DNA from: Candidatus Poribacteria bacterium
GTDB lineage: Bacteria; Poribacteria; WGA-4E; WGA-3G
NCBI GenBank assembly: GCA_009841255.1
Contig: VXMD01000082.1
Location: 1-64,000, forward strand
Direction of reading: 5' to 3'
Length of the DNA: 64,000 bases
Shown: in pieces, positions 1-64,000 of the stretch
Numbering within the stretch: position 1 is the stretch's first letter
Layout: every line of letters starts with the position of its first letter
Program-made: the position numbers and the translations under genes
The notes under the pieces: generated by a model
The model's input: only the letters and a program-made list of their open reading frames with translations
The model's database searches: none
Told to the model about the DNA's origin: nothing

Positions 1-283
1 CCCCCCATATCCCCCTTATCAGGGTGGGCAAGGGGACTTTAAGAGGCAGTGCGTAAGCCCTATTTCTTAACAAAAAAGTTGAAAAAGGTGTGAAATATTA
101 AGAGAAGGGGTGATGTTGGTCGCCCCGTATCAACCAAATGAATTGAGCGAATTTTGTCATTTTATGTTGGCATTTTTATTGTATTCTGCTCGCCATAGAA
201 TGTCAACCCAATTTTTATGGAGGAAAAATAGTGGTAAAACAAGGGTTTTTCGTTGGCGATTGTGTCGAATTTATGAATGAAAA
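1..283. other. Intergenic stretch at window edge
   Basis: No convincing gene on either strand. It lies downstream of the minus-strand solute-binding protein and ends at that gene's terminator. Bases 50-62 read TGCGTAAGCCCTA, one mismatch from the terminal inverted repeat of the insertion sequence at 55461-56092, so this may be the scar of a lost copy. Otherwise it is AT-rich sequence with no feature I can support. Confidence 0.5.
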
Positions 284-316
284 AGCCTGTCACCAGCGTG
301 GAACTGATGACAGGCT
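279..316 (-). terminator. Rho-independent terminator of the solute-binding protein gene
   Basis: AGCCTGTCA (284-292) and TGACAGGCT (308-316) form a perfect 9-bp stem with a 15-nt loop. Read on the minus strand the hairpin is followed by a run of T residues. It sits about 27 bases past the stop codon at 343, as expected for an intrinsic terminator of that gene. Confidence 0.85.
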
Positions 317-342
317 CTGATTATATCCATCCAATGGTGAGG

Positions 343-2568
343 TTATTCAAAGAGTTGAAGTTCCCCGTCTTTGACCTTCAGGACAATCGGGTCATATACT
401 GCTTCGCCGTTGGGGTCAAACGAGAAATCCCCTAAGATTGTCGGGAAGTCCATCGTCTGCGCGAGTGCGTCGCGAATCGCAGCAGCATCCGCGGATTGTA
501 CCTTCTGAATCGCCGCGTTGAGAATACGAAGGGTTGCATAAGACTGCGCTGCCCAGGGTTCGGGGTCGATGCCGTATTTCGCCTGATATTTCTGGATGAA
601 ATCCTGGTTTCCGGGGATATTAGACAGACGTGTCCATCCTGTAAAAGTGATCGCACCCTCAGCGGCATCTCCTGCGTCCTGTATCTCTTTTGCGGTTAAA
701 TCAGTCGCAATCAGTTGAACAGTGTCGGGGATACCGAGTTCTCCCGCTTGAATGAGAACCTGTGTCAGTTCTACTGAAAGTGCAGAGATAAAGAGTGCGT
801 CCGGTTCCAGGTCCATGATATTGGTGAGCTGCTTAGTAACATCAGTATCGCCGGTTTGGAAGGTTTCCTCTGTGAGAATCTCGACTCCGCTGGCATCGAG
901 TGCGTTCTTTATCTCATTATTGCTACTTGTGGAGTAGGTATCTGCGGCATCGTATATTAGTGCCACTTTTTCATAGCCGAGTTTCTCGTGCGTGATCATC
1001 ACACCACTCGGATTCACGATGTCTACGGCGAGCCCGGTGCGGAAGACATAATCCCCAATCGAACTCAAACCCGCAGCGGTGGAAACCGAGCTAAAAGCGA
1101 CGACCCCATGTTCCTGTGCAATCGGAAATGCATCTTCGAGGTAATCTGAGATAGCGATTCCAACGATAGCGGGGACACCTTGATCCACCAGTTGCTGCAC
1201 GGCTGCGATTGCTCCTTCTTCAGAACTCTGGTCGTCTGCGGGGACGAACGTGAGGGGCATAGCACTGTGCATGTTAATCTCTTCCTGTGCCAACTCAAAG
1301 CCGCGTTTCATTGGGAGTCCGTACGGTTCGGCATCTTTTCCCGTGAGCGAGACGACAAGGCCGATCGGAATCTCTGCAGCTACCGTTTCAGGTGCTGTTG
1401 CTTCAAAGGCGTGAAGTTCCCCGTTTTTGACCATCAGAACAACCGGTTCATACATTGCTTCGCCGTTGGGGTCAAACGAGAAATCCCCTAAGATTGTCGG
1501 GAAATCCATCGTCTGCGCGAGTGCGTCGCGAATCGCAGCAGCATCTGTGGTGGATCCTGCTTCCGCAATAGCGTTGGCGAGAATATAGAGTGTTGCATAG
1601 GATTGCGCTGCCCAGGGTTCAGGTTCGATGCCGTATTTCGCTCTATAGTTTTGAACGAAGGCTTGGTTTCCCGGGGCATCAGACGTGCTGGACCAGTTCG
1701 TGAAAGCTATCGCTCCTTCGGCAGCAGCTCCCGCTTTTTGTGCCTCGTCTGCGGTCAAATCGGGAACAATCAGATGAACAGCAGCCGGAATACCGATTTC
1801 TCGTGCCTGAACGATAATCTGCACCATCTCCGGTGCAAGTGCGGAGATAAAGAGGACTTCAGGCTCCATACCCATGATATTGGTTAATTGTGTAGAAAAA
1901 TCAGTATCGCCGCTTTGGAAGGTCTCGGTTGCCAGGATCTCGACACCGCTCGCTTCCAGTGCTTTGGTGATCTCCTCGTTGCTACTCGTGGAATAGGTAT
2001 CCGCGGCATCGTATATCGCCGCCACTTTCGTATAGCCGAGTTGTTCGTGCGTCTTCAACACACCATTCGGATGCAGTATATTCGTAGCGAGGCCGGCGCG
2101 GAAGATATAATCCCCAATCGAGCTCAAACCCGCAGCAGCAGAGATCGAACTAAAAGCGACGACGCCATTCTCTTGTGCAATCGGAAACGCCTCTTTGAGA
2201 TGTGTTGAGATGCCAATCCCGACGATGGCGGGTACCCCTTGATCTACCAATTGCTGGACAGCGGCGACTCCGCCTTCTACAGTGCTTTGCGCGTCTACCG
2301 GGACAAATGTAATATGCGCCTTAGTGTGCATATTGATCTCTTCTTGTGCCAACTCAAAGCCGCGTTTCATCGGGAGCCCATAGGGTTCGGCGAAGTCTCC
2401 TGTCAACGCTACCGCCATACCGATCGCAATCTCTGCATCCATCATTTCAGGCATCATGGTTGTGTCGTCAGGCACCATCTGCGCCATATCGTCGCACCCC
2501 GACAGTCCTACAGCCAAAGCAACAAACGCGAATACAAACGCGAATGTTGCAATTCTTATTACGTTCAT
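343..2568 (-). CDS. Lipoprotein solute-binding protein with two tandem binding domains (LivJ/Peripla_BP_6 type)
   Basis: Predicted extracytoplasmic receptor of a branched-chain-amino-acid-type ABC transporter. A hydrophobic leader ends in the lipobox LSGC with the lipidated cysteine near residue 25. Two full type I periplasmic-binding domains follow (about residues 45-395 and 398-741). Each opens with the same block, A-E-P-Y-G-L-P-M-K-R-G-F-E-L-A-Q-E-E-I-N, and closes with I-L-G-D-F-S-F-D-P-N-G-E-A. The usual family length is about 370-400 residues with one domain, so this is a recent internal duplication. I start at 2568 because AGGAGA (2575-2580, minus) lies six bases upstream; an in-frame ATG at 2589 would place that site inside the gene. 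No transporter permease or ATPase gene is adjacent, so the receptor is orphaned here. Ligand unknown. Confidence 0.9.
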   Translation of the reverse strand: MNVIRIATFAFVFAFVALAVGLSGCDDMAQMVPDDTTMMPEMMDAEIAIGMAVALTGDFAEPYGLPMKRGFELAQEEINMHTKAHITFVPVDAQSTVEGGVAAVQQLVDQGVPAIVGIGISTHLKEAFPIAQENGVVAFSSISAAAGLSSIGDYIFRAGLATNILHPNGVLKTHEQLGYTKVAAIYDAADTYSTSSNEEITKALEASGVEILATETFQSGDTDFSTQLTNIMGMEPEVLFISALAPEMVQIIVQAREIGIPAAVHLIVPDLTADEAQKAGAAAEGAIAFTNWSSTSDAPGNQAFVQNYRAKYGIEPEPWAAQSYATLYILANAIAEAGSTTDAAAIRDALAQTMDFPTILGDFSFDPNGEAMYEPVVLMVKNGELHAFEATAPETVAAEIPIGLVVSLTGKDAEPYGLPMKRGFELAQEEINMHSAMPLTFVPADDQSSEEGAIAAVQQLVDQGVPAIVGIAISDYLEDAFPIAQEHGVVAFSSVSTAAGLSSIGDYVFRTGLAVDIVNPSGVMITHEKLGYEKVALIYDAADTYSTSSNNEIKNALDASGVEILTEETFQTGDTDVTKQLTNIMDLEPDALFISALSVELTQVLIQAGELGIPDTVQLIATDLTAKEIQDAGDAAEGAITFTGWTRLSNIPGNQDFIQKYQAKYGIDPEPWAAQSYATLRILNAAIQKVQSADAAAIRDALAQTMDFPTILGDFSFDPNGEAVYDPIVLKVKDGELQLFE

Positions 2569-2574
2569 GTTAAA

Positions 2575-2580
2575 TCTCCT
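2575..2580 (-). promoter_or_regulatory. Ribosome-binding site AGGAGA deciding the start at 2568
   Basis: AGGAGA on the minus strand, six bases before the ATG at 2566-2568. The alternative ATG seven codons upstream has no such site. Confidence 0.8.
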
Positions 2581-2730
2581 TTTTCTCAAACAATAAATTC
2601 GGGTGGTTCTATTAAGAAAACGCCCCCCTCTTCAATGTTGTCGTTAGAGTAAACAAATTAATCGTTGCTTATTATTTCATAATCAGAAACTATTGTCAAT
2701 CTAAAAAACGAGGCAATATAGTTTTCGGTT

Positions 2731-3657
2731 TCAGTTCCTACCGGGACTGAGAATGCCTACGTTCAAAACTTTCATCGTTTTTTCATCAATAATTGCAGTC
2801 GCGAGGTTCCCGTGACTGTGATTCGAGAAACGGACGATCCACGCGAACCCTTGAAAGGCAGGATATGCGTAAACGGCGTGCTGATTTGCCAAAGCGGTTC
2901 TGACCCGTGTGTCTGACCTTGCGATGTGAAGGATTGCGTCTACTGTGTGTTGAGCGGGAAGGGTCTGTATTCCGAGCGAATCCGACATCTGCCTGCCTGT
3001 GTCTATCTTCGGGGGTAATGCGTTCGGATGCTGCTGTGCAAGGTTTCGGAGGTGTGTGGCGTATTGACGATATGCATCTCGGTGTTTTTCGTAGTTCCTA
3101 AGTCCGTAGGCAATTGGAATTCGTTCATACTGCACCGCACACATCTCCGCGGCATCGGCTTCAAGACGCAACACTTCGGCATAATTCCGCCGCTGTTCTG
3201 CTAACGCTCGCTGTTTCCTGAAAAAGGTGGGATAGATACCAAATTCGTAGAACCGATTCGGGTAGCGCGGTAGCCATGTTGCAATAAATTTCGCGATATT
3301 TTCACGCTCGGCATTCAGGTTATATTCTGATGTTTCCGATTGCTGCCATGCGATCTCGGCACGCGTGTGGTGATAATGGTGCAGTTCCCGAATCTCGAGC
3401 GCCTCTTTTTCGGCGCGTGCCGCCCACTTCTCGTAACCCTGCCTTTTGTAGTAGTCGTGCGCAATTGCGTTCATCGGAACAGAGATACGCGTGAGACACT
3501 CTGCCGCGGCTTCGTGCCAGAGCGCAAGCCGGCCGAAGTCACCAGATTGCGTGTAGCGTCTGATAAAGACATCAGCGGTCGCTGTGCCTTCTCGGATTGC
3601 CATAGACGGCTGTGCGATTAGAAGTAAAATCGGAAAAAGCAATAAGACACGAATCAA
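2731..3657 (-). CDS. Secreted helical protein of unknown function
   Basis: 308 residues. The first ~20 residues form a classical signal peptide (hydrophobic core then Q-P-S-M-A), so the product is probably periplasmic or secreted. The rest is charged and rich in Tyr, Arg, Ala and Glu, with repeated helix-forming stretches that could be TPR-like, but I recognise no family. The start is TTG at 3655-3657 with AAGGAG (3666-3671) eight bases upstream. It lies 160 bases upstream of the solute-binding protein and is transcribed the same way; a functional link is unproven. Confidence 0.75.
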   Translation of the reverse strand: MIRVLLLFPILLLIAQPSMAIREGTATADVFIRRYTQSGDFGRLALWHEAAAECLTRISVPMNAIAHDYYKRQGYEKWAARAEKEALEIRELHHYHHTRAEIAWQQSETSEYNLNAERENIAKFIATWLPRYPNRFYEFGIYPTFFRKQRALAEQRRNYAEVLRLEADAAEMCAVQYERIPIAYGLRNYEKHRDAYRQYATHLRNLAQQHPNALPPKIDTGRQMSDSLGIQTLPAQHTVDAILHIARSDTRVRTALANQHAVYAYPAFQGFAWIVRFSNHSHGNLATAIIDEKTMKVLNVGILSPGRN

Positions 3658-3665
3658 AGGGTGCT

Positions 3666-3671
3666 CTCCTT
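3666..3671 (-). promoter_or_regulatory. Ribosome-binding site AAGGAG for a TTG start
   Basis: AAGGAG on the minus strand, eight bases before TTG at 3655-3657. It supports a non-ATG start directly before the signal peptide of the secreted protein. Confidence 0.7.
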
Positions 3672-3762
3672 AGTTAGTGGGTGGAACCGAACGGCGGGAG
3701 AAGGGTGCCACATGTCGGAAACCTTCTAAAGACCTTACTACTGTAACGCAAGTCGCCACCCT

Positions 3763-3902
3763 TTTATAGACATAGCACCCCTACGGGGTGCAGCCGCTTG
3801 AACATGCGGTTTTCTATAGACATAGCACCCCTACGGGGTGGGAAAGTGAGTGAAAAACCTTGTCGAAATGTCCAAAATTCGTTAGCGGCAACTTGGGTTA
3901 CT
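3763..3902 (+). repeat. Palindromic repeat, left copy
   Basis: Two units of CACCCCTACGGGGTG (6-bp stem, TAC loop) at 3776-3790 and 3826-3840, each preceded by TATAGACATAG. The block continues to AACTTGGGTTAC at 3890-3901. The same arrangement is present inverted at 9712-9880, so the two copies flank the aldose epimerase-ThuA-hydrolase block. Confidence 0.8.
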
Positions 3903-5016
3903 GTAACCTAAAACTAACGGTTCCAGAGAACGTTTCATTCGGGGCAAGCACTATCACACCCGCGGGGATCCCTCGCGCCTCCAAATTGATGGCGTCCGTC
4001 GGACAGGTGTAAGGCTCAAAACAGATGGCATCCCTATCAGGGGGTGTATAGACCACCAGTTCCCTGAATATTGCATCCGATTCCATCACCAGGGTGTGCC
4101 CAGTGTCCCGATTCTCAATGCGGCATCGACTCACGCCGTCAACCCATTGAACGTCCGTAAAGACATGGTCAAGTTTGAGTTTCCCGAAGGGCTGTCCGTT
4201 GCGTAGGTCAAGCGTGCCAGCGACCCCGTTTTGTTTACCTGTTGGCACGAGGACCTCGTCTAATTCCCAGTATTTAGCGGCGGGAACTGTAATCAATGAC
4301 TGTGATGCGTCCGCTGTCCCGGTCAAGTTCGTGCTAAAATAGGGGTGGATTCCGAATCCCATCGGCATGTTCCGATCGCCTGTATTTCTAATAGCAATTC
4401 CCATCGTTAAGACGGCATCTTTGAGTGCATAGGTAATCTCAACTCTGAAAGGGAACGGATACTGCCGACCGACATCGGGAAAATCTTGAGAATTAAGTGA
4501 GCAGATGAGCGTTGCCCCGTCTTCATCGGCGACATGGCTCTCGACCTGATAGGGTAGATTCAACAACAGACCGTGGATTGTTGTTGGAGATTCCGGTTCT
4601 TTGTCAAACCGATAGGTTTCTCCCTCAAATTGCCACGTGCCGTTGCGGATTCGGTTGGGGAAAGGAAACAGAATCGGATTACCGTAAGCGGTCGGGCGTT
4701 CCTCCAAGGTGGCGAGATCCGGCGGGGCATCTATCAGGTTCAACCAAGTCTCCGCATCTGCGACCTTGAAGGCGTAGCAGTTATTACCGAGTGCAGGGAT
4801 GATCTCAGCGACAGCCTTTCCATCCTGTTGGATGTAGTAAACTTGAAAACTCTCGACCGTCTTGATCACAACTGAATACGTTGTATGCGCCATCGTTTTC
4901 TCTCCATCTGCGTTTATGAATAAAGTTGAAAGGAAGAAAAGGGCACAACCAATTCCGATGCGGCGCGCGTGCCACCAAATTCCACCGGATTGACGGAGCA
5001 TCAAAATGCCAGTCAT
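3898..5016 (-). CDS. Aldose 1-epimerase (galactose mutarotase) family protein
   Basis: Family enzymes interconvert alpha and beta anomers of aldoses. Visible motifs: N-P-I-L-F-P-F-P-N-R-I-R-N-G, T-I-H-G (first catalytic His), G-F-G-I-H-P-Y-F (second His) and C-F-E-P-Y-T (catalytic Glu near the C-terminus). The core is about 330 residues, normal for the family. Two starts are possible. ATG at 5016 has AAGGG upstream and adds 41 residues with a hydrophobic segment that could be a signal peptide. ATG at 4893 has GGAGAG upstream and gives a cytosolic-length enzyme. It follows the ThuA-like gene by 12 bases (from the long start), suggesting one transcript for sugar metabolism. Confidence 0.85.
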   Translation of the reverse strand: MTGILMLRQSGGIWWHARRIGIGCALFFLSTLFINADGEKTMAHTTYSVVIKTVESFQVYYIQQDGKAVAEIIPALGNNCYAFKVADAETWLNLIDAPPDLATLEERPTAYGNPILFPFPNRIRNGTWQFEGETYRFDKEPESPTTIHGLLLNLPYQVESHVADEDGATLICSLNSQDFPDVGRQYPFPFRVEITYALKDAVLTMGIAIRNTGDRNMPMGFGIHPYFSTNLTGTADASQSLITVPAAKYWELDEVLVPTGKQNGVAGTLDLRNGQPFGKLKLDHVFTDVQWVDGVSRCRIENRDTGHTLVMESDAIFRELVVYTPPDRDAICFEPYTCPTDAINLEARGIPAGVIVLAPNETFSGTVSFRLQ

Positions 5017-5028
5017 TGTTTTTCCCTT

Positions 5029-5643
5029 CTATGATGCGTTGGCACACCAGTAGATGCCGCGGCTTAGTACCTCTCGGAAGTTTGGATTGGAAAAGGTAAC
5101 ATCGTCGTGTCCGCTCTGGAAACAGAAGATACGGGAATTACCGTATCCACGCGCCCATCCCAGCACATCCATACTGTTTGGATGATCGACCGTTAACAGG
5201 ATCGAACTATCATCACCCGCGGACTTCATGGTATAGGTTTCGTCGCCCATCTCCCAGTCGGTGAGTCCTTCCGTGATTGGATGCGTGGTATCGGCGATTT
5301 GTACCTGTAGCGTCTGTCGCGGATAGTAGCCAAAGTCGCGTTCATGGATACCGCACATTTCGGAATAGGCATCCCATTCTGGGAACGCTAAGATGGCGTG
5401 ATGCAGAATTATCATGCCCTGTCCACGTTCCGTCAAACCGAGAATCGCCTGCGCTTGTGCATCCGTCGGATACGGACGGTGAAAGTTGTAAAAGACGACG
5501 GTATCGTAGTCCTTTTGACTGGGGTCGTCCACAAATTCGTCGAGGTCCTCCCGGACGAATTGAACGCCTTCCATACTCTCAAATACGGCGTCAAACTGTT
5601 TTTCCTGAAATCCGTGTTCACCGGTTACGACTGCGATTTTCAT
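5029..5643 (-). CDS. ThuA-like (trehalose-utilisation family) domain protein
   Basis: 204 residues, single ThuA/class I glutamine-amidotransferase-like fold. It begins M-K-I-A-V-V-T-G, carries G-M-I-I-L-H-H-A in the core and D-T-T-H-P-I-T-E-G-L-T-D-W, the typical ThuA signature 'H-P-I-t-x-G-l'. The biochemical function of the family is poorly defined but is tied to sugar metabolism in soil and marine bacteria. Directly upstream of the aldose-epimerase gene. Its initiation region is one of the dispersed leader repeats: CCGCAAGG lies 12 bases before the ATG. Confidence 0.85.
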   Translation of the reverse strand: MKIAVVTGEHGFQEKQFDAVFESMEGVQFVREDLDEFVDDPSQKDYDTVVFYNFHRPYPTDAQAQAILGLTERGQGMIILHHAILAFPEWDAYSEMCGIHERDFGYYPRQTLQVQIADTTHPITEGLTDWEMGDETYTMKSAGDDSSILLTVDHPNSMDVLGWARGYGNSRIFCFQSGHDDVTFSNPNFREVLSRGIYWCANAS

Positions 5644-5748
5644 TTTTTTATCTTTCCTTGCGGTTCGGTTCGGCGGGTTTGGGGTTTGGCGTTCCAGCCC
5701 GTGTATCTGAAAAAATACCCCAGTAAAAACCCCTCCATTTCATTACGG
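5644..5748 (-). repeat. Leader repeat (family A), ThuA copy
   Basis: Reading toward the gene: a stretch containing CGTAATGAAATGGAG, a variable middle, then CCGCAAGGAAAGATAAAAAA directly abutting the ThuA ATG. The AAGG core sits where a Shine-Dalgarno site would be. It shares its 3' end with copies at 12468, 17453, 18528, 24030, 33078, 39325, 60273 and 60999. Confidence 0.75.
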
Positions 5749-5841
5749 ATTTGCGAACTTCGGCATCACGAAAAATTGGAGTTACAAACTCATTCTACAG
5801 ACTACAGAAACCGAGGTCGCAAAGCCCTCCACAAAACATAT

Positions 5842-7020
5842 TTAATCGGTAATCGCCTGATATGTCAGCACGCGGAATTGGGCGTGGAACGGGGAATCGC
5901 CTATCAATTGCGTCATCAGAATGCCGATTAAATCTTCCACAGGATCAATCCAAAATGTCGTGCTTGCGAGTCCGCCCCAACTGTAAGTGCCTTCAGAACC
6001 GGGACCGTGGGTCTCAGCGACATCGGTAACGACAGCAAATCCAAGTCCGAAACCGCATCCCGTTCTCTCAAGCGGCTGCCAATCGTCAGAGATATGATTG
6101 ATTCTGATGAGTTCGACGGTTTTCCTGCCAAGCAATCGAACGCCATCGAGTTCACCATCGTTGAGTAGCATTTGACAGAACCGGAGGTAATCCGCCGCCG
6201 TCGACTGGAGTCCGGCACCACCGGAATGGAAAAAACTACGCGGTCCACTGGAAACAGGCGCATTCTCAATCACCTGAATACCGCTGTCCTCCGAGGGTTC
6301 ATACAAAGTCATGTATCTATCCGCCTTTTCGTCCGGCACTGAGAAAGCGGTATCCGTCATTCCCAACGGATTGAGAATTCGAGTTTTCAAAAATTCCTCA
6401 AACGGCATGCCGGATACGACTTCTACGAGATAGCCGAGAACATCGGTAGACATCCCGTAATTCCATGCGGCACCTGGATCGTGCAAGAGCGGAATATTAC
6501 CGAGTTCCTCCGCCATGTTTGCGAGGTCGCTCTGATAGTAATTCGCGTCTCTATATCGCTGATTAATGGGGTGATCCCCATCCCCGCCATAGATAAGTCC
6601 GGAGGTATGTGTGAGCAGATGCTTTATTGTCATTTCGGTTTCTGCGTCAACAATAGCCTCCCCCCCTTCCGTGTAAACCTGCATGTCCTTGAAAGCGGGA
6701 ATCAATTCGGAGACGGGGGTGCCGAGTTGAAAATGCCCCTCTTCATAGAGCATCATCACGGCGATGCTGGTAATCGGCTTCGTCATCGAATAGATGCGGA
6801 AGATGGTATCAAATTCGAGCGGTTTTCCGGTGGCGACATCCTGCACACCGAATTTTTCAAAATGGACGAGTCTGCCTTCACGTGCGATCATCGTCAAGGC
6901 ACCGGGGATTTTGCCAGCGTCAACCCAGCGTTGCATGACCGGCGCGATGCGTTCCAACCGCGAGGTTGACATGCCGACATCTTCAGGCACGGCACGCGGT
7001 AATCCTTCATATAATGTCAT
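5842..7020 (-). CDS. Serine hydrolase, class C beta-lactamase fold (paralogue 1)
   Basis: 392 residues, no signal peptide. Members include esterases, D-Ala-D-Ala carboxypeptidases and AmpC-like enzymes. The nucleophile motif S-M-T-K follows I-F-R-I-Y. The second motif is W-N-Y-G-M-S (Y-x-S/N position), and G-G-L-A-S-T-T-F-W-I-D-P lies near the C-terminus. ATG at 7020 has TAGGAG upstream. It is closely similar along its whole length to the next gene and less so to the third, so this is a tandem triplication. Substrate unknown; true beta-lactamase activity is not implied. Confidence 0.88.
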   Translation of the reverse strand: MTLYEGLPRAVPEDVGMSTSRLERIAPVMQRWVDAGKIPGALTMIAREGRLVHFEKFGVQDVATGKPLEFDTIFRIYSMTKPITSIAVMMLYEEGHFQLGTPVSELIPAFKDMQVYTEGGEAIVDAETEMTIKHLLTHTSGLIYGGDGDHPINQRYRDANYYQSDLANMAEELGNIPLLHDPGAAWNYGMSTDVLGYLVEVVSGMPFEEFLKTRILNPLGMTDTAFSVPDEKADRYMTLYEPSEDSGIQVIENAPVSSGPRSFFHSGGAGLQSTAADYLRFCQMLLNDGELDGVRLLGRKTVELIRINHISDDWQPLERTGCGFGLGFAVVTDVAETHGPGSEGTYSWGGLASTTFWIDPVEDLIGILMTQLIGDSPFHAQFRVLTYQAITD

Positions 7021-7098
7021 TAAAAACTCCTATGAGATAGTTATGAGTTGTCAGTTAAAGAGTCCTCGACGTATATTCTATTTCTCTTATGACAACCG

Positions 7099-8283
7099 CT
7101 AATCAGTGAGCGCTTGATAGGTTAGGACCCGGAACTGGGCGTGGAAGGGAGAATCGGCACCGACCAATTGTGTCATAAAAACGCCGATCAGTTCTTCCAC
7201 AGGATCGATCCAAAATGTGGTGCTTGCCATGCCACCCCAACCGCAAGTGCCTAAGGAACCGAGCGTGTGCGTTTCAGCGACATCCGTGACGACAGAGAAC
7301 CCAAGTCCGAAACCGGACCCGGTTCGCTGATTGGGTTGCCAATCGTTAGAAATATGGTTCATTGTGATAAGTTCGACTGTCTTTCTGCCGAGCAGTCGCA
7401 CACCGTCGAGTTCACCACCGTTGAGCACCATCTGGCAGAATCGGAGATAATCGGGGGCGGTCGATTGGAGCCCTCCACCCCCAGAATGGAAAAAACTCAG
7501 GGGTCCAGTTGCAGCATGGACCTTCTCAATTGCTTGAAGTTCACCGTCCTCTCCGAATTCATATACTTTTGAATACCGATCCGCATTTTCAACCGGCACC
7601 GAGAAACCGGTGTCGTTCATGCCTAAGGGATCAAAAATACGCGTTTTCAAAAACGTCTCAAGCGGCATACCCGATACGATTCCCACCAGATACCCGAGTA
7701 TATCGGTAGACATGCCGTACTTCCAGGCGGTACCCGGTTGGTGAAGCAGCGGAATACTTCCGAGTTTGTTTACCATGTTCGCGAGGTCACCACCGTAGAG
7801 ATCTGCGTCCTCATATCGCTGATCGATCGGGTGATTCTCTCGATCACTCTCATAGATAAGTCCAGCGGTATGCGTGAGTAAGTGTTTGATTGTCACCTCG
7901 TGCTCGGCATCGACAATCGCACTGCCATCTTCCGTGTAAACCTTCATGTTTTTGAAAGCCGGAACAAATTCGGAAACGGGTGTCGTGAGTTGAAAATGTC
8001 CTTCCTCATAGAGCATCATCACCGCGATGCTGGTAATCGGCTTCGTCATCGAGTAGATACGGAAGATTGTATTATAGTCTATCGGTGTGGCGGCAGCAAT
8101 ATCCTGCATACCAAATTTTTCAAAATGGACGAGTTTTCCCTCACGCGCGATCATCGTCAATGCACACGGGATTCTCCCTTTGTCAACATAATTCTGCATG
8201 ACCGGCGCAATACGTCCTAACCGCGCGGTTGATACCCCGACATCTTCGGGAATCGCTCGCGGCAATCCTTCATATCTTGTCAT
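7099..8283 (-). CDS. Serine hydrolase, class C beta-lactamase fold (paralogue 2)
   Basis: 394 residues with the same motifs as its neighbours: S-M-T-K, W-K-Y-G-M-S and G-G-M-A-S-T-T-F-W-I-D-P. It has no signal peptide. ATG at 8283 is preceded by AGGAGAC. The 78-base gap to paralogue 1 contains a fragment of the GTTATnAGTTGTCAG-type intergenic repeat. The near-identity to paralogue 1 in N-terminal and catalytic blocks suggests recent duplication; divergence clusters in the segment around residues 235-260. Confidence 0.88.
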   Translation of the reverse strand: MTRYEGLPRAIPEDVGVSTARLGRIAPVMQNYVDKGRIPCALTMIAREGKLVHFEKFGMQDIAAATPIDYNTIFRIYSMTKPITSIAVMMLYEEGHFQLTTPVSEFVPAFKNMKVYTEDGSAIVDAEHEVTIKHLLTHTAGLIYESDRENHPIDQRYEDADLYGGDLANMVNKLGSIPLLHQPGTAWKYGMSTDILGYLVGIVSGMPLETFLKTRIFDPLGMNDTGFSVPVENADRYSKVYEFGEDGELQAIEKVHAATGPLSFFHSGGGGLQSTAPDYLRFCQMVLNGGELDGVRLLGRKTVELITMNHISNDWQPNQRTGSGFGLGFSVVTDVAETHTLGSLGTCGWGGMASTTFWIDPVEELIGVFMTQLVGADSPFHAQFRVLTYQALTD

Positions 8284-8384
8284 TAAGTCTCCTATATTAG
8301 CCGTCAGCCGTAGGGGTGGGGTTTCCCCATCCGTGCGGGCGAGGGAACCTCGCCCCTACGATAGCCGACGGTTTCGGATAGCCA
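8284..8384. repeat. Intergenic inverted repeat between hydrolase paralogues
   Basis: Outer arms CCGTC and GACGG enclose GTAGGGGTGGGG and GGGCGAGGGAACCTCGCCC (itself palindromic) followed by CTACG. Related GCGAGGTTnCCTCG pieces occur at about 31546, 34948 and 56761, so it is a dispersed family. Confidence 0.6.
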
Positions 8385-9683
8385 TTATTTAGTCAATGCC
8401 TCATAGGTCAGCACTTTAAATTCGTGGTGGAACGGATACGGATTATTGTGAATCTGTGTCATGAGCACCCCGACCACCTCTTCAACGGGATCGATCCAGA
8501 AGGTGGTAGCAGCGGCACCGCCCCAACTGAAACTCCCGACGGACTCCGGCGTGTCCTTGGATTCTCCATCATCGTCATCATCTTTATCATCCTTATCACC
8601 AGGGTCTTTTTTCGCATCTTTATCATCTTTACCATCTTCATCATCGGGGTCTTCCGATTTCTCATCACCTACGACAGCGAAACCGAGTCCAAACCAACCC
8701 TCGTGATGTGGATAGCGCATCAACTCAACCGTTTCCTTCGCTAATATACGGGCACCGTCGAGCTCACCGCCGTTGAGCAACATCTGAGAAAATCGCATGT
8801 AATCCGCCGCGGTTGAGACGAGCCCGCCACCGCCGGACGGGAAAAACGTGAATTCACCGTCTGCGTCGGCTTTCGATCCAACACGTTCAAGCCCATCGGC
8901 TTTACTAAAACTATACAGTGCGGCAAACCTGCCCCGTTTCTCCGGTGGGACCGAAAATGCGGTGTCCACCATGCCGAGGGGTCCAAAGAGACGCGTTTGG
9001 AGGAATTCTTCAAACGGCATTCCGGAAACGACTTCCACAAGATACCCGAGGACATCCGTAGAGACGCCGTAGGTCCATCTTTCGCCGGGTTCGTGAACGA
9101 GTGGGATGTCGCCGAGTGTTTTCGTCATACTCACTAACGTCGCGCTGGCACCAGACATTTTCAGAGCTTTATAGCGTTCATCGACGGGTTTATTCCCCCA
9201 ACCGTAAGTCAACCCAGCGGTATGCATGAGGAGGTGCTTGATCGTCATCTCGCTTTTCGCGTCCGAGATTTCGGTCTGATCCTTGTTGTAGACCTTCATG
9301 TTCTTAAATTCGGGAATAAACCGAGAGACGGGTGTGTCGAGTTGAAAATATCCCTCCTCATAGAGCATCATCACGGCGACACTGGTAATCGGTTTTGACA
9401 TGGAGTAGATACGGAAGATTGTATCGGGCGTAATGGGTTCCTTATTCTCGATATCTCGCATGCCGACGGTTTCAAAATGGACGATTTTCCCGCGTCTCGC
9501 TATGACTGTCAGGAATCCGGGGAGATGTTCGTCATCGACATAACCCTGCAGCATAGGACGGATGCGTTCGAGGCGTTCGGCAGAGAAGCCGATCTCTTCC
9601 GGGGCTGCCATCGGTAGTCCTTTTCCAAAGGCAAGTGTTGAGATGTAAAAAAGCAGTAAGCACATATAGGTCACTTTTTTCAA
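8385..9683 (-). CDS. Exported serine hydrolase, class C beta-lactamase fold, with acidic low-complexity insert (paralogue 3)
   Basis: 432 residues. Unlike its two neighbours it has an N-terminal signal peptide (M-K-K-V-T-Y-M-C-L-L-L-F-Y-I-S-T-L-A-F-G), so it probably acts outside the cytoplasm. Motifs: S-M-S-K (nucleophile), W-T-Y-G-V-S, and G-G-A-A-A-T-T-F-W-I-D-P. Between the last two blocks sits a ~45-residue Asp/Lys/Glu-rich insert (about residues 335-380) absent from the paralogues; such runs often bind cations or act as linkers. The start is TTG at 9681-9683 with AAAGGA seven bases upstream. It is the upstream gene of the triplet. Confidence 0.87.
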   Translation of the reverse strand: MKKVTYMCLLLFYISTLAFGKGLPMAAPEEIGFSAERLERIRPMLQGYVDDEHLPGFLTVIARRGKIVHFETVGMRDIENKEPITPDTIFRIYSMSKPITSVAVMMLYEEGYFQLDTPVSRFIPEFKNMKVYNKDQTEISDAKSEMTIKHLLMHTAGLTYGWGNKPVDERYKALKMSGASATLVSMTKTLGDIPLVHEPGERWTYGVSTDVLGYLVEVVSGMPFEEFLQTRLFGPLGMVDTAFSVPPEKRGRFAALYSFSKADGLERVGSKADADGEFTFFPSGGGGLVSTAADYMRFSQMLLNGGELDGARILAKETVELMRYPHHEGWFGLGFAVVGDEKSEDPDDEDGKDDKDAKKDPGDKDDKDDDDDGESKDTPESVGSFSWGGAAATTFWIDPVEEVVGVLMTQIHNNPYPFHHEFKVLTYEALTK

Positions 9684-10016
9684 TCTATTTTCCTTTCTCT
9701 TTTATACTAAAGTAACCCAAGTTGTTACCTAATAGATTTTGGGTATTTAAACACAGATTTTTTATGAAAAAGCGTCTCTTTACACCCCGTAGGGATGTTA
9801 TGTCTATAGAAAATCGGACATTTAAGGAGCTGCACCCCGTAGGGGTGCCATGTGAATGAAAAAGTGGCAACTTGGGTTAAAGTATGCAATTAACAACACG
9901 ATATAAAGCGGCGAGGTGTTCTTGATAGGGGTTTTTGCTTGCGTATTTCTGCGGATTTCCCCAAGGAAACCTCGCCAGCAGTGGAAGGACGTTTTCTCAA
10001 TCCATTCCGTTTCCTT
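9684..10016. other. Gene-free stretch filled by repeats
   Basis: Holds the inverted right-hand copy of the CACCCCTACGGGGTG repeat (9712-9880, listed separately) and then a fragment with GCGAGGT...ACCTCGCC (about 9911-9976) of another dispersed family. No coding signal on either strand. Confidence 0.6.
9712..9880 (-). repeat. Palindromic repeat, right copy (inverted)
   Basis: Read on the minus strand: CACCCCTACGGGGTGCAG, about 18 variable bases, TTTTCTATAGACATA, then a second CCCTACGGGGTG, ending in AACTTGGGTTACT near 9712. It is the same order as the left copy at 3763-3902 but opposite orientation. Confidence 0.8.
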
Positions 10017-10829
10017 CTACGGTGCCCGTTTGAGGTATCCCCAACGCGTTGCGAGTTTACCACTGGGTTCAACATTGAGAATCGCAGCCAAACCGACATC
10101 CATCGCTTCCTGAATTTCCGCTTCGGTTCGTGCGACATTGGAGATGCGCACCTCGTCAATAACACCTTTCAATCCGTTTGCGTTATTGAGGTTCGGCACA
10201 CCGATTGTAATCGGATCTGCACTCTGAAACGTCGTACCGTTGGGTGCTTCGACTTCCAATTCACCATCGACGTACGCCCGTCCCATTTTGCCATCATAGG
10301 TAAAGGCGAGATGATGCCATTTGTCGTCGGTGATCTTGGTCGTGCCATCTATACTAAACCCACATGCCCCATTCGCTCCGATTTCCGAGTGCAGCACGTG
10401 TTGATCCACATGAACCCAGATACCGTAGTTTCGGTTGCCGCATCCTGCCTGCTGTTTGCAGACGATGCCCTGCCATTTCCCTGTGCCTTCTGCCACCTTG
10501 ACCCAGGCTTCAATACTGAGCGTTTCCAATTCCAGTTTCTTGGTGGACTTGACGACGACGTATCCACTGTCATTGCCCGGAAATTCCAACCCACCTCCGA
10601 ACTTCGCTTTGACCCATTTGGGTTTTCCTGCGAATTCACCATCGTGTCCGTTGCCGGAAGCGTCTTTCGCGACATCGCCACTCCCTTCCTCAAAGAGCCA
10701 GACAGCGACGGTATTTTTATCGACCTCCGCATCGACAGACGGACCACCGATCAGGGCTAAAATTACCACCACCATGGAGAGACACTTGATGCTATAGATA
10801 GATCTTGTACCTGTAGTGTGCATAGTCAT
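10017..10829 (-). CDS. Secreted LamG (concanavalin A-like) domain protein with WG tail
   Basis: 270 residues. A hydrophobic leader (residues ~15-34) is followed by one LamG/LamG-like jelly-roll domain: V-A-V-W-L-F-E-E-G-S-G, A-S-G-N-G-H-D-G, L-S-I-E-A-W-V-K, W-H-H-L-A-F-T-Y-D-G and I-D-E-V-R-I-S-N-V-A. Such domains bind carbohydrate or other surface ligands. The C-terminus E-P-S-G-K-L-A-T-R-W-G-Y-L-K-R-A-P matches the tails of three other proteins in this window and lies outside the lectin fold. ATG at 10829 or 10823; a G-rich site (AAGGGGG) precedes both. Confidence 0.85.
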   Translation of the reverse strand: MTMHTTGTRSIYSIKCLSMVVVILALIGGPSVDAEVDKNTVAVWLFEEGSGDVAKDASGNGHDGEFAGKPKWVKAKFGGGLEFPGNDSGYVVVKSTKKLELETLSIEAWVKVAEGTGKWQGIVCKQQAGCGNRNYGIWVHVDQHVLHSEIGANGACGFSIDGTTKITDDKWHHLAFTYDGKMGRAYVDGELEVEAPNGTTFQSADPITIGVPNLNNANGLKGVIDEVRISNVARTEAEIQEAMDVGLAAILNVEPSGKLATRWGYLKRAP

Positions 10830-11006
10830 TTCCCCCTTTATTGCGATATTCTACCAGAACACGCATGTTAAAGTCAAGCATTTGGTGTGCATTCGAGAGG
10901 GCTATTAGTTTTCCATACTTCAAGTTCACTGGATCGTAGTAGGGAAACCCTGCGCAAGTCGCGCGTGGACTTGCGGGACAATGCCCGTTATATACACCCT
11001 TAGAAT

Positions 11007-11022
11007 GTGCGATGAATCGCAC
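11007..11022 (+). repeat. Palindrome GTGCGATGAATCGCAC, copy 1
   Basis: 7-bp perfect stem with a 2-nt centre, followed by GACTACAAAC. The surrounding ~50 bases, starting at TGCCCGTTATAT, align with 28580-28640, where the second copy sits just upstream of the heme O synthase gene. Confidence 0.7.
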
Positions 11023-11103
11023 GACTACAAACACATTCATGTGTCGCGAGTCGTAGATAACTCCTACACGTAAACTGAATGGCTTTATCCAGAGATAAAA
11101 ATG

Positions 11104-11132
11104 TTGACAGGAGACTGTGCATCGCGTATAAT
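11104..11132 (+). promoter_or_regulatory. Consensus sigma70 promoter of the oxidoreductase
   Basis: TTGACA (11104-11109), 17-base spacer, TATAAT (11127-11132): a full consensus match. Predicted transcription start near 11139, giving a ~64-nt leader that ends in AAGGAGG before the ATG at 11203. The plus-strand SDR gene follows on the same strand. Confidence 0.9.
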
Positions 11133-11202
11133 TTCGCATGTTCACTTGTCGGCGCGTGTTGGACACGCGTGAATTCCGAGGGACGCATAAGGAGGCTTTT
11201 AC

Positions 11203-12378
11203 ATGGGAACCGAACGAATTAAAATGGGATTGGTCGGATGCGGTGGTATGTCGGGTGCACACATGGGCGGGTATCGCGAACTCTGGTCGAAAGGCATCAG
11301 GGATTATGAGATCGTGGCGGCGTGCGACATCGCAGTGGAACGCGCCGAAGAACGGGCACATCAGGCGCACGAGTTTCAAGGCGGAACGAAACCAGCCGTC
11401 TACACAGAACTCGATGAGATGTTGGCGAAGCATCCGGATCTGGCGTGCGTTGACATCTGTGCGCTCCACAGTGCCCATCATACACTCGCCATCCCTGCGC
11501 TCGATGCTGGAAAACACGTTATCATTGAAAAGCCGTTCGGCATCACAATGCGGGCATGTAAACTGATGATGGAAGCCGCCGATCGAAACGATAGAATTAT
11601 TTCCGTCGCTGAAAACTATCGTCTGGCACGCATCCAACGCACCCGCAGCTGGGCAATCGCTCAAGGACGTATCGGTGATCCCCGTATGTTCTTCTGGGTA
11701 GAGGTCAGTGAAGGCTTAGGGAAATGGGGATGGCGTAACTTCAAGATGGATGCAGGCGGTGGCTGGGCATTGGACGGTGGCGTGCATTTTACGGATCTGA
11801 TGCGCTATATCCTCGGTATGGAAGCCGAGGAGGTCTATGCGATCAACAAGGCGTATGAACCGTTCCGCTACGACAATCCTGCAGAAAGAGAAGGCGGATA
11901 CGCCGTTGACGTTGAGGACGCGATGATCGCCACTATCAAGTTTGAGCAGGGCGTTACAGCGCAATGGACATGGGTCGGCTCTGCCCCCGGACACGGTTTC
12001 CGTCAACACACCGTTTACGGCAGCGAAGGCTCGCTCGATTGGAACCAGGGGTTGGTGCCGCGTAGTGGCGAACCGATCTCCAACGATGACCTTATGCAGG
12101 AGTTCACGGATAGCCTCAGCGACTCGGAACGGGAATACTACTTCCCGGGCGGTGTGGAAGATACCGTCGCGATTGAACTGAAATACTTCGCCGATGCCAT
12201 TCAGAGCGGTGGCACACCGGAAGTGGATGCCGTCGAAGGTATGCGGTCAGAAGCCATCTGCATGGCAGTCTATGAATCGGGATGGTTCGGTCGCCCAGTG
12301 ACGATTCAAGAGATCGAAAACTGCGAGTTAGAAGGCTACCAGAAGGAAATCAACGATAAGTTAGGTATTGGCAATTAG
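11203..12378 (+). CDS. Gfo/Idh/MocA family NAD(P)-dependent oxidoreductase
   Basis: 391 residues. The N-terminal Rossmann fold shows G-L-V-G-C-G-G-M-S-G (GxGxxG-type dinucleotide motif) and the signature E-K-P-F-G at about residue 108. The substrate domain has D-G-G-V-H-F-T-D-L-M-R-Y, with the conserved catalytic-region His, and ends with E-A-I-C-M-A-V-Y-E-S, normal for the family. These enzymes oxidise sugars, inositols and related polyols; the exact substrate cannot be read. AAGGAGG lies seven bases upstream of the ATG, with a consensus promoter ahead of it, so strong expression is likely. Followed by an SDR gene after a 175-base repeat-filled gap. Confidence 0.93.
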   Translation: MGTERIKMGLVGCGGMSGAHMGGYRELWSKGIRDYEIVAACDIAVERAEERAHQAHEFQGGTKPAVYTELDEMLAKHPDLACVDICALHSAHHTLAIPALDAGKHVIIEKPFGITMRACKLMMEAADRNDRIISVAENYRLARIQRTRSWAIAQGRIGDPRMFFWVEVSEGLGKWGWRNFKMDAGGGWALDGGVHFTDLMRYILGMEAEEVYAINKAYEPFRYDNPAEREGGYAVDVEDAMIATIKFEQGVTAQWTWVGSAPGHGFRQHTVYGSEGSLDWNQGLVPRSGEPISNDDLMQEFTDSLSDSEREYYFPGGVEDTVAIELKYFADAIQSGGTPEVDAVEGMRSEAICMAVYESGWFGRPVTIQEIENCELEGYQKEINDKLGIGN

Positions 12379-12467
12379 TTACCAGTTGTCAGAGGAATAG
12401 TTGTCGGTTATCGGTTGTCAGTTTGCCTCACAGTGAGAGTTAAGAGAGTTTGGTTAGGCCCAAACCC
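12379..12467 (+). repeat. GTTATCGGTTGTCAG-type intergenic repeat
   Basis: Just behind the oxidoreductase stop codon: GTTACCAGTTGTCAG, GTTGTCGGTTATCGG, TTGTCAG in series. This family recurs in most gaps of the window (26083, 29590, 32238, 34925, 42683, 46885, 59365 and 61138). Confidence 0.65.
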
Positions 12468-12553
12468 GTAGCCTGCAACAACGGCGCAGGCGGATATAAG
12501 GAAAGGCACATCAATACCCAAAACCGTCTGACCGAACCGCAAGGAATAATTAA
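12468..12553 (+). repeat. Leader repeat (family A), SDR copy
   Basis: Starts GTAGCCTGC, forms a GCCTGC/GCAGGC hairpin, runs GGCGGAT, then a variable middle, and ends AACCGCAAGGAATAATTAA directly against the ATG at 12554. It is the only family-A copy on the plus strand that serves a plus-strand gene, which shows that element and gene orientation go together. Confidence 0.8.
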
Positions 12554-13354
12554 ATGGATCGATTAAATGGGAAAGTTGCGATTGTTACAGGTGCCGGCAA
12601 AAAAGGGGAAGTCGACGGCACCGGCTATGCGACATCCATGCTCTTCGCGAGAGAGGGTGCGAAAGTGCTGTTGGCGGACCTCTCCCCTGAGAACGCCAAC
12701 GCCACGCTTGCAGAGATCGAGGCAGAAGGTGGTGAAGCCGCAATATTCATCGGTGATATATCCACAGAGGAAGCCTGTGCTGGGATGGTAGAAGCCGCCG
12801 TCGAACGTTTTGGGAAAGTGAACGTCCTCTTCAACAACGTCGGACTTGGCGGTTCCGGAGTGGTCACACAGGTAGACGAAGAGAAGTGGGACAGGGTCAT
12901 GGATGTCAATCTCAAAAGCATGATTATGGCGTGTAAACATGCCGTGCCACGGATGGCTGAGGCGGGGGGCGGCTCAATTATCAACGTCTCGTCCATCGAT
13001 GCGTTGCGTGCGGGTTCCTCTCGGAATCTGCCGTATGCCGCCGCGAAAGGTGGGATGATCTCCGCGACAACGGTAATGGCGGTTCATCACGGACGCGACA
13101 ACATTCGGGTGAATTGCATCGCGCCGGGACATCTTTACGCTTCGTTCCCTGCGCCGTATTTGAGCGAAGCGGAGCGGGAGCGGCGACGGCTTATCGGACC
13201 GCTCGGGACAGAGGGAACGGCGTGGGATGTCGCTTGGGCAACCGTTTTTCTCGCGAGTGATGAGTCGAAATGGATCTCCGGTGTGACTTTTCCGATCGAT
13301 GCGGGGTTACTCGCCGCAACGCCACTCGCTGTTGTCCACCAGCTCGACGAATAA
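12554..13354 (+). CDS. Short-chain dehydrogenase/reductase (SDR)
   Basis: 266 residues, classical SDR length. It has V-A-I-V-T-G-A-G-K-K-G-E (cofactor glycine motif, with a short insertion before the last glycines), N-N-V-G in place of N-N-A-G, I-I-N-V-S-S with the catalytic Ser, and Y-A-A-A-K with the catalytic Tyr/Lys. C-terminal G-V-T-F-P-I-D-A-G-L is the usual family ending. It probably reduces or oxidises a sugar or sugar-derived alcohol together with the preceding Gfo/Idh/MocA enzyme, but the substrate is unknown. The start codon abuts a family-A leader repeat that supplies the only purine-rich site. Confidence 0.92.
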   Translation: MDRLNGKVAIVTGAGKKGEVDGTGYATSMLFAREGAKVLLADLSPENANATLAEIEAEGGEAAIFIGDISTEEACAGMVEAAVERFGKVNVLFNNVGLGGSGVVTQVDEEKWDRVMDVNLKSMIMACKHAVPRMAEAGGGSIINVSSIDALRAGSSRNLPYAAAKGGMISATTVMAVHHGRDNIRVNCIAPGHLYASFPAPYLSEAERERRRLIGPLGTEGTAWDVAWATVFLASDESKWISGVTFPIDAGLLAATPLAVVHQLDE

Positions 13355-13453
13355 ATATGCCGTTCCAGAGGCACACATGGCGAACCGGCGTTCGTTCCTA
13401 TAGCACAGCGGAAAGGTTACGGTGAAACAGACACAGATGGCAGAAAAAGAAAA

Positions 13454-13481
13454 CGGGCAACGGACCGAAGTCCATTGCCCG
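13454..13481 (-). terminator. Rho-independent terminator of the lamin-tail protein gene
   Basis: Arms CGGGCAACGGAC (13454-13465) and GTCCATTGCCCG (13470-13481) pair over 12 positions with one mismatch around a CGAA/TTCG tetraloop. On the minus strand it is followed by TTTTCTTTTT. It stands ~40 bases after the stop codon at 13522. Confidence 0.88.
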
Positions 13482-13521
13482 CTGGTTATTTCAGGGATTG
13501 GAATTAGAATATCCCTTGTCG

Positions 13522-15693
13522 TTAATCTCGTAAACGTTTCAATTGCCCCCACTGCGTCGTCAGTTTACCTGTCGCGGAAACCAACCCCTTCAGTCGGACG
13601 GTCGCTAACGTCTGGCGTTCGCCCCCCAAAGACACATCTTCAATTTGATAATAGTAGACCACGTTCGGCTTCGCTGTGGTGTCTGTCCATGTGTAGGTAT
13701 TCCGTTCAGCGGTCGTGCCTGCTCCGGGAATCAACTGGGTATTGATGACCTTGAATTCACCCGTCTTTGTTTGACTCCGCAATATATTGAACCCAGCGTT
13801 GTCCACCTCGGACTCGGTCGTCCACTGAATGACAATCGCGCCAGTTTCCGTCAGGTCTGGTCGGAATTGAGAGAGTTGGACGGGAAGCGCGCCCCCGGCA
13901 CGGATGCCGGGACTCCCATGGTCAGAACTGTGGCCATACCAAGTTATTATTCTTTTTTCTGATAGATACAAGAAACTGGTTTCTGCTGCGGGGATCCATC
14001 CTCCTTGTTGGGTGCCATCGCGCGCTGCGCCTCTGCGATATCTGCGGATCATCGAGGTCCGGTCATCATCTGCTGTCCATCCATTCGGCAATTGCCATAA
14101 GGTCCGACCTCTGATATTAAGGTTTCCGACTTCATCGACGCGGTTATCCCTTCCATCAACGAGTTCGATGTGAAACCCCTGTGTCGGGTGTAAGAAGGGG
14201 TCTCCGCGTCTACTCATCCCAAATTCACGGGAGAGTTCTGTGTAGACATCAAAGACGCGAGACGTTGCGAAGTGGGTGCGATCTGAGTTCCTACCATTCG
14301 CTGAAACGATGAGGGCTGTCTGACGCGGTGGGATCGTTTTCACGTTACCGCTATCCTTAAAATTAATGATTCCGGACAGGGGTGCCCTGTCTGATCGCGG
14401 CTCATTGTAGTTTTCAATAACCAGTTCCCAACCCCGACCAGCATTCAAGGCAACTGTTTCCGTTTTAGAACTATTGAAAAGTTCAATCCACTGGATGTCA
14501 TTTGTGCCGTCCTTGGTAGCGAACATGATTTCGCTAATTGTTACGCTTCCTGTTCCCAACGTGGTGCCTGCGGGTGTAGCGGTTGCAGCGACTCTAAAGG
14601 TGTGTGCGGGGGACGGGGTTGCGACGTTTGGGACCCCACCTGCATCTGTTACAGCCCCCGCCTTGATCTGCACGGTCACCGTTGTCGCACCGGAATCGGG
14701 GATGAGTGTTACGACGTAACTGTTTGTAGCAGCAATTGGGCTGAGCACACCTATCGATGCCCCAATGACTGTGAGTTCACTGGAAAGGAGTGTGGCCCCC
14801 GGCTGCAGGGGTTCGTCAAAGGTGATAGTTGCGCTATACACACCGCCTCCTATAGGGACGGGTGTAATTGTGGCGGCAGGTCCGGTCGTATCTACGGTAA
14901 ACGTGCCTTTGGGGAAGATATACGCGCCGGTAGCCGTGGGTTGGACTGTTATCTTATTTGCATTGATACCGGGGACAATTGTCACCGTCCAAACCCTTTT
15001 TGCGGCATCAGGTGAGAGACCATCACGTTGGATAAATCCCCCCATGACATCAATATCGTTGCGTGTCAGTGTAATTGCTTTTGTTGAGGTGAGTGTCACC
15101 GTAAATGGGGCATTACCAGGGATGGACCTATCAGGTGATAGTGTGAGTGGGGGTGCAGCACTCCGAAGTATATTGACTATTTTTGTGACATGCGAGTTAA
15201 TTTCATTACCCTGCGTGAGTTGATCATGCACAAGCGTACCAAGGGTTCGAGCATAAACCACCTTATTGTCTGTAACACCAATCGCTATATGTACCGTATT
15301 GATATTGTTTTTGACAGTGATTGTTGTGGTGTACACGCTGCCATCAGCATTGGAACTAACACGGGATGCTGTCGCACCGAGTGGCACAATTCTCCCGCTG
15401 CTATCTGCAGCATTCAACACAATATCAGTGGCATCAAACTCAGTTACTGGAGTATTCACAGGAGGCGTACCCTCCTGAAATGTGATAGTCAACTCGAAAG
15501 AGACGGATTCGGCTCTGATACCGTAAACCTGGATGCCTTGCGAGGGATCACCGGTCCCTCCAACATCTTCTACGTCATCTGGGACTGACAACACGGGTAC
15601 CACGGCTGCAGTTGCGGGTGTTGCAACGAAGGCGAGTCCGGTAATGAGTAGCACAAAAAAAACGAAAGAGCATGTCAATTTATTAAAGAACAT
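13522..15693 (-). CDS. Large secreted protein with Ig-like and lamin-tail domains and WG tail
   Basis: 723 residues. Signal peptide (residues 1-29, ending A-T-P-A-T-A-A). Residues ~60-370 form repeated beta-rich, bacterial Ig-like segments (I-T-L-T-R-N-D-I-D-V, V-T-D-A-G-G-V-P-N). From about 380 comes a lamin tail domain (V-T-I-S-E-I-M-F-A ... W-I-E-L-F-N-S-S). The C-terminal fibronectin-like block reads T-E-S-E-V-D-N-A-G-F-N-I-L-R-S and ends with G-K-L-T-T-Q-W-G-Q-L-K-R-L-R-D. Lamin-tail and Ig-like combinations are typical of large extracellular proteins. The tail matches three other proteins here. Intrinsic terminator directly downstream. Confidence 0.85.
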   Translation of the reverse strand: MFFNKLTCSFVFFVLLITGLAFVATPATAAVVPVLSVPDDVEDVGGTGDPSQGIQVYGIRAESVSFELTITFQEGTPPVNTPVTEFDATDIVLNAADSSGRIVPLGATASRVSSNADGSVYTTTITVKNNINTVHIAIGVTDNKVVYARTLGTLVHDQLTQGNEINSHVTKIVNILRSAAPPLTLSPDRSIPGNAPFTVTLTSTKAITLTRNDIDVMGGFIQRDGLSPDAAKRVWTVTIVPGINANKITVQPTATGAYIFPKGTFTVDTTGPAATITPVPIGGGVYSATITFDEPLQPGATLLSSELTVIGASIGVLSPIAATNSYVVTLIPDSGATTVTVQIKAGAVTDAGGVPNVATPSPAHTFRVAATATPAGTTLGTGSVTISEIMFATKDGTNDIQWIELFNSSKTETVALNAGRGWELVIENYNEPRSDRAPLSGIINFKDSGNVKTIPPRQTALIVSANGRNSDRTHFATSRVFDVYTELSREFGMSRRGDPFLHPTQGFHIELVDGRDNRVDEVGNLNIRGRTLWQLPNGWTADDDRTSMIRRYRRGAARDGTQQGGWIPAAETSFLYLSEKRIITWYGHSSDHGSPGIRAGGALPVQLSQFRPDLTETGAIVIQWTTESEVDNAGFNILRSQTKTGEFKVINTQLIPGAGTTAERNTYTWTDTTAKPNVVYYYQIEDVSLGGERQTLATVRLKGLVSATGKLTTQWGQLKRLRD

Positions 15694-15937
15694 TCGTCAT
15701 TTTCCTCCCTCAGGCACATTCAAACTCGGAAATATATTTCGGGCGTTGAGTTCGGTATTCTTTCCCCTTAAATGTGGTTTTCAATCGTGCGCGAATTCTT
15801 AAAATTTTCTCCTGAAGTAAGGTAACGTCATTTTTCGTAAAGGCGTTACGAGAAAGTGCGATAAGAAAGGAAGAAAGGGTCGGGCGGGATACGGTGTGTA
15901 GAGTGTCTGAATCAGGATTTACGGAATTGCCGCTTTC

Positions 15938-16252
15938 TCAGGCATTTTGGTATTTATCATAAAAATTTACGCCGATATGCTGAATCTGTTCAACCATCGC
16001 AGGATTGTCAATCTGATGGAAAATAGATAAGTCAATCGTATAAGGTAGGAGGAGATCATCTAATTCGGTGTCAATTCGGGAGAGGACGCTGTGTGTTAAC
16101 GCGTCACCACAAAGGGTAAGGTCGATGTCAGATCCATTTCGGTAGGTGCCTGCGGCGCGCGAACCGTACAAAATCGCCTTCTCCACTTGTGGATAATGGC
16201 TGAAAACACCTCGGATCTTTTGGAGGGTGTGGTCCGATAAACCGTATTTCAT
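15938..16252 (-). CDS. MntA-like nucleotidyltransferase (antitoxin)
   Basis: 104 residues. The minimal nucleotidyltransferase motif is present: I-L-Y-G-S-R-A-A-G then S-D-I-D-L-T (GSxAxGxxxxxSDxDL), with a further Asp in T-I-D-L-S-I. In characterised HepT/MntA pairs this enzyme AMPylates and neutralises the HEPN RNase. The gene overlaps the upstream HEPN gene by four bases (ATGA type), so the two are translationally coupled. Confidence in the family is high; toxin-antitoxin activity is inferred from the pairing. Confidence 0.9.
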   Translation of the reverse strand: MKYGLSDHTLQKIRGVFSHYPQVEKAILYGSRAAGTYRNGSDIDLTLCGDALTHSVLSRIDTELDDLLLPYTIDLSIFHQIDNPAMVEQIQHIGVNFYDKYQNA

Positions 16253-16671
16253 AGGGATTGTTCCTGTTTTAGGTGTTCTATTTTTACCAGCAATGTCTCA
16301 AATTCAGAGAAATATGTATTGAGAATCGCAGAAACAACCTCTTTCGCAACGCTCTCGTTGTAAGTATGTGTTGTCAAATTGCGGTGGCGGATCATCTCCA
16401 TCCACACCTCTCCGTTTTCGATTAACCCTTCCTTGAAAGCGGCACGGGTTGTATCCCTTGAACCGTATAGCTTAAATTCTTGTGTTTGAAGAAAATCCTT
16501 TAGAGTATTCCACGCCAATTCATGCGTGTATTCAAAACCTTGTATCAATCCCTGCGCTTCCAAGTCCGACAGTTCGCGTTGGCGTGCCAAATCCACTCCC
16601 TCTTTTAATCGCGAAAATGCCTTGCGAAAACTATCGGCTCTTTGCATCCAACGGCTGGCTTGATAGTTCAT
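16249..16671 (-). CDS. HepT-like HEPN protein (toxin; HI0074 family)
   Basis: 140 residues from the ATG at 16671. GGAG lies six bases upstream of that ATG, while the earlier in-frame ATG at 16683 has no site. The all-helical HEPN fold carries the RNase motif R-x4-6-H in M-I-R-H-R-N-L-T-T-H-T-Y, and the family signature F-E-Y-T-H-E-L-A-W near residue 50. In the best-known systems HEPN proteins cleave RNA unless modified by the partner nucleotidyltransferase. Gene order toxin then antitoxin with a 4-base overlap. Confidence 0.9.
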   Translation of the reverse strand: MNYQASRWMQRADSFRKAFSRLKEGVDLARQRELSDLEAQGLIQGFEYTHELAWNTLKDFLQTQEFKLYGSRDTTRAAFKEGLIENGEVWMEMIRHRNLTTHTYNESVAKEVVSAILNTYFSEFETLLVKIEHLKQEQSL

Positions 16672-16683
16672 CGTGTGCTCCAT

Positions 16684-16918
16684 ATTTAGCGAAAAGTTGG
16701 GAACATCACGCTAAGGCACCTGCAACAGGTGTTGGGTTTCACTGCGTTCAACCCAACCTACACACTAAATTGAGATTTATGGTGCGGTTGGAATGCAGAT
16801 CGCATGAATCAACGGTATTCATGCCTTGAATCAACGGTATGAAGCCCGTATGGGCTTCCCCGGGCATGAACCGGGGCGATTACGCCGCAAAACCGCACCT
16901 ACCTTGTTGGGACTCGGT
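16684..16918. repeat. Intergenic repeats with GTTGGGTT hairpin
   Basis: GTTGGGTT (16731-16738) and AACCCAAC (16750-16757) form a hairpin. Further on GAATCAACGGTAT occurs twice in direct repeat (16806 and 16829), followed by GAAGCCC/GGGCTTC. No coding signal. Confidence 0.6.
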
Positions 16919-17452
16919 TTAGAATTGTGCGGGAAAATTTCCGCGTGCGGCATCCATGACGTCGCCTGTAATCTCGTCGTGACCGTTGTCTTTGGCGAAA
17001 CTTTCGATTCCCATCTTTGCCATGGGACGGACAAACGCTGGAATCCGCTCCAAGCGTTCGAGTGCCTCCGCTGACCAGACGGGACCGCTCGGCTCGACGG
17101 GTTCAGCTTCTTCCTGAAATGCGTCTGATATGACAGAAGTAAACGGGCATTTGCCGCCTTCAGCCGTTTCACCGGAACTCATCATTCCTGGGGAAAATTC
17201 GTTCGGCATCGTCTCGGTCTTTGCAGTCTCCAACTGTGAGCGCACCATCTGCATCGGCTGCGCGGCTTCTTCGTTCCCACCGAGTTTGAGATCCAGGGAT
17301 TTTAGCATCTGGGTCTCCCACGGATTCAGGAACATGGCGATCTCTGTAAAACAGTCGGGGCATTCAAAGAGTGCTGTCACGGAGCCTTGTTCGGGACGGG
17401 TTACGTCCTTAAATTTCATCGCTGTATCACAATCCGTACATAAAAATTTCAT
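16919..17452 (-). CDS. Zinc-ribbon protein with C-terminal PCP_red domain
   Basis: 177 residues. The N-terminus has two Cys pairs, C-T-D-C (residues 5-8) and C-P-D-C (31-34), forming a zinc-ribbon-like knuckle. A variable linker with C-P-F follows. The last ~48 residues (W-S-A-E-A-L-E-R-L-E-R-I-P-A-F-V-R-P-M-A-K ... I-T-G-D-V-M-D-A-A) match PCP_red, the small helical domain first described at the C-terminus of light-independent protochlorophyllide reductase. No photosynthesis genes are present. The same domain appears three times in the stress protein at 22125-24029. An Mrp ATPase gene lies directly upstream. Confidence 0.82.
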   Translation of the reverse strand: MKFLCTDCDTAMKFKDVTRPEQGSVTALFECPDCFTEIAMFLNPWETQMLKSLDLKLGGNEEAAQPMQMVRSQLETAKTETMPNEFSPGMMSSGETAEGGKCPFTSVISDAFQEEAEPVEPSGPVWSAEALERLERIPAFVRPMAKMGIESFAKDNGHDEITGDVMDAARGNFPAQF

Positions 17453-17562
17453 CTTTTAAACGTTCCTTGCGGTTTTTTAATTATACCTTGCGGTTCGGTC
17501 AGGTGGGTCTGATAAATCAAGGACTTTTCCGTAGATCCGCCTGCGCCGTTGTTGCAGGCTAC
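17453..17562 (-). repeat. Leader repeat (family A) with duplicated end box, zinc-ribbon copy
   Basis: Read toward the gene: GTAGCCTGC hairpin, GGCGGAT, variable middle, CCGCAAGGTATAATTAAAAA, then a second box CCGCAAGGAACGTTTAAAAG abutting the ATG. The terminal ~20-bp box is therefore tandemly duplicated, as also at 60273-60381. Confidence 0.8.
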
Positions 17563-17578
17563 ACGCATGGTACCACCA

Positions 17579-17609
17579 ATTTTAATTATACCTTGCGGTT
17601 AAACAACGT
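17579..17609 (-). repeat. Leader repeat (family A), solitary partial copy
   Basis: AACCGCAAGGTATAATTAAA on the minus strand, between the Mrp gene and the zinc-ribbon copy of the same repeat. No start codon follows it closely, so it is not acting as a leader here. Confidence 0.6.
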
Positions 17610-17633
17610 CAATGCGTATTTCAAGGGCACAAA

Positions 17634-18527
17634 CTAACAGTTTGTGCTACCTTCAAAAAATGTTTGAACTTTTTCAGCCACTGTCATGAGTACCTTACTC
17701 GCGGGAGCGTCCGGATATTTATCAAGATACAGCGTTCCCTCATCACCCGCACGGGCGAGTCTTGGATCAAAGGGCACACTGCCCAAAAGACGCTGCTGGA
17801 ATGCGGGGTCCAGTGTCTGGTCGGCGGAAAAGAGGGGTTCCTCCTCGCCACAGTGTTGGCAGACATAGAACGCCATATTTTCGACAACACCGATGATTGG
17901 AACTTTGAGAATGTCCCTCGCCATTGTTACCGATTTCTTGACGATGAGTTGCGATACCTCAGACGGGATTGTCACAACGACGACACCGCCAAGGTCAGGG
18001 ATGAGTTCTGCCACGTTCGGAAGTCGATCGGTTCCGGGTGGCAGATCGAGGAGGAGATAATCCAGCGTTCCCCACTCGGTATCGGCGATGAACTCTCGAA
18101 GCGCGCCGACCTCCATCGTGCTCCGCCACGTGAACGCATCCTTCTGGATGTGAGCATTCCAGAGTACCGGTGCATCGTCCTCTGCTAAGAGCAAATCCAT
18201 AGAGATAAGCTTGGTGCCGAGTTCGGTAATCGCAGGTTTGACGCCCGCTGGCGTATATTCCAGCGTCGCGTCGCGGACCCCCATCATCTTGGCAAGCGTC
18301 GGTCCATTGATATCAGCATCAACGACCCCCACAGTGTTCCCCTTCCGCGTGAGTGCGGTGGCGAGGTTCGCAGTGAGTGCGCTCTTACCGACACCGCCTT
18401 TCCCGCTCATAATGGCGACCGTGTGCTTGACAGAGACGAGCCGTTTCTGGAGTCTGCTCATCTGTGCCGTGACTTGCCCGATAATGTTGGAGCCAGCATC
18501 GCTGGGTAACTCTTTGTAAGTTCTCAT
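17634..18527 (-). CDS. Mrp/NBP35-type P-loop ATPase (Fe-S cluster carrier)
   Basis: 297 residues. The deviant Walker A is M-S-G-K-G-G-V-G-K-S (about residues 41-50), then V-D-A-D-I-N-G-P-T (Walker A' region), L-L-L-D-L-P-P-G-T (Walker B) and a C-terminal C-x-x-C in Y-V-C-Q-H-C-G that in homologues binds a bridging [4Fe-4S] cluster. Family members deliver clusters to apoproteins. It lacks the N-terminal DUF59 domain seen in many bacterial Mrp proteins. The position between the PCP_red gene and the cytochrome cluster fits a role in metalloprotein maturation, which is inference. Confidence 0.92.
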   Translation of the reverse strand: MRTYKELPSDAGSNIIGQVTAQMSRLQKRLVSVKHTVAIMSGKGGVGKSALTANLATALTRKGNTVGVVDADINGPTLAKMMGVRDATLEYTPAGVKPAITELGTKLISMDLLLAEDDAPVLWNAHIQKDAFTWRSTMEVGALREFIADTEWGTLDYLLLDLPPGTDRLPNVAELIPDLGGVVVVTIPSEVSQLIVKKSVTMARDILKVPIIGVVENMAFYVCQHCGEEEPLFSADQTLDPAFQQRLLGSVPFDPRLARAGDEGTLYLDKYPDAPASKVLMTVAEKVQTFFEGSTNC

Positions 18528-18618
18528 TATTTTTAATTTTACCTTGCGGTTAAATAACGACCGTCTGAACCCTCAAGTCCGTTTCTCAAATCCGCCCTCC
18601 GCTACGCTTACGGGCTAC
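18528..18618 (-). repeat. Leader repeat (family A), Mrp copy
   Basis: Read toward the gene: GTAGCCCGTAAGCGTAGCGG, GGGCGGAT, variable middle, then AACCGCAAGGTAAAATTAAA ending a few bases before the ATG at 18527. The 5' module differs from the GTAGCCTGC version, so the family has at least two interchangeable 5' ends. Confidence 0.78.
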
Positions 18619-18664
18619 GGTGTTTTTAGAATCCAAGATTCAGACACTGGTGTAAAATTAGATA

Positions 18665-19939
18665 TCATTCTTCCCGAGCGATAGCATAAAGTGCTTGATA
18701 ACTGCGTAGATAGAGGGTCCCGTTTACGAGAACCGGAGATGCGGCGATAACTTCACCCATCGAATTGCTGGCGACGATCTCGAATGCACGTCCCGCCTTC
18801 ACAACGGTGATAACACCATCGCGAGAGGTGAGATAGACGTATCCGTTCGCATAAATCGGTGAAGCGCGATGTCGGTGCCGATGCGTCCGCTCGCGATAGA
18901 GTTGTTTGCCGGTTTCGGCATCAAGACATATCAGATCACCGTTTTCTCGACAGAGATACACCAAACCGTCGTGGATAACCGGGGACGGGACATCGGGTGT
19001 GCCTTGCCGAAGTTTCCAACGTTGCCATTTGCCGTTCGTTACATCACCCTGTGCCGCTGGATCGATGCCCACAACGGGTCCGTTTTTCGCCGAAGGAACG
19101 ACAATGAGTCCCTCCATTGCGACCGGAGAAGCCACGAATCGGAGGGTATAGTTGTACCGATCCTTCGGGTTCAGATCGCCACACCGCCAGATTTCACTGC
19201 CGTCCTCAAGACTGTGTGCGGTGACATAATCCGCACCGTGAACGACGAGATATTCACGTTCTGAATCACGGTAGAGAATAGGGGAGGTATAGGCGTGTTC
19301 ACACTCTTCGGTTGCGTCGCTGTCGCGTTTATGCTTCCATATCTCTTTCCCCGTCATCTTGTCGAGTGCCAACACGAGCCATGCATTGCTGTGGATGAGT
19401 TGGATGTAAAGCCGATCCTTATCCAGCAGCGGGGTCGTTGACATGACGAAATAGAGGTTGAAACTACCGTAACGGTCAGCGAGATTGGTGTGCCACACCT
19501 GATTTCCATCGAAATCGTAGCAGGTGAGATCCCCAGTGCCGAGGAATGCCCACACATGTTCTCCATCGGTCACAGGAGACGGAGCGGCAGAATTGCCTTC
19601 GCCACCGCGCACGACGCGGTTGCCGTGTCCCACAGTCCGCTTCCAGAGTTCTTTGCCTTCGGTACTGATACACATCAAGACGAGTGTGTTGCCTTCAGCA
19701 GAGGTAAGGAAAATTTTGTCTCCCGAGACAACAGGCGTAGAGGCGGCGGCACCTGGGAGTGGCAAACGCCAACGGACGTTCTCGGTTTGGCTCCATTGGA
19801 TAGGTGCCTCGGTCTCTTGGCTGACCCCATCGTTGTTCGGTCCGCGCCACTGGTGCCAGTTGTCAGCAGGCAAAGACCCCGCCAAGATAAACACCCCAAG
19901 TAGGAGTGTCAGCGTGTTTCTGAGGATATATTTTTGCAT
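18665..19939 (-). CDS. PQQ-like beta-propeller protein, exported
   Basis: About 424 residues from ATG 19939 (M-Q-K-Y-I-L-R-N). That start gives a clean signal peptide and avoids the long overlap with the upstream gene that the ATG at 19999 would cause. After the leader comes W-H-Q-W-R-G-P-N-N-D-G, the hallmark of PQQ-repeat proteins. Repeating blades follow, such as K-I-F-L-T-S-A-E-G, V-W-A-F-L-G-T-G-D-L-T-C-Y-D, L-V-Y-L-C-R-E-N-G-D-L-I-C-L-D and Y-V-Y-L-T-S-R-D-G-V. Such propellers act as periplasmic scaffolds or quinoproteins; the metal-binding Asp/Glu of true PQQ dehydrogenases is not evident. The stop of the preceding gene lies 15 bases upstream. Confidence 0.85.
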   Translation of the reverse strand: MQKYILRNTLTLLLGVFILAGSLPADNWHQWRGPNNDGVSQETEAPIQWSQTENVRWRLPLPGAAASTPVVSGDKIFLTSAEGNTLVLMCISTEGKELWKRTVGHGNRVVRGGEGNSAAPSPVTDGEHVWAFLGTGDLTCYDFDGNQVWHTNLADRYGSFNLYFVMSTTPLLDKDRLYIQLIHSNAWLVLALDKMTGKEIWKHKRDSDATEECEHAYTSPILYRDSEREYLVVHGADYVTAHSLEDGSEIWRCGDLNPKDRYNYTLRFVASPVAMEGLIVVPSAKNGPVVGIDPAAQGDVTNGKWQRWKLRQGTPDVPSPVIHDGLVYLCRENGDLICLDAETGKQLYRERTHRHRHRASPIYANGYVYLTSRDGVITVVKAGRAFEIVASNSMGEVIAASPVLVNGTLYLRSYQALYAIAREE

Positions 19940-19953
19940 AATTAAGCCCGCCT

Positions 19954-20385
19954 TTAAAGATTTTGATCCGTCCATAAGCCGCGATCGTGTCCATTCCACT
20001 GGTAAGGCACTATTTTTGATAAACTCCCTACGCTGTATTCCTGAAACTCATGCCCAACCTCTATCACATAGCCTTCGTTTGTGAAAATAGGGAACTCTAA
20101 TTTAGCGAGAGAATCAAAAGGCTCAATTTCCAGCCATACATCGAGCTTCCCTTCCACTGTCCTGTAAAAAAGATCTGCGGAGTGGCTCTCATGTTTCAGA
20201 ATCATAACAGTACCGGACTGTTGAACCTCCCCGTTAGAGGAACGGACCTTTACGCCGACAACAAGATTCTCTGTCGGTGGCGGATCCGATTGCACCTTAA
20301 ACCATAAGCCGTGATGCGACCCCTCCGCAACGCCCTCATTCGGACCAATGATTTGGAATGTGACCGCTGGAATCTCGTTCATCAT
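19954..20385 (-). CDS. Small protein of unknown function
   Basis: 143 residues, no signal peptide and no membrane segment. It is rich in beta-prone stretches (V-T-F-Q-I-I-G-P-N, L-V-V-G-V-K-V-R-S-S-N-G, V-W-L-E-I-E-P-F), somewhat like a Calx-beta or immunoglobulin fold, but I recognise no family. Two adjacent ATGs (20385 and 20382); AAGG is better spaced for the second. It sits directly behind the restriction enzyme gene, separated by 28 bases, and might be co-transcribed with the restriction-modification pair. Confidence 0.65.
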   Translation of the reverse strand: MMNEIPAVTFQIIGPNEGVAEGSHHGLWFKVQSDPPPTENLVVGVKVRSSNGEVQQSGTVMILKHESHSADLFYRTVEGKLDVWLEIEPFDSLAKLEFPIFTNEGYVIEVGHEFQEYSVGSLSKIVPYQWNGHDRGLWTDQNL

Positions 20386-20413
20386 TTACCTTCTTAGAAA
20401 AAAATAGTCACAC

Positions 20414-21007
20414 TTATACATCAATAGTAAAAATAAGGACAGGAATATCAATGTCAGCGACACCGCGCTGCTCTAAATCCCACACAAACTGTTCAAAATA
20501 TGAGACACCCGTAGACATATCATCAGCGAAAGACTTCACAGGGACAATCTCAATGCCGGCATCAATGTAATCCAAGTTACGAAAAATGGTCATCTTTGCA
20601 CATACGTTATAGACCATGAATGCGTATTTTCCAAACTGAACCTCCACGCCAAGCCGTTCTTTCAGAAAATCTATTTCTCGGTAAGCGGGGCGCATCTGTT
20701 TAGGCGAATATCCAGGAAGGTAATAGTCTGTTGAATAGTGACACGTTACACGTTCCTTCTGCCATCCCCTGGATCCAAAACCCTCGGCAAAAGAGCGATT
20801 AAGGTCGGGCGGACTATACAATTTTTTGCCCGGCATCGTGAGTTCCTTGCTTTCTTTAACTTTGTAGAGCGAGGCATCAACAAGGGCAATAACATCCTTT
20901 ACCTCTTGTAACAGGTAAGGGTGCGTCTCTTGAATAGAATGCCCATTATTGAACGAATACTCAGCAGCAATAATCACGATTCTCCTATCTTCACCCTCTA
21001 TTTCCAT
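20414..21007 (-). CDS. BglII/BstYI-like type II restriction endonuclease
   Basis: 197 residues. The segment R-E-I-D-F-L-K-E-R-L-G-V-E-V-Q-F-G-K carries an Asp, then Glu nine residues later and Gln two further on. This is the same spacing as Asp84, Glu93 and Gln95 of BglII, whose active site replaces the usual PD-(D/E)xK lysine by glutamine. The family cuts AGATCT or RGATCY; which of the two cannot be told from sequence. The gene overlaps the upstream DNA methyltransferase by ten bases, so a co-translated type II pair is very likely. Length is close to BglII and BstYI. Confidence 0.85.
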   Translation of the reverse strand: MEIEGEDRRIVIIAAEYSFNNGHSIQETHPYLLQEVKDVIALVDASLYKVKESKELTMPGKKLYSPPDLNRSFAEGFGSRGWQKERVTCHYSTDYYLPGYSPKQMRPAYREIDFLKERLGVEVQFGKYAFMVYNVCAKMTIFRNLDYIDAGIEIVPVKSFADDMSTGVSYFEQFVWDLEQRGVADIDIPVLIFTIDV

Positions 21008-21981
21008 TCCAAAGGCATCTGCGCTGTCCGTTCTTTTCCGGTTGGTTTGTGAATCGGTTTTCCTAACGGGCGGAGTGGTAGTGTCCCCTCTGCAAATTTC
21101 TGTATTCTTTCACGAGTAATAGCCACATAATTTGAATCTTGCTCAGCAGCGATCGCTTTTCGGTCATACTGCAAGGCACCAATAATAGCAGATCCAACAC
21201 CACAATACGGATCCAAAACGACCCCGCCGGGCTGTGTGAGTGCCAAAACACATCGCTGGACCAATTCAACTGGAAATTGACACGGATGCTCGGTTTTCTC
21301 TGGATGGTTTGCCTTCACATTCGGGATATCCCAAACTTCATCTTCCCAGTCCTGTTTGACCACATCCCAAATATCAGAGGGATTCTTGCCGAGCGGGTTT
21401 CCTGAAAGTTGACCGCGCTTTGGACCTTTGAAATGCCGTTTGCCTGGGTATTTTGCGGGAACACGCACCGGATCGAGATTGAAAACATATTCATCGTCCT
21501 TCGTAAACCACAAAATAGTTTCATATCGACCTGAAAACCGCTTTGTGCAGTGCAACCCGTGATTAAACCGCCAGATAATTCGATTCCGTAATTTTAAGTC
21601 AAAGCGTTTGAAAATGTCATAAAAGTAAATATCGAGCGGAAACACCTCACTTTTATGAACGTAATTTCCGACTTGCCAACAGAGGCTGCCAGTCGTTGCA
21701 AGCACCCGAACTATCTCCGCAATTACAGGCTCCATATCTTTTAGGTATGACGCTAAGGACGTTTTTTTCTCGTATTTTTTCCCTATGTTGTATGGCGGAG
21801 ATGTGATGATTAAATCTACAGAATCTGACGGGATACTTTTTAATAGCTCGCTGCAATCGCCATCAAAGAGGACAACATCTGCATCCGTGTTATAGGCATC
21901 TGAAACCGTAATCTGACGCGGTTCATTGAAAATATCCGTTGTAAATTCAACTGTCTTAACGCGAGAATCTGGGGATGCCAT
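20998..21981 (-). CDS. Type II DNA methyltransferase, probably N4-cytosine, partner of the BglII-like enzyme
   Basis: 327 residues. The catalytic motif T-S-P-P-Y comes first (residues ~58-62) and the SAM-binding D-P-Y-C-G-V-G-S near residue 265, the beta-class permutation. S/T-P-P-Y is typical of N4-cytosine enzymes, and the known BglII methylase also makes N4-methylcytosine. Target recognition probably lies between the two motifs. ATG at 21981 is preceded by AGGAG and by a sigma70-type promoter at 22044-22072, so methylase is made first, ahead of the nuclease. Confidence 0.9.
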   Translation of the reverse strand: MASPDSRVKTVEFTTDIFNEPRQITVSDAYNTDADVVLFDGDCSELLKSIPSDSVDLIITSPPYNIGKKYEKKTSLASYLKDMEPVIAEIVRVLATTGSLCWQVGNYVHKSEVFPLDIYFYDIFKRFDLKLRNRIIWRFNHGLHCTKRFSGRYETILWFTKDDEYVFNLDPVRVPAKYPGKRHFKGPKRGQLSGNPLGKNPSDIWDVVKQDWEDEVWDIPNVKANHPEKTEHPCQFPVELVQRCVLALTQPGGVVLDPYCGVGSAIIGALQYDRKAIAAEQDSNYVAITRERIQKFAEGTLPLRPLGKPIHKPTGKERTAQMPLEWK

Positions 21982-22007
21982 GTCGATCTCCTAAGAATGT
22001 ATCAATT

Positions 22008-22070
22008 GACAAAAGTTATTGACAACAGCATAGCACTACCTATATTTTATAAACATTCACAACTTTTGTC
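22008..22070. promoter_or_regulatory. Inverted repeat in the restriction-modification promoter region
   Basis: GACAAAAGTT (22008-22017) and AACTTTTGTC (22061-22070) are a perfect 10-bp inverted repeat separated by 43 bases. One arm overlaps the -35 box and the other lies in the leader. This is the layout of a possible operator bound by a dimer or looping regulator. No controller (C-protein) gene is visible nearby. Confidence 0.5.
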
Positions 22071-22072
22071 CA
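22044..22072 (-). promoter_or_regulatory. Sigma70-type promoter of the restriction-modification genes
   Basis: On the minus strand TGGACA (22067-22072), a 17-base spacer, then TAAAAT (22044-22049). Predicted start near 22037 and a leader of about 55 bases ending in TAGGAGATCGAC before the methylase ATG. The opposite strand holds TTGACA (22019-22024) and TATATT (22041-22046) with a 16-base spacer, so the region could be bidirectional. Confidence 0.7.
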
Positions 22073-22124
22073 CTACTATAAGATACGGAGCAAAGGAATC
22101 TTCCCCTTTAGGATGGAGGGGATA

Positions 22125-24029
22125 TCAGTCCTGATCTGGCGGTTGATAGTACTGTCCAAGCACCTCATTGGCGAGACTTCTGCCGTCCTCAATGACGCGT
22201 GCGGCGAAATCGAGCGTAACTTGCGTAACGTTGTTCTCTTGCGCTCGCTGCTCAATCCGAGTTTGCGTGATATTCCGCATAAATCCGGCAGGCACTAAGT
22301 TCAAGCGTTCGATTGCCTCTTGGGTCCACTGAACAGGACTCTCAATATCTTGAACGACTTCAGCGTTCTGAGCGTCGGTCTGCGCTTGCACGGCTCTGAG
22401 TTCGGGAGCGTCTTCGCGGACTGCCGCCGCTTCACCCATGCTGTCGTTGATAATCTCGGTTGCAAAGTCGTTTGTGATAGTCGCAATCTTTTGAGAACGT
22501 GCGGATTTCTCAATACGTGCTTTAACGTTTCGGCGCATATAACCGCGCGGAACACCGCGGAGTGCCTTTTTCGCCTGCTCCGACCACTGGAGTCGCACAC
22601 CGTCAAACGTCTCTTCTTCGGCGGTGCCACCTTCGTCTACAGCGACATTCTGCAGTGACCCCTTGTCCACCCTCTGGAAACGCTCCGGCGATGAACTACA
22701 GACGGGACATTTCACGGGTTGCTGGTTATGCGCGGCGTAACCACATTCGCCACAGATGTATGTCTGCACGGCATCCGATTCCAGCACCTTTTGCTCAGCG
22801 ATCTCTTTCGCGACGCGGGTCAACTTCTCAGAGGCACGCTGCGGCATGATTGCCTCCATCGCCATGTCAATGACGCTCTCGGTGATGACGGAATGCCCGC
22901 GTTCTATAGCGAACCGATGGACGGCTGTCTTCGCAATGCCCCGGACAAGCGGCGGTGCCTTCTCCATCCTATCCAAAGCCTCCTGCGTCCAGACGAGCGT
23001 CTCTTCCGCTTTCACATCGATTTGTGGGAAATAGCGTTGACTCGATAGGAGGACGTTGCAGGGTGCAAGGCGCAATAGATTCTCGGCGGTGCTACCGATA
23101 TCCATCTCCTGTTCACTGTGGACACCGATTCTGCCTAAGACGAGGAGCCACGGGTTTGTTTTTCGGGCGTATTGTAGAATTTTTTCGTAGGCTTTGCCAT
23201 CAAGTAGGGTGATTTTCAGGGCGTAGTCGTGTTCCTCTTTTGCGATAGAGCGTGCAACCTCCAAGTGCGACTGATAGATTTTCGCCAAACCTGTATCAAT
23301 CACCTCCTCGTGGAGTTGTTCCTGCTCTTTAAATCTGAAAGTCCGCGCGGCGCGTTCGGTGAGCACATTCACAACGGAATTGAAAACGATGTAGTGTAGA
23401 TAGGGATCGTAGACACCGACGGCTTCGACCTGTCTGTTGAACTTATGTCCGAGCTGTATCGCGGTTTTCAAACCTGAAAAAGATTCCGGACTCCCATCAA
23501 TCCCGACGAGGATATTTCCTTCGCTTTCTTCAACCGATTCAAGGTCCCGGACAACGAGCGTATCGGTATTAATACGGCGGACGACGCGTTCACAGACACC
23601 CCCGATGAGACTATCCTTGACGGCACCCATACCGAGCGCGCCCATAATCACAAGATCGTAATCGCCTTCCTGAATGTCTTCAACGAGTTTTATGAAGTGT
23701 TTGCCCTCCGGCATCCTCGCTTCAAACGGGATCCCAAATTCAGTGCACTTCTGTTTCATCACCTCAAGATAGGAATCCGAGATGAGTTGGAGTCCCATCG
23801 TAATGAGCGTATCGTGGATACGGCGTTGTTTCTCAAGCTCGACCTCGTCCTGATACTCCTCTGGCAGCGTATATTCCATCTGTTTAAAGCGAACATCGTG
23901 CATTTTTGCGGCGTAAACGTGCGAACCTACCAATTGGGACCCGAATTTCCGCGCGAACGCGACTGCCAGCGCGATACTCGCGTCGGAGTAGTCCGAATTG
24001 TCAACGGGTACGTAGATTTTTTTTATCAT
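22125..24029 (-). CDS. Tandem universal stress protein fused to three PCP_red domains and a rubredoxin-like zinc ribbon
   Basis: 634 residues. Two UspA domains: residues 1-160, with V-I-M-G-A-L-G-M-G as the ATP-binding-type loop, and 170-330, with L-V-L-G-R-I-G-V-H-S. Then a PCP_red domain (W-T-Q-E-A-L-D-R-M-E-K-A-P, ~345-395), a rubredoxin-like ribbon (C-G-E-C-G ... C-P-V-C, ~425-447), and two more PCP_red domains (W-S-E-Q-A-K-K-A-L, ~480-525; W-T-Q-E-A-I-E-R-L, ~565-610). UspA proteins respond to stress; PCP_red function is unknown. A single polypeptide with this order is unusual. It is the next gene after the cytochrome oxidase cluster, and its ATG follows a family-A leader repeat. Confidence 0.88.
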   Translation of the reverse strand: MIKKIYVPVDNSDYSDASIALAVAFARKFGSQLVGSHVYAAKMHDVRFKQMEYTLPEEYQDEVELEKQRRIHDTLITMGLQLISDSYLEVMKQKCTEFGIPFEARMPEGKHFIKLVEDIQEGDYDLVIMGALGMGAVKDSLIGGVCERVVRRINTDTLVVRDLESVEESEGNILVGIDGSPESFSGLKTAIQLGHKFNRQVEAVGVYDPYLHYIVFNSVVNVLTERAARTFRFKEQEQLHEEVIDTGLAKIYQSHLEVARSIAKEEHDYALKITLLDGKAYEKILQYARKTNPWLLVLGRIGVHSEQEMDIGSTAENLLRLAPCNVLLSSQRYFPQIDVKAEETLVWTQEALDRMEKAPPLVRGIAKTAVHRFAIERGHSVITESVIDMAMEAIMPQRASEKLTRVAKEIAEQKVLESDAVQTYICGECGYAAHNQQPVKCPVCSSSPERFQRVDKGSLQNVAVDEGGTAEEETFDGVRLQWSEQAKKALRGVPRGYMRRNVKARIEKSARSQKIATITNDFATEIINDSMGEAAAVREDAPELRAVQAQTDAQNAEVVQDIESPVQWTQEAIERLNLVPAGFMRNITQTRIEQRAQENNVTQVTLDFAARVIEDGRSLANEVLGQYYQPPDQD

Positions 24030-24116
24030 TTTTAAGCTTACCTTGCGGAGAAATAACGGGCGTTGGAACTTTAATATCCGTTGTTTATATCCGCCTGCGC
24101 CGTTGTTGCAGGCTAC
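24030..24116 (-). repeat. Leader repeat (family A), stress-protein copy
   Basis: Read toward the gene: GTAGCCTGC hairpin, GGCGGATAT, a middle with AACGGATATTAAAGTTCC, then TCCGCAAGGTAAGCTTAAAA abutting the ATG at 24029. One of the cleanest full-length copies (about 87 bp). Confidence 0.82.
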
Positions 24117-24156
24117 CGTCTTGGTTCAACAAAGACACTATGAAATAACCCAATCT

Positions 24157-24408
24157 CTACAGTTCATCTTTCCTGTAACGAGTTCCCAGAAAACCGCCGA
24201 GGACATGGGCAATCAACGTTGCGGGCCATAGGTAAATCATCGCGGTTTGCCAGTCCCAATGAAGAACAAAACGGCGCGCGACGATGTTAATAACAATCGG
24301 TATATAGAGACATCTGCTCCACGGACGGCTGAATCTCTTAAACCGCCCACGGTAAAATCCGAACGTGAAATGAATCACAAAAGCAGCGAGGGAAATGAAG
24401 AGGTTCAT
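24157..24408 (-). CDS. Small membrane protein of unknown function
   Basis: 83 residues with two or three hydrophobic segments (L-F-I-S-L-A-A-F-V-I-H-F-T-F-G-F, Y-I-P-I-V-I-N-I-V-A, M-I-Y-L-W-P-A-T-L-I-A-H-V-L-G). Its ATG overlaps the stop of the SCO1-like gene by four bases, so it is translationally coupled and belongs to the respiratory operon. It is the last gene of that run. No family recognised. Confidence 0.7.
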   Translation of the reverse strand: MNLFISLAAFVIHFTFGFYRGRFKRFSRPWSRCLYIPIVINIVARRFVLHWDWQTAMIYLWPATLIAHVLGGFLGTRYRKDEL

Positions 24409-25052
24409 TGTCGGAGGAGTGCTTTGATATCTCGCCGCAAGCGTAGCAGCGCTGGTTTGCTTCGGCTATCGTAGGAACCGTGGATGCTCCCATCGGGCGC
24501 GACGAGAACGAACCGCGCGCTATGAAGGATCTCGGTGCCATTGTGCCCCGCAGCTAAACTGAACCCATCCTCGGCTAACTCGTAGATATCCGCCTTGTCC
24601 CCCGTAAGAAAGTGCCAACGTCTATCGTCAGCCCCATAAGCCTTTGCGTAACGTGAGAGGACGCTCGATGTATCCCGCTCCGGGTCGACCGAGAACGAGA
24701 CAAAATAGACCGGATCCGCAACAAATTCGGATTGGAGACGTGCCATCTCCTGTGTCATCGCCGGGCAAATCGTTGGGCAATTGGTGAAGATGAAGTCTGC
24801 GACCCAAATTTTGCCCTGCATGTCGGACAGCGTTAATGGTTTCCCTTGCTGCGTCGTCAGGCTAAAGTCCGGAACGCTGACAGCGGCACTTTTAGAGACC
24901 GGTATCTCCGATTTGATATCAAATACCGACCACAAATTGATCCCCGCAATGCCGATAATGATGACACCCAGCACCACCCAGATGAGGGTGCTTTTATCAA
25001 GCTTCCGTTTAATGTTACCAGCATCTTCGGTGTGTGTGTCCATATCCAGCAC
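24405..25052 (-). CDS. SCO1/SenC copper chaperone for cytochrome oxidase
   Basis: 215 residues. One N-terminal membrane anchor (I-W-V-V-L-G-V-I-I-I-G-I-A-G-I), then a thioredoxin-like domain. The copper-binding C-P-T-I-C (CxxxC) lies in F-T-N-C-P-T-I-C-P-A-M, and the distal His in I-L-H-S-A-R-F-V-L-V. SCO proteins load the CuA centre of subunit II. The gene lies 11 bases behind subunit IV and is coupled to the small membrane protein downstream, which fits an assembly role for the oxidase encoded in the same cluster. Confidence 0.93.
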   Translation of the reverse strand: MLDMDTHTEDAGNIKRKLDKSTLIWVVLGVIIIGIAGINLWSVFDIKSEIPVSKSAAVSVPDFSLTTQQGKPLTLSDMQGKIWVADFIFTNCPTICPAMTQEMARLQSEFVADPVYFVSFSVDPERDTSSVLSRYAKAYGADDRRWHFLTGDKADIYELAEDGFSLAAGHNGTEILHSARFVLVAPDGSIHGSYDSRSKPALLRLRRDIKALLRQ

Positions 25053-25063
25053 CTAACCAGCAG

Positions 25064-25399
25064 TTAGTGAGTCGAGGTATCAGTGACTTCCGCCGGTTTT
25101 TCTATGCCTTCGTGCCGATCATCCGACGTGAGGTCGGGCATCAGGGCAAACACGAGAAAAACACAGATAATAAAAGGTGTTAGCACAATAGCCGTCAACG
25201 TTTTTCGTTCAAACTTCAGATGCATGAAATAGATAGCCACTAAAGCGGCTTTAGAACAAGCGAGTCCGATGAGCAAGATGGCTTTCAGTACAATCGAGTA
25301 TTCCGGTATCGCCACACCAACCTCGATAATAGTGAGTGCAAGAAGCCACCAGAAAATCTTGAAATACTTTGGATGCTCTTTGTGTCCGTTTTCTGCCAT
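25064..25399 (-). CDS. Cytochrome c oxidase subunit IV (prokaryotic COX4)
   Basis: 111 residues with three transmembrane helices: F-W-W-L-L-A-L-T-I-I-E-V-G-V-A, K-A-I-L-L-I-G-L-A-C-S-K-A-A-L-V-A-I-Y-F-M-H-L-K, and V-L-T-P-F-I-I-C-V-F-L-V. The F-M-H-L-K block after the second helix is the family signature. Directly follows subunit III by 12 bases in one operon. Small stabilising subunit with no cofactor. Confidence 0.9.
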   Translation of the reverse strand: MAENGHKEHPKYFKIFWWLLALTIIEVGVAIPEYSIVLKAILLIGLACSKAALVAIYFMHLKFERKTLTAIVLTPFIICVFLVFALMPDLTSDDRHEGIEKPAEVTDTSTH

Positions 25400-25411
25400 T
25401 TTCCTGTCCTC

Positions 25412-26071
25412 CTACAGTAGATAGATGAAGGTGAAAACCATAATCCAGATAAGGTCAACGAAGTGCCAATAAAGCCCGACGATTTCTACCTCATGGTTAA
25501 ACTCGGCAGTATATCTACCGCGCAAACCGTGTATTAAGATAACAATGAGATAAATAACACCTCCGGTCACGTGCATCCCGTGGAAACCTGTGATGGCGTA
25601 GAAAGTCGGACCGAAAAGCGTTGAACCGCTAATTGCCGCACCTGATAACCCGTGGTCGGGGATACCGGTAAGCGTCAATCCGTGGGTAATCAGATGATAC
25701 CATTCATACGCCTGTAGCCCGAGGAAGATGAAGCCTCCAGCGATCGTCAACCCAAGGAACATACACATGCGTGAGACATTGCCGTTCTGGATCGACTCCA
25801 ACGCTTTCACCATTGTAACACTACTGCATATCAACAGGAATGTCATAAAGGCGGTTAGGTTAATACCGAGAATCTCGCTTGGGGGAACCCAGCCGATTAC
25901 GCCTGCACCTGCTCGGAGAGCGGCATACGCCGCCAACAACGCCCCAAACGACATCGTATCCCCGACGAGGAAAATCCACATGCCGAGCTTACCGAGGCTA
26001 TCCGGCGTAAGCGAAGGTTCATATACATCTTCAGTATGATCTACAGTGGTAGTGTGTTCCACTATATTCAA
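25412..26071 (-). CDS. ctaE: Cytochrome c oxidase subunit III
   Basis: 219 residues, five-helix type. Begins with the soluble N-terminus then L-G-K-L-G-M-W-I-F-L-V-G-D-T-M-S-F-G, and has F-Y-A-I-T-G-F-H-G-M-H-V-T-G-G-V and W-H-F-V-D-L-I-W-I-M-V-F at the C-terminus, all typical of heme-copper oxidase subunit III. A second, divergent subunit III lies two genes upstream (26430-27008), so the oxidase may have two such chains or the two may have fused functions of a split protein. Confidence 0.93.
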   Translation of the reverse strand: MNIVEHTTTVDHTEDVYEPSLTPDSLGKLGMWIFLVGDTMSFGALLAAYAALRAGAGVIGWVPPSEILGINLTAFMTFLLICSSVTMVKALESIQNGNVSRMCMFLGLTIAGGFIFLGLQAYEWYHLITHGLTLTGIPDHGLSGAAISGSTLFGPTFYAITGFHGMHVTGGVIYLIVILIHGLRGRYTAEFNHEVEIVGLYWHFVDLIWIMVFTFIYLL

Positions 26072-26082
26072 CTCCTTATATT

Positions 26083-26170
26083 CGTTATCAGTTGTCAGAG
26101 GAATGGTTTTCAGTGCGGGCTGCTACGCAGCCCTTTCAGTTATCAGCTATCGGTTCAGAGATTTTCGAGT
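26083..26170. repeat. GTTATCAGTTGTCAG-type intergenic repeat
   Basis: GTTATCAGTTGTCAG, GGGCTGCTACGCAGCCC (hairpin), CAGTTATCAGCTATCGG. Part of the dispersed family. The following small membrane protein gene ends inside this element. Confidence 0.65.
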
Positions 26171-26416
26171 AATAAAAACCTCTTTTAACCGACTACCGAT
26201 GACCGATAACCGATACCCATTCCAATGTAAATAAACGGTGCCACCGATGAGACCGAAAACCGTAAACGGCATCGCCATCAGAAAAAGAATACTCCAATTA
26301 AAACCCTTATTGATCGGGTCGTCAAGTGTTTTACAGCCGGGACACGCCTCAAGAGACATCGGTACGATGAGCATAACGAGTATCAAGGCAGATGCCCAGA
26401 AAAACAATTTATACAT
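26147..26416 (-). CDS. Small membrane protein with CPGC motif
   Basis: 89 residues from ATG 26416 (M-Y-K-L-F-F-W), which has AAAGGA upstream and starts just after the stop of the subunit III-like gene. A longer reading from 26506 would overlap that gene. Two membrane helices flank A-C-P-G-C-K-T, which could bind a metal or form a disulfide. The last ~22 residues (Y-R-L-S-V-I-G-S-R-L-K-E-V-F) are encoded by the intergenic repeat rather than by a conserved gene end. Position between two subunit III genes suggests an oxidase-associated role, unproven. Confidence 0.6.
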   Translation of the reverse strand: MYKLFFWASALILVMLIVPMSLEACPGCKTLDDPINKGFNWSILFLMAMPFTVFGLIGGTVYLHWNGYRLSVIGSRLKEVFITRKSLNR

Positions 26417-26429
26417 TCCAACAATTCCT

Positions 26430-27008
26430 TTACGAGAGATACACCAAAACGTAGAGAATTGGCCAGAGGGCGACAACAAAAATCCAGTAGATCGTACACG
26501 TATCAACGCCTACGTAACGTTCAGCGGAGAAACGTCCTGCCACCGCCATTCCAAAAACGATAAACAGCCAAATCACAGCGCTCAGCACGTGAACGGCATG
26601 GCACCCGATGAGTACATAAAAGATGCCGCCATAGACTCCTGATTGGAGCGTAAGCCCGTTGCGAATCAGCTGCATCCACTCGCTTCCCTGCACCCCGAGG
26701 AAGAGTAAACCAAGTCCGCCTGTAATCAATAGCCAATTGCGGAGTTGCTTCACATGGTCCTTCTGAATCGCGCGGCGTGCTTGAAACATCGTGTAGCCGC
26801 TCAATAGGAGAAGGGCAGTATTGATACCCGTTACCGCACGTGGGAGTTCAATCCCGAGATGCGACGGCGGGGGCCAGGTGACATTTCCGACGCGAAATAC
26901 GAGAAACGTCCCAATCAAACCTGAAAACAGCATCGTCTCTGCACCGAGCAGGACCAATATACCCAATCGCGCGTTACTCAAAGGCGGACGCTCGTGCATT
27001 TGTGCCAT
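26430..27008 (-). CDS. Cytochrome c oxidase subunit III-like protein (second copy)
   Basis: 192 residues, five hydrophobic helices. L-G-I-L-V-L-L-G-A-E-T-M-L-F-S-G-L-I-G matches the first helix of subunit III, and F-Y-V-L-I-G-C-H-A-V-H-V and C-T-I-Y-W-I-F-V-V-A-L-W-P-I-L-Y match the third and last. It is shorter and divergent from the copy at 25412-26071. Its ATG overlaps the stop of the preceding small membrane gene by one base. Confidence 0.88.
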   Translation of the reverse strand: MAQMHERPPLSNARLGILVLLGAETMLFSGLIGTFLVFRVGNVTWPPPSHLGIELPRAVTGINTALLLLSGYTMFQARRAIQKDHVKQLRNWLLITGGLGLLFLGVQGSEWMQLIRNGLTLQSGVYGGIFYVLIGCHAVHVLSAVIWLFIVFGMAVAGRFSAERYVGVDTCTIYWIFVVALWPILYVLVYLS

Positions 27009-27259
27009 CAGCCACGCCCCCTATTTCTCACAACCCGTAGAACGATCTCAACCACCGCCGCAATAACCAGTAGTAAACCGATGATACCTAAAACCGGTGT
27101 GCCGATACCCCGCACAACCTTTTCAACGAGCGGATGTGTTTTGCTACCCATGACAATTGCCGTCGTTGCGATAATAAACAATCCCGCAAACAGCAGACAC
27201 AGGATAATACCGAGGCGACGATTTCGCTTGCGATGTTCTGGTGCATTCATCTGTGTCAT
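27008..27259 (-). CDS. Small two-helix membrane protein
   Basis: 83 residues: a basic N-terminus, then two hydrophobic segments (L-G-I-I-L-C-L-L-F-A-G-L-F-I-I and V-L-G-I-I-G-L-L-L-V-I-A-A-V-V-E-I-V-L). Stop/start overlaps on both sides (ATGA-type with neighbours) place it firmly in the oxidase operon. No family recognised. Confidence 0.7.
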   Translation of the reverse strand: MTQMNAPEHRKRNRRLGIILCLLFAGLFIIATTAIVMGSKTHPLVEKVVRGIGTPVLGIIGLLLVIAAVVEIVLRVVRNRGRG

Positions 27260-27627
27260 CAGCCACGCACCCTATTTCTCACAACTTTGTATTTCAATGG
27301 ATCGGGTCCATAGCGGTTTCGACCGCGAGTTCCCTTGCAAAGACCTAATACAACAAACTCGTAAAAGAGACCAAAAACCAGGATAAGCTCAACGAGTACC
27401 CACCAACCTGATTTGTCCAGATCGTGCCAGCGTTTGACGCTGACAGCCACATGCATCCAATAGAGGCAGATTATGCAGAAACTATAAACGATATCGTCTG
27501 TCCCCTTAAGAAGCGTAGCAATCCCATATACGATAATACCAGCACCGAATATGAGTAGATGTGCTAACCACCATCCCTCCCGATTAATTCGACCTCTGAA
27601 CACGAATAATGTTTCAAATAGTGCCAT
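27259..27627 (-). CDS. DUF805-like membrane protein
   Basis: About 122 residues from ATG 27627 (M-A-L-F-E-T-L-F). Starting at 27702 would run through the end of the heme O synthase gene. DUF805 features: F-R-G-R-I-N-R-E-G-W-W near the start, the K-R-W-H-D-L-D-K-S-G-W-W core, and G-T-R-G-R-N-R-Y-G-P-D-P near the end, with four hydrophobic helices. Function of the family is unknown. Inserted between heme O synthase and oxidase subunit genes. Confidence 0.8.
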   Translation of the reverse strand: MALFETLFVFRGRINREGWWLAHLLIFGAGIIVYGIATLLKGTDDIVYSFCIICLYWMHVAVSVKRWHDLDKSGWWVLVELILVFGLFYEFVVLGLCKGTRGRNRYGPDPLKYKVVRNRVRG

Positions 27628-27643
27628 TTCCTGCTTAACGCAC

Positions 27644-28570
27644 CTAAATTTTGTCCAACGCCATGGTGACAAACACCAACGGCAGATAGAGCAGTGAGGC
27701 ATATAACAGATAGCGTGCAGCTTTCACCGAACGTGTGCGCGCTAAATAGATACCGATCGCTAGAAACCCTACGCCTGATAGCAAGGCTGTGAAGAAATAG
27801 ACGCTACCGGCAATATTGTATAGCGTCGGTAACAAACCTATTGCGAGGAGCGCGACGCAGTTAACCACAATTTGACGACACGTGCTGGTTCCATCCGGGT
27901 GAATGACCGGTAACAAACGGAACCCCGCTTTTGCATAGTCCTCGCGATAGATGTAAGCGATTGCGAGAGAGTGTGGTATCTGCCACAAAAAGAGTATTGT
28001 AAATAGCACCCATGCCTCGCCTGTTAGCGAACCTCGTGCAGCAACCCATCCGACGACAGGTGGGAGCGCGCCGGGTACCGCCCCGATGAGCGTACACAGC
28101 GAGGTTTTCCGCTTGAGCGGTGTATAGAGAAAGAGATAACTCACGACTATCAGCGAAATGACAAAACCGCTCAGCATATTGACGATAAACGTCAGGTAAA
28201 GCATCCCACTCCCCGTAAGAACCGCACCGACAAGAAGTGCCGTCAGCGGATTCATTCTACCGTCAGGGAGCGGTCTCTCCTGCGTCCGTTTCATCTGTGC
28301 GTCCGCATCGCGCTCAAGGTATTGGTTGAGTCCCAAGACCCCTGCGGCGGTCAATCCTGCACCGACAAGCGTATGTAGGCATCGGAGCCAATCCACAGTA
28401 TGCTGTGCGCCGAGATAGAACCCTGCAGCCGTCGTAATGAGTATCATCACCACCAGTCTCGGCTTGACGAGTTCGATAAAGTCAGCGGCGCGATGCGCAA
28501 AAACCCTCTGCTTTGACGGCGGATTCACGGTATCTGTATTGTCTGGTAACGTTATCGTTGTTGAACGCAT
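27644..28570 (-). CDS. ctaB: Heme O synthase (protoheme IX farnesyltransferase)
   Basis: About 308 residues. UbiA-family membrane prenyltransferase that adds a farnesyl chain to heme b. Visible: N-Q-Y-L-E-R-D-A-D-A-Q-M-K-R-T (first Asp-rich motif), R-P-L-P-D-G-R, and Y-R-E-D-Y-A-K-A-G-F-R-L-L-P with the second acidic motif. Nine hydrophobic helices. I prefer ATG 28570; the in-frame ATG at 28597 would put nine codons inside a dispersed repeat. Together with heme A synthase upstream it makes heme A for the oxidase in this cluster. Confidence 0.93.
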   Translation of the reverse strand: MRSTTITLPDNTDTVNPPSKQRVFAHRAADFIELVKPRLVVMILITTAAGFYLGAQHTVDWLRCLHTLVGAGLTAAGVLGLNQYLERDADAQMKRTQERPLPDGRMNPLTALLVGAVLTGSGMLYLTFIVNMLSGFVISLIVVSYLFLYTPLKRKTSLCTLIGAVPGALPPVVGWVAARGSLTGEAWVLFTILFLWQIPHSLAIAYIYREDYAKAGFRLLPVIHPDGTSTCRQIVVNCVALLAIGLLPTLYNIAGSVYFFTALLSGVGFLAIGIYLARTRSVKAARYLLYASLLYLPLVFVTMALDKI

Positions 28571-28606
28571 TTTTAAGTATTTGCCCGTTGTATGCACTTT
28601 CAGAAC

Positions 28607-28622
28607 GTGCGATGAATCGCAC
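28607..28622 (+). repeat. Palindrome GTGCGATGAATCGCAC, copy 2
   Basis: Identical to 11007-11022, with flanking TGCCCGTTGTATGCAC and GACTACGAAC also conserved. It sits in the gap between heme A synthase and heme O synthase genes. Confidence 0.7.
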
Positions 28623-28650
28623 GACTACGAACGTACTCACTATGTCTGTC

Positions 28651-29586
28651 TTATTCTGTAAGCAGTGCGTCACTCGTGGGTGCCCCGACAGCTACCGATG
28701 CATCGGTGAACCGGTAGATCTTCAGGGTAAGCACAAAACTGCTCACCAACATGAGTGCCCCGACTGCGACATGTGCAGTTGTGATCGTGACTGTGAGTGC
28801 GGTTGCGAATGTTTCTCCGAGGGCGGTAAACTTCGCGAAAAACGCGCCAGTGCCGAGCATCAACTGAATCACAAGCAAGCCAAACAGCAACATAGGCATC
28901 GATTGCCCAATCCGCTGTGCTTCACCATTCATCCCCAGAACACGCCTCGTCAATAAAAAGATATGCAACGCAACCAAGAAAGCAAAGAGAAGGTGGGCAT
29001 CAAGTCTACTTCCGGTATGCCGCAAAATCGCGCCAAAAATGAGCTGCAGATAAATCAGACATGTTGTAATCAGGCTTAACCGGCGTAACTTCTGCGCCGC
29101 CTCAATCACAGGTCTCCCCGCATCTTGCCACCAATCGCGAGAGGTAAACCAAGCAATCCCACACAGTAGGGCAAAGAACGCTTGCGCAAGGCAGGCATGC
29201 ACAATCGCGAAATTACGATTAATCTGCGTGACCCGAAGCCCACCGAGAACGCCCTGCACAATGACGGCGACCAGCACCGCAAGCCCGAGCCACTTTAGCC
29301 ATTTGCGTGAATCTCTCACCAAAAGGAAAATAAAGAGACCGACTGTCAAAAGTCCTACGAGGGAGCCCATGAGCCGATGACTATGTTCGTATAGGATGCC
29401 GCCTACCATCTCCGAGAGTGGATAGAGAAACATATTATACCCAAAGGTCGTCGGCCAATCTGGCACGGCTAACCCCGATTCTGTACTCGTGACAATCCCA
29501 CCGATGACAATCAATAAGAACGTCGCACCTGCCGTGAAGCGTGCCGTTCTGTGAAGCCATGGGCTATAATTAGTTTTTTCGTCCAT
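28651..29586 (-). CDS. ctaA: Heme A synthase (COX15/CtaA)
   Basis: 311 residues, eight hydrophobic helices. I-G-G-I-V-T-S-T-E-S-G-L-A-V-P-D-W-P is the family signature, followed by E-H-S-H-R-L-M-G (heme-ligand His pair), with a further His in V-H-A-C-L-A-Q-A-F-F and H-T-G-S-R-L-D-A-H-L. Oxidises the C8 methyl of heme O to give heme A. Lies between subunit I and heme O synthase in the operon. Confidence 0.93.
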   Translation of the reverse strand: MDEKTNYSPWLHRTARFTAGATFLLIVIGGIVTSTESGLAVPDWPTTFGYNMFLYPLSEMVGGILYEHSHRLMGSLVGLLTVGLFIFLLVRDSRKWLKWLGLAVLVAVIVQGVLGGLRVTQINRNFAIVHACLAQAFFALLCGIAWFTSRDWWQDAGRPVIEAAQKLRRLSLITTCLIYLQLIFGAILRHTGSRLDAHLLFAFLVALHIFLLTRRVLGMNGEAQRIGQSMPMLLFGLLVIQLMLGTGAFFAKFTALGETFATALTVTITTAHVAVGALMLVSSFVLTLKIYRFTDASVAVGAPTSDALLTE

Positions 29587-29587
29587 A

Positions 29588-29693
29588 GTTATAGTAACCA
29601 GTTACCAGTTACCAGTGGCCAGTTAAAAGAGGTGTTGCTAAACGATACCCTCTTTACTAGTTACTTCTTTACTGGTTACTGGTTACTTTTTTA
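29588..29693. repeat. Inverted repeat of GTTACCAGT type between subunit I and heme A synthase genes
   Basis: Left arm AGTAACCAGTTACCAGT (29593-29609) and right arm ACTGGTTACTGGTTACT (29671-29687) pair with one mismatch over 17 bases. Inner copies of AGTTAnnAGAGG/CCTCTTTACT extend the pairing. A transcript would form a long hairpin here. Confidence 0.75.
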
Positions 29694-31517
29694 TCAGTCA
29701 CCGCCTGTCGCGGGGGCATGTTCAGGTTCTGCCTGTGGAATCCAATCCCGTTCCTCACCAGGAACACTATATTCATAGGGACCGCGATAGACAGTCGGGA
29801 TTTGACCGAAATTACCGTGCGGCACAGGTGTAGGTGCTTCCCACTCCAAAGTGTTCACGTGCCACGGATTCTGTTCGGCAACTTTTCCACGATATATGCT
29901 CCAGAAGAAGTTAAAGACCAGTATCAATTGCGCAAATCCAAGCGTAAACGCACTCATCGTGATAAAGATGTTCATGCCCTCAAACCCTTGCAGGAATTCA
30001 TACTGCATCGGGTTAGAGATACGGCGCATGTGTCCACCCACGCCGAGAATATGCATCGGGAAGAAGGTACAGTTGAACGCAATAAACGTCAGCCAAAAAT
30101 GAATTTTGGAGAGCACATCGTTCATATAGCGTCCATACATCTTCGGGAACCAGAAGATGATGCCGCCGAAAATAGCGAACAGACTTCCACCGAACACCAC
30201 GTAGTGAATATGCGCGACGATGTAATATGTATCGTGAATGAAGATGTCAACGGGTGTGTTTGCCATGTAAATGCCGCTCAATCCGCCAATCACAAACATT
30301 GAGACGAAAGCGATACCGTGGAGCATAGGCGTCGTGAATTGGATTGCACCTCGGAACATCGTGCCGAGCCAGTTAAATGTCTTGATAGCTGATGGCACCG
30401 CAATGAGCATCGTCGTTGTCATAAACACAGAACCGAGTCCCGGTCGCATACCACTTTGGAACATGTGGTGTCCCCAAACAATCCATCCCAAAAAGGCGAT
30501 AGCGATCATAGCGTAGACCATAGAACGGTATCCGAAGATCGGTTTCCGTGAAAAGACAGCGATCAATTCAGAGGCGATACCCATGCCGGGTAAAATGAGG
30601 ATATAGACTTCAGGGTGTCCGAAGAACCAGAAGAGGTGCTGCCACAAGAGCGGGTCGCCGCCGCCTTCTGCTGTTGCAGTAAAGAAGGTCGTTCCTGCAA
30701 GTCTATCAAAGATGAGAAGTGCGAGCGCAGACGAAAGCACAGGGAAAGCGAGTAACAACAGGATAGCAACAATGAAAAGCGACCAAATGACCAACGGCAT
30801 TCGGAATAACGTCATTCCGGGTGCGCGCATATTGATAATCGTCGTGATATAGTTAATAGACCCGACCAGCGAGGAGAACCCTTGAAAGAGTAGACTAATC
30901 GCCCAGAGGTTTTGTCCCCAGTCAACCCCCGTCCACTGCGCATCCGAAGAGAGGGGTGCGTAGCCTGTCCATCCTGCTGCAGCGTGTCCGCCCGGGACAA
31001 AGAAGCCGACGACCATAATAATTGCTGCAAGGACAGCCAACCAAAAGGAGAGCATATTGAGGATAGGAAACGCCATATCCCGCGTGCCAATCATCAACGG
31101 GATCAGGAAATTTCCGAAAGCCCCCACCAAGATCGGAACCACGACGAAGAACACCATAAGGGTGGCATGCATCGTAAACAACATGTTGTAAAATGCGGGT
31201 TCGACGACCCCATTGGGCATATTTACCTCAAGCCACTCCTCTTTCTCGGATTCATAAATTTTCTCCCACATCCTGTCAGCACCAGTGACAACTTCACCCT
31301 CTTCCATATACTGCTCGGATGCGCCGATGATAGGTAACGGTCGTTCGGGATAGGCGAGTTGCCATCTAAAAAGGAGTGCGAGCCCACCACCGAGGAAAAA
31401 CATAATCAGTCCGTAGATGAGGAACTGCTTACCGATCATTTTGTGGTCGAGCGAAAAGACGTATTTTCTAATAAAACTTTCTTCGTGATGATGTGACGCA
31501 TGTTCGTTATCGTGCAT
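29694..31517 (-). CDS. ctaD: Cytochrome c oxidase subunit I
   Basis: 607 residues, heme-copper oxidase catalytic subunit. W-F-F-G-H-P-E-V-Y-I-L-I-L-P-G holds the CuB His and the cross-linked Tyr typical of A1-type oxidases. W-G-H-H-M-F gives the next CuB histidines, and H-D-T-Y-Y-I-V-A-H-I-H-Y-V and the F-N-W-L-G-T-M region hold the heme ligands. About twelve helices. With subunit II (CuA) upstream, subunit III and IV downstream and heme A enzymes beside it, this is an aa3-type cytochrome c oxidase reducing O2 to water. Confidence 0.96.
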   Translation of the reverse strand: MHDNEHASHHHEESFIRKYVFSLDHKMIGKQFLIYGLIMFFLGGGLALLFRWQLAYPERPLPIIGASEQYMEEGEVVTGADRMWEKIYESEKEEWLEVNMPNGVVEPAFYNMLFTMHATLMVFFVVVPILVGAFGNFLIPLMIGTRDMAFPILNMLSFWLAVLAAIIMVVGFFVPGGHAAAGWTGYAPLSSDAQWTGVDWGQNLWAISLLFQGFSSLVGSINYITTIINMRAPGMTLFRMPLVIWSLFIVAILLLLAFPVLSSALALLIFDRLAGTTFFTATAEGGGDPLLWQHLFWFFGHPEVYILILPGMGIASELIAVFSRKPIFGYRSMVYAMIAIAFLGWIVWGHHMFQSGMRPGLGSVFMTTTMLIAVPSAIKTFNWLGTMFRGAIQFTTPMLHGIAFVSMFVIGGLSGIYMANTPVDIFIHDTYYIVAHIHYVVFGGSLFAIFGGIIFWFPKMYGRYMNDVLSKIHFWLTFIAFNCTFFPMHILGVGGHMRRISNPMQYEFLQGFEGMNIFITMSAFTLGFAQLILVFNFFWSIYRGKVAEQNPWHVNTLEWEAPTPVPHGNFGQIPTVYRGPYEYSVPGEERDWIPQAEPEHAPATGGD

Positions 31518-31562
31518 CGTTATTCTCCTCCTTCAGCCTGTACGAGCGAGGTAACCTCGTCC

Positions 31563-32228
31563 CTACGGCCATCTTTCTTGCACCCAAGCATCGTAGTCTT
31601 CTTGCGTATGCACATTGAGATACCCGAGCATTCCGGAGTGCCCAAATCCACACAATTCAGCGCACGGAATCTCATAACGGCCTGCCTTTGTTGCCTCAAA
31701 CCAGACATCGATAAATCGGTTCGGCAAGGCATCCTGCTTCAGTCTCAATTGCGGCACAAAAAAACTGTGGATGACATCCGTAGCAGTTAAGCGGATATGC
31801 ACGACCGCGTTGATTGGCACATGCAATTCGTTTTCTAATTGCAGGTCATCATCTGTTCCGAACTCGTTATCCGGTCCGGGGTAGGTCATATCCCAGTTAA
31901 ACTGTTTTCCACTGACCTGGACGACGACCTCTGGATTTTCAGGAAATTGTGTCGGCGACTTAATATTATTCCACTGCGGGTAACTGAGCATCGCGAGTCC
32001 AAAGACAATTACTGTTGTCGCGGCTGTCCAAACAATTTCCAGCGTTGTGCTTCCTTCGATGTAGTCTGCCCGCTTCCCATCCTGATGTCGATACTTAATC
32101 AAGAAAACGATAAGGGTTCCCATCACAAGGATGAACACAACGAGTGTAAGATAGTAAATACCGTAAAAGAGGTTATCAACGCTTTGCCCGAACGTTGATA
32201 CGTTCTCTGGAAGCCATTGAAGCATCAA
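31563..32228 (-). CDS. ctaC: Cytochrome c oxidase subunit II (CuA)
   Basis: 221 residues. Two N-terminal helices, then a cupredoxin domain with the binuclear CuA site: H-S-F-F-V-P near residue 160 and C-A-E-L-C-G-F-G-H-S-G-M (C-x3-C-x3-H-x2-M). There is no fused cytochrome c domain (no CxxCH), so it must receive electrons from a separate cytochrome; several are encoded upstream. Followed by subunit I after a 45-base gap that contains a GCGAGGT-type repeat. Confidence 0.94.
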   Translation of the reverse strand: MMLQWLPENVSTFGQSVDNLFYGIYYLTLVVFILVMGTLIVFLIKYRHQDGKRADYIEGSTTLEIVWTAATTVIVFGLAMLSYPQWNNIKSPTQFPENPEVVVQVSGKQFNWDMTYPGPDNEFGTDDDLQLENELHVPINAVVHIRLTATDVIHSFFVPQLRLKQDALPNRFIDVWFEATKAGRYEIPCAELCGFGHSGMLGYLNVHTQEDYDAWVQERWP

Positions 32229-32234
32229 GTCCTC

Positions 32235-32303
32235 CTTTTAAGGGTTATCAGTTATCAGGTGTCAGTTACAAGAGGCTTTTATTAACCGAAAACCAACAAC
32301 TAT
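32235..32303. repeat. GTTATCAGTTATCAG-type intergenic repeat
   Basis: GTTATCAGTTATCAGGTGTC, CAGTTACAAGAGGC and a degenerate mirrored end. Same family as 12379, 26083 and 46885. Confidence 0.6.
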
Positions 32304-33077
32304 TTAATGTGCTTGTGCAGACGCGGTGCGCGTTGCCCCGAAATACGTCAAAACACAAAACAGACCCGTAATCAGCAGAGAGAGTGTCCAAGCCGGTCCC
32401 TCTCCAATTGCCTGCGCGGCGGTGTCAAGGTAGAGGCACTGCCGAAAAGCGGCAAGCCCATATGTTAAGGGATTAAATTTCATCGTCCATTCTAACCAAC
32501 CGGGTACGCCCGTACTCGGAAAAAACGCGCCAGAGAGCAGCCAAATCGGAATCAGCAAGAGGTTCATAACTGCATGAAATCCCTGTGTTGAGTCCATCCG
32601 CCAAGCGATGAGCAGTCCGAGGTTTGTCAAACCAAACGCCAGAAGTGCCATTACACCGAGCGCGGTAAGGAGCGAGGCTGCACCGAATCGGATGCCGGTC
32701 ATGGGTGCGAACAGTAGTAACAGCACCCCTTGCAAGAGTGCTAACGTCGTGCCACCTAACGCTTGCGCGAGTACAATCTGCCACCTTGACAGCGGTGCCA
32801 CGAGTACACTTTGCAAAAAGCCTTCACGTCGGTCATTCACGACAGAGATTGTAGCGAAAATAGACGTAAAAAGCAAGACCAAAACGACGATACCGGGATA
32901 AAAATATTCGATATAACTGGGTCCATCCGCTGTACCAGAGGGCTGAAAAGAGGCACTCAAACCGCTCCCGATGAGTAACCACAGTACTAACGGTTGCGCG
33001 ATAGCACTGAAGAGTCGACTGCGTTGGCGATAAAACCTGATGACTTCGCGCCACCATATCGTTGCAATTGGTAGCAG
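32304..33077 (-). CDS. ABC-2 type transporter permease (predicted CTG start)
   Basis: 257 residues if started at CTG 33075-33077. The homologous N-terminus W-W-R-E-V-I-R-F-Y-R-Q-R-S-R-L-F lies upstream of the first in-frame ATG (32960), so the ATG version would lose ~39 residues including the first helix. Six hydrophobic segments. The region upstream is a family-A leader repeat ending CCGCAAGGTATAATTAAAAA, and a CTG stands where other copies have ATG. Partner of the ATPase gene directly upstream. Substrate unknown; the position inside the oxidase cluster suggests export of a cofactor or protection factor. Confidence 0.8.
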   Translation of the reverse strand: MLPIATIWWREVIRFYRQRSRLFSAIAQPLVLWLLIGSGLSASFQPSGTADGPSYIEYFYPGIVVLVLLFTSIFATISVVNDRREGFLQSVLVAPLSRWQIVLAQALGGTTLALLQGVLLLLFAPMTGIRFGAASLLTALGVMALLAFGLTNLGLLIAWRMDSTQGFHAVMNLLLIPIWLLSGAFFPSTGVPGWLEWTMKFNPLTYGLAAFRQCLYLDTAAQAIGEGPAWTLSLLITGLFCVLTYFGATRTASAQAH

Positions 33078-33156
33078 ATTTTTAATTATACCTTGCGGAG
33101 TAATGCAGTGGTTTTCACGCTGAGAGTGCCTTCCACCTATCCGCCCTCCATTTCAT
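33078..33156 (-). repeat. Leader repeat (family A), ABC permease copy
   Basis: Read toward the gene: AATGGAGGGCGGATAGG, variable middle, TACTCCGCAAGGTATAATTA and AAAAT, then CTG. The middle is close to the copy at 39437-39523. Confidence 0.8.
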
Positions 33157-34107
33157 TTACACGAACGGATTGCCTGTCAATTTTATGAATACGTCCTCCA
33201 GCGTCGGTCTTCCGAGTCGCACTGTCTGAATCTCATCTGGAAACGCCGCAACCACCTCACGGACGAACTCGTGTCCCCATTCACATTCAACACGCAGTTG
33301 GTTATCCGCCAGCACCGGCGAAACACCGAAACTCTCAGCAATCGCCATAGAAAGTGTTTCACCATTTTCACTTTCTATGATAACGACATCACCACCGACC
33401 TCTGCCTTGAGCTCATGTGGTGCTCCGAGAGCGACTAATTCGCCTGAATCCAGAATACCCACCCTGTCGCACGCCTCAGCATCCTCTAACAGATGCGTCG
33501 TCAGCAGAACGAGGATATCTTGTGTGTCAGCGAGTGCACCGAGATAATCATTGAGTTGTCGGCGTACAACTACATCTAACCCACTCGTCGGTTCATCAAG
33601 CAGTAAAACGCGCGGGGAATGGAGCAAAGCTTTTGCGATTTCAACTCGCTTTTGTAAACCGCCGGATAGGCGTTCAACCCGCTCCTTGCTCCTGTCCGAA
33701 ATGCCAAAACATTCGAGGAGTTCTGAAATTCGGTGACGCAGCATTTTGCCAGCAAGTCCATAGAGGTGGCCATGGTGCCGTAAATTCTCGACAACCGTGA
33801 GTTTGCCATCCAGCCCCGGGTGTTGAAAAACAACACCTAAGAGATCCCGAACCTCCTTCACCTCAGCCGCCACGTCATATCCGAAGATACGAACAGTGCC
33901 CGATGTTATCGGAATCAGCGTGGACAGAATCTTAAAAAGGGTTGTTTTTCCACTCCCGTTCGGTCCAAGAAGCCCGAAAACCTCGCCGCAGGAGACGCTA
34001 AAACTGACAGTGTCAAGCGCGCGCCGCGTCTGATAGGAATGTGAGAGATTTTCTACCTCAATTCGGCTGTCAGTCGTTATGGAATGTAAAACCTCTGTGT
34101 CTGCCAC
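33157..34107 (-). CDS. ABC transporter ATP-binding protein (DrrA/CcmA-like)
   Basis: 316 residues. Walker A G-P-N-G-S-G-K-T-T, signature L-S-G-G-L-Q-K-R, Walker B V-L-L-L-D-E-P-T-S-G and the switch His in T-T-H-L-L-E-D-A. A ~90-residue C-terminal extension (D-V-V-I-I-E-S-E-N-G-E ... L-E-D-V-F-I-K-L-T-G) is usual for exporter ATPases that pair with ABC-2 permeases. It forms an exporter with the following gene. CcmA-like ATPases act in cytochrome c maturation, but this could equally be a drug- or copper-type exporter (compare NosF). Confidence 0.93.
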   Translation of the reverse strand: MADTEVLHSITTDSRIEVENLSHSYQTRRALDTVSFSVSCGEVFGLLGPNGSGKTTLFKILSTLIPITSGTVRIFGYDVAAEVKEVRDLLGVVFQHPGLDGKLTVVENLRHHGHLYGLAGKMLRHRISELLECFGISDRSKERVERLSGGLQKRVEIAKALLHSPRVLLLDEPTSGLDVVVRRQLNDYLGALADTQDILVLLTTHLLEDAEACDRVGILDSGELVALGAPHELKAEVGGDVVIIESENGETLSMAIAESFGVSPVLADNQLRVECEWGHEFVREVVAAFPDEIQTVRLGRPTLEDVFIKLTGNPFV

Positions 34108-34135
34108 AAGGAAACCCCTTGCTGACCGCTGATGG

Positions 34136-34918
34136 CTACTTCAGTTTCAGCGCGAAATTTTGTGTAACGGTGCCGCCAGCTTCCACGGTAACGGAGGCAG
34201 GAGAACCGCTATTTGTACCACACGCCTCATGCCAATAACCGAGCTTATAGGTGCCTGCGGGCACATCTTCAAGTGTGAATTCACCCTTTTCGTTCGTCAC
34301 AGCAAAATACGGATGCGGTACGTAAGCGATCCAAGCGGACATCCATCCGTGAATGTCGCATTTTACAGAGACAGGACCCTCCGCTTTCTTCACACCCGCA
34401 AGCGGCATTTTTCGACGATTTTTCGTCTGCTGTTTGTTAACCGGCTTATTGATACTGCTGAAAATATGAACGTTGTGATTAACTTTGTCGGTATTGAGCA
34501 TCGTCAACCGCGTACCGACCGGGACAATCTGAACATGCGGCGTGAACTTGCAGCCCTTTTGGTCCATTTCCAGTTTGACCGTTTTGTCAAAACCCTTGCC
34601 TTTTGAAATGTCGATTAGATAGACAATCGTATTTTTTAAAGCGTTGCCTTCACCGACGACAACGGATTCATCATACTTTTCGGTAGCACCACAGACCGCC
34701 TGATCTTTGGTGATTTCCAGCGCTTTCATCTCAGGCATATCGCCTTCAAAGGTCACTACGCCGCTAATTGTGCCGCCATTGCTAACGCTTCCATCATCAT
34801 AGGATTTGGGGAATACTAACATTTCCACTTCGCCTGCACCGCTGTCAGCCGCAAAAGCATTACCAACATAGCAACATGCGAGAAGCAGGGCAAGCCCTGC
34901 TAACAGGTAGGTTTTCAT
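34136..34918 (-). CDS. Exported cupredoxin-like protein with carboxypeptidase-regulatory-like end (paralogue 1)
   Basis: 260 residues with signal peptide (residues 1-23). The core shows H-N-V-H ... C-D-I-H-G-W-M, i.e. a His, then Cys-x2-His-x2-Met, the ligand pattern of a type 1 (blue) copper site. The end G-E-F-T-L-E-D-V-P-A-G-T-Y-K-L-G-Y-W-H-E matches carboxypeptidase regulatory-like beta-sandwiches. Probably a periplasmic electron carrier or copper sensor. A paralogue lies at 41475-42224. Copper ligation is inferred from motif geometry only. Confidence 0.82.
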   Translation of the reverse strand: MKTYLLAGLALLLACCYVGNAFAADSGAGEVEMLVFPKSYDDGSVSNGGTISGVVTFEGDMPEMKALEITKDQAVCGATEKYDESVVVGEGNALKNTIVYLIDISKGKGFDKTVKLEMDQKGCKFTPHVQIVPVGTRLTMLNTDKVNHNVHIFSSINKPVNKQQTKNRRKMPLAGVKKAEGPVSVKCDIHGWMSAWIAYVPHPYFAVTNEKGEFTLEDVPAGTYKLGYWHEACGTNSGSPASVTVEAGGTVTQNFALKLK

Positions 34919-35051
34919 TTTTTCTCCTTATTAGTAGTTATCAGTCGTAGGAGCGAGGTTCCCTCGTCCGTTTCAGAAATCTATCGGGTTGGGAAACCCA
35001 ACCCCTACGATAACTGAGAATCGGTTATTGATTATCTATTTTTCGTTATTC
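34919..35051. repeat. Mixed intergenic repeats
   Basis: GTTATCAGTCGTAGGAGCGAGG, CCCTCGTCCG, GGTTGGGAAACCCAACCCC (palindromic) and GATAACTGAGAATCGG: members of the GCGAGGT, GGTTGGG and TTATCAG families together. Confidence 0.6.
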
Positions 35052-36764
35052 TTACGAATTTCTCCGCTGTACGGCTGCCCGTAAACCGAAGAGCAAACCG
35101 AGAGAGAGAATAGCAATCAAAGGTGGATAAATGAACCGTCTTGAAGACGGAACGGGTTCAAGTACAAAAGTATACCAACTGGACATAACCCGTTTTGTAT
35201 CAACATCGCCGTTCGCGCCATCCCATACGGAGAAGGCAATCGGCACAAAAACACCGGGTTCGAGTTGTAAATCCTTCTTATCCTCGGTCTTCAAGGCACG
35301 TTTCACCCACAATTTGTATTGCCCATCTGTGTAAATACCTTGTGCTTGTAAGGCACCTTGTACTTCCTGAACTTCGGCATTGCTGATTCCTTTCGCGGTG
35401 AGCTCGGTTACCTGCTCAGGTGTAGTAGCCTTCCACTGCCAGAGATAGACGGGGAGTCTACCGCCCCATAAGAAATAAGGCTTCGGCGCAGTCGGACCTT
35501 GTGGTACTTTCACCGGAAACTGAATTGCCAACGCGTCCTCAAGAGGCTTCCCTGTCGTCTCATCGGTCTCGTCACCCGTTGTGTGTGTCCGATCGTCCCA
35601 CGTGAAAAGGAATGCGACCTCTGTGTCATTGTAAAACGATTTGACATCCACGGAGTCAATTGTTGGATTAAACTGTCGAGGTTCAATGACCACTTGCCCG
35701 ACAAGCGGGAAGTGCCCGGATTGAAGTGTTTCCCATGCCGCATCGTCTATTGAGGGTAACGCACTTTGAACGTATTGTGAGCGGAGGACGTTTTTTCCGA
35801 TCGCAGGTTCGGGACGTTGTTCAGGCGCGAGAGATTTAACGTAGTTCGCTAAATGCCAACTCTTTTCATAGACGACCTTCATGGCGTCATCATACGTCTG
35901 CTGTTCAGCTGTGGTTAACTCTATGCCTTCTGTCCGGTTGAGCGCGAGGTCAACAGCAACATCCATTTTCTCGTAAAACTTCTCGGATTCCACTTCCTCT
36001 GCCGCCGTCATTTCATCTTTGTTCTCCAATTCGGTGAGCCGTTTGGATTCCTCCACCGTCAATCCGAAATGCAGGAAACTATCACCTTCAAATGCGGGCA
36101 TAGGTGACCCTGCGATCCCGCCGATGAACCGTTTGAAAATGGCTTCGGTGTCAGCACCGCCGCGGAAAGTCCAACTCTGGGTGAGATTCGCGGGCCACGT
36201 CTGGAAACCCCATTCATCGGTGAGTGTAGGTGCCGACGTGCCATCTCCGCGTCCGACGTTACCGTGACATTCCACACAACCGAGTTCAACATAAAGTCCC
36301 TTTCCAGTCTCCACGCTCTGTTCAGAGTAAGCGATTTTCCCCTCCAGACTGATTTCCCGTGGCGGTGCTTCACTCTCCTCAAACCCATCGTAGAAGGTTT
36401 TAATATACGCCACCACTTCCCAGCGATCGTCGGCACTTAGGGAGGTTTCCCAACCCGGCATCGACGATCCGGGCATCCCTATCGTAATAATGTCAAACAG
36501 ATCTTGATCGGTCGGGAGCTGACCGCTCTCTGTGGAACGAATCTTATACAAACCGCGTGTGAAATCCCGTGGCTTTGGAAGGAGATTCTCAGCCGCGGAA
36601 CCGTCTCCTCTTCCTTCAGTCCCGTGGCAGTGGGCGCAACTTTGCTCATACACCACTTTCCCTTTCTCGGACGCTTCCGGCGCGTTTTGGGCGTGTGCTA
36701 ACGTAATTGCTGCACACAGCAGTCCCAAAATTAGTATTAGGAGGGCTACATTTCTGGTTCTCAT
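35052..36764 (-). CDS. Diheme cytochrome c with ethylbenzene-dehydrogenase-type heme domain
   Basis: 570 residues. Signal peptide, then two c-type heme sites: C-A-H-C-H (~residue 43) and C-V-E-C-H (~160). After a helical linker, residues ~340-540 (S-V-D-V-K-S-F-Y-N-D-T-E-V-A-F-L-F-T-W-D-D, A-L-A-I-Q-F-P, W-G-G-R-L-P-V-Y-L-W-Q-W) resemble the gamma-subunit heme-b-binding domain of ethylbenzene dehydrogenase-like enzymes. A C-terminal helix anchors it to the membrane. No molybdenum catalytic subunit is nearby, so it is probably a respiratory electron carrier. Confidence 0.86.
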   Translation of the reverse strand: MRTRNVALLILILGLLCAAITLAHAQNAPEASEKGKVVYEQSCAHCHGTEGRGDGSAAENLLPKPRDFTRGLYKIRSTESGQLPTDQDLFDIITIGMPGSSMPGWETSLSADDRWEVVAYIKTFYDGFEESEAPPREISLEGKIAYSEQSVETGKGLYVELGCVECHGNVGRGDGTSAPTLTDEWGFQTWPANLTQSWTFRGGADTEAIFKRFIGGIAGSPMPAFEGDSFLHFGLTVEESKRLTELENKDEMTAAEEVESEKFYEKMDVAVDLALNRTEGIELTTAEQQTYDDAMKVVYEKSWHLANYVKSLAPEQRPEPAIGKNVLRSQYVQSALPSIDDAAWETLQSGHFPLVGQVVIEPRQFNPTIDSVDVKSFYNDTEVAFLFTWDDRTHTTGDETDETTGKPLEDALAIQFPVKVPQGPTAPKPYFLWGGRLPVYLWQWKATTPEQVTELTAKGISNAEVQEVQGALQAQGIYTDGQYKLWVKRALKTEDKKDLQLEPGVFVPIAFSVWDGANGDVDTKRVMSSWYTFVLEPVPSSRRFIYPPLIAILSLGLLFGLRAAVQRRNS

Positions 36765-36766
36765 TT

Positions 36767-37543
36767 TTAGTGTCCCTCCCCAAAGGTGCGTGGCTGATAG
36801 CCGGTGTATTCAGATAGAAAGAGAATCACGTCCCAAATCTCGTCCTTTGTCAAGTAGTCTTCCCAGATAGGCATCGCCGAATCCCAGGGTGTCCCCGCGG
36901 CAGGCAAGCCCGGTCCGCCCTTGGCGATTCGCCAGAAAAAGAAAGACTCTTGGAAGTTAGGGATAATCCCTGGATCTTGGAAATTCGCGGGAAGCGGTTG
37001 GAGGTATGGTGCGAAATGCCCTTGTCCATCTAAATGATCTCCGTGGCAATAAAAGCAGTTATCGTAATAGACGCGTCTGCCGTTCTCAACATGCGCTTTG
37101 AACGCCTCTGGATCATCTTTTTCATAATGTCGAAAGGGGTTCACAACATCTTGCATCGTGCCAATAACCTCATCTTTGTAGGTTAATTCAAGCGGCGGCG
37201 ATGGGTGTGCGTCCCGCGGGCTACCAGGCGGATTTGCGCGCTGGGCAATAATCGAATAGGTATAACCGAGTAAAAACAACGGAATTAACACCGCGATAAC
37301 ACGGCGGCGGATACGGCGATTGTCCTCGACGAGCGTTTCACGGATAGGACGCAGAAACTCCCCAAAGAGTGAGTCCTCAACGGAGATATGCACCAAAATG
37401 GCGATTATAATCAACCCCATATACATCGCAATCACGCTGCCCGGTATCGGGACTGAGACGACGCCTCCAACAAAGAACCGCAGTAAGACCCAAGAACCGA
37501 CCAGGACTATGAGACATATTGTGAAGAGTGACAACTTTTTCAT
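36767..37543 (-). CDS. Membrane-anchored monoheme cytochrome c
   Basis: 258 residues. Two N-terminal hydrophobic helices (L-F-T-I-C-L-I-V-L-V-G-S-W and V-I-A-M-Y-M-G-L-I-I-I-A-I-L-V), a third near residue 90, then a cytochrome c domain with C-F-Y-C-H-G-D near residue 168 and an M-P-I-W-E axial-ligand region. The gene ends three bases before the diheme cytochrome start, so they are co-expressed. Resembles the small electron carriers that accompany bc-type complexes. Confidence 0.88.
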   Translation of the reverse strand: MKKLSLFTICLIVLVGSWVLLRFFVGGVVSVPIPGSVIAMYMGLIIIAILVHISVEDSLFGEFLRPIRETLVEDNRRIRRRVIAVLIPLFLLGYTYSIIAQRANPPGSPRDAHPSPPLELTYKDEVIGTMQDVVNPFRHYEKDDPEAFKAHVENGRRVYYDNCFYCHGDHLDGQGHFAPYLQPLPANFQDPGIIPNFQESFFFWRIAKGGPGLPAAGTPWDSAMPIWEDYLTKDEIWDVILFLSEYTGYQPRTFGEGH

Positions 37544-37815
37544 TTTTTTAATTTTTTTATTATTAAGCTTCTGTCCTGCCCTCCGCTACGCTTACGGGCA
37601 GACTCCTGACAGAAGCACAACGGAAATAAGAACATGTTCAGTATAGGACTAAAAACCAAACCCGCAACAATACGCAGAAATACCCAAGCAAAAACACCCC
37701 AAGCAAAGACTTTCTTCGCATTAGATTTCAGCGTTTGCAAAAACACGCAGGCGACTCGAACACAGAAAGCGCGAAGTCTCAAATTGCGTTACTTATCCAC
37801 AAGGTAAAATTAAAA
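37544..37815. other. Intergenic region with inverted repeat
   Basis: GCTTCTGTC (37567-37575) and GACAGAAGC (37608-37616) enclose CTCCGCTACGCTTACGGGC, the alternative 5' module of the leader repeat. Toward 37815 the plus strand shows CACAAGGTAAAATTAAAA, a decayed family-A end. No gene. Confidence 0.5.
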
Positions 37816-39324
37816 TTATTCCGCAGCAGTACCTTCTGTTTCCTCTGGCACTGCTTCCACCGTCGCACCAGTGAGTGTGCTCAAGAAAGAGAGCAAATTG
37901 CTCATATCCAACACGGATAACAGGAGCGGGAAGTTTTCAGGCATCGGCGATGTAACAAACAACTTCTTGCCCGAGGCACGGGTAAAGGTAGCTTCCTCAA
38001 GATCAAACGTATCAAATACTTCTTCGCTTCCGTCAACGATTAGGACGATTTCGTCGTCGTCCATCGTCCCTGAAACGTATTCGCCAACAATCTCATCGCC
38101 ATCAAAAGTGATAACGGTCATCTGGCTTTTCACATCCGTTTTAGAAAAGGTCCGATCTTCACCGTTGACCTTCAGCGTTACGGTATCATCGGTTTCCGAA
38201 ACGATTTCACCGCTTACGGGAGCATCCGCATCCGCAGGCGTCAGCGTTAGCGTAAAATAACCTCTCGTTTGTAGATTGCTAAGTTCCTCAATCGGTTCCT
38301 CATCAAGTTCACTCAACAAGAGAGTGTGCTCCTCTTCAACGCCATCTGCTGTTTTGGTTCGGACGACAATCTGTTCCGTATCCTGCGAGACAAGTGTTCC
38401 TTGATAGGTCGTTCCATTGGCACGGACGGTAACGGCACCATAACCGCTCACTATTTGTGCGCTGGGTTTCAGAATCGACTCCTCAAGATACCGCATGTCG
38501 TTAAAGGCGGCAATTTCAGAGAGATCAGGTGCAGTGACGACTTCAAAGTCTGTGCTCGTCTCACCCGCCGCTGGGCTTTCTATATCTACCACAGCGTGGC
38601 ATGAGATACACGCCGCAGTCACAAAAACCTTTTTGCCGAGTTCTGGATCACCCGTAAGCACGGGTGGGAGTGCCGCCGCGATTGTCCCTGCATCTGCTCT
38701 ATCAATAGGCTCATCAAAGGGTGTCGGATCGATCTCACCCCCAAGACTCTGGAGGTAAGCGATAACTGCCTCAATCTCCAATTTTGAAAGCGCAATGGGC
38801 GCCTTCCAAATCTCCGGCATAATCTTACCGTATCCGGGCACAAGGTATTTGTGAGGTTCATAAAGCGATTCGATGAGATAGGTTTTCGCATCTGTACCAG
38901 GTACGCGACTTGCGGCGTTAATGCCGATGTCTGTTAGATCGGGGCATCTCCCTTTCGGCGCGGAGGTATCGACGGTGTGGCACGCGCTACACTGCCCCTT
39001 TCCATTAAACACCAAGGCACCTTGCTCCGCGACTGCCTCCGGATCGCTCCAATCCAGCGACGTCAGATTCACCGCTGTGGAACTCTCGGGGACAAGCCCG
39101 GCGACAAAGGCATAAAACCATATCACGGCAAGCGAAAACGTCAACAACTTCATGACGTTCGACCATAAAACAATATTTATGACTACCGAAATGAGAAACC
39201 AAACCGACCACGGTAGCAAGTTCTCCGAGGCAATCGGGAACGCAGATGCACCCGCAATATAGGCGATGAAACTCACCACCATTACGATGAGACTCGCAAT
39301 TTTTATGAGCGTATTTCTTGACAT
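37816..39324 (-). CDS. Membrane-bound diheme cytochrome c with beta-rich insertion
   Basis: 502 residues. Three N-terminal helices, then C-S-A-C-H (~residue 112) and C-I-S-C-H (~243). Between the second heme and the C-terminus lies an acidic, beta-rich stretch (V-S-G-E-I-V-S-E-T-D-D-T-V-T-L-K, F-D-G-D-E-I-V-G-E-Y-V) with repeated V-x-G-x-x-x-x-x-D-D units. A late Met-Pro (P-M-P-E-N-F-P) may be the axial ligand of the second heme. Co-transcribed with the preceding CydA-like gene across two facing leader repeats. Its ATG abuts one of them. Confidence 0.85.
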   Translation of the reverse strand: MSRNTLIKIASLIVMVVSFIAYIAGASAFPIASENLLPWSVWFLISVVINIVLWSNVMKLLTFSLAVIWFYAFVAGLVPESSTAVNLTSLDWSDPEAVAEQGALVFNGKGQCSACHTVDTSAPKGRCPDLTDIGINAASRVPGTDAKTYLIESLYEPHKYLVPGYGKIMPEIWKAPIALSKLEIEAVIAYLQSLGGEIDPTPFDEPIDRADAGTIAAALPPVLTGDPELGKKVFVTAACISCHAVVDIESPAAGETSTDFEVVTAPDLSEIAAFNDMRYLEESILKPSAQIVSGYGAVTVRANGTTYQGTLVSQDTEQIVVRTKTADGVEEEHTLLLSELDEEPIEELSNLQTRGYFTLTLTPADADAPVSGEIVSETDDTVTLKVNGEDRTFSKTDVKSQMTVITFDGDEIVGEYVSGTMDDDEIVLIVDGSEEVFDTFDLEEATFTRASGKKLFVTSPMPENFPLLLSVLDMSNLLSFLSTLTGATVEAVPEETEGTAAE

Positions 39325-39413
39325 TTTTTAATTATTCCTTGCGGTTCGATCAGGTAAGTTTGGACTTTCATCTGCCTCTCCATAGATCCGCCTGCGCCGG
39401 TGTTGCAGGCTAC
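39325..39413 (-). repeat. Leader repeat (family A), diheme cytochrome copy
   Basis: Read toward the gene: GTAGCCTGC hairpin, GGCGGAT, variable middle, AACCGCAAGGAATAATTAAA and AA, then the ATG at 39324. Confidence 0.82.
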
Positions 39414-39436
39414 TGCTTTTGATTATTTTCTAAATT

Positions 39437-39523
39437 GTAGTCCGTAACGTAGTGGAGGACGGATAGGTGGAACGCACATAATAGTTCAAACGCCCTTTAT
39501 TACTCCGCAAGGTACAATTAAAA
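39437..39523 (+). repeat. Leader repeat (family A), inverted copy without a gene
   Basis: Plus orientation: GTAGTCCGTAACGTAGTGGA, GGACGGATAGG, middle, TACTCCGCAAGGTACAATTA. It ends against the stop codon of the minus-strand CydA-like gene instead of a start. With the copy at 39325-39413 it forms a tail-to-tail pair. Confidence 0.75.
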
Positions 39524-39524
39524 A

Positions 39525-41432
39525 TTAGTCATCACCTTCAGCAGTTACAGCCGCTTCAGCGATCGCTGCTTTCTCTTCCTTCTTCTTTTCACCCCACAAA
39601 CCGAGCCAGAAAATAAATCCGACGAGCGCGAAGAAAACCACCATGATGATTGCCACCATGTTCACCGCCTCGCTGAGAAGTGGCGTAAAGGCATCCGCAG
39701 ACGTATCCTGCATGACCCCGAAGATATGCCACGCCTCTCGAAGTCCGGAGCGTGCGTATCCCATCAATCCCATGAGGGATGTAAACGTAATGGCGACGAG
39801 AATTAACACGTATTGTGAGCGATCCGTCATCTCCCCCCATTTGATAGTGCCAGATGTTGTCGCCTTGCGGTACATGAAAATATCAACGATTGTGACGACT
39901 GCCATCACGGCAAGCGCAATGAGGACCTGATAAGGCGTAAGAATATTGACCCGTAAATCTGTCGGGACGCTAAATCCAACGATACCGATCACCACGATTG
40001 AGACGGTCGCGAGGAAGAAGACCGCAGAGATACCGATGTTGCCAATTTTTTTCCAACTTGCCGTCGGTATTTTGCCTGAACGCCGATAAAATAGGAAACT
40101 CAAGAAAGTCGTGAGAATAATGATGTTAACCGCTGTATTTTTAGCAGTCATCAAACCGAACAATCCGAGGTGTGGATGGTTTGCACCGCCCATCGCGCTC
40201 AGTTCACTGGCAGTTGAGATCTTAGAGAGTGTACGTGGCGTCATCCAAATTGCGACACAGATAATGATAACGGTGATCATGTACGGACGATAGCGCGCAT
40301 AGATTTCCGCCCCCTCAATCCGTCCCATGCCCGACCAAAGATAGTAGTTCGCGCCAATAAACAGGACACCAATCATCACCGCCTGAATGATAAATAGCCA
40401 CGAAAAGAGGCTACCCATCATATTAATGCCCATCGTGTTGTTGAACATGTAGATTTCTCTACCGAGCCAATAACCGAGGAAAGGCAGCGGTATCAGTCCG
40501 CAGAGTGCGATGAAGTTTCCGGTATAGCCCATCCAATCGTAGTGTGCTTTATCCTCTTTCGTCTTAGCGACGAGGAACCGGAACGCCGCATAAGCCGCGA
40601 CAATCGATCCGCCGAAGGCAATGTTACCGACGAGGCGATGGATATTAACCGGCATCCACGTAAAATTGTTGACGGCATCCCAAACGGTCCCCATGAACTC
40701 GCCTGTTGTCTCGTTGTGGAGCGGCACCATTGTATGGCTTGTGACACCCTCCATAGCGGTTTCAGGCGTGAGTGCTGGATCCGCCGCCAATTTCTCCTCA
40801 ATCCAAGACTTTCGTCTCCCTTCAGATAGCACGCCGTATTGGGTTGCCGGACTGGTTTGGTAACTCAACCATGCGTTAGAAACGAACATAATCGCAGTGC
40901 CGAACACATTCAAGAGGACGCCGAGGAAAAGATGCCACCCTTTGTGGCGTCCCTGCATCTTATCCCACCCGTAGGAGTAAAGGTAAAGCGTAAAAGTTTC
41001 GCCGAAGAAGAGGACGACGTAAAAAATCATCGTCGGTCCGAATATCCCGCTGAGTTTCGTCATGACTTTGGGATAGCACCAGATGAGGATGAAGACGAGA
41101 ACACCACCGAGTAAGGCTGTCGTCGAAAACGCACCCATACAGAGTTTAATAAACTCTTGCGCCATTCGGTCATATCGCATGTCCTTTGTCTTCCAGCCGA
41201 TAAATTCGATAATAACGGCGAACATCGGGACACCGAGAATAAAAGATCCAAATAACAGGTGGAGTTGCGCAGCGATCCATGCCGCGTTTCGGCTACCGAT
41301 CTTCGGAAAGGGGCGATACTCTGCCTCGGTCGCGTCCTGTGCGAACACCGGTGCAGCGAATATTAACACGGCATAAGCAAAGAGTACACAGCCAAGTATG
41401 AAATAGAGCTTCTTTTTAGATATTTTCATCAT
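39525..41432 (-). CDS. CydA-like membrane protein (cytochrome bd-type subunit I homologue)
   Basis: About 635 residues from the ATG pair at 41432/41429; the longer reading from 41471 runs into a repeat. N-terminal signal-like segment, then a helix with A-A-Q-L-H-L-L-F-G-S-F (position of the first heme-b His of CydA) and later V-N-I-H-R-L-V-G-N (second His region). Ten or more further helices. The Q-loop of true bd oxidases is not recognisable and no CydB gene is present. Similar CydA-like proteins without subunit II are known in Nitrospira-type respiratory clusters. It may be a quinol-oxidising or structural module of the neighbouring cytochrome complex. Confidence 0.8.
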   Translation of the reverse strand: MMKISKKKLYFILGCVLFAYAVLIFAAPVFAQDATEAEYRPFPKIGSRNAAWIAAQLHLLFGSFILGVPMFAVIIEFIGWKTKDMRYDRMAQEFIKLCMGAFSTTALLGGVLVFILIWCYPKVMTKLSGIFGPTMIFYVVLFFGETFTLYLYSYGWDKMQGRHKGWHLFLGVLLNVFGTAIMFVSNAWLSYQTSPATQYGVLSEGRRKSWIEEKLAADPALTPETAMEGVTSHTMVPLHNETTGEFMGTVWDAVNNFTWMPVNIHRLVGNIAFGGSIVAAYAAFRFLVAKTKEDKAHYDWMGYTGNFIALCGLIPLPFLGYWLGREIYMFNNTMGINMMGSLFSWLFIIQAVMIGVLFIGANYYLWSGMGRIEGAEIYARYRPYMITVIIICVAIWMTPRTLSKISTASELSAMGGANHPHLGLFGLMTAKNTAVNIIILTTFLSFLFYRRSGKIPTASWKKIGNIGISAVFFLATVSIVVIGIVGFSVPTDLRVNILTPYQVLIALAVMAVVTIVDIFMYRKATTSGTIKWGEMTDRSQYVLILVAITFTSLMGLMGYARSGLREAWHIFGVMQDTSADAFTPLLSEAVNMVAIIMVVFFALVGFIFWLGLWGEKKKEEKAAIAEAAVTAEGDD

Positions 41433-41442
41433 TTTTTTGCGA

Positions 41443-41472
41443 CGCAAGCCGCGTGTGGGCTTGCGGGACAAT
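41443..41472 (+). repeat. CGCAAGnCGCG repeat
   Basis: CGCAAGCCGCGTGTGGGCTT followed by GCGGGACAAT. It is a near copy of 10953-10981. A CAAGcC/GgCTTG inverted repeat is inside. It occupies the gap between the cupredoxin-like and CydA-like genes. Confidence 0.65.
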
Positions 41473-41474
41473 AT

Positions 41475-42224
41475 TTATTTCGCGCGTTTCTTAAAGTCAG
41501 CACTCGTGAAGTTTACAGAAATATCACCACTCGCTGGCACTTCAACGGTTTTGTTTGCTGAACCGAGTTCCTCATGCCATGCGACGACACGTGCTCTACC
41601 CGCTGGCACATCAGCGATTGAATAACCGCCCGTATCCGCAGATTTTTCATAGTCATCCGAACTCATCCATCCGCCATCAGCATTTTTGTAACCCGTAACC
41701 GTGAAAAAGTTGTTCGGGACAGCGACGATGTAACCCGTCATCCAGGCATGAATATCGCAGGTGAATTTAATTTCTTCAGCCTTGGCAACTTTGTGCGGGA
41801 TAACTTTGCCGGGTTGCGGAATCTGATAGTTTATCGCCTCGTTCTTTTTCGCATGAGAGTGGACGTTGTGGGCGACTGGATCACTGGAGGTAAGATCAAC
41901 AGTAGAACCAGCAACGACTGCGAGGACGTGCGGGTAGTAAGCGCATCCCTTCTGGTCCATCACCGGGTTCTTTTCCGGGACGGTCGGTTTCGCGCCACGG
42001 ATACGCGCATAAATAACGACGTTTTTAATACCTTTGCCCTTTGAAACAACGAGTGCCTCGGATTTTGTGCCTTTTACAGCGTCAACGCAATGCTGGTCCT
42101 TGGTAGCCGTTAAGGCAGGACGCGCAGGGGCGTCGCCTTCATAGGTTACGGTGCCGGTGATAGTGCCAGCAAAGGCAACACTCGCCAGCATTCCAAAGGC
42201 AAGCAAAGCAACTAAAACTTTCAT
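41475..42224 (-). CDS. Exported cupredoxin-like protein (paralogue 2)
   Basis: 249 residues with signal peptide (K-V-L-V-A-L-L-A-F-G-M-L-A-S-V-A-F-A). Same architecture as the protein at 34136-34918: I-T-G-T-V-T-Y-E-G-D-A-P, C-A-Y-Y-P-H-V-L, A-H-N-V-H, F-T-C-D-I-H-A-W-M (Cys-x2-His-x2-Met) and an end with Y-S-I-A-D-V-P-A-G. This one has a short insertion (G-W-M-S-S-D-D-Y) before the last sandwich. Predicted periplasmic copper electron carrier. Confidence 0.82.
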   Translation of the reverse strand: MKVLVALLAFGMLASVAFAGTITGTVTYEGDAPARPALTATKDQHCVDAVKGTKSEALVVSKGKGIKNVVIYARIRGAKPTVPEKNPVMDQKGCAYYPHVLAVVAGSTVDLTSSDPVAHNVHSHAKKNEAINYQIPQPGKVIPHKVAKAEEIKFTCDIHAWMTGYIVAVPNNFFTVTGYKNADGGWMSSDDYEKSADTGGYSIADVPAGRARVVAWHEELGSANKTVEVPASGDISVNFTSADFKKRAK

Positions 42225-42324
42225 GATTTGATTTCTCCTTTATACTTTAAATTTAGCCTGAAATATATTAACACCCCAAAGTTTTAGGATGCAAATAAAT
42301 AGACCTAATACTTTTAAAGATCTG

Positions 42325-42681
42325 TTACGGACGAAACATCTCCTTAATATAGGCGAGAATCTCCCGTTGCTCCTCATCGCTGAGGTAATAGTAGAACGCC
42401 GGCATATCGTCTTTTCCGGCATTGATGCTATGCAGCAATTGTTCGTCGTTATGTCTCTCCCAGAGCGTGCTGTCCGTCAAGTTTGCGGGATCCAATTTCT
42501 TGAAACGTCCGATACGTCCGTTGCCCTCTCCATTGTTCCCATGGCACCCTGCGCAGTACCGAGCGTACTTGTATTCAACCGCTGACTGATACTTCGTACT
42601 CGGATCGACCTGCTTCCCCAGCCAGATTAAGCCGTTGAGCCACACAATAATCATGACGATAATGATCGCAAGGTGTCTCAT
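42325..42681 (-). CDS. Small membrane-anchored cytochrome c
   Basis: 118 residues. One N-terminal helix (I-I-V-M-I-I-V-W-L-N-G-L-I-W-L) and a single c-type heme site C-A-G-C-H-G-N-N-G-E-G near residue 50. D-M-P-A-F-Y-Y-Y-L-S with the axial Met follows about 45 residues later. Classic class I monoheme cytochrome of about 100 residues. A good candidate for the mobile or tethered donor to oxidase subunit II. Confidence 0.88.
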   Translation of the reverse strand: MRHLAIIIVMIIVWLNGLIWLGKQVDPSTKYQSAVEYKYARYCAGCHGNNGEGNGRIGRFKKLDPANLTDSTLWERHNDEQLLHSINAGKDDMPAFYYYLSDEEQREILAYIKEMFRP

Positions 42682-42824
42682 ATTTTAGGAGTTAACAGTT
42701 TCCAGTTAACAGTTTCCAGTTAAGAAAGACGGTCTACTGTCCCGCTTGCGTAACTGGTGACTGGTCACTTCTTCACGGATAACCTCTTTACTGGCCACTG
42801 GTTACTGGCAACTTCTTAACTTCC
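42682..42824. repeat. GTTAACAGTTTCCAGTTAAC-type intergenic repeat
   Basis: Left half GTTAACAGTTTCCAG twice in tandem, right half ACTGGTGACTGGTCACT and ACTGGCCACTGGTTACTGG. The halves are partly complementary, so the gap can fold as a long imperfect hairpin. Confidence 0.7.
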
Positions 42825-45800
42825 TCACTGATTAATATTAATGAGGTAATCTCGGACGAGTCGAATCTGTTTCTCAGCGTCATTGCCCGCATATCCATCA
42901 AGTGGCATGTGTTGCCCACCAACAAGGGGCCACGCTTGCGGCATCGCTGTTCCAGGTTGGAACGACTGCGGATCCTTCATCCAATCGATAAGCCAATCCG
43001 CCTTGAGTCGCTCTTTCGCCAACGCAAGATCTGGCCGTCCAGCTTTATCACTTCCTTCAGGAATAATTTCGCCCTGCGAAGGGTGACAGGAGATACACTG
43101 CAGCGCGTCAAAAATCTGCTTACCGACCCGCAATTCAGCACGCGTCGGTGTTGGCGTTTCGAGCGTTTCATAGGGGAACGGTTCATCGTCAAGCGCGGAG
43201 AAGTATTTAACCAGCGTTGTCGCTTCGTCATCAGAGAGTCCGAAGGTCGGCATCCGTACCTTGAGCCCGTATCGGATGTCTGAAGGCTCTTTGAGGAATG
43301 TAAATAACCAATCAGGATAAACCCTCGCGCCTTCAGCTTTCAAGGGTGGTGGTGCAAGTTGCTTGGCAATCATCTCACTCAACCCTTCGTGTGCGATGAT
43401 AACATCCTGATAATCGCCACCCCCGCCTTCAATCTCGTGGCATCCGCTACAGTTATACCTCTTCACCAATCGCCTACCTGCATCAATATCGTTCAATTTC
43501 TCGGATCGGTTATGGATATAACCCAGTGGATACTTCTCGGGTTGGAAACTCTTCAACAGCACAGCGAGTGCTCTGGCATCTTCATCGTTGATTTGGAAAA
43601 CGGGCATCCGAGAAACGATACGACGGGTTTGATAACGTCGTGGGTCAGTAACCTTACCGACCGTCCACCCCGTCCAACTGTGTTCAACGTCCACTGTGTC
43701 ACCAAAGTCAAGTTCATCCGCTAATTTCGCGCCGAATTCGCCGAGATCCGCCCCGACCTTTGATTCATTTTCAAAACCGGGAATCTCGTGACAACCAAAG
43801 CATCCGTAAGTCCTGACGAGTGTCTCACCCTCTGCTACATCTATTTCGCCGATGGACTCGGTAACCGCGTTGGTCGTTGCTTGTTGCAAACTCATCAGAT
43901 AGGCGACGACGTTGTCAACTTCCCTGGTACTCAACCGCAAACTCGGCATACTCGTATCCGGATCGTACGCTTTTGGATCACGAATCCACTGGCGCAGATA
44001 CGTCGCTGTAACCTTTGTGCCGACACTGTCAAGTGCCGGGGCAAAATCACTTCCTAAGCCGTCGACAGCATGACACGTGAGGCAGCCAACCGTTTTGACC
44101 GTCTCCTCACCCGCTTTAATAGCACGTTCGGATGTGGAATAATTGGAATTGGAGGCATCCAAGTCGGCATCGTTCATCCCAGCAAGGTACGCTGAGATAG
44201 ATTTCACTTCATCAACGATACGGAGGACATAACTGTCGGGATAGGGATATTCTGTGCCATCGTCCGTCTTAATGACAATGCCACTCTCTGTTTTCGTAAC
44301 AACGCCGGTGCGCTTCCCACCGTTTTTAAGATAGACAATCTGCGTCATGCCATCAGCTGGGAAGAAATCCGGCATTGTCGTATTCGACAGATAGGCTTCG
44401 GGCTTCTTAATCCAACTTTCAAGCCACGCTGTATCTTTCACCTTACTACCGACTTTCGCAAGCGATGGACCGACTTTGTGAATATCCTCGATCGCACTAT
44501 ACCCTTCAACAGCATGACATCCGTGGCATCCGAGGTCTTCAAAGAGTGCCAATCCTTTGGTCAAATTGGGAGCGTAGTCCTGCGGTTCATCTGTTTCCGG
44601 ATTCACGCCGTAATCCAACATCATCACGCCATCGTGGCAACGGCGGCAGTTGGATTCCATATAGCCCTTCGTCTCTTCGGACGTTCTACCGGTATGTTCA
44701 TCTAATCCGAGGACAGGCGTGAGCCAGTATTCAGCGTGCGTTAAGGCATGGGCGGATTTCGCTGTGAGTGCTTGTCCCTGCCCACCGTGGCACAGCATAC
44801 ACCCGAATCTATCAACCGGGTGTTTCTCGAGAAGGACATCGCGGTGGGGATGCGTCTGAAGAACGGAACGGTAGCCGGTCTCATAAGAGACTTCAACTTC
44901 ACCGAAGACATCCACGTCGCTGAAGGTAAGCGTACCGTTTTCTTCTAAGGTATATTCATCCGCTTCTGCTTCAAAGCCATCAATGATAACATTCTCACTA
45001 CCGACTTTGACGCTTGCATGCTTGAGACGATGTACAACAGGATTTTCGCCATCACCCTCCACCTCAAACACCTCTTGCGCGGATTGCTCGTAACCCGCCG
45101 TGTCTGCCGAGAAATGACACGTAGCACACCTGTCTGCGGTGTGACTGAAGTCTTCAAGATAGTATTGAACAATAGTTCGGGTTTCACGGAAAGGATTTTC
45201 TAAGAGACTCCCCAAAAAGGTTCGTTTGATACCGCCCACCGAATGCAGTTTTTCTTCAAGGCGCGCAACTTCGTCGTGTTTTGCTTTATCTGCTTGCAGT
45301 GATTGTAGGGAGGCTTGTGCGGCGGTGACACCTGCAGTAATTTCGGTATCCGTAGGACTATATTTCTGGGCGGTGAGGTAAGTGCTAAGGGCACCTTGTA
45401 CGTCTCCACTCACTTGATAAAACTGCGCTAAAGCCTTATTGGCGTTTGCAAAAGTAGCCTCCGCTCCCAAAACGGCTTCGGTGAGTTCGCCCTCAATTTG
45501 GGACTCAAATTCCGCTAACTTCTTCTGCCACTTGTCAACAGTCTCATTGTGTTTACCCTTCGCTTCGTGGAGGCTGTGCTGATACTTGTAGTTAATGGCA
45601 TCGGATTCGCTCTGTCGGAATTTGCGTTCCTGCAGCGCTTCCTCTAAGGCGACCTGAGCGTTCCTGACCTCCTTCGTTAACCGTGCGAGCTCCTTGGCAT
45701 CGGGTTCTTGAGGTGTAGGGAGTTCAGTCAAAGCCAATTTTGCGTTATCTAATTCCGCGCGTGTCTTTTCATACTCATATTGATAAAATTGCTGCTGGAT

Positions 45801-45935
45801 CTGCTTCCAAGGACGCCGGGTAATCATCTCATCCCAGAACCCCCATATTGTCACCAGTCCTAATAATCCGGATAGAATAAAGAACAAAGCAGAATACGAC
45901 TTACTCTCAGCAGGAATTTCCTTTTTGCTCCTCAC
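42825..45935 (-). CDS. Octaheme membrane-anchored cytochrome c of the Rieske/cytochrome b complex
   Basis: 1036 residues. One N-terminal helix (~18-38), a coiled-coil-rich stretch (~50-235; R-A-E-L-D-N-A-K-L-A-L, L-A-R-L-T-K-E-V-R-N-A), then eight CxxCH heme sites: CATCH (~269), CMLCH (~377), CRRCH (~429), CHGCH (~468), CLTCH (~616), CFGCH (~710), CSGCH (~826) and CISCH (~945). The last five domains each look like a monoheme class I cytochrome with a Met-Pro loop. It follows Rieske, cytochrome b and subunit IV genes at the place where cytochrome c1 or f would be, so it may replace that subunit and act as a multiheme wire. Confidence 0.9.
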   Translation of the reverse strand: MRSKKEIPAESKSYSALFFILSGLLGLVTIWGFWDEMITRRPWKQIQQQFYQYEYEKTRAELDNAKLALTELPTPQEPDAKELARLTKEVRNAQVALEEALQERKFRQSESDAINYKYQHSLHEAKGKHNETVDKWQKKLAEFESQIEGELTEAVLGAEATFANANKALAQFYQVSGDVQGALSTYLTAQKYSPTDTEITAGVTAAQASLQSLQADKAKHDEVARLEEKLHSVGGIKRTFLGSLLENPFRETRTIVQYYLEDFSHTADRCATCHFSADTAGYEQSAQEVFEVEGDGENPVVHRLKHASVKVGSENVIIDGFEAEADEYTLEENGTLTFSDVDVFGEVEVSYETGYRSVLQTHPHRDVLLEKHPVDRFGCMLCHGGQGQALTAKSAHALTHAEYWLTPVLGLDEHTGRTSEETKGYMESNCRRCHDGVMMLDYGVNPETDEPQDYAPNLTKGLALFEDLGCHGCHAVEGYSAIEDIHKVGPSLAKVGSKVKDTAWLESWIKKPEAYLSNTTMPDFFPADGMTQIVYLKNGGKRTGVVTKTESGIVIKTDDGTEYPYPDSYVLRIVDEVKSISAYLAGMNDADLDASNSNYSTSERAIKAGEETVKTVGCLTCHAVDGLGSDFAPALDSVGTKVTATYLRQWIRDPKAYDPDTSMPSLRLSTREVDNVVAYLMSLQQATTNAVTESIGEIDVAEGETLVRTYGCFGCHEIPGFENESKVGADLGEFGAKLADELDFGDTVDVEHSWTGWTVGKVTDPRRYQTRRIVSRMPVFQINDEDARALAVLLKSFQPEKYPLGYIHNRSEKLNDIDAGRRLVKRYNCSGCHEIEGGGGDYQDVIIAHEGLSEMIAKQLAPPPLKAEGARVYPDWLFTFLKEPSDIRYGLKVRMPTFGLSDDEATTLVKYFSALDDEPFPYETLETPTPTRAELRVGKQIFDALQCISCHPSQGEIIPEGSDKAGRPDLALAKERLKADWLIDWMKDPQSFQPGTAMPQAWPLVGGQHMPLDGYAGNDAEKQIRLVRDYLININQ

Positions 45936-45966
45936 GAAATTTTCTCCCTTTTTCTAATTTTCCTTC

Positions 45967-46833
45967 TTAGATGTTGAACCACGGGGACACCCAGATGTAT
46001 TTTACATTTAAAGCGACGCGCAGTATCATTTTTATTGGCAGGGCAAGCATGGTTAAAAATAAAAATGAAACGACAATATATCGGACAAGACCGAGTTCCT
46101 GCAAGAAATGGCTACTGTTACGCTTCCATAAGTAGAAAATAGGACCGATCCCGAAATAGCCAGCAACCACCACGAACCCAAAAAAGTTCGCAGTATCCGC
46201 ATCGCGGATGCCGAAAAGATACGATAAATTCACGTTTGTTAGTGGAACGACAAGATGTGGATCCCACGCCTCCCAAGGCGCGAAGAAGTTCCATCCCGGA
46301 CCTCTCAGGAATGTCCCGACGACCATCAAAACAATCCATAAAATGATAAATCCGAAGGAGAATACCGCGAGCGCGAAGGGACGTTCTTTGATTGTGTAAT
46401 ACCCCTTACCCTTGGGATTAATGTCGATATATGGAATAGCAATCAAGCCTGCGATAATCAGTCCTGGGAGCACCACGCCCGCAATCCATGGATCGAAATA
46501 AACGAGCATCTCTTGCAGCGCAAGGAAATACCACGGGGCTTTAGAAGGGTTCGGTGTCTTCGTTGGATCGCTCGGCTCTTCAAGCGGCGCATCAATCATA
46601 ATCGACCATACACCGAGCACGAGCATCACAATAATTGCACAGATAAACTCATTCCGGCACAGATAGGGCCACACGTAAACCTTATCGTTAAGAGCGGCAT
46701 CCGAGGGGACACCTGTTTTATCTGTCTGGCGTGCCTGCCGGTATGAAAGCCAGATGAAATAAGGTATTAAAAAAAGAATAGCAACAATGGGAACATTATC
46801 CGGCTTCGTCACCAGTGCTATAAAATGCTCCAT
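45967..46833 (-). CDS. Cytochrome b C-terminal part (subunit IV-like)
   Basis: 288 residues, about six helices. K-A-P-W-Y-F-L-A-L-Q-E-M-L holds the P-W-Y variant of the quinol-site PEWY motif. P-Y-I-D-I-N-P-K-G-K-G-Y and a C-terminal helical tail follow. It is longer than chloroplast subunit IV (~160) because of extra C-terminal helices. With the b6-like protein upstream it makes a split cytochrome b, as in b6f-type and several Gram-positive complexes. Confidence 0.92.
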   Translation of the reverse strand: MEHFIALVTKPDNVPIVAILFLIPYFIWLSYRQARQTDKTGVPSDAALNDKVYVWPYLCRNEFICAIIVMLVLGVWSIMIDAPLEEPSDPTKTPNPSKAPWYFLALQEMLVYFDPWIAGVVLPGLIIAGLIAIPYIDINPKGKGYYTIKERPFALAVFSFGFIILWIVLMVVGTFLRGPGWNFFAPWEAWDPHLVVPLTNVNLSYLFGIRDADTANFFGFVVVAGYFGIGPIFYLWKRNSSHFLQELGLVRYIVVSFLFLTMLALPIKMILRVALNVKYIWVSPWFNI

Positions 46834-46976
46834 ATTTTTCTGCTCCTTTTTATAGCCACCAGTACGGATTTTCTCAAAAAATCCTTTCAGTTATCAGCAA
46901 TCCGTCCTAAGAGATGTAGGTGTACCCTAATTCTCTTATCTTAACTGACGGCTGACGACTGACGGCTGATAGCCAT
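46834..46976. repeat. CAGTTATCAGCAATCCG-type intergenic repeat
   Basis: CAGTTATCAG on the left, then CTGACGGCTGACGACTGACG and GCTGATAGCC on the right. Same dispersed family; lies between the two cytochrome b genes. Confidence 0.6.
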
Positions 46977-47747
46977 TTATAGAGGTCCAGAGATACCACC
47001 GTCTTTACGGACCCGCCAGAAATGTAAAGCCATTAGGACGCTTGCCAACAGCGGCACCGCAACGCAGTGTAAAATATAGAACCTCAACAACGTGGAGGGA
47101 CCTACGATTGTCCCCGCCAGTAGCGCGAATCGGACGTCATTTGATTGCGTGATGTCTTGCGGAGCGAATGGACCTTCATGCCCTAAAACGGGTGTCGCAC
47201 GTGCCATGTTCGTCCCGACAGTCACAGCCCAAAACGCCAACTGATCCCACGGCAACAGATAGCCCGTGAAACTCAAGAAGAACGTCACGAGCAACAAAAT
47301 GACCCCGACTGCCCAGTTGAATTCTCGAGGCTTCTTATAGGAACCCGTCAAGAAAACCCTGAACATGTGAAGCATCACCGAGATAACCATTCCGTGTGCC
47401 GCCCAGCGGTGCATGTTCCGCAGCAGCATCCCGAACGGAATGTCAAATTCGAGGTATTGGACATCGTGGAACGCGTATTCAGCTGTTGGACGGTAATAGA
47501 ACATGAGGAGTACGCCGGTGACGGCTGTCACGAGGAACATCAAGAAAGTGATGCCGCCCATGCACCATGTGAATCGGAAGTTCAGCGCATGCCGAGAAAT
47601 CCGAGGAGGATGGAGATGCAACCAGACGTTTTGGAGGACCTGTAAGGTATAACGGCGCCCGGTGTTTTCATATCCGTGGCGGAATATAGAGCGCCAAATG
47701 TCGGAATTCGTAATCTTTTCTTTGAGCCCTTTACGTTCTTCGTTCAT
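46977..47747 (-). CDS. Cytochrome b6-like protein (N-terminal cytochrome b)
   Basis: 256 residues, four helices. Heme ligands: N-M-H-R-W-A-A-H-G-M-V-I-S-V-M-L-H gives the helix B pair 14 positions apart. I-L-H-C-V-A-V-P-L-L-A-S-V-L-M-A-L-H gives the helix D pair with 14 residues between, the b6-type spacing (mitochondrial cytochrome b has 13). G-Y-L-L-P-W-D-Q-L-A-F-W-A is the quinone-site loop. Forms the quinol:cytochrome c oxidoreductase with the neighbouring Rieske, subunit IV-like and octaheme proteins. Confidence 0.95.
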   Translation of the reverse strand: MNEERKGLKEKITNSDIWRSIFRHGYENTGRRYTLQVLQNVWLHLHPPRISRHALNFRFTWCMGGITFLMFLVTAVTGVLLMFYYRPTAEYAFHDVQYLEFDIPFGMLLRNMHRWAAHGMVISVMLHMFRVFLTGSYKKPREFNWAVGVILLLVTFFLSFTGYLLPWDQLAFWAVTVGTNMARATPVLGHEGPFAPQDITQSNDVRFALLAGTIVGPSTLLRFYILHCVAVPLLASVLMALHFWRVRKDGGISGPL

Positions 47748-47861
47748 ACGTTTTTAGCAAGTTTCGACGTGGACGTTGGGAGACGGGCTTTGGAACTGCG
47801 CCCTACAACGCCGAAACGCCTTATCTACCTGACTGGAGCCAGGCAAAATGCTCTCCTTTCT

Positions 47862-48350
47862 TCAAACTTTCAAAAAGGAGCCTGGGTCCGTCCACTGCCC
47901 CTTCTCACCTAAAAACTTCACAGCCTTGTCGATTTCGATCTGACCGTCTTCTGCCAAGGTAATTTTAACGCGTTCAAGGGGTCGGGGTGCAGGACCTTCG
48001 TAGTTAATGCCCTCCCGGTCAAAACCGCTACCGTGACACGGACATTTGAATTTGTTTTCAGAACCGAGCCAGCGCGGCGTGCACCCGAGGTGTGTGCAAA
48101 TCGTTAAGAGCGCGTAGAATTCACCGTCTTGCTTCCGGACAATCCAAACACCAAACGGCTCTTTTTTGAACTTTTCACTAACGCTACCCGGTGGATATTC
48201 CGCTGGAAATCCTGCTTTAAAAACAGAGGAGGGTTCAAACAGCACGCGTGGATATAAATACCGAACCAATCCCGGTCCGAAGGTCAAGCCTAATGCCGCA
48301 ACAAAATTCCCCCAGCCGAGAAATTTAAAAAATTTACGTCGAGATACCAC
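47862..48350 (-). CDS. Rieske [2Fe-2S] protein of the cytochrome b complex
   Basis: 162 residues. N-terminal twin basic pair S-R-R-K-F-F-K-F-L-G and a hydrophobic anchor suggest Tat export. Cluster motifs C-T-H-L-G-C and C-P-C-H-G-S-G-F supply two Cys and two His ligands. The start is GTG at 48348-48350, with GGGGGT seven bases before it. It is the first gene of the respiratory cluster. The group II intron insertion lies about 210 bases upstream, so promoter elements may have been separated from the operon. Confidence 0.95.
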   Translation of the reverse strand: MVSRRKFFKFLGWGNFVAALGLTFGPGLVRYLYPRVLFEPSSVFKAGFPAEYPPGSVSEKFKKEPFGVWIVRKQDGEFYALLTICTHLGCTPRWLGSENKFKCPCHGSGFDREGINYEGPAPRPLERVKITLAEDGQIEIDKAVKFLGEKGQWTDPGSFLKV

Positions 48351-48564
48351 TTATACCCCCGATCTTATGCGGTAACGCTTACGCGCCACACACACGAATT
48401 AAAGGTAAACCCCAAACATTATAACCTAATTTAAAATAAATGTCACCAAAATCTTTCTGCATTCGAAAATCTGTCTTACATAAACAAGACAGGCGCGTCA
48501 ATTCCAGATGGGTTCGATTGAAATCGTGCAAAGTTCATCGGAAACAATTTTGCGCAATGAGTGT

Positions 48565-48599
48565 GAGTAGGGATAAGGGATCGCTCCCTTATCCCTCTC
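48565..48599 (-). ncRNA. Group II intron domain VI with branch-point adenosine
   Basis: AGGGATAAGGGA (48569-48580) and TCCCTTATCCCT (48585-48596) form a perfect 12-bp stem with a four-base loop. Outer GAG/CTC pairs enclose a single unpaired A (minus strand, position 48568), the expected lariat branch point. Confidence 0.85.
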
Positions 48600-48602
48600 C
48601 CC

Positions 48603-48637
48603 AAACCGTGCTTGCTACTTTCGCAGACACACGGCTT
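48603..48637 (-). ncRNA. Group II intron domain V
   Basis: Minus strand: AAGCCGTGTG at the 5' side with the catalytic AGC, a GAAA tetraloop, and GCACGGTTT closing the stem. About 35 nt, against the usual 34. This is the active-site hairpin of group II ribozymes. Confidence 0.85.
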
Positions 48638-48667
48638 TCCATGTCAACAATAACGATAATTTTACTG

Positions 48668-48695
48668 TTGAATTTGCTTTTTATAATTATATATT
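48668..48695 (+). promoter_or_regulatory. Possible promoter of the antisense small gene
   Basis: TTGAAT (48668-48673), 16-base spacer, TATATT (48690-48695) on the plus strand. A hairpin AAGGGTGAT/ATCACCCTT (48711-48730) follows in the leader. Confidence 0.45.
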
Positions 48696-48791
48696 GTATA
48701 ACTGCCCGAAAGGGTGATAAATCACCCTTCCCATAGGATATAAAACCCTATAATATAAAAACCACCAAGTTTTATAAGGGAGGCAAAAGCC

Positions 48792-48974
48792 ATGAGAGAT
48801 AATCAAATCAAGACTACAACCGAAAATAATGAGTATGTATCGGCACGTGACAGCATGCTTGATAAATTACTCATTGAGGTTTTACAATTATTTCTAACAC
48901 ATAAAACTTATTTCGGTGAGACCGAAGATGTTAGAAATCTTTGTAAGTGCCTGATTGAAAAACTTTCAGACTAA
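48792..48974 (+). CDS. Small protein carried antisense inside the group II intron
   Basis: 60 residues, acidic, predicted helical (M-L-D-K-L-L-I-E-V-L-Q-L-F-L-T-H-K). GGGAGG lies ten bases upstream of the ATG, a strong site. The gene is inside intron domain IV, between the maturase stop and domain V, but runs in the opposite direction. A perfect inverted repeat ATGTGAAACA/TGTTTCACAT (48982-49019) follows its stop. No family recognised. Cargo genes in bacterial group II introns are rare, so this could also be a chance frame; the RBS and promoter-like boxes argue for a real gene. Confidence 0.5.
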   Translation: MRDNQIKTTTENNEYVSARDSMLDKLLIEVLQLFLTHKTYFGETEDVRNLCKCLIEKLSD

Positions 48975-48981
48975 AACCTTT

Positions 48982-49019
48982 ATGTGAAACATGTTATATT
49001 ACTATAATGTGTTTCACAT
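48982..49019 (+). terminator. Inverted repeat after the small intron gene
   Basis: ATGTGAAACA (48982-48991) and TGTTTCACAT (49010-49019) pair perfectly around an 18-nt AT-rich loop. Poor T-run, so a terminator role is uncertain. Confidence 0.4.
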
Positions 49020-49088
49020 GTTAACATAATACAATAATTATAAGTAAAAACCAACATAAATCGACACGCTTATTTACTTCGTGATAGA

Positions 49089-50753
49089 TTATTTACTGTG
49101 TAATTCCCAGTGGCATTCGGCGTGAATGAGCGTTAGGTTGCTATGGCTATTAGTCCCGCCTTCTGCCTTTGGTATGATGTGGTGGACGTGTAATTTATCA
49201 AGTGGCAATAAAGGATAGTTGCATTGTGTGCATTTCCCTTTTTGCTTTTTATAAAGTGATTTTCTATACTTCATAAATCTTTGACTCATTAATCGTTCAT
49301 CACGTTTTTGCCAGTATTCTCTATCGTCTTTACAATAGACCCTTACATCTTTTTTCACCTTTACATAATTTAGTATAGGTATATCTGATAGCCATAATAA
49401 AGTTGGATTATTACCAAATTCTCTTTTGTCTTTAGCAAGATATTTGTCTATAATCCAATCATCACTTTTATTGTGTCTCCGTCTACCCCATCGTAAAAGC
49501 GTGTGATATACATAGTAGTCAATTTTGTTATAACTGACTTTACTATTTGTATATCTATAGTAATTTCCCCACCCTCTCAAGATTGGATTCAGCCATTTAA
49601 TAAGTTCTTCTTGTGGTAAAACAATAGACTTTTTGACTGCTGTTCTTATGGAGGCACGCAAGTTTTTAATCTTTTCTTTACTCGGTGTTATCAGCATGGT
49701 GTAATCACTTATATCTTTCGGGCTTGTTATTCCACGTCTAGGATATTTCCTAAACGTAAAACCTAGAAAATCAAAGCCGTCTTTGATATGAGTTATATGA
49801 GTCTTTTCTTCGGATAGCGTTAAGTTTATTGTCTTATTTAGAAACTCCGCTATATCATTTTTGATCTGTTTTGCTATTTGTTTGGATTTACACAGAATAA
49901 CAAAATCATCAGCATATCTTACCATTATGTTATCGGTGTGATGTCTGATGTAGTGGTCAAAAGTAGATAAGGCAACATTAGCAAGCATGGGCGATATTAC
50001 CCCACCTTGCGGTGTTCCCTGTGTGCTTTTTAGCGTTCTGCTTCTGTCAACAATTTTGCTTGTGAGCATTTTTCTAATAATGTGTATAGCATATATCGGA
50101 ATTTCCCAAGTTCGTAGGACTCTTAATATATGGTCGTGTGATATGTGGTCAAAACATGACTTTATATCGCCTTCCACGATGTAGCGTCTACGATCTTTTC
50201 TATTCAGACACACATATAACATCATCATAGCGTCTTGACAACTTCGTTTTGGTCTAAAGCCATAACTATCATTGTCAAGATGATACTCAACTATTGGGTC
50301 TAATGCTATTCGTAGAATTTCTTGGTTTATTCGGTCTTTCATGGTGGGTATACCAAGCGGTCTTTGTTTTCCATTTGATTTTGGAATATAAGTCCGTCTG
50401 ATAGCGTCAGGTTTCGATTTGATATTGATTTCCTTTAGAAGTCTATATCTTATCGCATTCTGATGTTTTTTGCTTGTTTGTGGTATTTTTATACCATCAA
50501 CTCCAGCAGTGTTTTTACCTTCGTTGAGATATGTTATTCTCCACACGGCAAGCACTTTTACCGCAAAAGAGCGTTCTGTTAAGATTGTAAAGATTGTGCG
50601 TATCTTTTTCTTATCGTTATTAGCAACCGCTTCGTCAAGTCTTTTCTGCATAGTCTCAACGTAGTTTTCACACTTTCGTATGTTTTCTATGCTGAAAATG
50701 TTGTCTACTATTTTGTCGCTGGCTATGTCTGCTTTACATGAGTTTTTAATCAT
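49089..50753 (-). CDS. ltrA: Group II intron reverse transcriptase/maturase with HNH endonuclease
   Basis: 554 residues. RT domain: Y-I-P-K-S-N-G-K-Q-R-P-L-G-I-P, Y-G-F-R-P-K-R-S-C, G-D-I-K-S-C-F-D and the catalytic Y-A-D-D-F-V-I. Maturase domain X around W-L-N-P-I-L-R-G-W-G-N-Y-Y-R-Y. The C-terminal HNH nuclease has C-T-Q-C-N-Y-P-L ... H-V-H-H-I-I-P-K-A-E-G-G-T-N ... C-H-W. All catalytic motifs are intact, so splicing and retrohoming may still work. Low-GC codon use compared with the host genes indicates recent acquisition. Confidence 0.95.
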   Translation of the reverse strand: MIKNSCKADIASDKIVDNIFSIENIRKCENYVETMQKRLDEAVANNDKKKIRTIFTILTERSFAVKVLAVWRITYLNEGKNTAGVDGIKIPQTSKKHQNAIRYRLLKEINIKSKPDAIRRTYIPKSNGKQRPLGIPTMKDRINQEILRIALDPIVEYHLDNDSYGFRPKRSCQDAMMMLYVCLNRKDRRRYIVEGDIKSCFDHISHDHILRVLRTWEIPIYAIHIIRKMLTSKIVDRSRTLKSTQGTPQGGVISPMLANVALSTFDHYIRHHTDNIMVRYADDFVILCKSKQIAKQIKNDIAEFLNKTINLTLSEEKTHITHIKDGFDFLGFTFRKYPRRGITSPKDISDYTMLITPSKEKIKNLRASIRTAVKKSIVLPQEELIKWLNPILRGWGNYYRYTNSKVSYNKIDYYVYHTLLRWGRRRHNKSDDWIIDKYLAKDKREFGNNPTLLWLSDIPILNYVKVKKDVRVYCKDDREYWQKRDERLMSQRFMKYRKSLYKKQKGKCTQCNYPLLPLDKLHVHHIIPKAEGGTNSHSNLTLIHAECHWELHSK

Positions 50754-51721
50754 GATATAAAGGTCTTTCCAGAATGAATTGTTGAAGGATTGACACTAAT
50801 CGGGCTTTGAAAAGAGTTTTGACGGGATTATCCACAAGCGTTATACATAATTTTTAACGTGATAAATGGTGGTCATAAATCACGTTAAAATTATGCTGTT
50901 TGCTTGACATGCATATTTGGAATATTGAGAATTACCCCTTTTCGGGGTTTTTCTCAGTATATACCAATTATTGTGAATTTTGCATGAAACCTGTGCATAA
51001 TTCTTAACTTTTTCCGATTTCCTCAACCTTATAGACTTACGAAAATGTGTATGCTCTGATGGATAAACAGATTAAGGTAGGCATGCTAATATGGTAATGA
51101 CTATTGCGAACCAAAGGAGAAGTTTTCTTTCATCTTCGCCTTCGGACGTTCCGAATAGCCATGCTATGAATAAACATGTCCACATGATTATCGTGGTTAT
51201 CAGCATTAAAGCCTTAAACATTTTGTGAGTCCACTTAGGTTCTATATGATTTCCCAAATGATAACTTGATATGTTGAATACTTAGTATTGTATCCGATAC
51301 TTTGTATCCGACACTCGTGTTGACGTTAGGATCAATCTTTACCCCTATGTTCTGCATCGCAGACTTATGCCTGTTATCCCAATCCAAGTAAGTATAACGC
51401 AGATTTACTTGATTATCAAAATAATTAATAGATTTTGATTTAGGCATTACGTTTTAGTGGATAAATCCACATCAAGACTACGTATTTAATTTAAAGAGGC
51501 TTACAATTATTCAACTTTCGCTTATCCATAGCCAACTTTGGTGGACGTTTACTCGGATTTTCATTGTTATTACTAACAATGAATTGTCTGATCCTTTCTC
51601 TCGCCTTGTCCCCTTGCTATTGCCCGTGATGTTTCCAGCACAAGATTTAGGGTAAACCATACACAGTTGGGATTGTGTAGCGGGTATTCTCCGCATGTAT
51701 CATTTGCTCATCATATCGCAC
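50754..51721. other. 5' region of the group II intron (domains I-III and start of IV)
   Basis: About 970 bases between the intron 5' end and the maturase start, longer than in many introns. It holds domain I sequence near 51500-51721. Two inverted repeats follow: CATAATTTT(T)AACGTGAT (50846-50863) against 50879-50895, and GAGAATTACCCC/GGGGTTTTTCTC (50927-50955). Two short overlapping frames are discussed separately. Confidence 0.6.
51072..51257 (-). CDS. Possible small membrane protein within the intron
   Basis: 61 residues with two hydrophobic segments (M-F-K-A-L-M-L-I-T-T-I-I-M-W-T-C-L-F-I and L-L-W-F-A-I-V-I-T-I-L-A-C) and a charged loop between them. Codon use looks protein-like, but no ribosome-binding site is visible and the region may be intron RNA structure instead. 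Confidence 0.3.
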   Translation of the reverse strand: MGNHIEPKWTHKMFKALMLITTIIMWTCLFIAWLFGTSEGEDERKLLLWFAIVITILACLP

Positions 51722-51808
51722 GCGTTAAATATTATAACATATCTTCAAAAGTTTGTCAACCATTTTTCAATTTTTTTCACAGACCTTAAAGCAATTTGAT
51801 TATAGCTC

Positions 51809-52285
51809 ATGAACCTGACAAAACATATAAACATAACGCTTTTAACAATTCCACTGTTTCTCGGCACAATATCTATCGGTATCACCGAAGAAGACGCAGA
51901 CCACGCACAAGCCGTAGCAGATGCGACGCGTGATGCACAAAACTATAACGCAATTTATTGGACGACCTCCGGTGCTCTTTCTATACCCGCATCTGTGCTT
52001 TTAGTTGGCACTGTGTTAGGGGGAGCCGATGTCATCTGGCTGCCCGGTGTCTGTATATGTTGGGGTACACTTCCTACAGCCGTCCTGCTCTCATCTCACT
52101 TCGTAGAGGTATCGCTACCGACGGAACGTCTCATCGGTAAATCACCAAAATATGTCTCTGCCTATATGAAGACCTATACGACGCGGGTAAAACGTAAAAG
52201 ACAAGCGCATGTTATAACGGGATCTGCAGCAGGATGTCTTGCAACGGGAGGCTTCTTTGTATGGCTATTGGACCTCCGTCTTTGA
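51809..52285 (+). CDS. Membrane protein of unknown function
   Basis: 158 residues. Signal-like N-terminus (I-T-L-L-T-I-P-L-F-L-G-T-I-S-I-G), an acidic alanine-rich stretch (residues 27-45), then hydrophobic segments S-I-P-A-S-V-L-L-V-G-T-V-L-G-G and H-V-I-T-G-S-A-A-G-C-L-A-T-G-G-F-F-V-W-L-L. No clear ribosome-binding site. It begins 87 bases beyond the intron 5' end on the opposite strand. No family recognised. Confidence 0.6.
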   Translation: MNLTKHINITLLTIPLFLGTISIGITEEDADHAQAVADATRDAQNYNAIYWTTSGALSIPASVLLVGTVLGGADVIWLPGVCICWGTLPTAVLLSSHFVEVSLPTERLIGKSPKYVSAYMKTYTTRVKRKRQAHVITGSAAGCLATGGFFVWLLDLRL

Positions 52286-52406
52286 ATCTTGCGAATGAGC
52301 AAAATTTTGTTCGATTCTCCAACGATTTGTGATAAAATCTAACCCAGAAATTTCCCAGTTTTCAGAAATCAATAATCCATGAACAGAAAAATAAAGGAGA
52401 ACAGAG

Positions 52407-53195
52407 ATGACTCGCTTTATAATCAGTTTAATCACCGTCGGCTTCATGTTCGCACACGTCAGCATCGCTGAAGTCGATCCGGGATCCATTGTCGGCGCGT
52501 GGTTGTTCGATGAAACGGGCGGAAAAGTCGCCAAAGATTCATCCGACAGCGGTAATGACGGCGACCTTGTCGGCGGTGCGAAATGGGTAAAGGGTAAATT
52601 CGGCAACGCCATTGAACTCAATGGTAAAGATGCTTGGGTCACTGTGCCAGAGATTGGACCGCTTGATGATTTTACACTCATGAAATGGTTCAATGCGACA
52701 GGCAGGGTCGGACTCTGGAGATGTTTCTTCAACCGCGACGGTTGGGCTGCCGGATATGTCCATTATCAATTCCGTCCGGACAACAAGATGGAAATGGCTA
52801 TTCACTCTAACAATCCCGTGCGGCACCCCGGGTGGCCGAATTCAGATTTCACAGCGGACAAGGACATCTTGGATAAATGGTTCCATCTCGCAGTCGCCTA
52901 TAGCAGCACCGATGAATTCGTTCGCGTCTACTTCGATGGTGAACTCGATGCTGAAGGTAAGTGGGGACCCTTGCCCGGAGAATTTGGACCCGGACGGATC
53001 GGCTCATGGGACGGTGGCGGAAGAGAGTGGGAGGGTCTGTTCGATGAAATGTTACTCTTCGATGTCGCACTGGAGGCAGAAGACATTCAGATGCTCATGG
53101 AAGAGGGATTAGAAGCCACGCTTGCTGTTGAACCCGCAGGTAAACTTACAACAAATTGGGGGGACCTTAAGTTAGGACGGACACACAGCAGATAG
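52407..53195 (+). CDS. Secreted LamG domain protein with WG tail (second)
   Basis: 262 residues. Signal peptide (M-T-R-F-I-I-S-L-I-T-V-G-F-M-F-A-H-V-S-I-A), then a LamG jelly roll: V-G-A-W-L-F-D-E-T-G-G, S-D-S-G-N-D-G-D-L-V-G-G, W-F-H-L-A-V-A-Y-S-S, V-Y-F-D-G-E-L and L-F-D-E-M-L-L-F-D-V-A-L. The end E-P-A-G-K-L-T-T-N-W-G-D-L-K matches the tails of the LamG protein at 10017, the lamin-tail protein at 13522 and the remnant at 53251. AAGGAG eleven bases before the ATG. Confidence 0.87.
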   Translation: MTRFIISLITVGFMFAHVSIAEVDPGSIVGAWLFDETGGKVAKDSSDSGNDGDLVGGAKWVKGKFGNAIELNGKDAWVTVPEIGPLDDFTLMKWFNATGRVGLWRCFFNRDGWAAGYVHYQFRPDNKMEMAIHSNNPVRHPGWPNSDFTADKDILDKWFHLAVAYSSTDEFVRVYFDGELDAEGKWGPLPGEFGPGRIGSWDGGGREWEGLFDEMLLFDVALEAEDIQMLMEEGLEATLAVEPAGKLTTNWGDLKLGRTHSR

Positions 53196-53250
53196 GCAGA
53201 AACGATAGATAATCTCCGATAGGCGCGCTCCGAGGCGCGCCTGGAGGACA

Positions 53251-53611
53251 TTACTCCTGCTTTAATCGTCCCCACAAGGTCGTCAGCAACACAGCACTTG
53301 GCTGAACAGGGAAAGCACGGCGCTCAGGGACCCATGCGGGGCCCCAATTCATAGAGAGTTCATCTGTCAATTGGCGAAGCTCACCATCCGCTGCGTTCAT
53401 AATATAGATAGCACTCGTCCCATTCTGCCGAGGTTCTCGGGCTTCAAACGTAATCCACTGACTGTTTAGAGACCAAACGGGATCCAACTCCCACTTCGGG
53501 GCGTCAGTCAACTGACGAATTTCTTCACCATTGAGGTCTGTGATAAAGAGATCAAAGGTATCTTCCCCCTCCGCATCGTCCCGTGTTAGCGTTGGCACTT
53601 CAAACTGTCTC
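53251..53611 (-). pseudogene. 5'-truncated PD40/TolB-like beta-propeller protein with WG tail
   Basis: About 115 residues remain: D-L-F-I-T-D-L-N-G-E-E-I-R-Q-L-T-D and I-Y-I-M-N-A-A-D-G-E-L-R-Q-L-T-D are two PD40 blades, and the end reads L-L-T-T-L-W-G-R-L-K-Q-E. In frame upstream there is a TGA just beyond 53611 and no start with a ribosome-binding site except GTG at 53598. The rest of the propeller and its signal peptide are missing. The break coincides with the change to AT-rich sequence at about 53610, so an insertion or deletion removed the 5' part. Confidence 0.8.
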
Positions 53612-53657
53612 GTTTGTCAAGTAAATCTTTGTTTAGTGTTTAAGCCTTCTTTTTAAT

Positions 53658-53686
53658 TTGACAACAAAATTAATTGGTGTTATATT
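53658..53686 (+). promoter_or_regulatory. Sigma70 promoter of the coiled-coil protein
   Basis: TTGACA (53658-53663), 17-base spacer, TATATT (53681-53686); start expected near 53693. AAGGAG at 53706-53711 precedes the ATG at 53718. Confidence 0.85.
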
Positions 53687-53717
53687 ATTAATATTACACT
53701 ATTAAAAGGAGTATATC

Positions 53718-53975
53718 ATGCCGGAGAATAGTGTTTTCAAAGATGCATATTCTACACCCACAGATAAACTTTTATCGAAAGTTAGTGTGTTAGAATCTAA
53801 AATTGATAATCTTAACGATAAGATTGATACTGAGGTTAGACATTTAAACGACAAGATTGACATCGAAGTTAAAAATCTTAGTGATAAGATTGATAACTCG
53901 CAAAAATGGACGATTGCTTACATTGCAGGTATAGTTGCGGTAGCAACAGCGATTTTAAAATTCTTCCCTGCTTAG
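53718..53975 (+). CDS. Small coiled-coil protein with C-terminal membrane anchor
   Basis: 85 residues. Residues ~25-60 are an 11-residue (hendecad) repeat: L-N-D-K-I-D-x-E-V repeated, then L-S-D-K-I-D. This is a parallel coiled coil. The last 20 residues (I-A-Y-I-A-G-I-V-A-V-A-T-A-I-L-K-F-F) form a membrane helix. Own promoter and ribosome-binding site, very AT-rich. Similar short coiled-coil/tail-anchor proteins exist in many bacteria and phages, but the function is unknown. Confidence 0.75.
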   Translation: MPENSVFKDAYSTPTDKLLSKVSVLESKIDNLNDKIDTEVRHLNDKIDIEVKNLSDKIDNSQKWTIAYIAGIVAVATAILKFFPA

Positions 53976-54004
53976 TAGACTTAAGTTTAATCAAATAAGT
54001 TATT

Positions 54005-55441
54005 TTATTTCACACCTACACGATTTCGCAACATTTTTTTAACTCTTTCAGATTTTATGGGAGGAATAAATCTTTGAGTAAACTTAGCCATTAGTCCTTG
54101 TTCAACAACAGATTTTGGATTTGAAAACGTCTCATAACCTATTAGTCCGCCTTTATATCGTCCCATTCCACTATATCCAACACCTCCAAAGCCCATTTCT
54201 TTAGCATCAGCATGCATTAATAAATCGTTTATTGTAACACCGCCGCTTGATGTATTATTTACTACTTGATTAATTTCTGTTTTATTTTTACCGAAAACAT
54301 AAAGTGCAAGCGGTTTAGGTTTAGAATTTATATACTGAATAGCGTCTCCTAATTTCTCGTATGTAAATATGGAAAGTATCGGTCCAAACACTTCATTTTT
54401 ACATACTTGAAGATGCTCAGGCGGATTCACAATAAGAGTTAATGGAATTTTTCGAGATGATTTATCCGGCACATTCTCATTCATGGGATTAGATTTTATC
54501 ACGCGACAGTTTTCTTTTATCGCTTCATCAATATATCCGGTAATTCTATCATAGGCACGATCATCTATGACGGACGTAAAGTCTTCGTTGTCTATGATAT
54601 TTGGATATGTTTCTTTAGCATTATCAAGAATATCTTGAATAAACACCTCTAAATGCTGTTTAGGTATCATTACATAGTCTCCAGAAATGCAGACTTGCCC
54701 TGCGTTCATAAGGCGAATTTTCATGATTTTTTCTGCAACCTCTGATATATTTGTATCTTCAAGTATGACACATGGCGATTTACCGCCCAATTCAAGTAAT
54801 GCAGGAGTTAAGTTTTCTGCACAAGCTGATAAGATTTTCTTTGCAACTTCTGAACCGCCTGTAAATACGAGTTTATCCCACGACAGAGAGGCAAAGAGAG
54901 CCGACACATTAACGTCGCCTATAACAGCGAACATTTCTTCGGGATTGAAATATTTAGATATTAAAGTTTTCATAAGATCAGCTGTTCTGGGAGTTGTTTC
55001 AGATATTTTTATCATAACACTATTACCCGCGGCAATAGCATCAACTGCAGGATCAAGTGCAAGACTTATTGGTGCATTAAATGGAGACATTATCCCCACA
55101 ACACCCAGTGGTTCATTGATTAAATATGATTTCTGACCTGTGAATGTTAACATACCGGATGATTTTTTCTTTTTTGTCATCCACGATTTTAAGTGTTTTT
55201 TCATGTGCTGAGCATGTGCAATTTGAGGAAAAATATCAGCAAGAAAAATTAAATCAGGATGTCGAGTTCCAAAATCCTCTTGCAAAGCTTTAGTAATTGA
55301 GTTTATATTTTCTCGGCACATGCATTGTATCCTTGTTAATCTATCAATTCTAACCTGATAGGGCGGTGATGCGGATGGAGAATATTTAGATTTTTGAAGT
55401 TCAAAGATTTCTTGTGCCTCATTGCAAATATACTTAGTCAT
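54005..55441 (-). CDS. Aldehyde dehydrogenase family protein (coniferyl-aldehyde-dehydrogenase-like)
   Basis: 478 residues. G-V-V-G-I-M-S-P-F-N-A-P and F-T-G-G-S-E-V-A-K are the NAD-binding blocks. E-L-G-G-K-S-P holds the general base Glu, and N-A-G-Q-V-C-I-S-G-D-Y-V the catalytic Cys. The N-A-G-Q-x-C-x-x-x-D-Y-V form is typical of coniferyl-aldehyde/fatty-aldehyde dehydrogenases. Much more AT-rich than the host genes, so probably acquired by transfer. Flanked by the coiled-coil gene and an insertion sequence. Confidence 0.92.
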   Translation of the reverse strand: MTKYICNEAQEIFELQKSKYSPSASPPYQVRIDRLTRIQCMCRENINSITKALQEDFGTRHPDLIFLADIFPQIAHAQHMKKHLKSWMTKKKKSSGMLTFTGQKSYLINEPLGVVGIMSPFNAPISLALDPAVDAIAAGNSVMIKISETTPRTADLMKTLISKYFNPEEMFAVIGDVNVSALFASLSWDKLVFTGGSEVAKKILSACAENLTPALLELGGKSPCVILEDTNISEVAEKIMKIRLMNAGQVCISGDYVMIPKQHLEVFIQDILDNAKETYPNIIDNEDFTSVIDDRAYDRITGYIDEAIKENCRVIKSNPMNENVPDKSSRKIPLTLIVNPPEHLQVCKNEVFGPILSIFTYEKLGDAIQYINSKPKPLALYVFGKNKTEINQVVNNTSSGGVTINDLLMHADAKEMGFGGVGYSGMGRYKGGLIGYETFSNPKSVVEQGLMAKFTQRFIPPIKSERVKKMLRNRVGVK

Positions 55442-55460
55442 TATTAGTTTTCCTTATATT

Positions 55461-56092
55461 TAGGACTTACGCAGCAGCGATTTATATCGCAGGAGATTTC
55501 AGTTGTTGACAAAGGTATTCAGAAAGTAATCCGTGTTTAACTTGATAAAGCGTTTTGCCTGTTTCATAAGCTTTGCGCATCAGGTGAATCCAAACAAGAA
55601 ACGCCGAAGCTCGGACGTGATCCAACTTCGATTTACCGTCGCCGTCTTTATCGTAGATACGATAATCTATCAACCAATACCGGTCTAACGAAGCATTGAC
55701 ATAGACGCACGTAACAATGGCAATCCCGTTGATAATACCGCCAGCAGTGCCGGAGGAGTGTCTTTGAGCAAGTGCTATCTTCTTGGCATAGCGTTTATCA
55801 AGGACGGTATCATCAAAGATAAGGTATCCATGGGGATCCAGCACCACGTCATTTTTGACATGTTCCCAAATCATACGCGGTGTGAGATGGGCTTCTAATA
55901 GATACCGATTGATCTGATCATGACTGAAGCACTCAGAATGTTCTGCGAAATGTGTGAGTGTATAGTTGATAGGGGTGCTGAGTAGATATTGACAATAATG
56001 TAGACGTGTCGGTTTCACCATTTTACGAACCTCCTCGCAGAACATATGACCCCTTCTATGAGGTTAGGTCAAACATTATTGCGTAAGTCCTA
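55461..56092 (-). mobile_element. Internally deleted insertion sequence with 13-bp terminal inverted repeats
   Basis: TAGGACTTACGCA (55461-55473) and TGCGTAAGTCCTA (56080-56092) are perfect inverted repeats 632 bp apart. Between them is one shortened transposase reading frame. No clear target duplication is visible. Related single ends occur at 50-62 and 60405-60415. Confidence 0.85.
55482..56045 (-). pseudogene. Transposase, N- and C-terminal parts joined (internal deletion)
   Basis: 187 residues. L-I-F-D-D-T-V-L-D-K-R-Y-A-K contains the first catalytic Asp block of an IS4/IS701-like DDE transposase, and D-Y-R-I-Y-D-K-D-G-D-G-K-S-K-L-D-H-V continues normally. Then V-W-I-H-L-M-R-K-A-Y and Y-Q-V-K-H-G-L-L-S-E-Y-L-C-Q-Q-L follow at once; this resembles the extreme C-terminus of the same family. 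About 150-200 middle residues with the remaining catalytic acids are missing, while the frame is intact. It cannot be an active enzyme, but the ends could still be moved by a complete copy elsewhere. Confidence 0.8.
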
Positions 56093-56101
56093 TCCTATTA
56101 A

Positions 56102-56734
56102 TTAAAAAAGAGTCAACTGTGGAATTTCGACCGCCTCTTGTAACTTTCGCATCGCTTCGGCGATATCGTCGACAAGGACTTGCCGGAGTGCCGTAAAATT
56201 CTCACCCTCCTGCCGTAGGACATACGCAGGGTTAAACGTCGCCATTGCGAACGGAGCATACGTGGTATCTGTAAACCAGACACCCCGTTCTTCTGTAATG
56301 CGAAAACTACGATGGATAAGCGCTTTCGCGGCAGGCGCGCCCATACACAAAATCACCGAAGGTTGCATCACAGTCAACTCCCCATCAAGCCATTTGGAAC
56401 ACGCCTTAATCTCTGACACCTTGGGTGGACGGTTTTTCAACACATCTCCTTTAAAACTTGCGGCACGACACTTAATGATGTTCGTGAGCCAGACATCCTT
56501 ACGCGTTAACCCATTCGCATCCAAAACATCATCAAGCATATCCCCAGCAGGACCTGAAAACGGAAGTGCCGTCCGATTATCAGCCGCAGAGGGTCCCTCC
56601 GCAACAACCGCTAACTTTGCGGTGGCATCGCCGCTACCGAAAACGACATTCGCACGGGTTTTTGCTAAATCACAAGCCGTGCAAACACTCGCTCGGGTCT
56701 TGAGGGATTGCATCTGTGTATGGACATTACTCAT
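56102..56734 (-). CDS. Uracil-DNA glycosylase, family 4-like (Fe-S)
   Basis: 210 residues. V-C-T-A-C-D-L-A-K-T-R-A-N-V-V-F-G-S-G gives the first two cluster cysteines, and I-I-K-C-R and K-A-C-S-K-W supply the others. The catalytic loop reads A-E-G-P-S-A-A-D-N-R-T-A-L-P-F-S-G-P-A-G where classical members have G-E-A-P-G-x-x-E-D. The second motif is F-N-P-A-Y-V-L-R, so the usual His is replaced by Asn. Removes uracil from DNA in the family; the two substitutions mean specificity or activity may differ. The insertion sequence ends ten bases downstream of its stop. Confidence 0.85.
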   Translation of the reverse strand: MSNVHTQMQSLKTRASVCTACDLAKTRANVVFGSGDATAKLAVVAEGPSAADNRTALPFSGPAGDMLDDVLDANGLTRKDVWLTNIIKCRAASFKGDVLKNRPPKVSEIKACSKWLDGELTVMQPSVILCMGAPAAKALIHRSFRITEERGVWFTDTTYAPFAMATFNPAYVLRQEGENFTALRQVLVDDIAEAMRKLQEAVEIPQLTLF

Positions 56735-56797
56735 CTTCTCACACTACGCTCTCCGAAAGAGGCGAGGTTAGAAACCTCGCCAGCGGAATCCATGAAA

Positions 56798-59350
56798 CTA
56801 CAGAGTGCCTCCTGAAGTTTTCGTGAAGTGAACGCTGGCGTGTACCAACTTATCGGGTTGCATGCCAGTAAACGTTAGTTTACAAATCGGTTTGTCCCAA
56901 CTATATTGATAATCGCTTCCATAGGTTGCCACACGTATCGGCAGATAATCATCCGGCACATGAATAAAGCAGGTGCCTTCAGCGTGTCTCAGCGGTTTGC
57001 AGACGATCATGTAACTTTGGCTATGTCCATCCCAACCGGCAGATAGAATCTCAACGCCGCCCTGTGTATAGTGCATATCCGTGGCAAGGAATTGCGGCAC
57101 GTCCTGTTCTTCACGGAAACAGAGTAGTTTCGCAGAACGGGGTGGAATGTTCAACAAGGTTACACTGTGTGAAACCTTTCCAAGATATTGGCGCATCCAG
57201 AAGTCGTGGACGAGGAATTCCTTAGATTTCGGTAACCCAAGTGTCTCCAGTTCAAAATAGGCGTCATCCTCGTAATCGTCCCAGTTGAAAACTGCGGCGA
57301 GATGCCAAGATTCACGAGATGTCGACACGGGTAGGTACCATATTTCGGGGAAAGGTTCATTGTAAAGGTCTATAGGTGTCGCAGCTGTGCCGATGAGCGG
57401 AAAGATCTTCGCTAAGTAACTCGCACGCGCGGAAGTTAGTGTTGCAAATTGGTCTGTACACAAGACTGTCCCACCACTCAACGCAGCGGCTGTCACCTCC
57501 ACGATTGCCTCGTTGATCGGACGGGGTTCATTCACAGCAATTTCACCAAAGATGTGTCCCCAGAGAACGTTATGTTCCCGCAGATGCGCCGCATATCTGC
57601 CCAAACGATGCTTTGTCCCACGCTGATGATGCCACGAGTGGCTTGCACGATTGGAAGCCGCGCCTACGGTAGAAAGGGAAGGACTGAGAAGCGGGGTATT
57701 AACATCAAGACTCCCAATGCACGGTCCCGGAACCGTATTGTATCCTGCCAGGAGAACATCATCCTTTAGAAGCACGGTTCCCAACCGGGATTCATTGATC
57801 GCCTCCCTGAGCAATTTCCCAGCAAGACGATAAAGCCCGACTGAAGTTAGACTGCTATCATGCCAGTGCAAGGTGTGTGAAGCATTCGTGAGCCCCATCG
57901 TATAAGCCGTAAAGTCCGCACTGATGAGTGAATATCCACATTCAACAATTATCTGTTTAATCTGTTCACGAATACGGGACTGCACCTCTGGATGCGAAAC
58001 ATCTAAGAGTGCAACCTCTTTACCACTCTCCGGTAGATGAACGGATGCAGGTTTATAGCCGTTACGGGCAGGATGCTTACGTGAATATTTTTTTCTACCA
58101 CGGGACGCCGCTTTCTCCTGTATACAATACTCTGGATGGTTTCGGACAAGTGCCGAATCCAGCGCCGCACAGAACGGATTAAACCGGATCCCCGCCTTGA
58201 AGCCTTTTGCTCGAATCTGACGGGTAATCGCTTTCGTTTCCTCACGATTTTGCGATACCGAAACCGCCGCGTCTTGCGTAAAAACCTCCAATTCTGATTC
58301 CGAGATTGCATTCAATTGAATATAATCAATACCGCCTGGACAGTTCGGTTGAAACATTGGATCCTTGGCGAGCGCGTCCGTTTGGGATAAGATAGCGTTT
58401 GCATCAAGTGATCCTTCGGTATCGAGAAACGTCCACACGGTAGCCGGTGTGCTGGACTCGAGGGTGGATTGCGCCTCAATAAGATCGCTTTCGTGCGCCA
58501 TGTTCCGCGCCGCTATCAACGAAGTATAATGTTCATAAGCCGCAGATACTTCATCTGTGAAGTTGATGTAAGCAGTTTCGGAGGTGATTTCCTCACCGGC
58601 ATCACACCGCTGTCGACATTCATGATAAAGTGCCCACGGATTAACACCCAACGCCGATGACTTCTTACCACGCCCCTGTGAGCCGCGTCCCCCATTCCTA
58701 TGACAACCAACTTGAACTCGGGGCCACCACTTCTCAGTCGTCAGAAAACCGAAGACGAGCGCTTTCCCGCCTTTTGTATCGCAAAGTACACCATCATTGC
58801 TTGGATGCATAGCATCGGTCTCACTCAGGAGAAACCCTTCATAGAGCTTTCTACTGACACCGGGAGAAACAGGTGGCGTATTAATAAAGAGATGGCAATC
58901 CGACGGAAGCCCCCCAAATAACACACCCGCACTACGGTTGGCTGAAACCCCAAGCACCGTTATACTGTCGAGCCCAATCGGTTTCGATTTTAGGTTTTCG
59001 ACACTCACCTTAAGGTGTATCGCCGGGTGTTCGACATAGCAATTGAGATAGGTATTTATCCGAAGCCAGTTACCTGACACCTCGTGTGTAAAGCGAACTT
59101 GGTGATAACTCCCGAAGGCGTCGGTCTTCGGAAGTTCTGTGATGAATTCGCGTTTACCAGTATCCTCCGTTTTGACGACCTTTCCATCGTCAAGGGTTAT
59201 CTGCGTGCAACCCTCTCGGATAATTGTGTCGCCGTTCTCATCAATATAATCCCATGTCCCTTTTGCTAAGTTAAATTCAATTTTAAATCGCGTGTGGTTT
59301 ATCACGGCGAGGTTGCCCTGCCGTGAAACTGTTATCACATCTGATTTCAT
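56798..59350 (-). CDS. Alpha-galactosidase-like glycoside hydrolase (GH36-type)
   Basis: 850 residues. Beta-sandwich N-terminal domain (to ~290), central (beta/alpha)8 barrel with D-Y-I-Q-L-N-A (strand), G-F-K-A-G-I-R-F-N-P-F and S-L-I-S-A-D-F-T-A-Y. The Asp of S-A-D-F sits where GH36/GH27 enzymes have the nucleophile of K-x-D-F. A C-terminal beta domain follows. No signal peptide. Longer than most GH36 enzymes (~700), with a basic insert G-R-G-S-Q-G-R-G-K-K. Substrate probably an alpha-galactoside or a related glycan; not certain. Confidence 0.8.
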   Translation of the reverse strand: MKSDVITVSRQGNLAVINHTRFKIEFNLAKGTWDYIDENGDTIIREGCTQITLDDGKVVKTEDTGKREFITELPKTDAFGSYHQVRFTHEVSGNWLRINTYLNCYVEHPAIHLKVSVENLKSKPIGLDSITVLGVSANRSAGVLFGGLPSDCHLFINTPPVSPGVSRKLYEGFLLSETDAMHPSNDGVLCDTKGGKALVFGFLTTEKWWPRVQVGCHRNGGRGSQGRGKKSSALGVNPWALYHECRQRCDAGEEITSETAYINFTDEVSAAYEHYTSLIAARNMAHESDLIEAQSTLESSTPATVWTFLDTEGSLDANAILSQTDALAKDPMFQPNCPGGIDYIQLNAISESELEVFTQDAAVSVSQNREETKAITRQIRAKGFKAGIRFNPFCAALDSALVRNHPEYCIQEKAASRGRKKYSRKHPARNGYKPASVHLPESGKEVALLDVSHPEVQSRIREQIKQIIVECGYSLISADFTAYTMGLTNASHTLHWHDSSLTSVGLYRLAGKLLREAINESRLGTVLLKDDVLLAGYNTVPGPCIGSLDVNTPLLSPSLSTVGAASNRASHSWHHQRGTKHRLGRYAAHLREHNVLWGHIFGEIAVNEPRPINEAIVEVTAAALSGGTVLCTDQFATLTSARASYLAKIFPLIGTAATPIDLYNEPFPEIWYLPVSTSRESWHLAAVFNWDDYEDDAYFELETLGLPKSKEFLVHDFWMRQYLGKVSHSVTLLNIPPRSAKLLCFREEQDVPQFLATDMHYTQGGVEILSAGWDGHSQSYMIVCKPLRHAEGTCFIHVPDDYLPIRVATYGSDYQYSWDKPICKLTFTGMQPDKLVHASVHFTKTSGGTL

Positions 59351-59534
59351 CCATCAATTCCTTTTTTATAGCGGCTTTCAGCAAATTGGCTAACGGTCTC
59401 CATCAGCCATAAGCTATCAGAGAAAAGAGTTGTCGGTAAGAGGCACTCGTTTAACAAGGGACCCCCCAAGCAAAACACCCTCTTTAACTGATAACCATTT
59501 TTCTGATTGCTGACTGCTATCCTGCTGAAAGCCA
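59351..59534. repeat. Intergenic hairpin-forming repeat
   Basis: GCTTTCAGCAAATTGGCTAA, CATCAGCCATAAGCTATCAG on the left and CTGATAACCATTTTTCTGAT, TGCTGACTGCTATCC and GCTGAAAGCC on the right. The outer ends (GGCTTTCAGC/GCTGAAAGCC) are exact inverted repeats. Confidence 0.7.
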
Positions 59535-60272
59535 TTAACTCCCGGAAGCCGCAACTGCCCAGCAAGATATGATCGCTGCGGGTTCATCTCCCACCTGAGA
59601 AAGTGAAAAGGTATCTCCAGGGGACAGGAAGAGGACATCATGTCGTTCCAAAGCACGCGTCCCACCAGCATCCGTTGTCACTTCAGCACATCCATCGCGC
59701 AGCACATAAATCGACTCGCTGTCTATCGGTTCATGCACAAAGTTTTCCCCTGTGTTAAGAGAGATGTAATCTAAGGAGAGATGTACAGAACCTTTCTGCG
59801 GAGAGACGACACTTCGCCAGTCGGTGGATTTCCCAAAAACAGGACCACTGCGCGCCATATTGATGACTTGAACGTTACTTCGATGCCCTTCTTGCGGTGT
59901 AGGCGCTGTATTGGGTGTATCTCGCTCGCCTCGATAGAGTGCCATATCTGGCGGTGCCTGGAAACTAATCAAACGCGCCATGTTCGGGGTCGTATTAACC
60001 GTCCCATGAATCTCGCCCGCGGGCACAAAGATGACATCGCCGGCAGCAATCGGTGTATAGACTGCTCCTTGGCGGATAGCTCCACCCCCCTCTAAAACGA
60101 CAATCGCGTCTTCCGAGGCATCGTGATAATGCTGCGTAAACTCTTGACCGGGGGCGTGAACCCCATGGTTTAAAGTCAATTGCTTGGACCCCATATCGGG
60201 ATGAACGACACGCCAATTCTTACCTTTGCCCATTTGAAAGGGCGTTCCGGATTGAAGATTCAAAATTTTCAT
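59535..60272 (-). CDS. Bicupin protein
   Basis: 245 residues, two cupin barrels. The first has the metal-binding pattern H-Y-H-D-A-S-E-D ... P-A-G-E-I-H-G (H-x-H, Glu, His). The second (residues ~130-245; D-S-E-S-I-Y-V-L-R-D-G ... L-S-P-G-D-T-F-S-L) lacks the histidines and probably does not bind metal. Cytosolic. Substrate unknown; such pairs occur among sugar isomerases and dioxygenases. ATG at 60272 directly behind a family-A leader repeat with doubled end box. Confidence 0.85.
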   Translation of the reverse strand: MKILNLQSGTPFQMGKGKNWRVVHPDMGSKQLTLNHGVHAPGQEFTQHYHDASEDAIVVLEGGGAIRQGAVYTPIAAGDVIFVPAGEIHGTVNTTPNMARLISFQAPPDMALYRGERDTPNTAPTPQEGHRSNVQVINMARSGPVFGKSTDWRSVVSPQKGSVHLSLDYISLNTGENFVHEPIDSESIYVLRDGCAEVTTDAGGTRALERHDVLFLSPGDTFSLSQVGDEPAAIISCWAVAASGS

Positions 60273-60381
60273 GTTTTTAATTTACCTTGCGGATTCTTAA
60301 TTTTACCTTGCGGAGGAACAACGTGCGCTTGGACTATAACGTGCCTCCCTCATATCCGCCTGCGCCGATGTTGCAGGCTAC
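60273..60381 (-). repeat. Leader repeat (family A) with duplicated end box, bicupin copy
   Basis: Read toward the gene: GTAGCCTGCAACATCGGC, GCAGGCGGATATGAGG, middle, GTTGTTCCTCCGCAAGG, TAAAATTAAGAAT, second CCGCAAGGTAAATTAAAAAC, then ATG. Confidence 0.82.
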
Positions 60382-60416
60382 GTTCGTGCCAACCTAAGGT
60401 AGCCGCGTAAGTCCTG

Positions 60417-60998
60417 CTAATATTCATAAAACGATACAACCGTATCCCCGTACCGCGCTTGTCGACTCTGCTTCAAACTCCCAATTGCATCTGGCAGAAC
60501 AACCCGCTTTGCATGTTCAACAAGCAGAATGCCACTGACACAGAGCAGCGAACTCTCAGCAACCCGTGGTAAACAGGTCGCATACAGCTGCGATCCGCCC
60601 ACTACATCGACACCATACGGGGGATCGAAATAGATAATTTCAAATATAGTGGATCGCTTACAGAGGTAGGCAATCCCCTTCACAACATCACGACGGAGCA
60701 TATGATACCGCGCGTGGGGTTCAGCAAGCAGACCACATGTATGCAGGTTTCGTTCTATAATCTTGATGCACCGTGGGTCGCGCTCCAAAAACGTGACATG
60801 TTTCGCACCCCGGCTCAACGCTTCAATGCCCATACTCCCGGTACCAGCACAAAGGTCGAGGAAATTTGCGTCTACTATCCGCTCCTGCAGGATACTAAAA
60901 ACCGATTCTTTCACCCGATCAGCAGTAGGGCGGACAAGACGTTTCCCTTTCGGAGCAGCCAAGCGTCTGCCTCTGAATGTACCAGCAATCACTCTCAT
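60417..60998 (-). CDS. rsmD: 16S rRNA (guanine966-N2)-methyltransferase
   Basis: 193 residues. Begins M-R-V-I-A-G-T-F-R-G-R-R-L, with R-P-T-A-D-R-V-K-E-S-V-F, F-L-D-L-C-A-G-T-G-S-M-G-I-E-A (SAM motif) and I-I-Y-F-D-P-P-Y (catalytic D-P-P-Y). Normal family length. Methylates G966 of 16S rRNA. Start at 60998 abuts a family-A leader repeat. A housekeeping gene, which shows that the repeat also serves core genes. Confidence 0.95.
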   Translation of the reverse strand: MRVIAGTFRGRRLAAPKGKRLVRPTADRVKESVFSILQERIVDANFLDLCAGTGSMGIEALSRGAKHVTFLERDPRCIKIIERNLHTCGLLAEPHARYHMLRRDVVKGIAYLCKRSTIFEIIYFDPPYGVDVVGGSQLYATCLPRVAESSLLCVSGILLVEHAKRVVLPDAIGSLKQSRQARYGDTVVSFYEY

Positions 60999-61125
60999 CT
61001 TTTAATCATTCCTTGCGGAGGAACAACAAGCGTTTCGACTTTGACGTGCGTTCCTCAAATCCGCCCTCCAAATGTAAAGCAAAGACAAATTATGCCATTT
61101 AAGGCATAATTTCATTACGGGCTAC
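60999..61125 (-). repeat. Leader repeat (family A), rsmD copy
   Basis: Read toward the gene: GTAGCCCGTAATGAAATTAT, a hairpin ATTATGCC/GGCATAAT, GGAGGGCGGATTTGAGG, middle, GTTGTTCCTCCGCAAGG, AATGATTAAAAG, then ATG. Confidence 0.8.
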
Positions 61126-61165
61126 GCGTCTGGATTTATGACTACTGGTAACTGATAACTGAAAA

Positions 61166-62476
61166 CTATATGAACAACTCCTCTATCACCGTTCCATCGT
61201 CAACGACCCGGATCGGTCGTCCGGAGCGAGAATCGTTCTCTTCATCAGGATCAATGCCGAGTGCAAAGCAGAGTGAAGCAAATAGGTCCGGCACCCCGAC
61301 GGCACCACTGACAACCTGAGTCCCATCTTCATTCGTGCTCCCGATCACTTGCCCACCGCGAGTCCCGCCTCCAGCGATAACAGCCGACCAGCCAGTGGTA
61401 TGATGGTCACGTCCATCATTGTTGTTAATTTTCGGAGTCCGACCAAATTCACCGAGCCATAGCACAATAGTTTCTTCAAGCAGATCCCGTTCAGCCAAGT
61501 CCTTCAGGAGCATTGCGAACGCCGGATCTACCATCGTAAGGAGTTCTTTCGTCCGCTCAAAGTTGTTTTCATGTGTATCCCATCCGTCCAGGGAAACCTC
61601 AACAAATTTGACACCGGCCTCTATCAGCCGACGCGCCATCAAACAACCTTGACCGAATTTGTTCATGCCATAAGCCTCGCGGATCGCCATTGGCTCTTCG
61701 TTGAGGTGAAACGCATCTATTTTCGGGGAGTTGATGAGTTGATCGGCTTTTTTGTAAATCGCTTCGTGTGCTTCTGTGCTACGTCCCGTCCGTCTCGCGA
61801 TAAAATCTTCCTCAATCGCTTTCAACATTTTCAGACGTTCACGAAAGCGGTGCGTATCCATCTGTGAAGGATATGAGAGGTCCTCTATGGGGTCCATCGG
61901 ATTTTTGACGATGAACGGATCGTGCGTTGCACCGAGGAAACCGCCAGAATACGTCGGCGAATTAATATTAACGGAACTCGGAAGATCGGAGAGATTGTCC
62001 TTAAGGTAGTAAGAAGCGAGCGAACCGAGGGTTGGGTGTTTGACTGCCCCCCCAGGGGCATACCCCGTATGCAGCAAATAGCGTGCGCGTTCATGATTGC
62101 CTTCACGTGAAACCATGGATCGGATAACAGAGAGATGGTGCGCCTGTTCTGCAACATGCGGGAGATGTTCGGAGACCTCTATGCCTTCAACGTTTGTGGG
62201 AATCGCCGCAAAGGGGCCTCCATTTTTAGTGCCGGGTTTCGGATCAAACGTGTCCAATTGACTCGCGCCACCGCTCATGAATAGCACGATACAGTGTTTG
62301 GCGCGCGGCACAATATCTTCAAGCTGTGCAAGACTCTTTGAACTGAAGTGTTGCATCGCGATGAGTCCCAGAAAACTGCTGACACCGCTCTTGACGAAAC
62401 AGCGGCGTGAGATTTCTGTATGCCACAATTCGGGTGTGTCGTATTCTGGTACCCATAATTTCGCGTCCATGTCCAC
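61166..62476 (-). CDS. DUF1501 family protein, Tat-exported
   Basis: 436 residues. S-R-R-C-F-V-K-S-G (twin-arginine) followed by a hydrophobic stretch suggests Tat export. Then C-I-V-L-F-M-S-G-G-A-S-Q-L-D-T-F-D-P-K, the DUF1501 opening that resembles sulfatase/alkaline-phosphatase folds, W-D-T-H-E-N-N and T-I-V-L-W-L-G-E-F-G-R-T-P, all standard. Family function is unclear; it is abundant in Planctomycetes and Poribacteria and often sits beside DUF1800 or sulfatase genes. None of these is visible here. Confidence 0.92.
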   Translation of the reverse strand: MDMDAKLWVPEYDTPELWHTEISRRCFVKSGVSSFLGLIAMQHFSSKSLAQLEDIVPRAKHCIVLFMSGGASQLDTFDPKPGTKNGGPFAAIPTNVEGIEVSEHLPHVAEQAHHLSVIRSMVSREGNHERARYLLHTGYAPGGAVKHPTLGSLASYYLKDNLSDLPSSVNINSPTYSGGFLGATHDPFIVKNPMDPIEDLSYPSQMDTHRFRERLKMLKAIEEDFIARRTGRSTEAHEAIYKKADQLINSPKIDAFHLNEEPMAIREAYGMNKFGQGCLMARRLIEAGVKFVEVSLDGWDTHENNFERTKELLTMVDPAFAMLLKDLAERDLLEETIVLWLGEFGRTPKINNNDGRDHHTTGWSAVIAGGGTRGGQVIGSTNEDGTQVVSGAVGVPDLFASLCFALGIDPDEENDSRSGRPIRVVDDGTVIEELFI

Positions 62477-62760
62477 TCTCCTCGTTTATCATGCTCACAC
62501 TATTCTAACATGCCTATATCTTTTTAAACAAGGAAAAACCAAAGCGTTAGGGTCAGTGTGTGTGCGTCCGATCGCTGCAGTTAGCGTGATTCTCCATTGG
62601 ATTTCGTCATCTCAACAAGGTCGCACTGACTGGCGAATTTTAGAGGCAAATTCAGCTTTTTTCCATTTTTTTCAATCCTGCACGTTTTCCGCCGAAAAGT
62701 TAAGTCTTTAAGTATGGCAATGTGGGTTTTCCCTATCTATCACTACAGCACACATTGCGG

Positions 62761-62767
62761 AAGGAGG
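62761..62767 (+). promoter_or_regulatory. Ribosome-binding site AAGGAGG deciding a TTG start
   Basis: AAGGAGG, five bases before TTG at 62773-62775. The frame also opens with GTG at 62722 but nothing resembling a site lies before that. Confidence 0.8.
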
Positions 62768-62772
62768 CTGAA

Positions 62773-63273
62773 TTGTCGGATGAGAGCCGAAGCGTTGATG
62801 ATGAAGTCTCAACACTTCTCATGGTTCATGAGCCATTGCTGCGACACATCATCAGTTTGAATGTTGACAACCCAACTGATAGGGATGATGTTTATCAAGA
62901 AACGGTGGTTGCGATCCTCGAACATTTTCGTAAGGGCAAATCGGTGGAACACCCGAAAGCGTGGATGGTACGGATTGCGAAAAACAAGTGTGCTGATTTT
63001 CATCGTCGGGATAAAAGAGACACAAACCGAGATATTGATTTCGGATCAATTATCAATCATGCTGCGTTCGGTGGCGGTGTGAGTATCGCTGACGATCAGC
63101 ATCAGGCGGTCATCGTCCAAGAGATTCACACTGTGATTTCAGAGAGGATACGCCTGGATTGGATCTTGCCAGTGTCAAAGATAAACTTGCTGATAACGAA
63201 ACGCGCCTCCCTCTCCGAAGATCTTTACCCTCAAATATGCCAGAAGTTTCACGTGAAAATAATCCCACTGTGA
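62773..63273 (+). CDS. Short RNA polymerase sigma-70-like factor with region 2 only
   Basis: 166 residues from TTG 62773. Region 2 of ECF sigma factors is clear: D-R-D-D-V-Y-Q-E-T-V-V-A-I-L-E-H-F and H-P-K-A-W-M-V-R-I-A-K-N-K-C-A-D-F-H-R-R. No region 4 (the -35-binding helix-turn-helix) follows. After S-I-A-D-D-Q-H-Q-A-V-I-V-Q-E-I-H the sequence loses resemblance to any sigma factor and ends K-I-I-P-L. Either a genuine short factor or a frameshifted longer one; the next gene overlaps its end in another frame. Confidence 0.75.
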   Translation: MSDESRSVDDEVSTLLMVHEPLLRHIISLNVDNPTDRDDVYQETVVAILEHFRKGKSVEHPKAWMVRIAKNKCADFHRRDKRDTNRDIDFGSIINHAAFGGGVSIADDQHQAVIVQEIHTVISERIRLDWILPVSKINLLITKRASLSEDLYPQICQKFHVKIIPL

Positions 63274-64000
63274 AAGGTCAAGCTTTTTCATGGATGAAAC
63301 GGGTTGTTGTCTATCCTTATGACAGGAAAACTCATCCAATACTTGCATTCTCGGATGCTTTTGATTTTCGAGTCGATGGTGTTGTAGATCCGATTCATCC
63401 ATCTGCTCATGGAAAGGATGCTGGTATGGTCTACGATCAAGAACTTTTTAATATACCAGTACTGGCTGAATTTAGCGATATTCCAGACAATGTAGACACA
63501 CTAATTATTGGCAACACTGAAGATATTTCGATAGGTAAACGCGAAGATGCCTTATTAGAGGCTCTAACTTGGGCAGTTGCAAACGGTAAGAATGTTTTTA
63601 GTTTTTGTCCTGCTGAACCATACATTTATGGAAATCTTTACGAATTGGCTCGTCAGAAAAACTTGGTCTGGTATAGCCCTTCAAATTTCCTCTCTACCAC
63701 TTGGAATACCAATACCCAAGAATTGGAGCAAGATATTGATTCTCCTGTTATAGGAATCTTTGGTACCTCATATAATCAGGGAAAATTGCTGACGCAGCTC
63801 GCATTGAGAAAATGGTTAGGCAAAGAGGGGTATGAAGTCGGATGTATTGGGACAAATCCAATTCATGCGCTTTTAGAAGAAGGGAACTGTGTTGTGCAAG
63901 ATAAAAGAATTCCACAGTACATTTCCGTGGGTGAGCAAATCTCTTATTTGCGAGTTTCAATGGCAGAAGTATTCCGCCGTAGGCCACATCTCATTCTCGC
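63237..64000 (+). CDS. DUF1611-like P-loop protein, cut by window end
   Basis: At least 254 residues, open to the window end. Starts at ATG 63237 or 63294. The frame is open back to about 63103, with a TTG at 63159 as another option. Features: I-L-A-F-S-D-A-F-D-F, V-D-P-I-H-P-S-A-H-G-K-D-A-G, T-L-I-I-G-N-T-E-D, and the P-loop-like V-I-G-I-F-G-T-S-Y-N-Q-G-K-L-L. This resembles DUF1611 proteins, which have an N-terminal Rossmann-like half and a C-terminal P-loop half. It overlaps the end of the sigma-like gene by 37 bases in a different frame. Function and full length unknown. Confidence 0.65.
   Translation, partial: MPEVSRENNPTVKGQAFSWMKRVVVYPYDRKTHPILAFSDAFDFRVDGVVDPIHPSAHGKDAGMVYDQELFNIPVLAEFSDIPDNVDTLIIGNTEDISIGKREDALLEALTWAVANGKNVFSFCPAEPYIYGNLYELARQKNLVWYSPSNFLSTTWNTNTQELEQDIDSPVIGIFGTSYNQGKLLTQLALRKWLGKEGYEVGCIGTNPIHALLEEGNCVVQDKRIPQYISVGEQISYLRVSMAEVFRRRPHLIL

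Follow-up and report, generated by a model that had tools for sequence, protein, structure and literature searches.

Intergenic repeats of bacteria bring promoters, stop codons and hairpins for mRNA stability. The element described here resembles the GTAG-tagged REP repeats (RAYT, IS200/IS605-type Y1): many of its 5′ modules are GTAG-headed short hairpins, and like them it is intergenic, of high copy number and near coding regions. Its difference from the GTAG REPs is a constant 3′ half of 67 nt behind the hairpin, with a fixed end that bears a Shine-Dalgarno (SD) sequence and abuts starts at a fixed distance. This constant half is not a REP. The counts of Y1 transposases do not follow the copy number of the element. 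For GTAG REPs it is reported that they provide neighbouring genes with stop codons (PMC3733652).

The pneumococcal BOX, RUP and SPRITE repeats (MITE-like) are also short, modular, structured, non-autonomous and present in high copy. BOX overlaps with the ends of genes, where it encodes stop codons, and for BOX and RUP both terminal inverted repeats and target-site duplications were reported (PMC3049150). In contrast, no target-site duplication stands out in our element, and inverted ends are a minority: among 155 boxes there were 12 outward pairs within 350 nt and no facing ones. One such outward pair occupies positions 39326-39523 of the window, as we call the whole stretch of 64,000 nt that was analyzed. 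The hallmark here is instead an SD at a fixed distance.

The TAACTGA direct repeats of marine Beggiatoaceae are dispersed, lie mostly directly before start codons, and have been proposed to play a role in translation (PMC4679880). They are the nearest precedent for repeats placed right before start codons. However, they consist of heptamers in tandem and have little SD character, and an SD is missing from most of the genes that follow them (PMC4679880), whereas the element here has AAGG 12 nt before the start and a structured constant 3′ half. TAACTGA-like direct repeats were also detected in the window itself, at 7044, 26136, 29598, 32248, 46887 and 61149 (seven matches against 0.3 expected), and in relatives some of these repeats immediately precede starts at which this genome has the element. 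The literature searched, which covered few subscription papers, yielded no repeat supplying an SD at a fixed distance and no such repeat of Poribacteria. The element is best read as a variant of the REP/MITE-like repeats in which a translation-initiation end is built in.

Source and Scope of the Data

The window is part of a 226-kb contig in the 5.73-Mb genome of a Candidatus Poribacteria bacterium, a sponge symbiont. Gene-level statistics come from 849 kb (contigs C32, C26 and C82, including the window), where genes were called with a home-made gene caller; beyond these 849 kb, the figures for this genome are whole-genome pattern counts. Elements in the 849 kb were called with a weight matrix, which gave 151 elements against one in the control. 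The public contigs that bear the box are all labelled as Poribacteria.

Copies of the Element in the Window

An earlier note on this DNA had described nine copies of a repeat, each abutting a start codon, usually with 12 bases from AAGG to ATG, and always in the same orientation as the gene. All nine were recovered when the dispersed repeats and inverted pairs of the window were listed (Table 1). Eight of them do adjoin an ATG, while the copy at 33080-33098 has none beside it. The distance of 12 bases holds for five of the eight; the others have 9 (ATG 12554), 11 (24029) and 14 (18527). The two tandemly duplicated end boxes (17465/17486 and 60285/60306) are genuine, and the variable 5′ modules are indeed swapped between copies. 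The constant orientation, by contrast, did not hold, as two plus-strand copies in the window abut stop codons of minus-strand genes. Nor does it hold genome-wide: among the 151 elements of the 849 kb the next gene was on the same strand for 109 and on the opposite strand for 34, and eight elements lay inside called genes.

Boxes at 17580-17598, 37797-37815 (plus strand) and 39505-39523 (plus strand) had been overlooked. Altogether the window has 15 occurrences of CCGCAAGG, where 1.9 would be expected and none of 100 shuffles reached 15. Two divergent elements make up most of the 200 nt between the cytochrome c and cytochrome bd genes (39325-39524), one with its box on an ATG and the other with its box on a stop codon. 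Relatives start the ABC-2 transporter gene with ATG, which is missing from the window copy, where AAGG-N13-CTG is read. Judged from these sequences, the ATG seems to have been lost where the element abuts (33060-33098, minus strand), and AAGG-N13-CTG may be the start of this gene.

Table 1. Positions of the element copies in the window and the coding sequences beside them.
Feature	Position	Strand	Adjoining coding sequence and AAGG-to-start spacing
Element core, box 5645-5663	5645..5711	-	ThuA-domain gene, ATG 5643, spacing 12
Element with GTAGCCTGC module, CCGCAAGG at 12537-12544	12468..12553	+	Short-chain dehydrogenase, ATG 12554, spacing 9
Element, end box duplicated (CCGCAAGG at 17465-17472 and 17486-17493)	17453..17562	-	PCP_red-domain gene, ATG 17452
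Weaker element in tandem, directly upstream of the 17453..17562 copy; box 17580-17598	17580..17646	-	
Element core, box 18531-18549	18531..18597	-	Mrp/NUBPL-type gene, ATG 18527, spacing 14
Element with 5′ hairpin module GTAGCCTGCAACAACGGCGCAGGC (to 24116), 3′ half and box CCGCAAGGTAAGCTTAAAA (24030-24048)	24030..24116	-	
Universal-stress-protein gene putatively served by the 24030..24116 element	ATG 24029		AAGG-N11-ATG
Element before ABC-2 transporter frame	33080..33157	-	AAGG-N13-CTG, no adjoining ATG
Element core, box 37797-37815 (CCACAAGG; CCACAAGGTAAAATTAAAA)	37749..37815	+	Abuts stop (37816) of minus-strand cytochrome c gene
Element of divergent pair	39326..39412	-	Box abuts cytochrome c gene ATG 39324, spacing 12
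Partner in divergent pair, box 39505-39523	39437..39523	+	Abuts stop codon 39525-39527 of minus-strand cytochrome bd gene
Element, end box duplicated (60285-60292, 60306-60313)	60273..60382	-	Cupin gene, ATG 60272
Element core, box 61000-61018	61000..61069	-	RsmD-type (Cons_hypoth95) gene, ATG 60998, spacing 12

Architecture and Predicted Folding

The 3′ half of the element is a near-constant stretch of about 67 nt, GGCGGAT...CCGCAAGG-WANNNTTAAAA. At its end, CCGCAAGG-W-A-NNN-TT-AAAA, the positions of CCGCAAGG, A10, T14 and the As are nearly invariant and NNN is free. In front of it stand hairpin repeats, often GTAG/REP-like, as exchangeable 5′ modules: GTAGC[CTG] stands before the hairpin in 56 of the 151 elements and NYAGCC in 29, and the remainder are of other types. 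They differ among species at one identical site.

According to the fold predicted by RNAalifold, GCGG pairs with CCGC of the box, and there is an additional inner helix. Mutual information ties both arms together, chiefly as a contrast of two subfamilies; within the subfamilies, arm pairing was hardly above permuted alignments (z 0.7 for type I and up to 2.7 for type II). The loop sequence is variable. A search of 4,227 Rfam families gave no match to the element up to E = 1. A regulatory RNA role is possible, but these results do not support it. Elsewhere in the window, at 48567-48639 on the minus strand, a group II intron domain V (Rfam RF00029) scored 46.5 bits, above the gathering score.

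Copy Number and Distribution

With up to three mismatches, the box CCGCAAGGTATAATTAAAA was found 550 times in this genome, against one occurrence of the reversed pattern. The degenerate exact pattern CCGCAAGG-WANNNWWAAA gave 554 matches against none for its reverse, and 6,012 across 38 genomes of the genus, where the number of copies per genome ranges from 2 (G022) to 554. Outside the genus box counts are at chance level, with the exception of one exact match in genome G047. In OX638352.1 (2652-3522), seven element boxes follow one another head to tail at a constant period of 142 nt.

Fit to Gene Starts and Stops

Across the 38 genus genomes ATG lies exactly 12 nt past AAGG at 2,571 of 6,012 boxes (43%), while the reversed-pattern control gave 0; the share in this genome alone is 213 of 554. 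When the first in-frame ATG was taken for the 109 same-strand elements, it was found exactly 12 nt past AAGG in 43 and at 10-16 nt in 56. A small second peak of the distance, at 33 nt, is due to the duplicated box. Relatives have spacing 12 with an open frame at 82 of 267 boxes and spacing 11-13 at 109. The idea that an SD is brought to a near-fixed distance before the starts of unrelated genes was thereby upheld: the fit is far above chance and lies inside the native spacing range. We also checked whether the elements are random relative to starts, and they are not.

Starts are not the only sites of this fit. For convergent genes, 17 of 27 stop codons fall between -16 and +12 nt from the TTAAAA end, and in seven cases the TTA of the element itself serves as the stop codon. 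The 5′ side has no such fit, with only 2 of 67 upstream stops in the same range. At its 3′ end the element thus adjoins both kinds of coding edge: it lies about one base before a start codon or at a convergent stop. Since the stops of convergent genes are abutted nearly as tightly, the tight fit to coding sequence does not come from a role as ribosome-binding site alone.

A Proposed Role as Shine-Dalgarno Donor

Native genes have an SD in 58% of cases against 16% in shuffles, and native AAGG mostly stands 6-13 nt from the start, the spacing peaking at 9-10. The 12-nt spacing of the element, slightly above this peak, looks workable and appears to be set by the geometry of the element. AAGG is followed by A in 67% of start-adjacent copies and in 40% of other copies (Fisher p 0.001, this genome), and relatives repeat the bias of AAGGA over AAGGT beside starts (p 0.005). 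Compared with native SDs, AAGG of the element is predicted to be less paired (unpaired 0.53 vs. 0.40, p 6e-5). It is invariant in copies away from starts as well, which means that translation is not the cause of its conservation.

If the element supplies a ribosome-binding site, then we can ask: Do relatives without the element keep one of their own? The answer is divided. Among 44 element-free orthologous starts, 18 have their own SD 4-mer and 26 have none. An SD is therefore not always needed, and the element would sometimes replace a ribosome-binding site and sometimes add one. At the stress-protein gene, several element-free species have aatgaggaaaaacATG. Clean insertions at window positions 12537 and 18549 have split two gene pairs that overlap, stop on start, in the element-free relative G024, and at both split pairs AAGG of the element is the obvious candidate for the SD.

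As an inference from sequence, these observations support the following mechanism. Where the element stands before a start codon, AAGG(A) just downstream of the predicted hairpin would act as the Shine-Dalgarno sequence and the A/T tract as an unstructured spacer. The element would become the translation-initiation region of the gene, replacing a native SD that has been displaced or adding one where none existed. Start-adjacent copies would be kept longer than others, and the element would be partly domesticated as a leader. From the sequence pattern, at about 40% of some 550 copies it has probably become the translation start signal of an unrelated gene.

Gain, Loss and Possible Retention

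The view of the earlier note that this is a dispersed element is borne out, and the copy counts and empty orthologous sites show that it varies in number and position among related species. Copy numbers from 2 to 554 together with these empty sites indicate that copies come and go; clean empty sites were found in species about 90% identical in the flanking genes. In being short, non-coding, non-autonomous, and gained or lost among relatives, the element resembles MITEs of the BOX/RUP kind. The start-adjacent share falls as copy number rises (Spearman rho -0.77 for 36 genomes with at least 15 copies, a value uncorrected for phylogeny); pooled, it is 52% in low-copy genomes and 38% in high-copy ones. 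The simplest reading of this trend is that start-adjacent copies outlive others. A direct test of retention, by sharing with close relatives, gave 12/43 vs. 4/25 (p 0.38, few loci).

In the search for target-site duplications, flank repeats were no better than in swapped controls, with the exception of tandem copies. A single locus (C82:106851) has a duplication of about 20 nt comprising the SD-to-ATG stretch. The Y1 transposase PF01797 is present in 32 of 35 genus genomes. It is absent from the high-copy genomes G013 and G033, and there are five in G022 with its two boxes. These counts do not track the copy number of the element, and a Y1 transposase is a doubtful driver.

Family B and the TTAAAA Junction

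A second hairpin repeat, here family B, ends in CAGTCCAGGAGNCCATAAATTAAAAA, often followed by ATG, and has AGGAG inside. It was found near 7047 in locus L274 (G033), near 11111 in locus L263 (G010), and at G000:C26:144257-144281 on the minus strand. Family B is present in 35 of 37 genus genomes and missing from G022 and G028, both of which have only 2-3 boxes of family A, that is, of the element with CCGCAAGG. At the ABC-2 and SDR starts relatives have family B where this genome has family A. The common absences and common start sites of the two families point to shared machinery or a shared target.

Several element-free orthologues retain TTAAAA(N)ATG. Among native starts of C32, C26 and C82, TTAAAA lies within 3 nt of ATG in 16 of 404 box-free genes, several of them behind other hairpin repeats. 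A further dispersed repeat, TGCCCGTTNTATNCAC...GTGCGATGAATCGCACGACTAC, is located in the window at 10982-11039 and 28582-28639, and in reverse complement it also stands before a TTAAAA-ATG start in another part of the genome. As a speculation, on balance rather unlikely, at least families A and B would belong to one class of mobile elements aimed at coding-sequence edges, having their own translation-initiation end and sharing machinery and the TTAAAA-ATG junction. If this were true, the spread of edge-aimed elements would, in each genome, rewire start signals at hundreds of unrelated genes.

Alternative Explanations

The element could be nothing but a selfish repeat that inserts or survives preferentially at coding-sequence edges, for example at an AT-rich TTAAAA-like target, with AAGG incidental and expression hardly affected. 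This would suit a 3′ end that abuts convergent stops as well as starts, a 5′ side that does not, and the equal conservation of AAGG and TTAAAA in copies off starts; it would also suit the TTAAAA(N)ATG junction kept by many element-free orthologues and found behind other hairpin repeats. However, the AAGGA bias beside starts and the higher start-adjacent share in low-copy genomes speak against it, as do the split gene pairs, where insertion displaces the native SD, hence a replacement is needed. We regard this explanation as possible but doubtful. A structured regulatory leader, an RNA switch or protein-binding hairpin placing many genes under common post-transcriptional control, is improbable, and the common translational control suggested in the earlier note found no support. 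About a fifth of the copies face stop codons, the loop is variable, the element has no Rfam match, and the pairing of arms within subfamilies hardly beats permutation, although the GCGG/CCGC stem and inner helix are predicted, arm changes are linked at the subfamily level, and at one gene the differing element versions of the species each retain complementary arms (by eye).

It is very improbable that the box represents a sigma70 -10 element (TANNNT) of leaderless mRNAs and the whole element a mobile promoter. A2 and T6 are conserved with free NNN between them, and many boxes read TATAAT or TAAAAT. Yet native genes have a clear SD and no TANNNT/-10 peak at the corresponding distance, beside starts the first base is mostly A (67%, against 30% T), and no -35-like columns appear 17 nt upstream. 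This promoter reading was disfavoured on account of the native signals and of the preference of start-adjacent boxes for A. Also very improbable is an immobile origin, in which the leaders are ancestral and have been homogenised through gene conversion or recombination among the copies. Many species occupy the same sites with different 5′ modules, tandem boxes are identical, and target-site duplication is not detectable, all of which would favour it, but a range of 2 to 554 copies inside one genus and the clean empty sites in species so similar in their flanking genes speak against it. Taken as a whole, we find it fairly probable that the element is a genus-restricted, non-autonomous, modular dispersed repeat whose SD-bearing 3′ end acts as translation-initiation region beside starts, and that it is partly domesticated as a leader.

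Significance

If this is true, more than 200 genes of one genome have an SD brought to a fixed distance from their start codons by a high-copy repeat, which would be a route for selfish DNA to reshape translation. With copy numbers from 2 to about 550 among related species and with empty orthologous sites, the genus amounts to a natural experiment. It allows us to ask how translation signals get replaced and whether expression changes.
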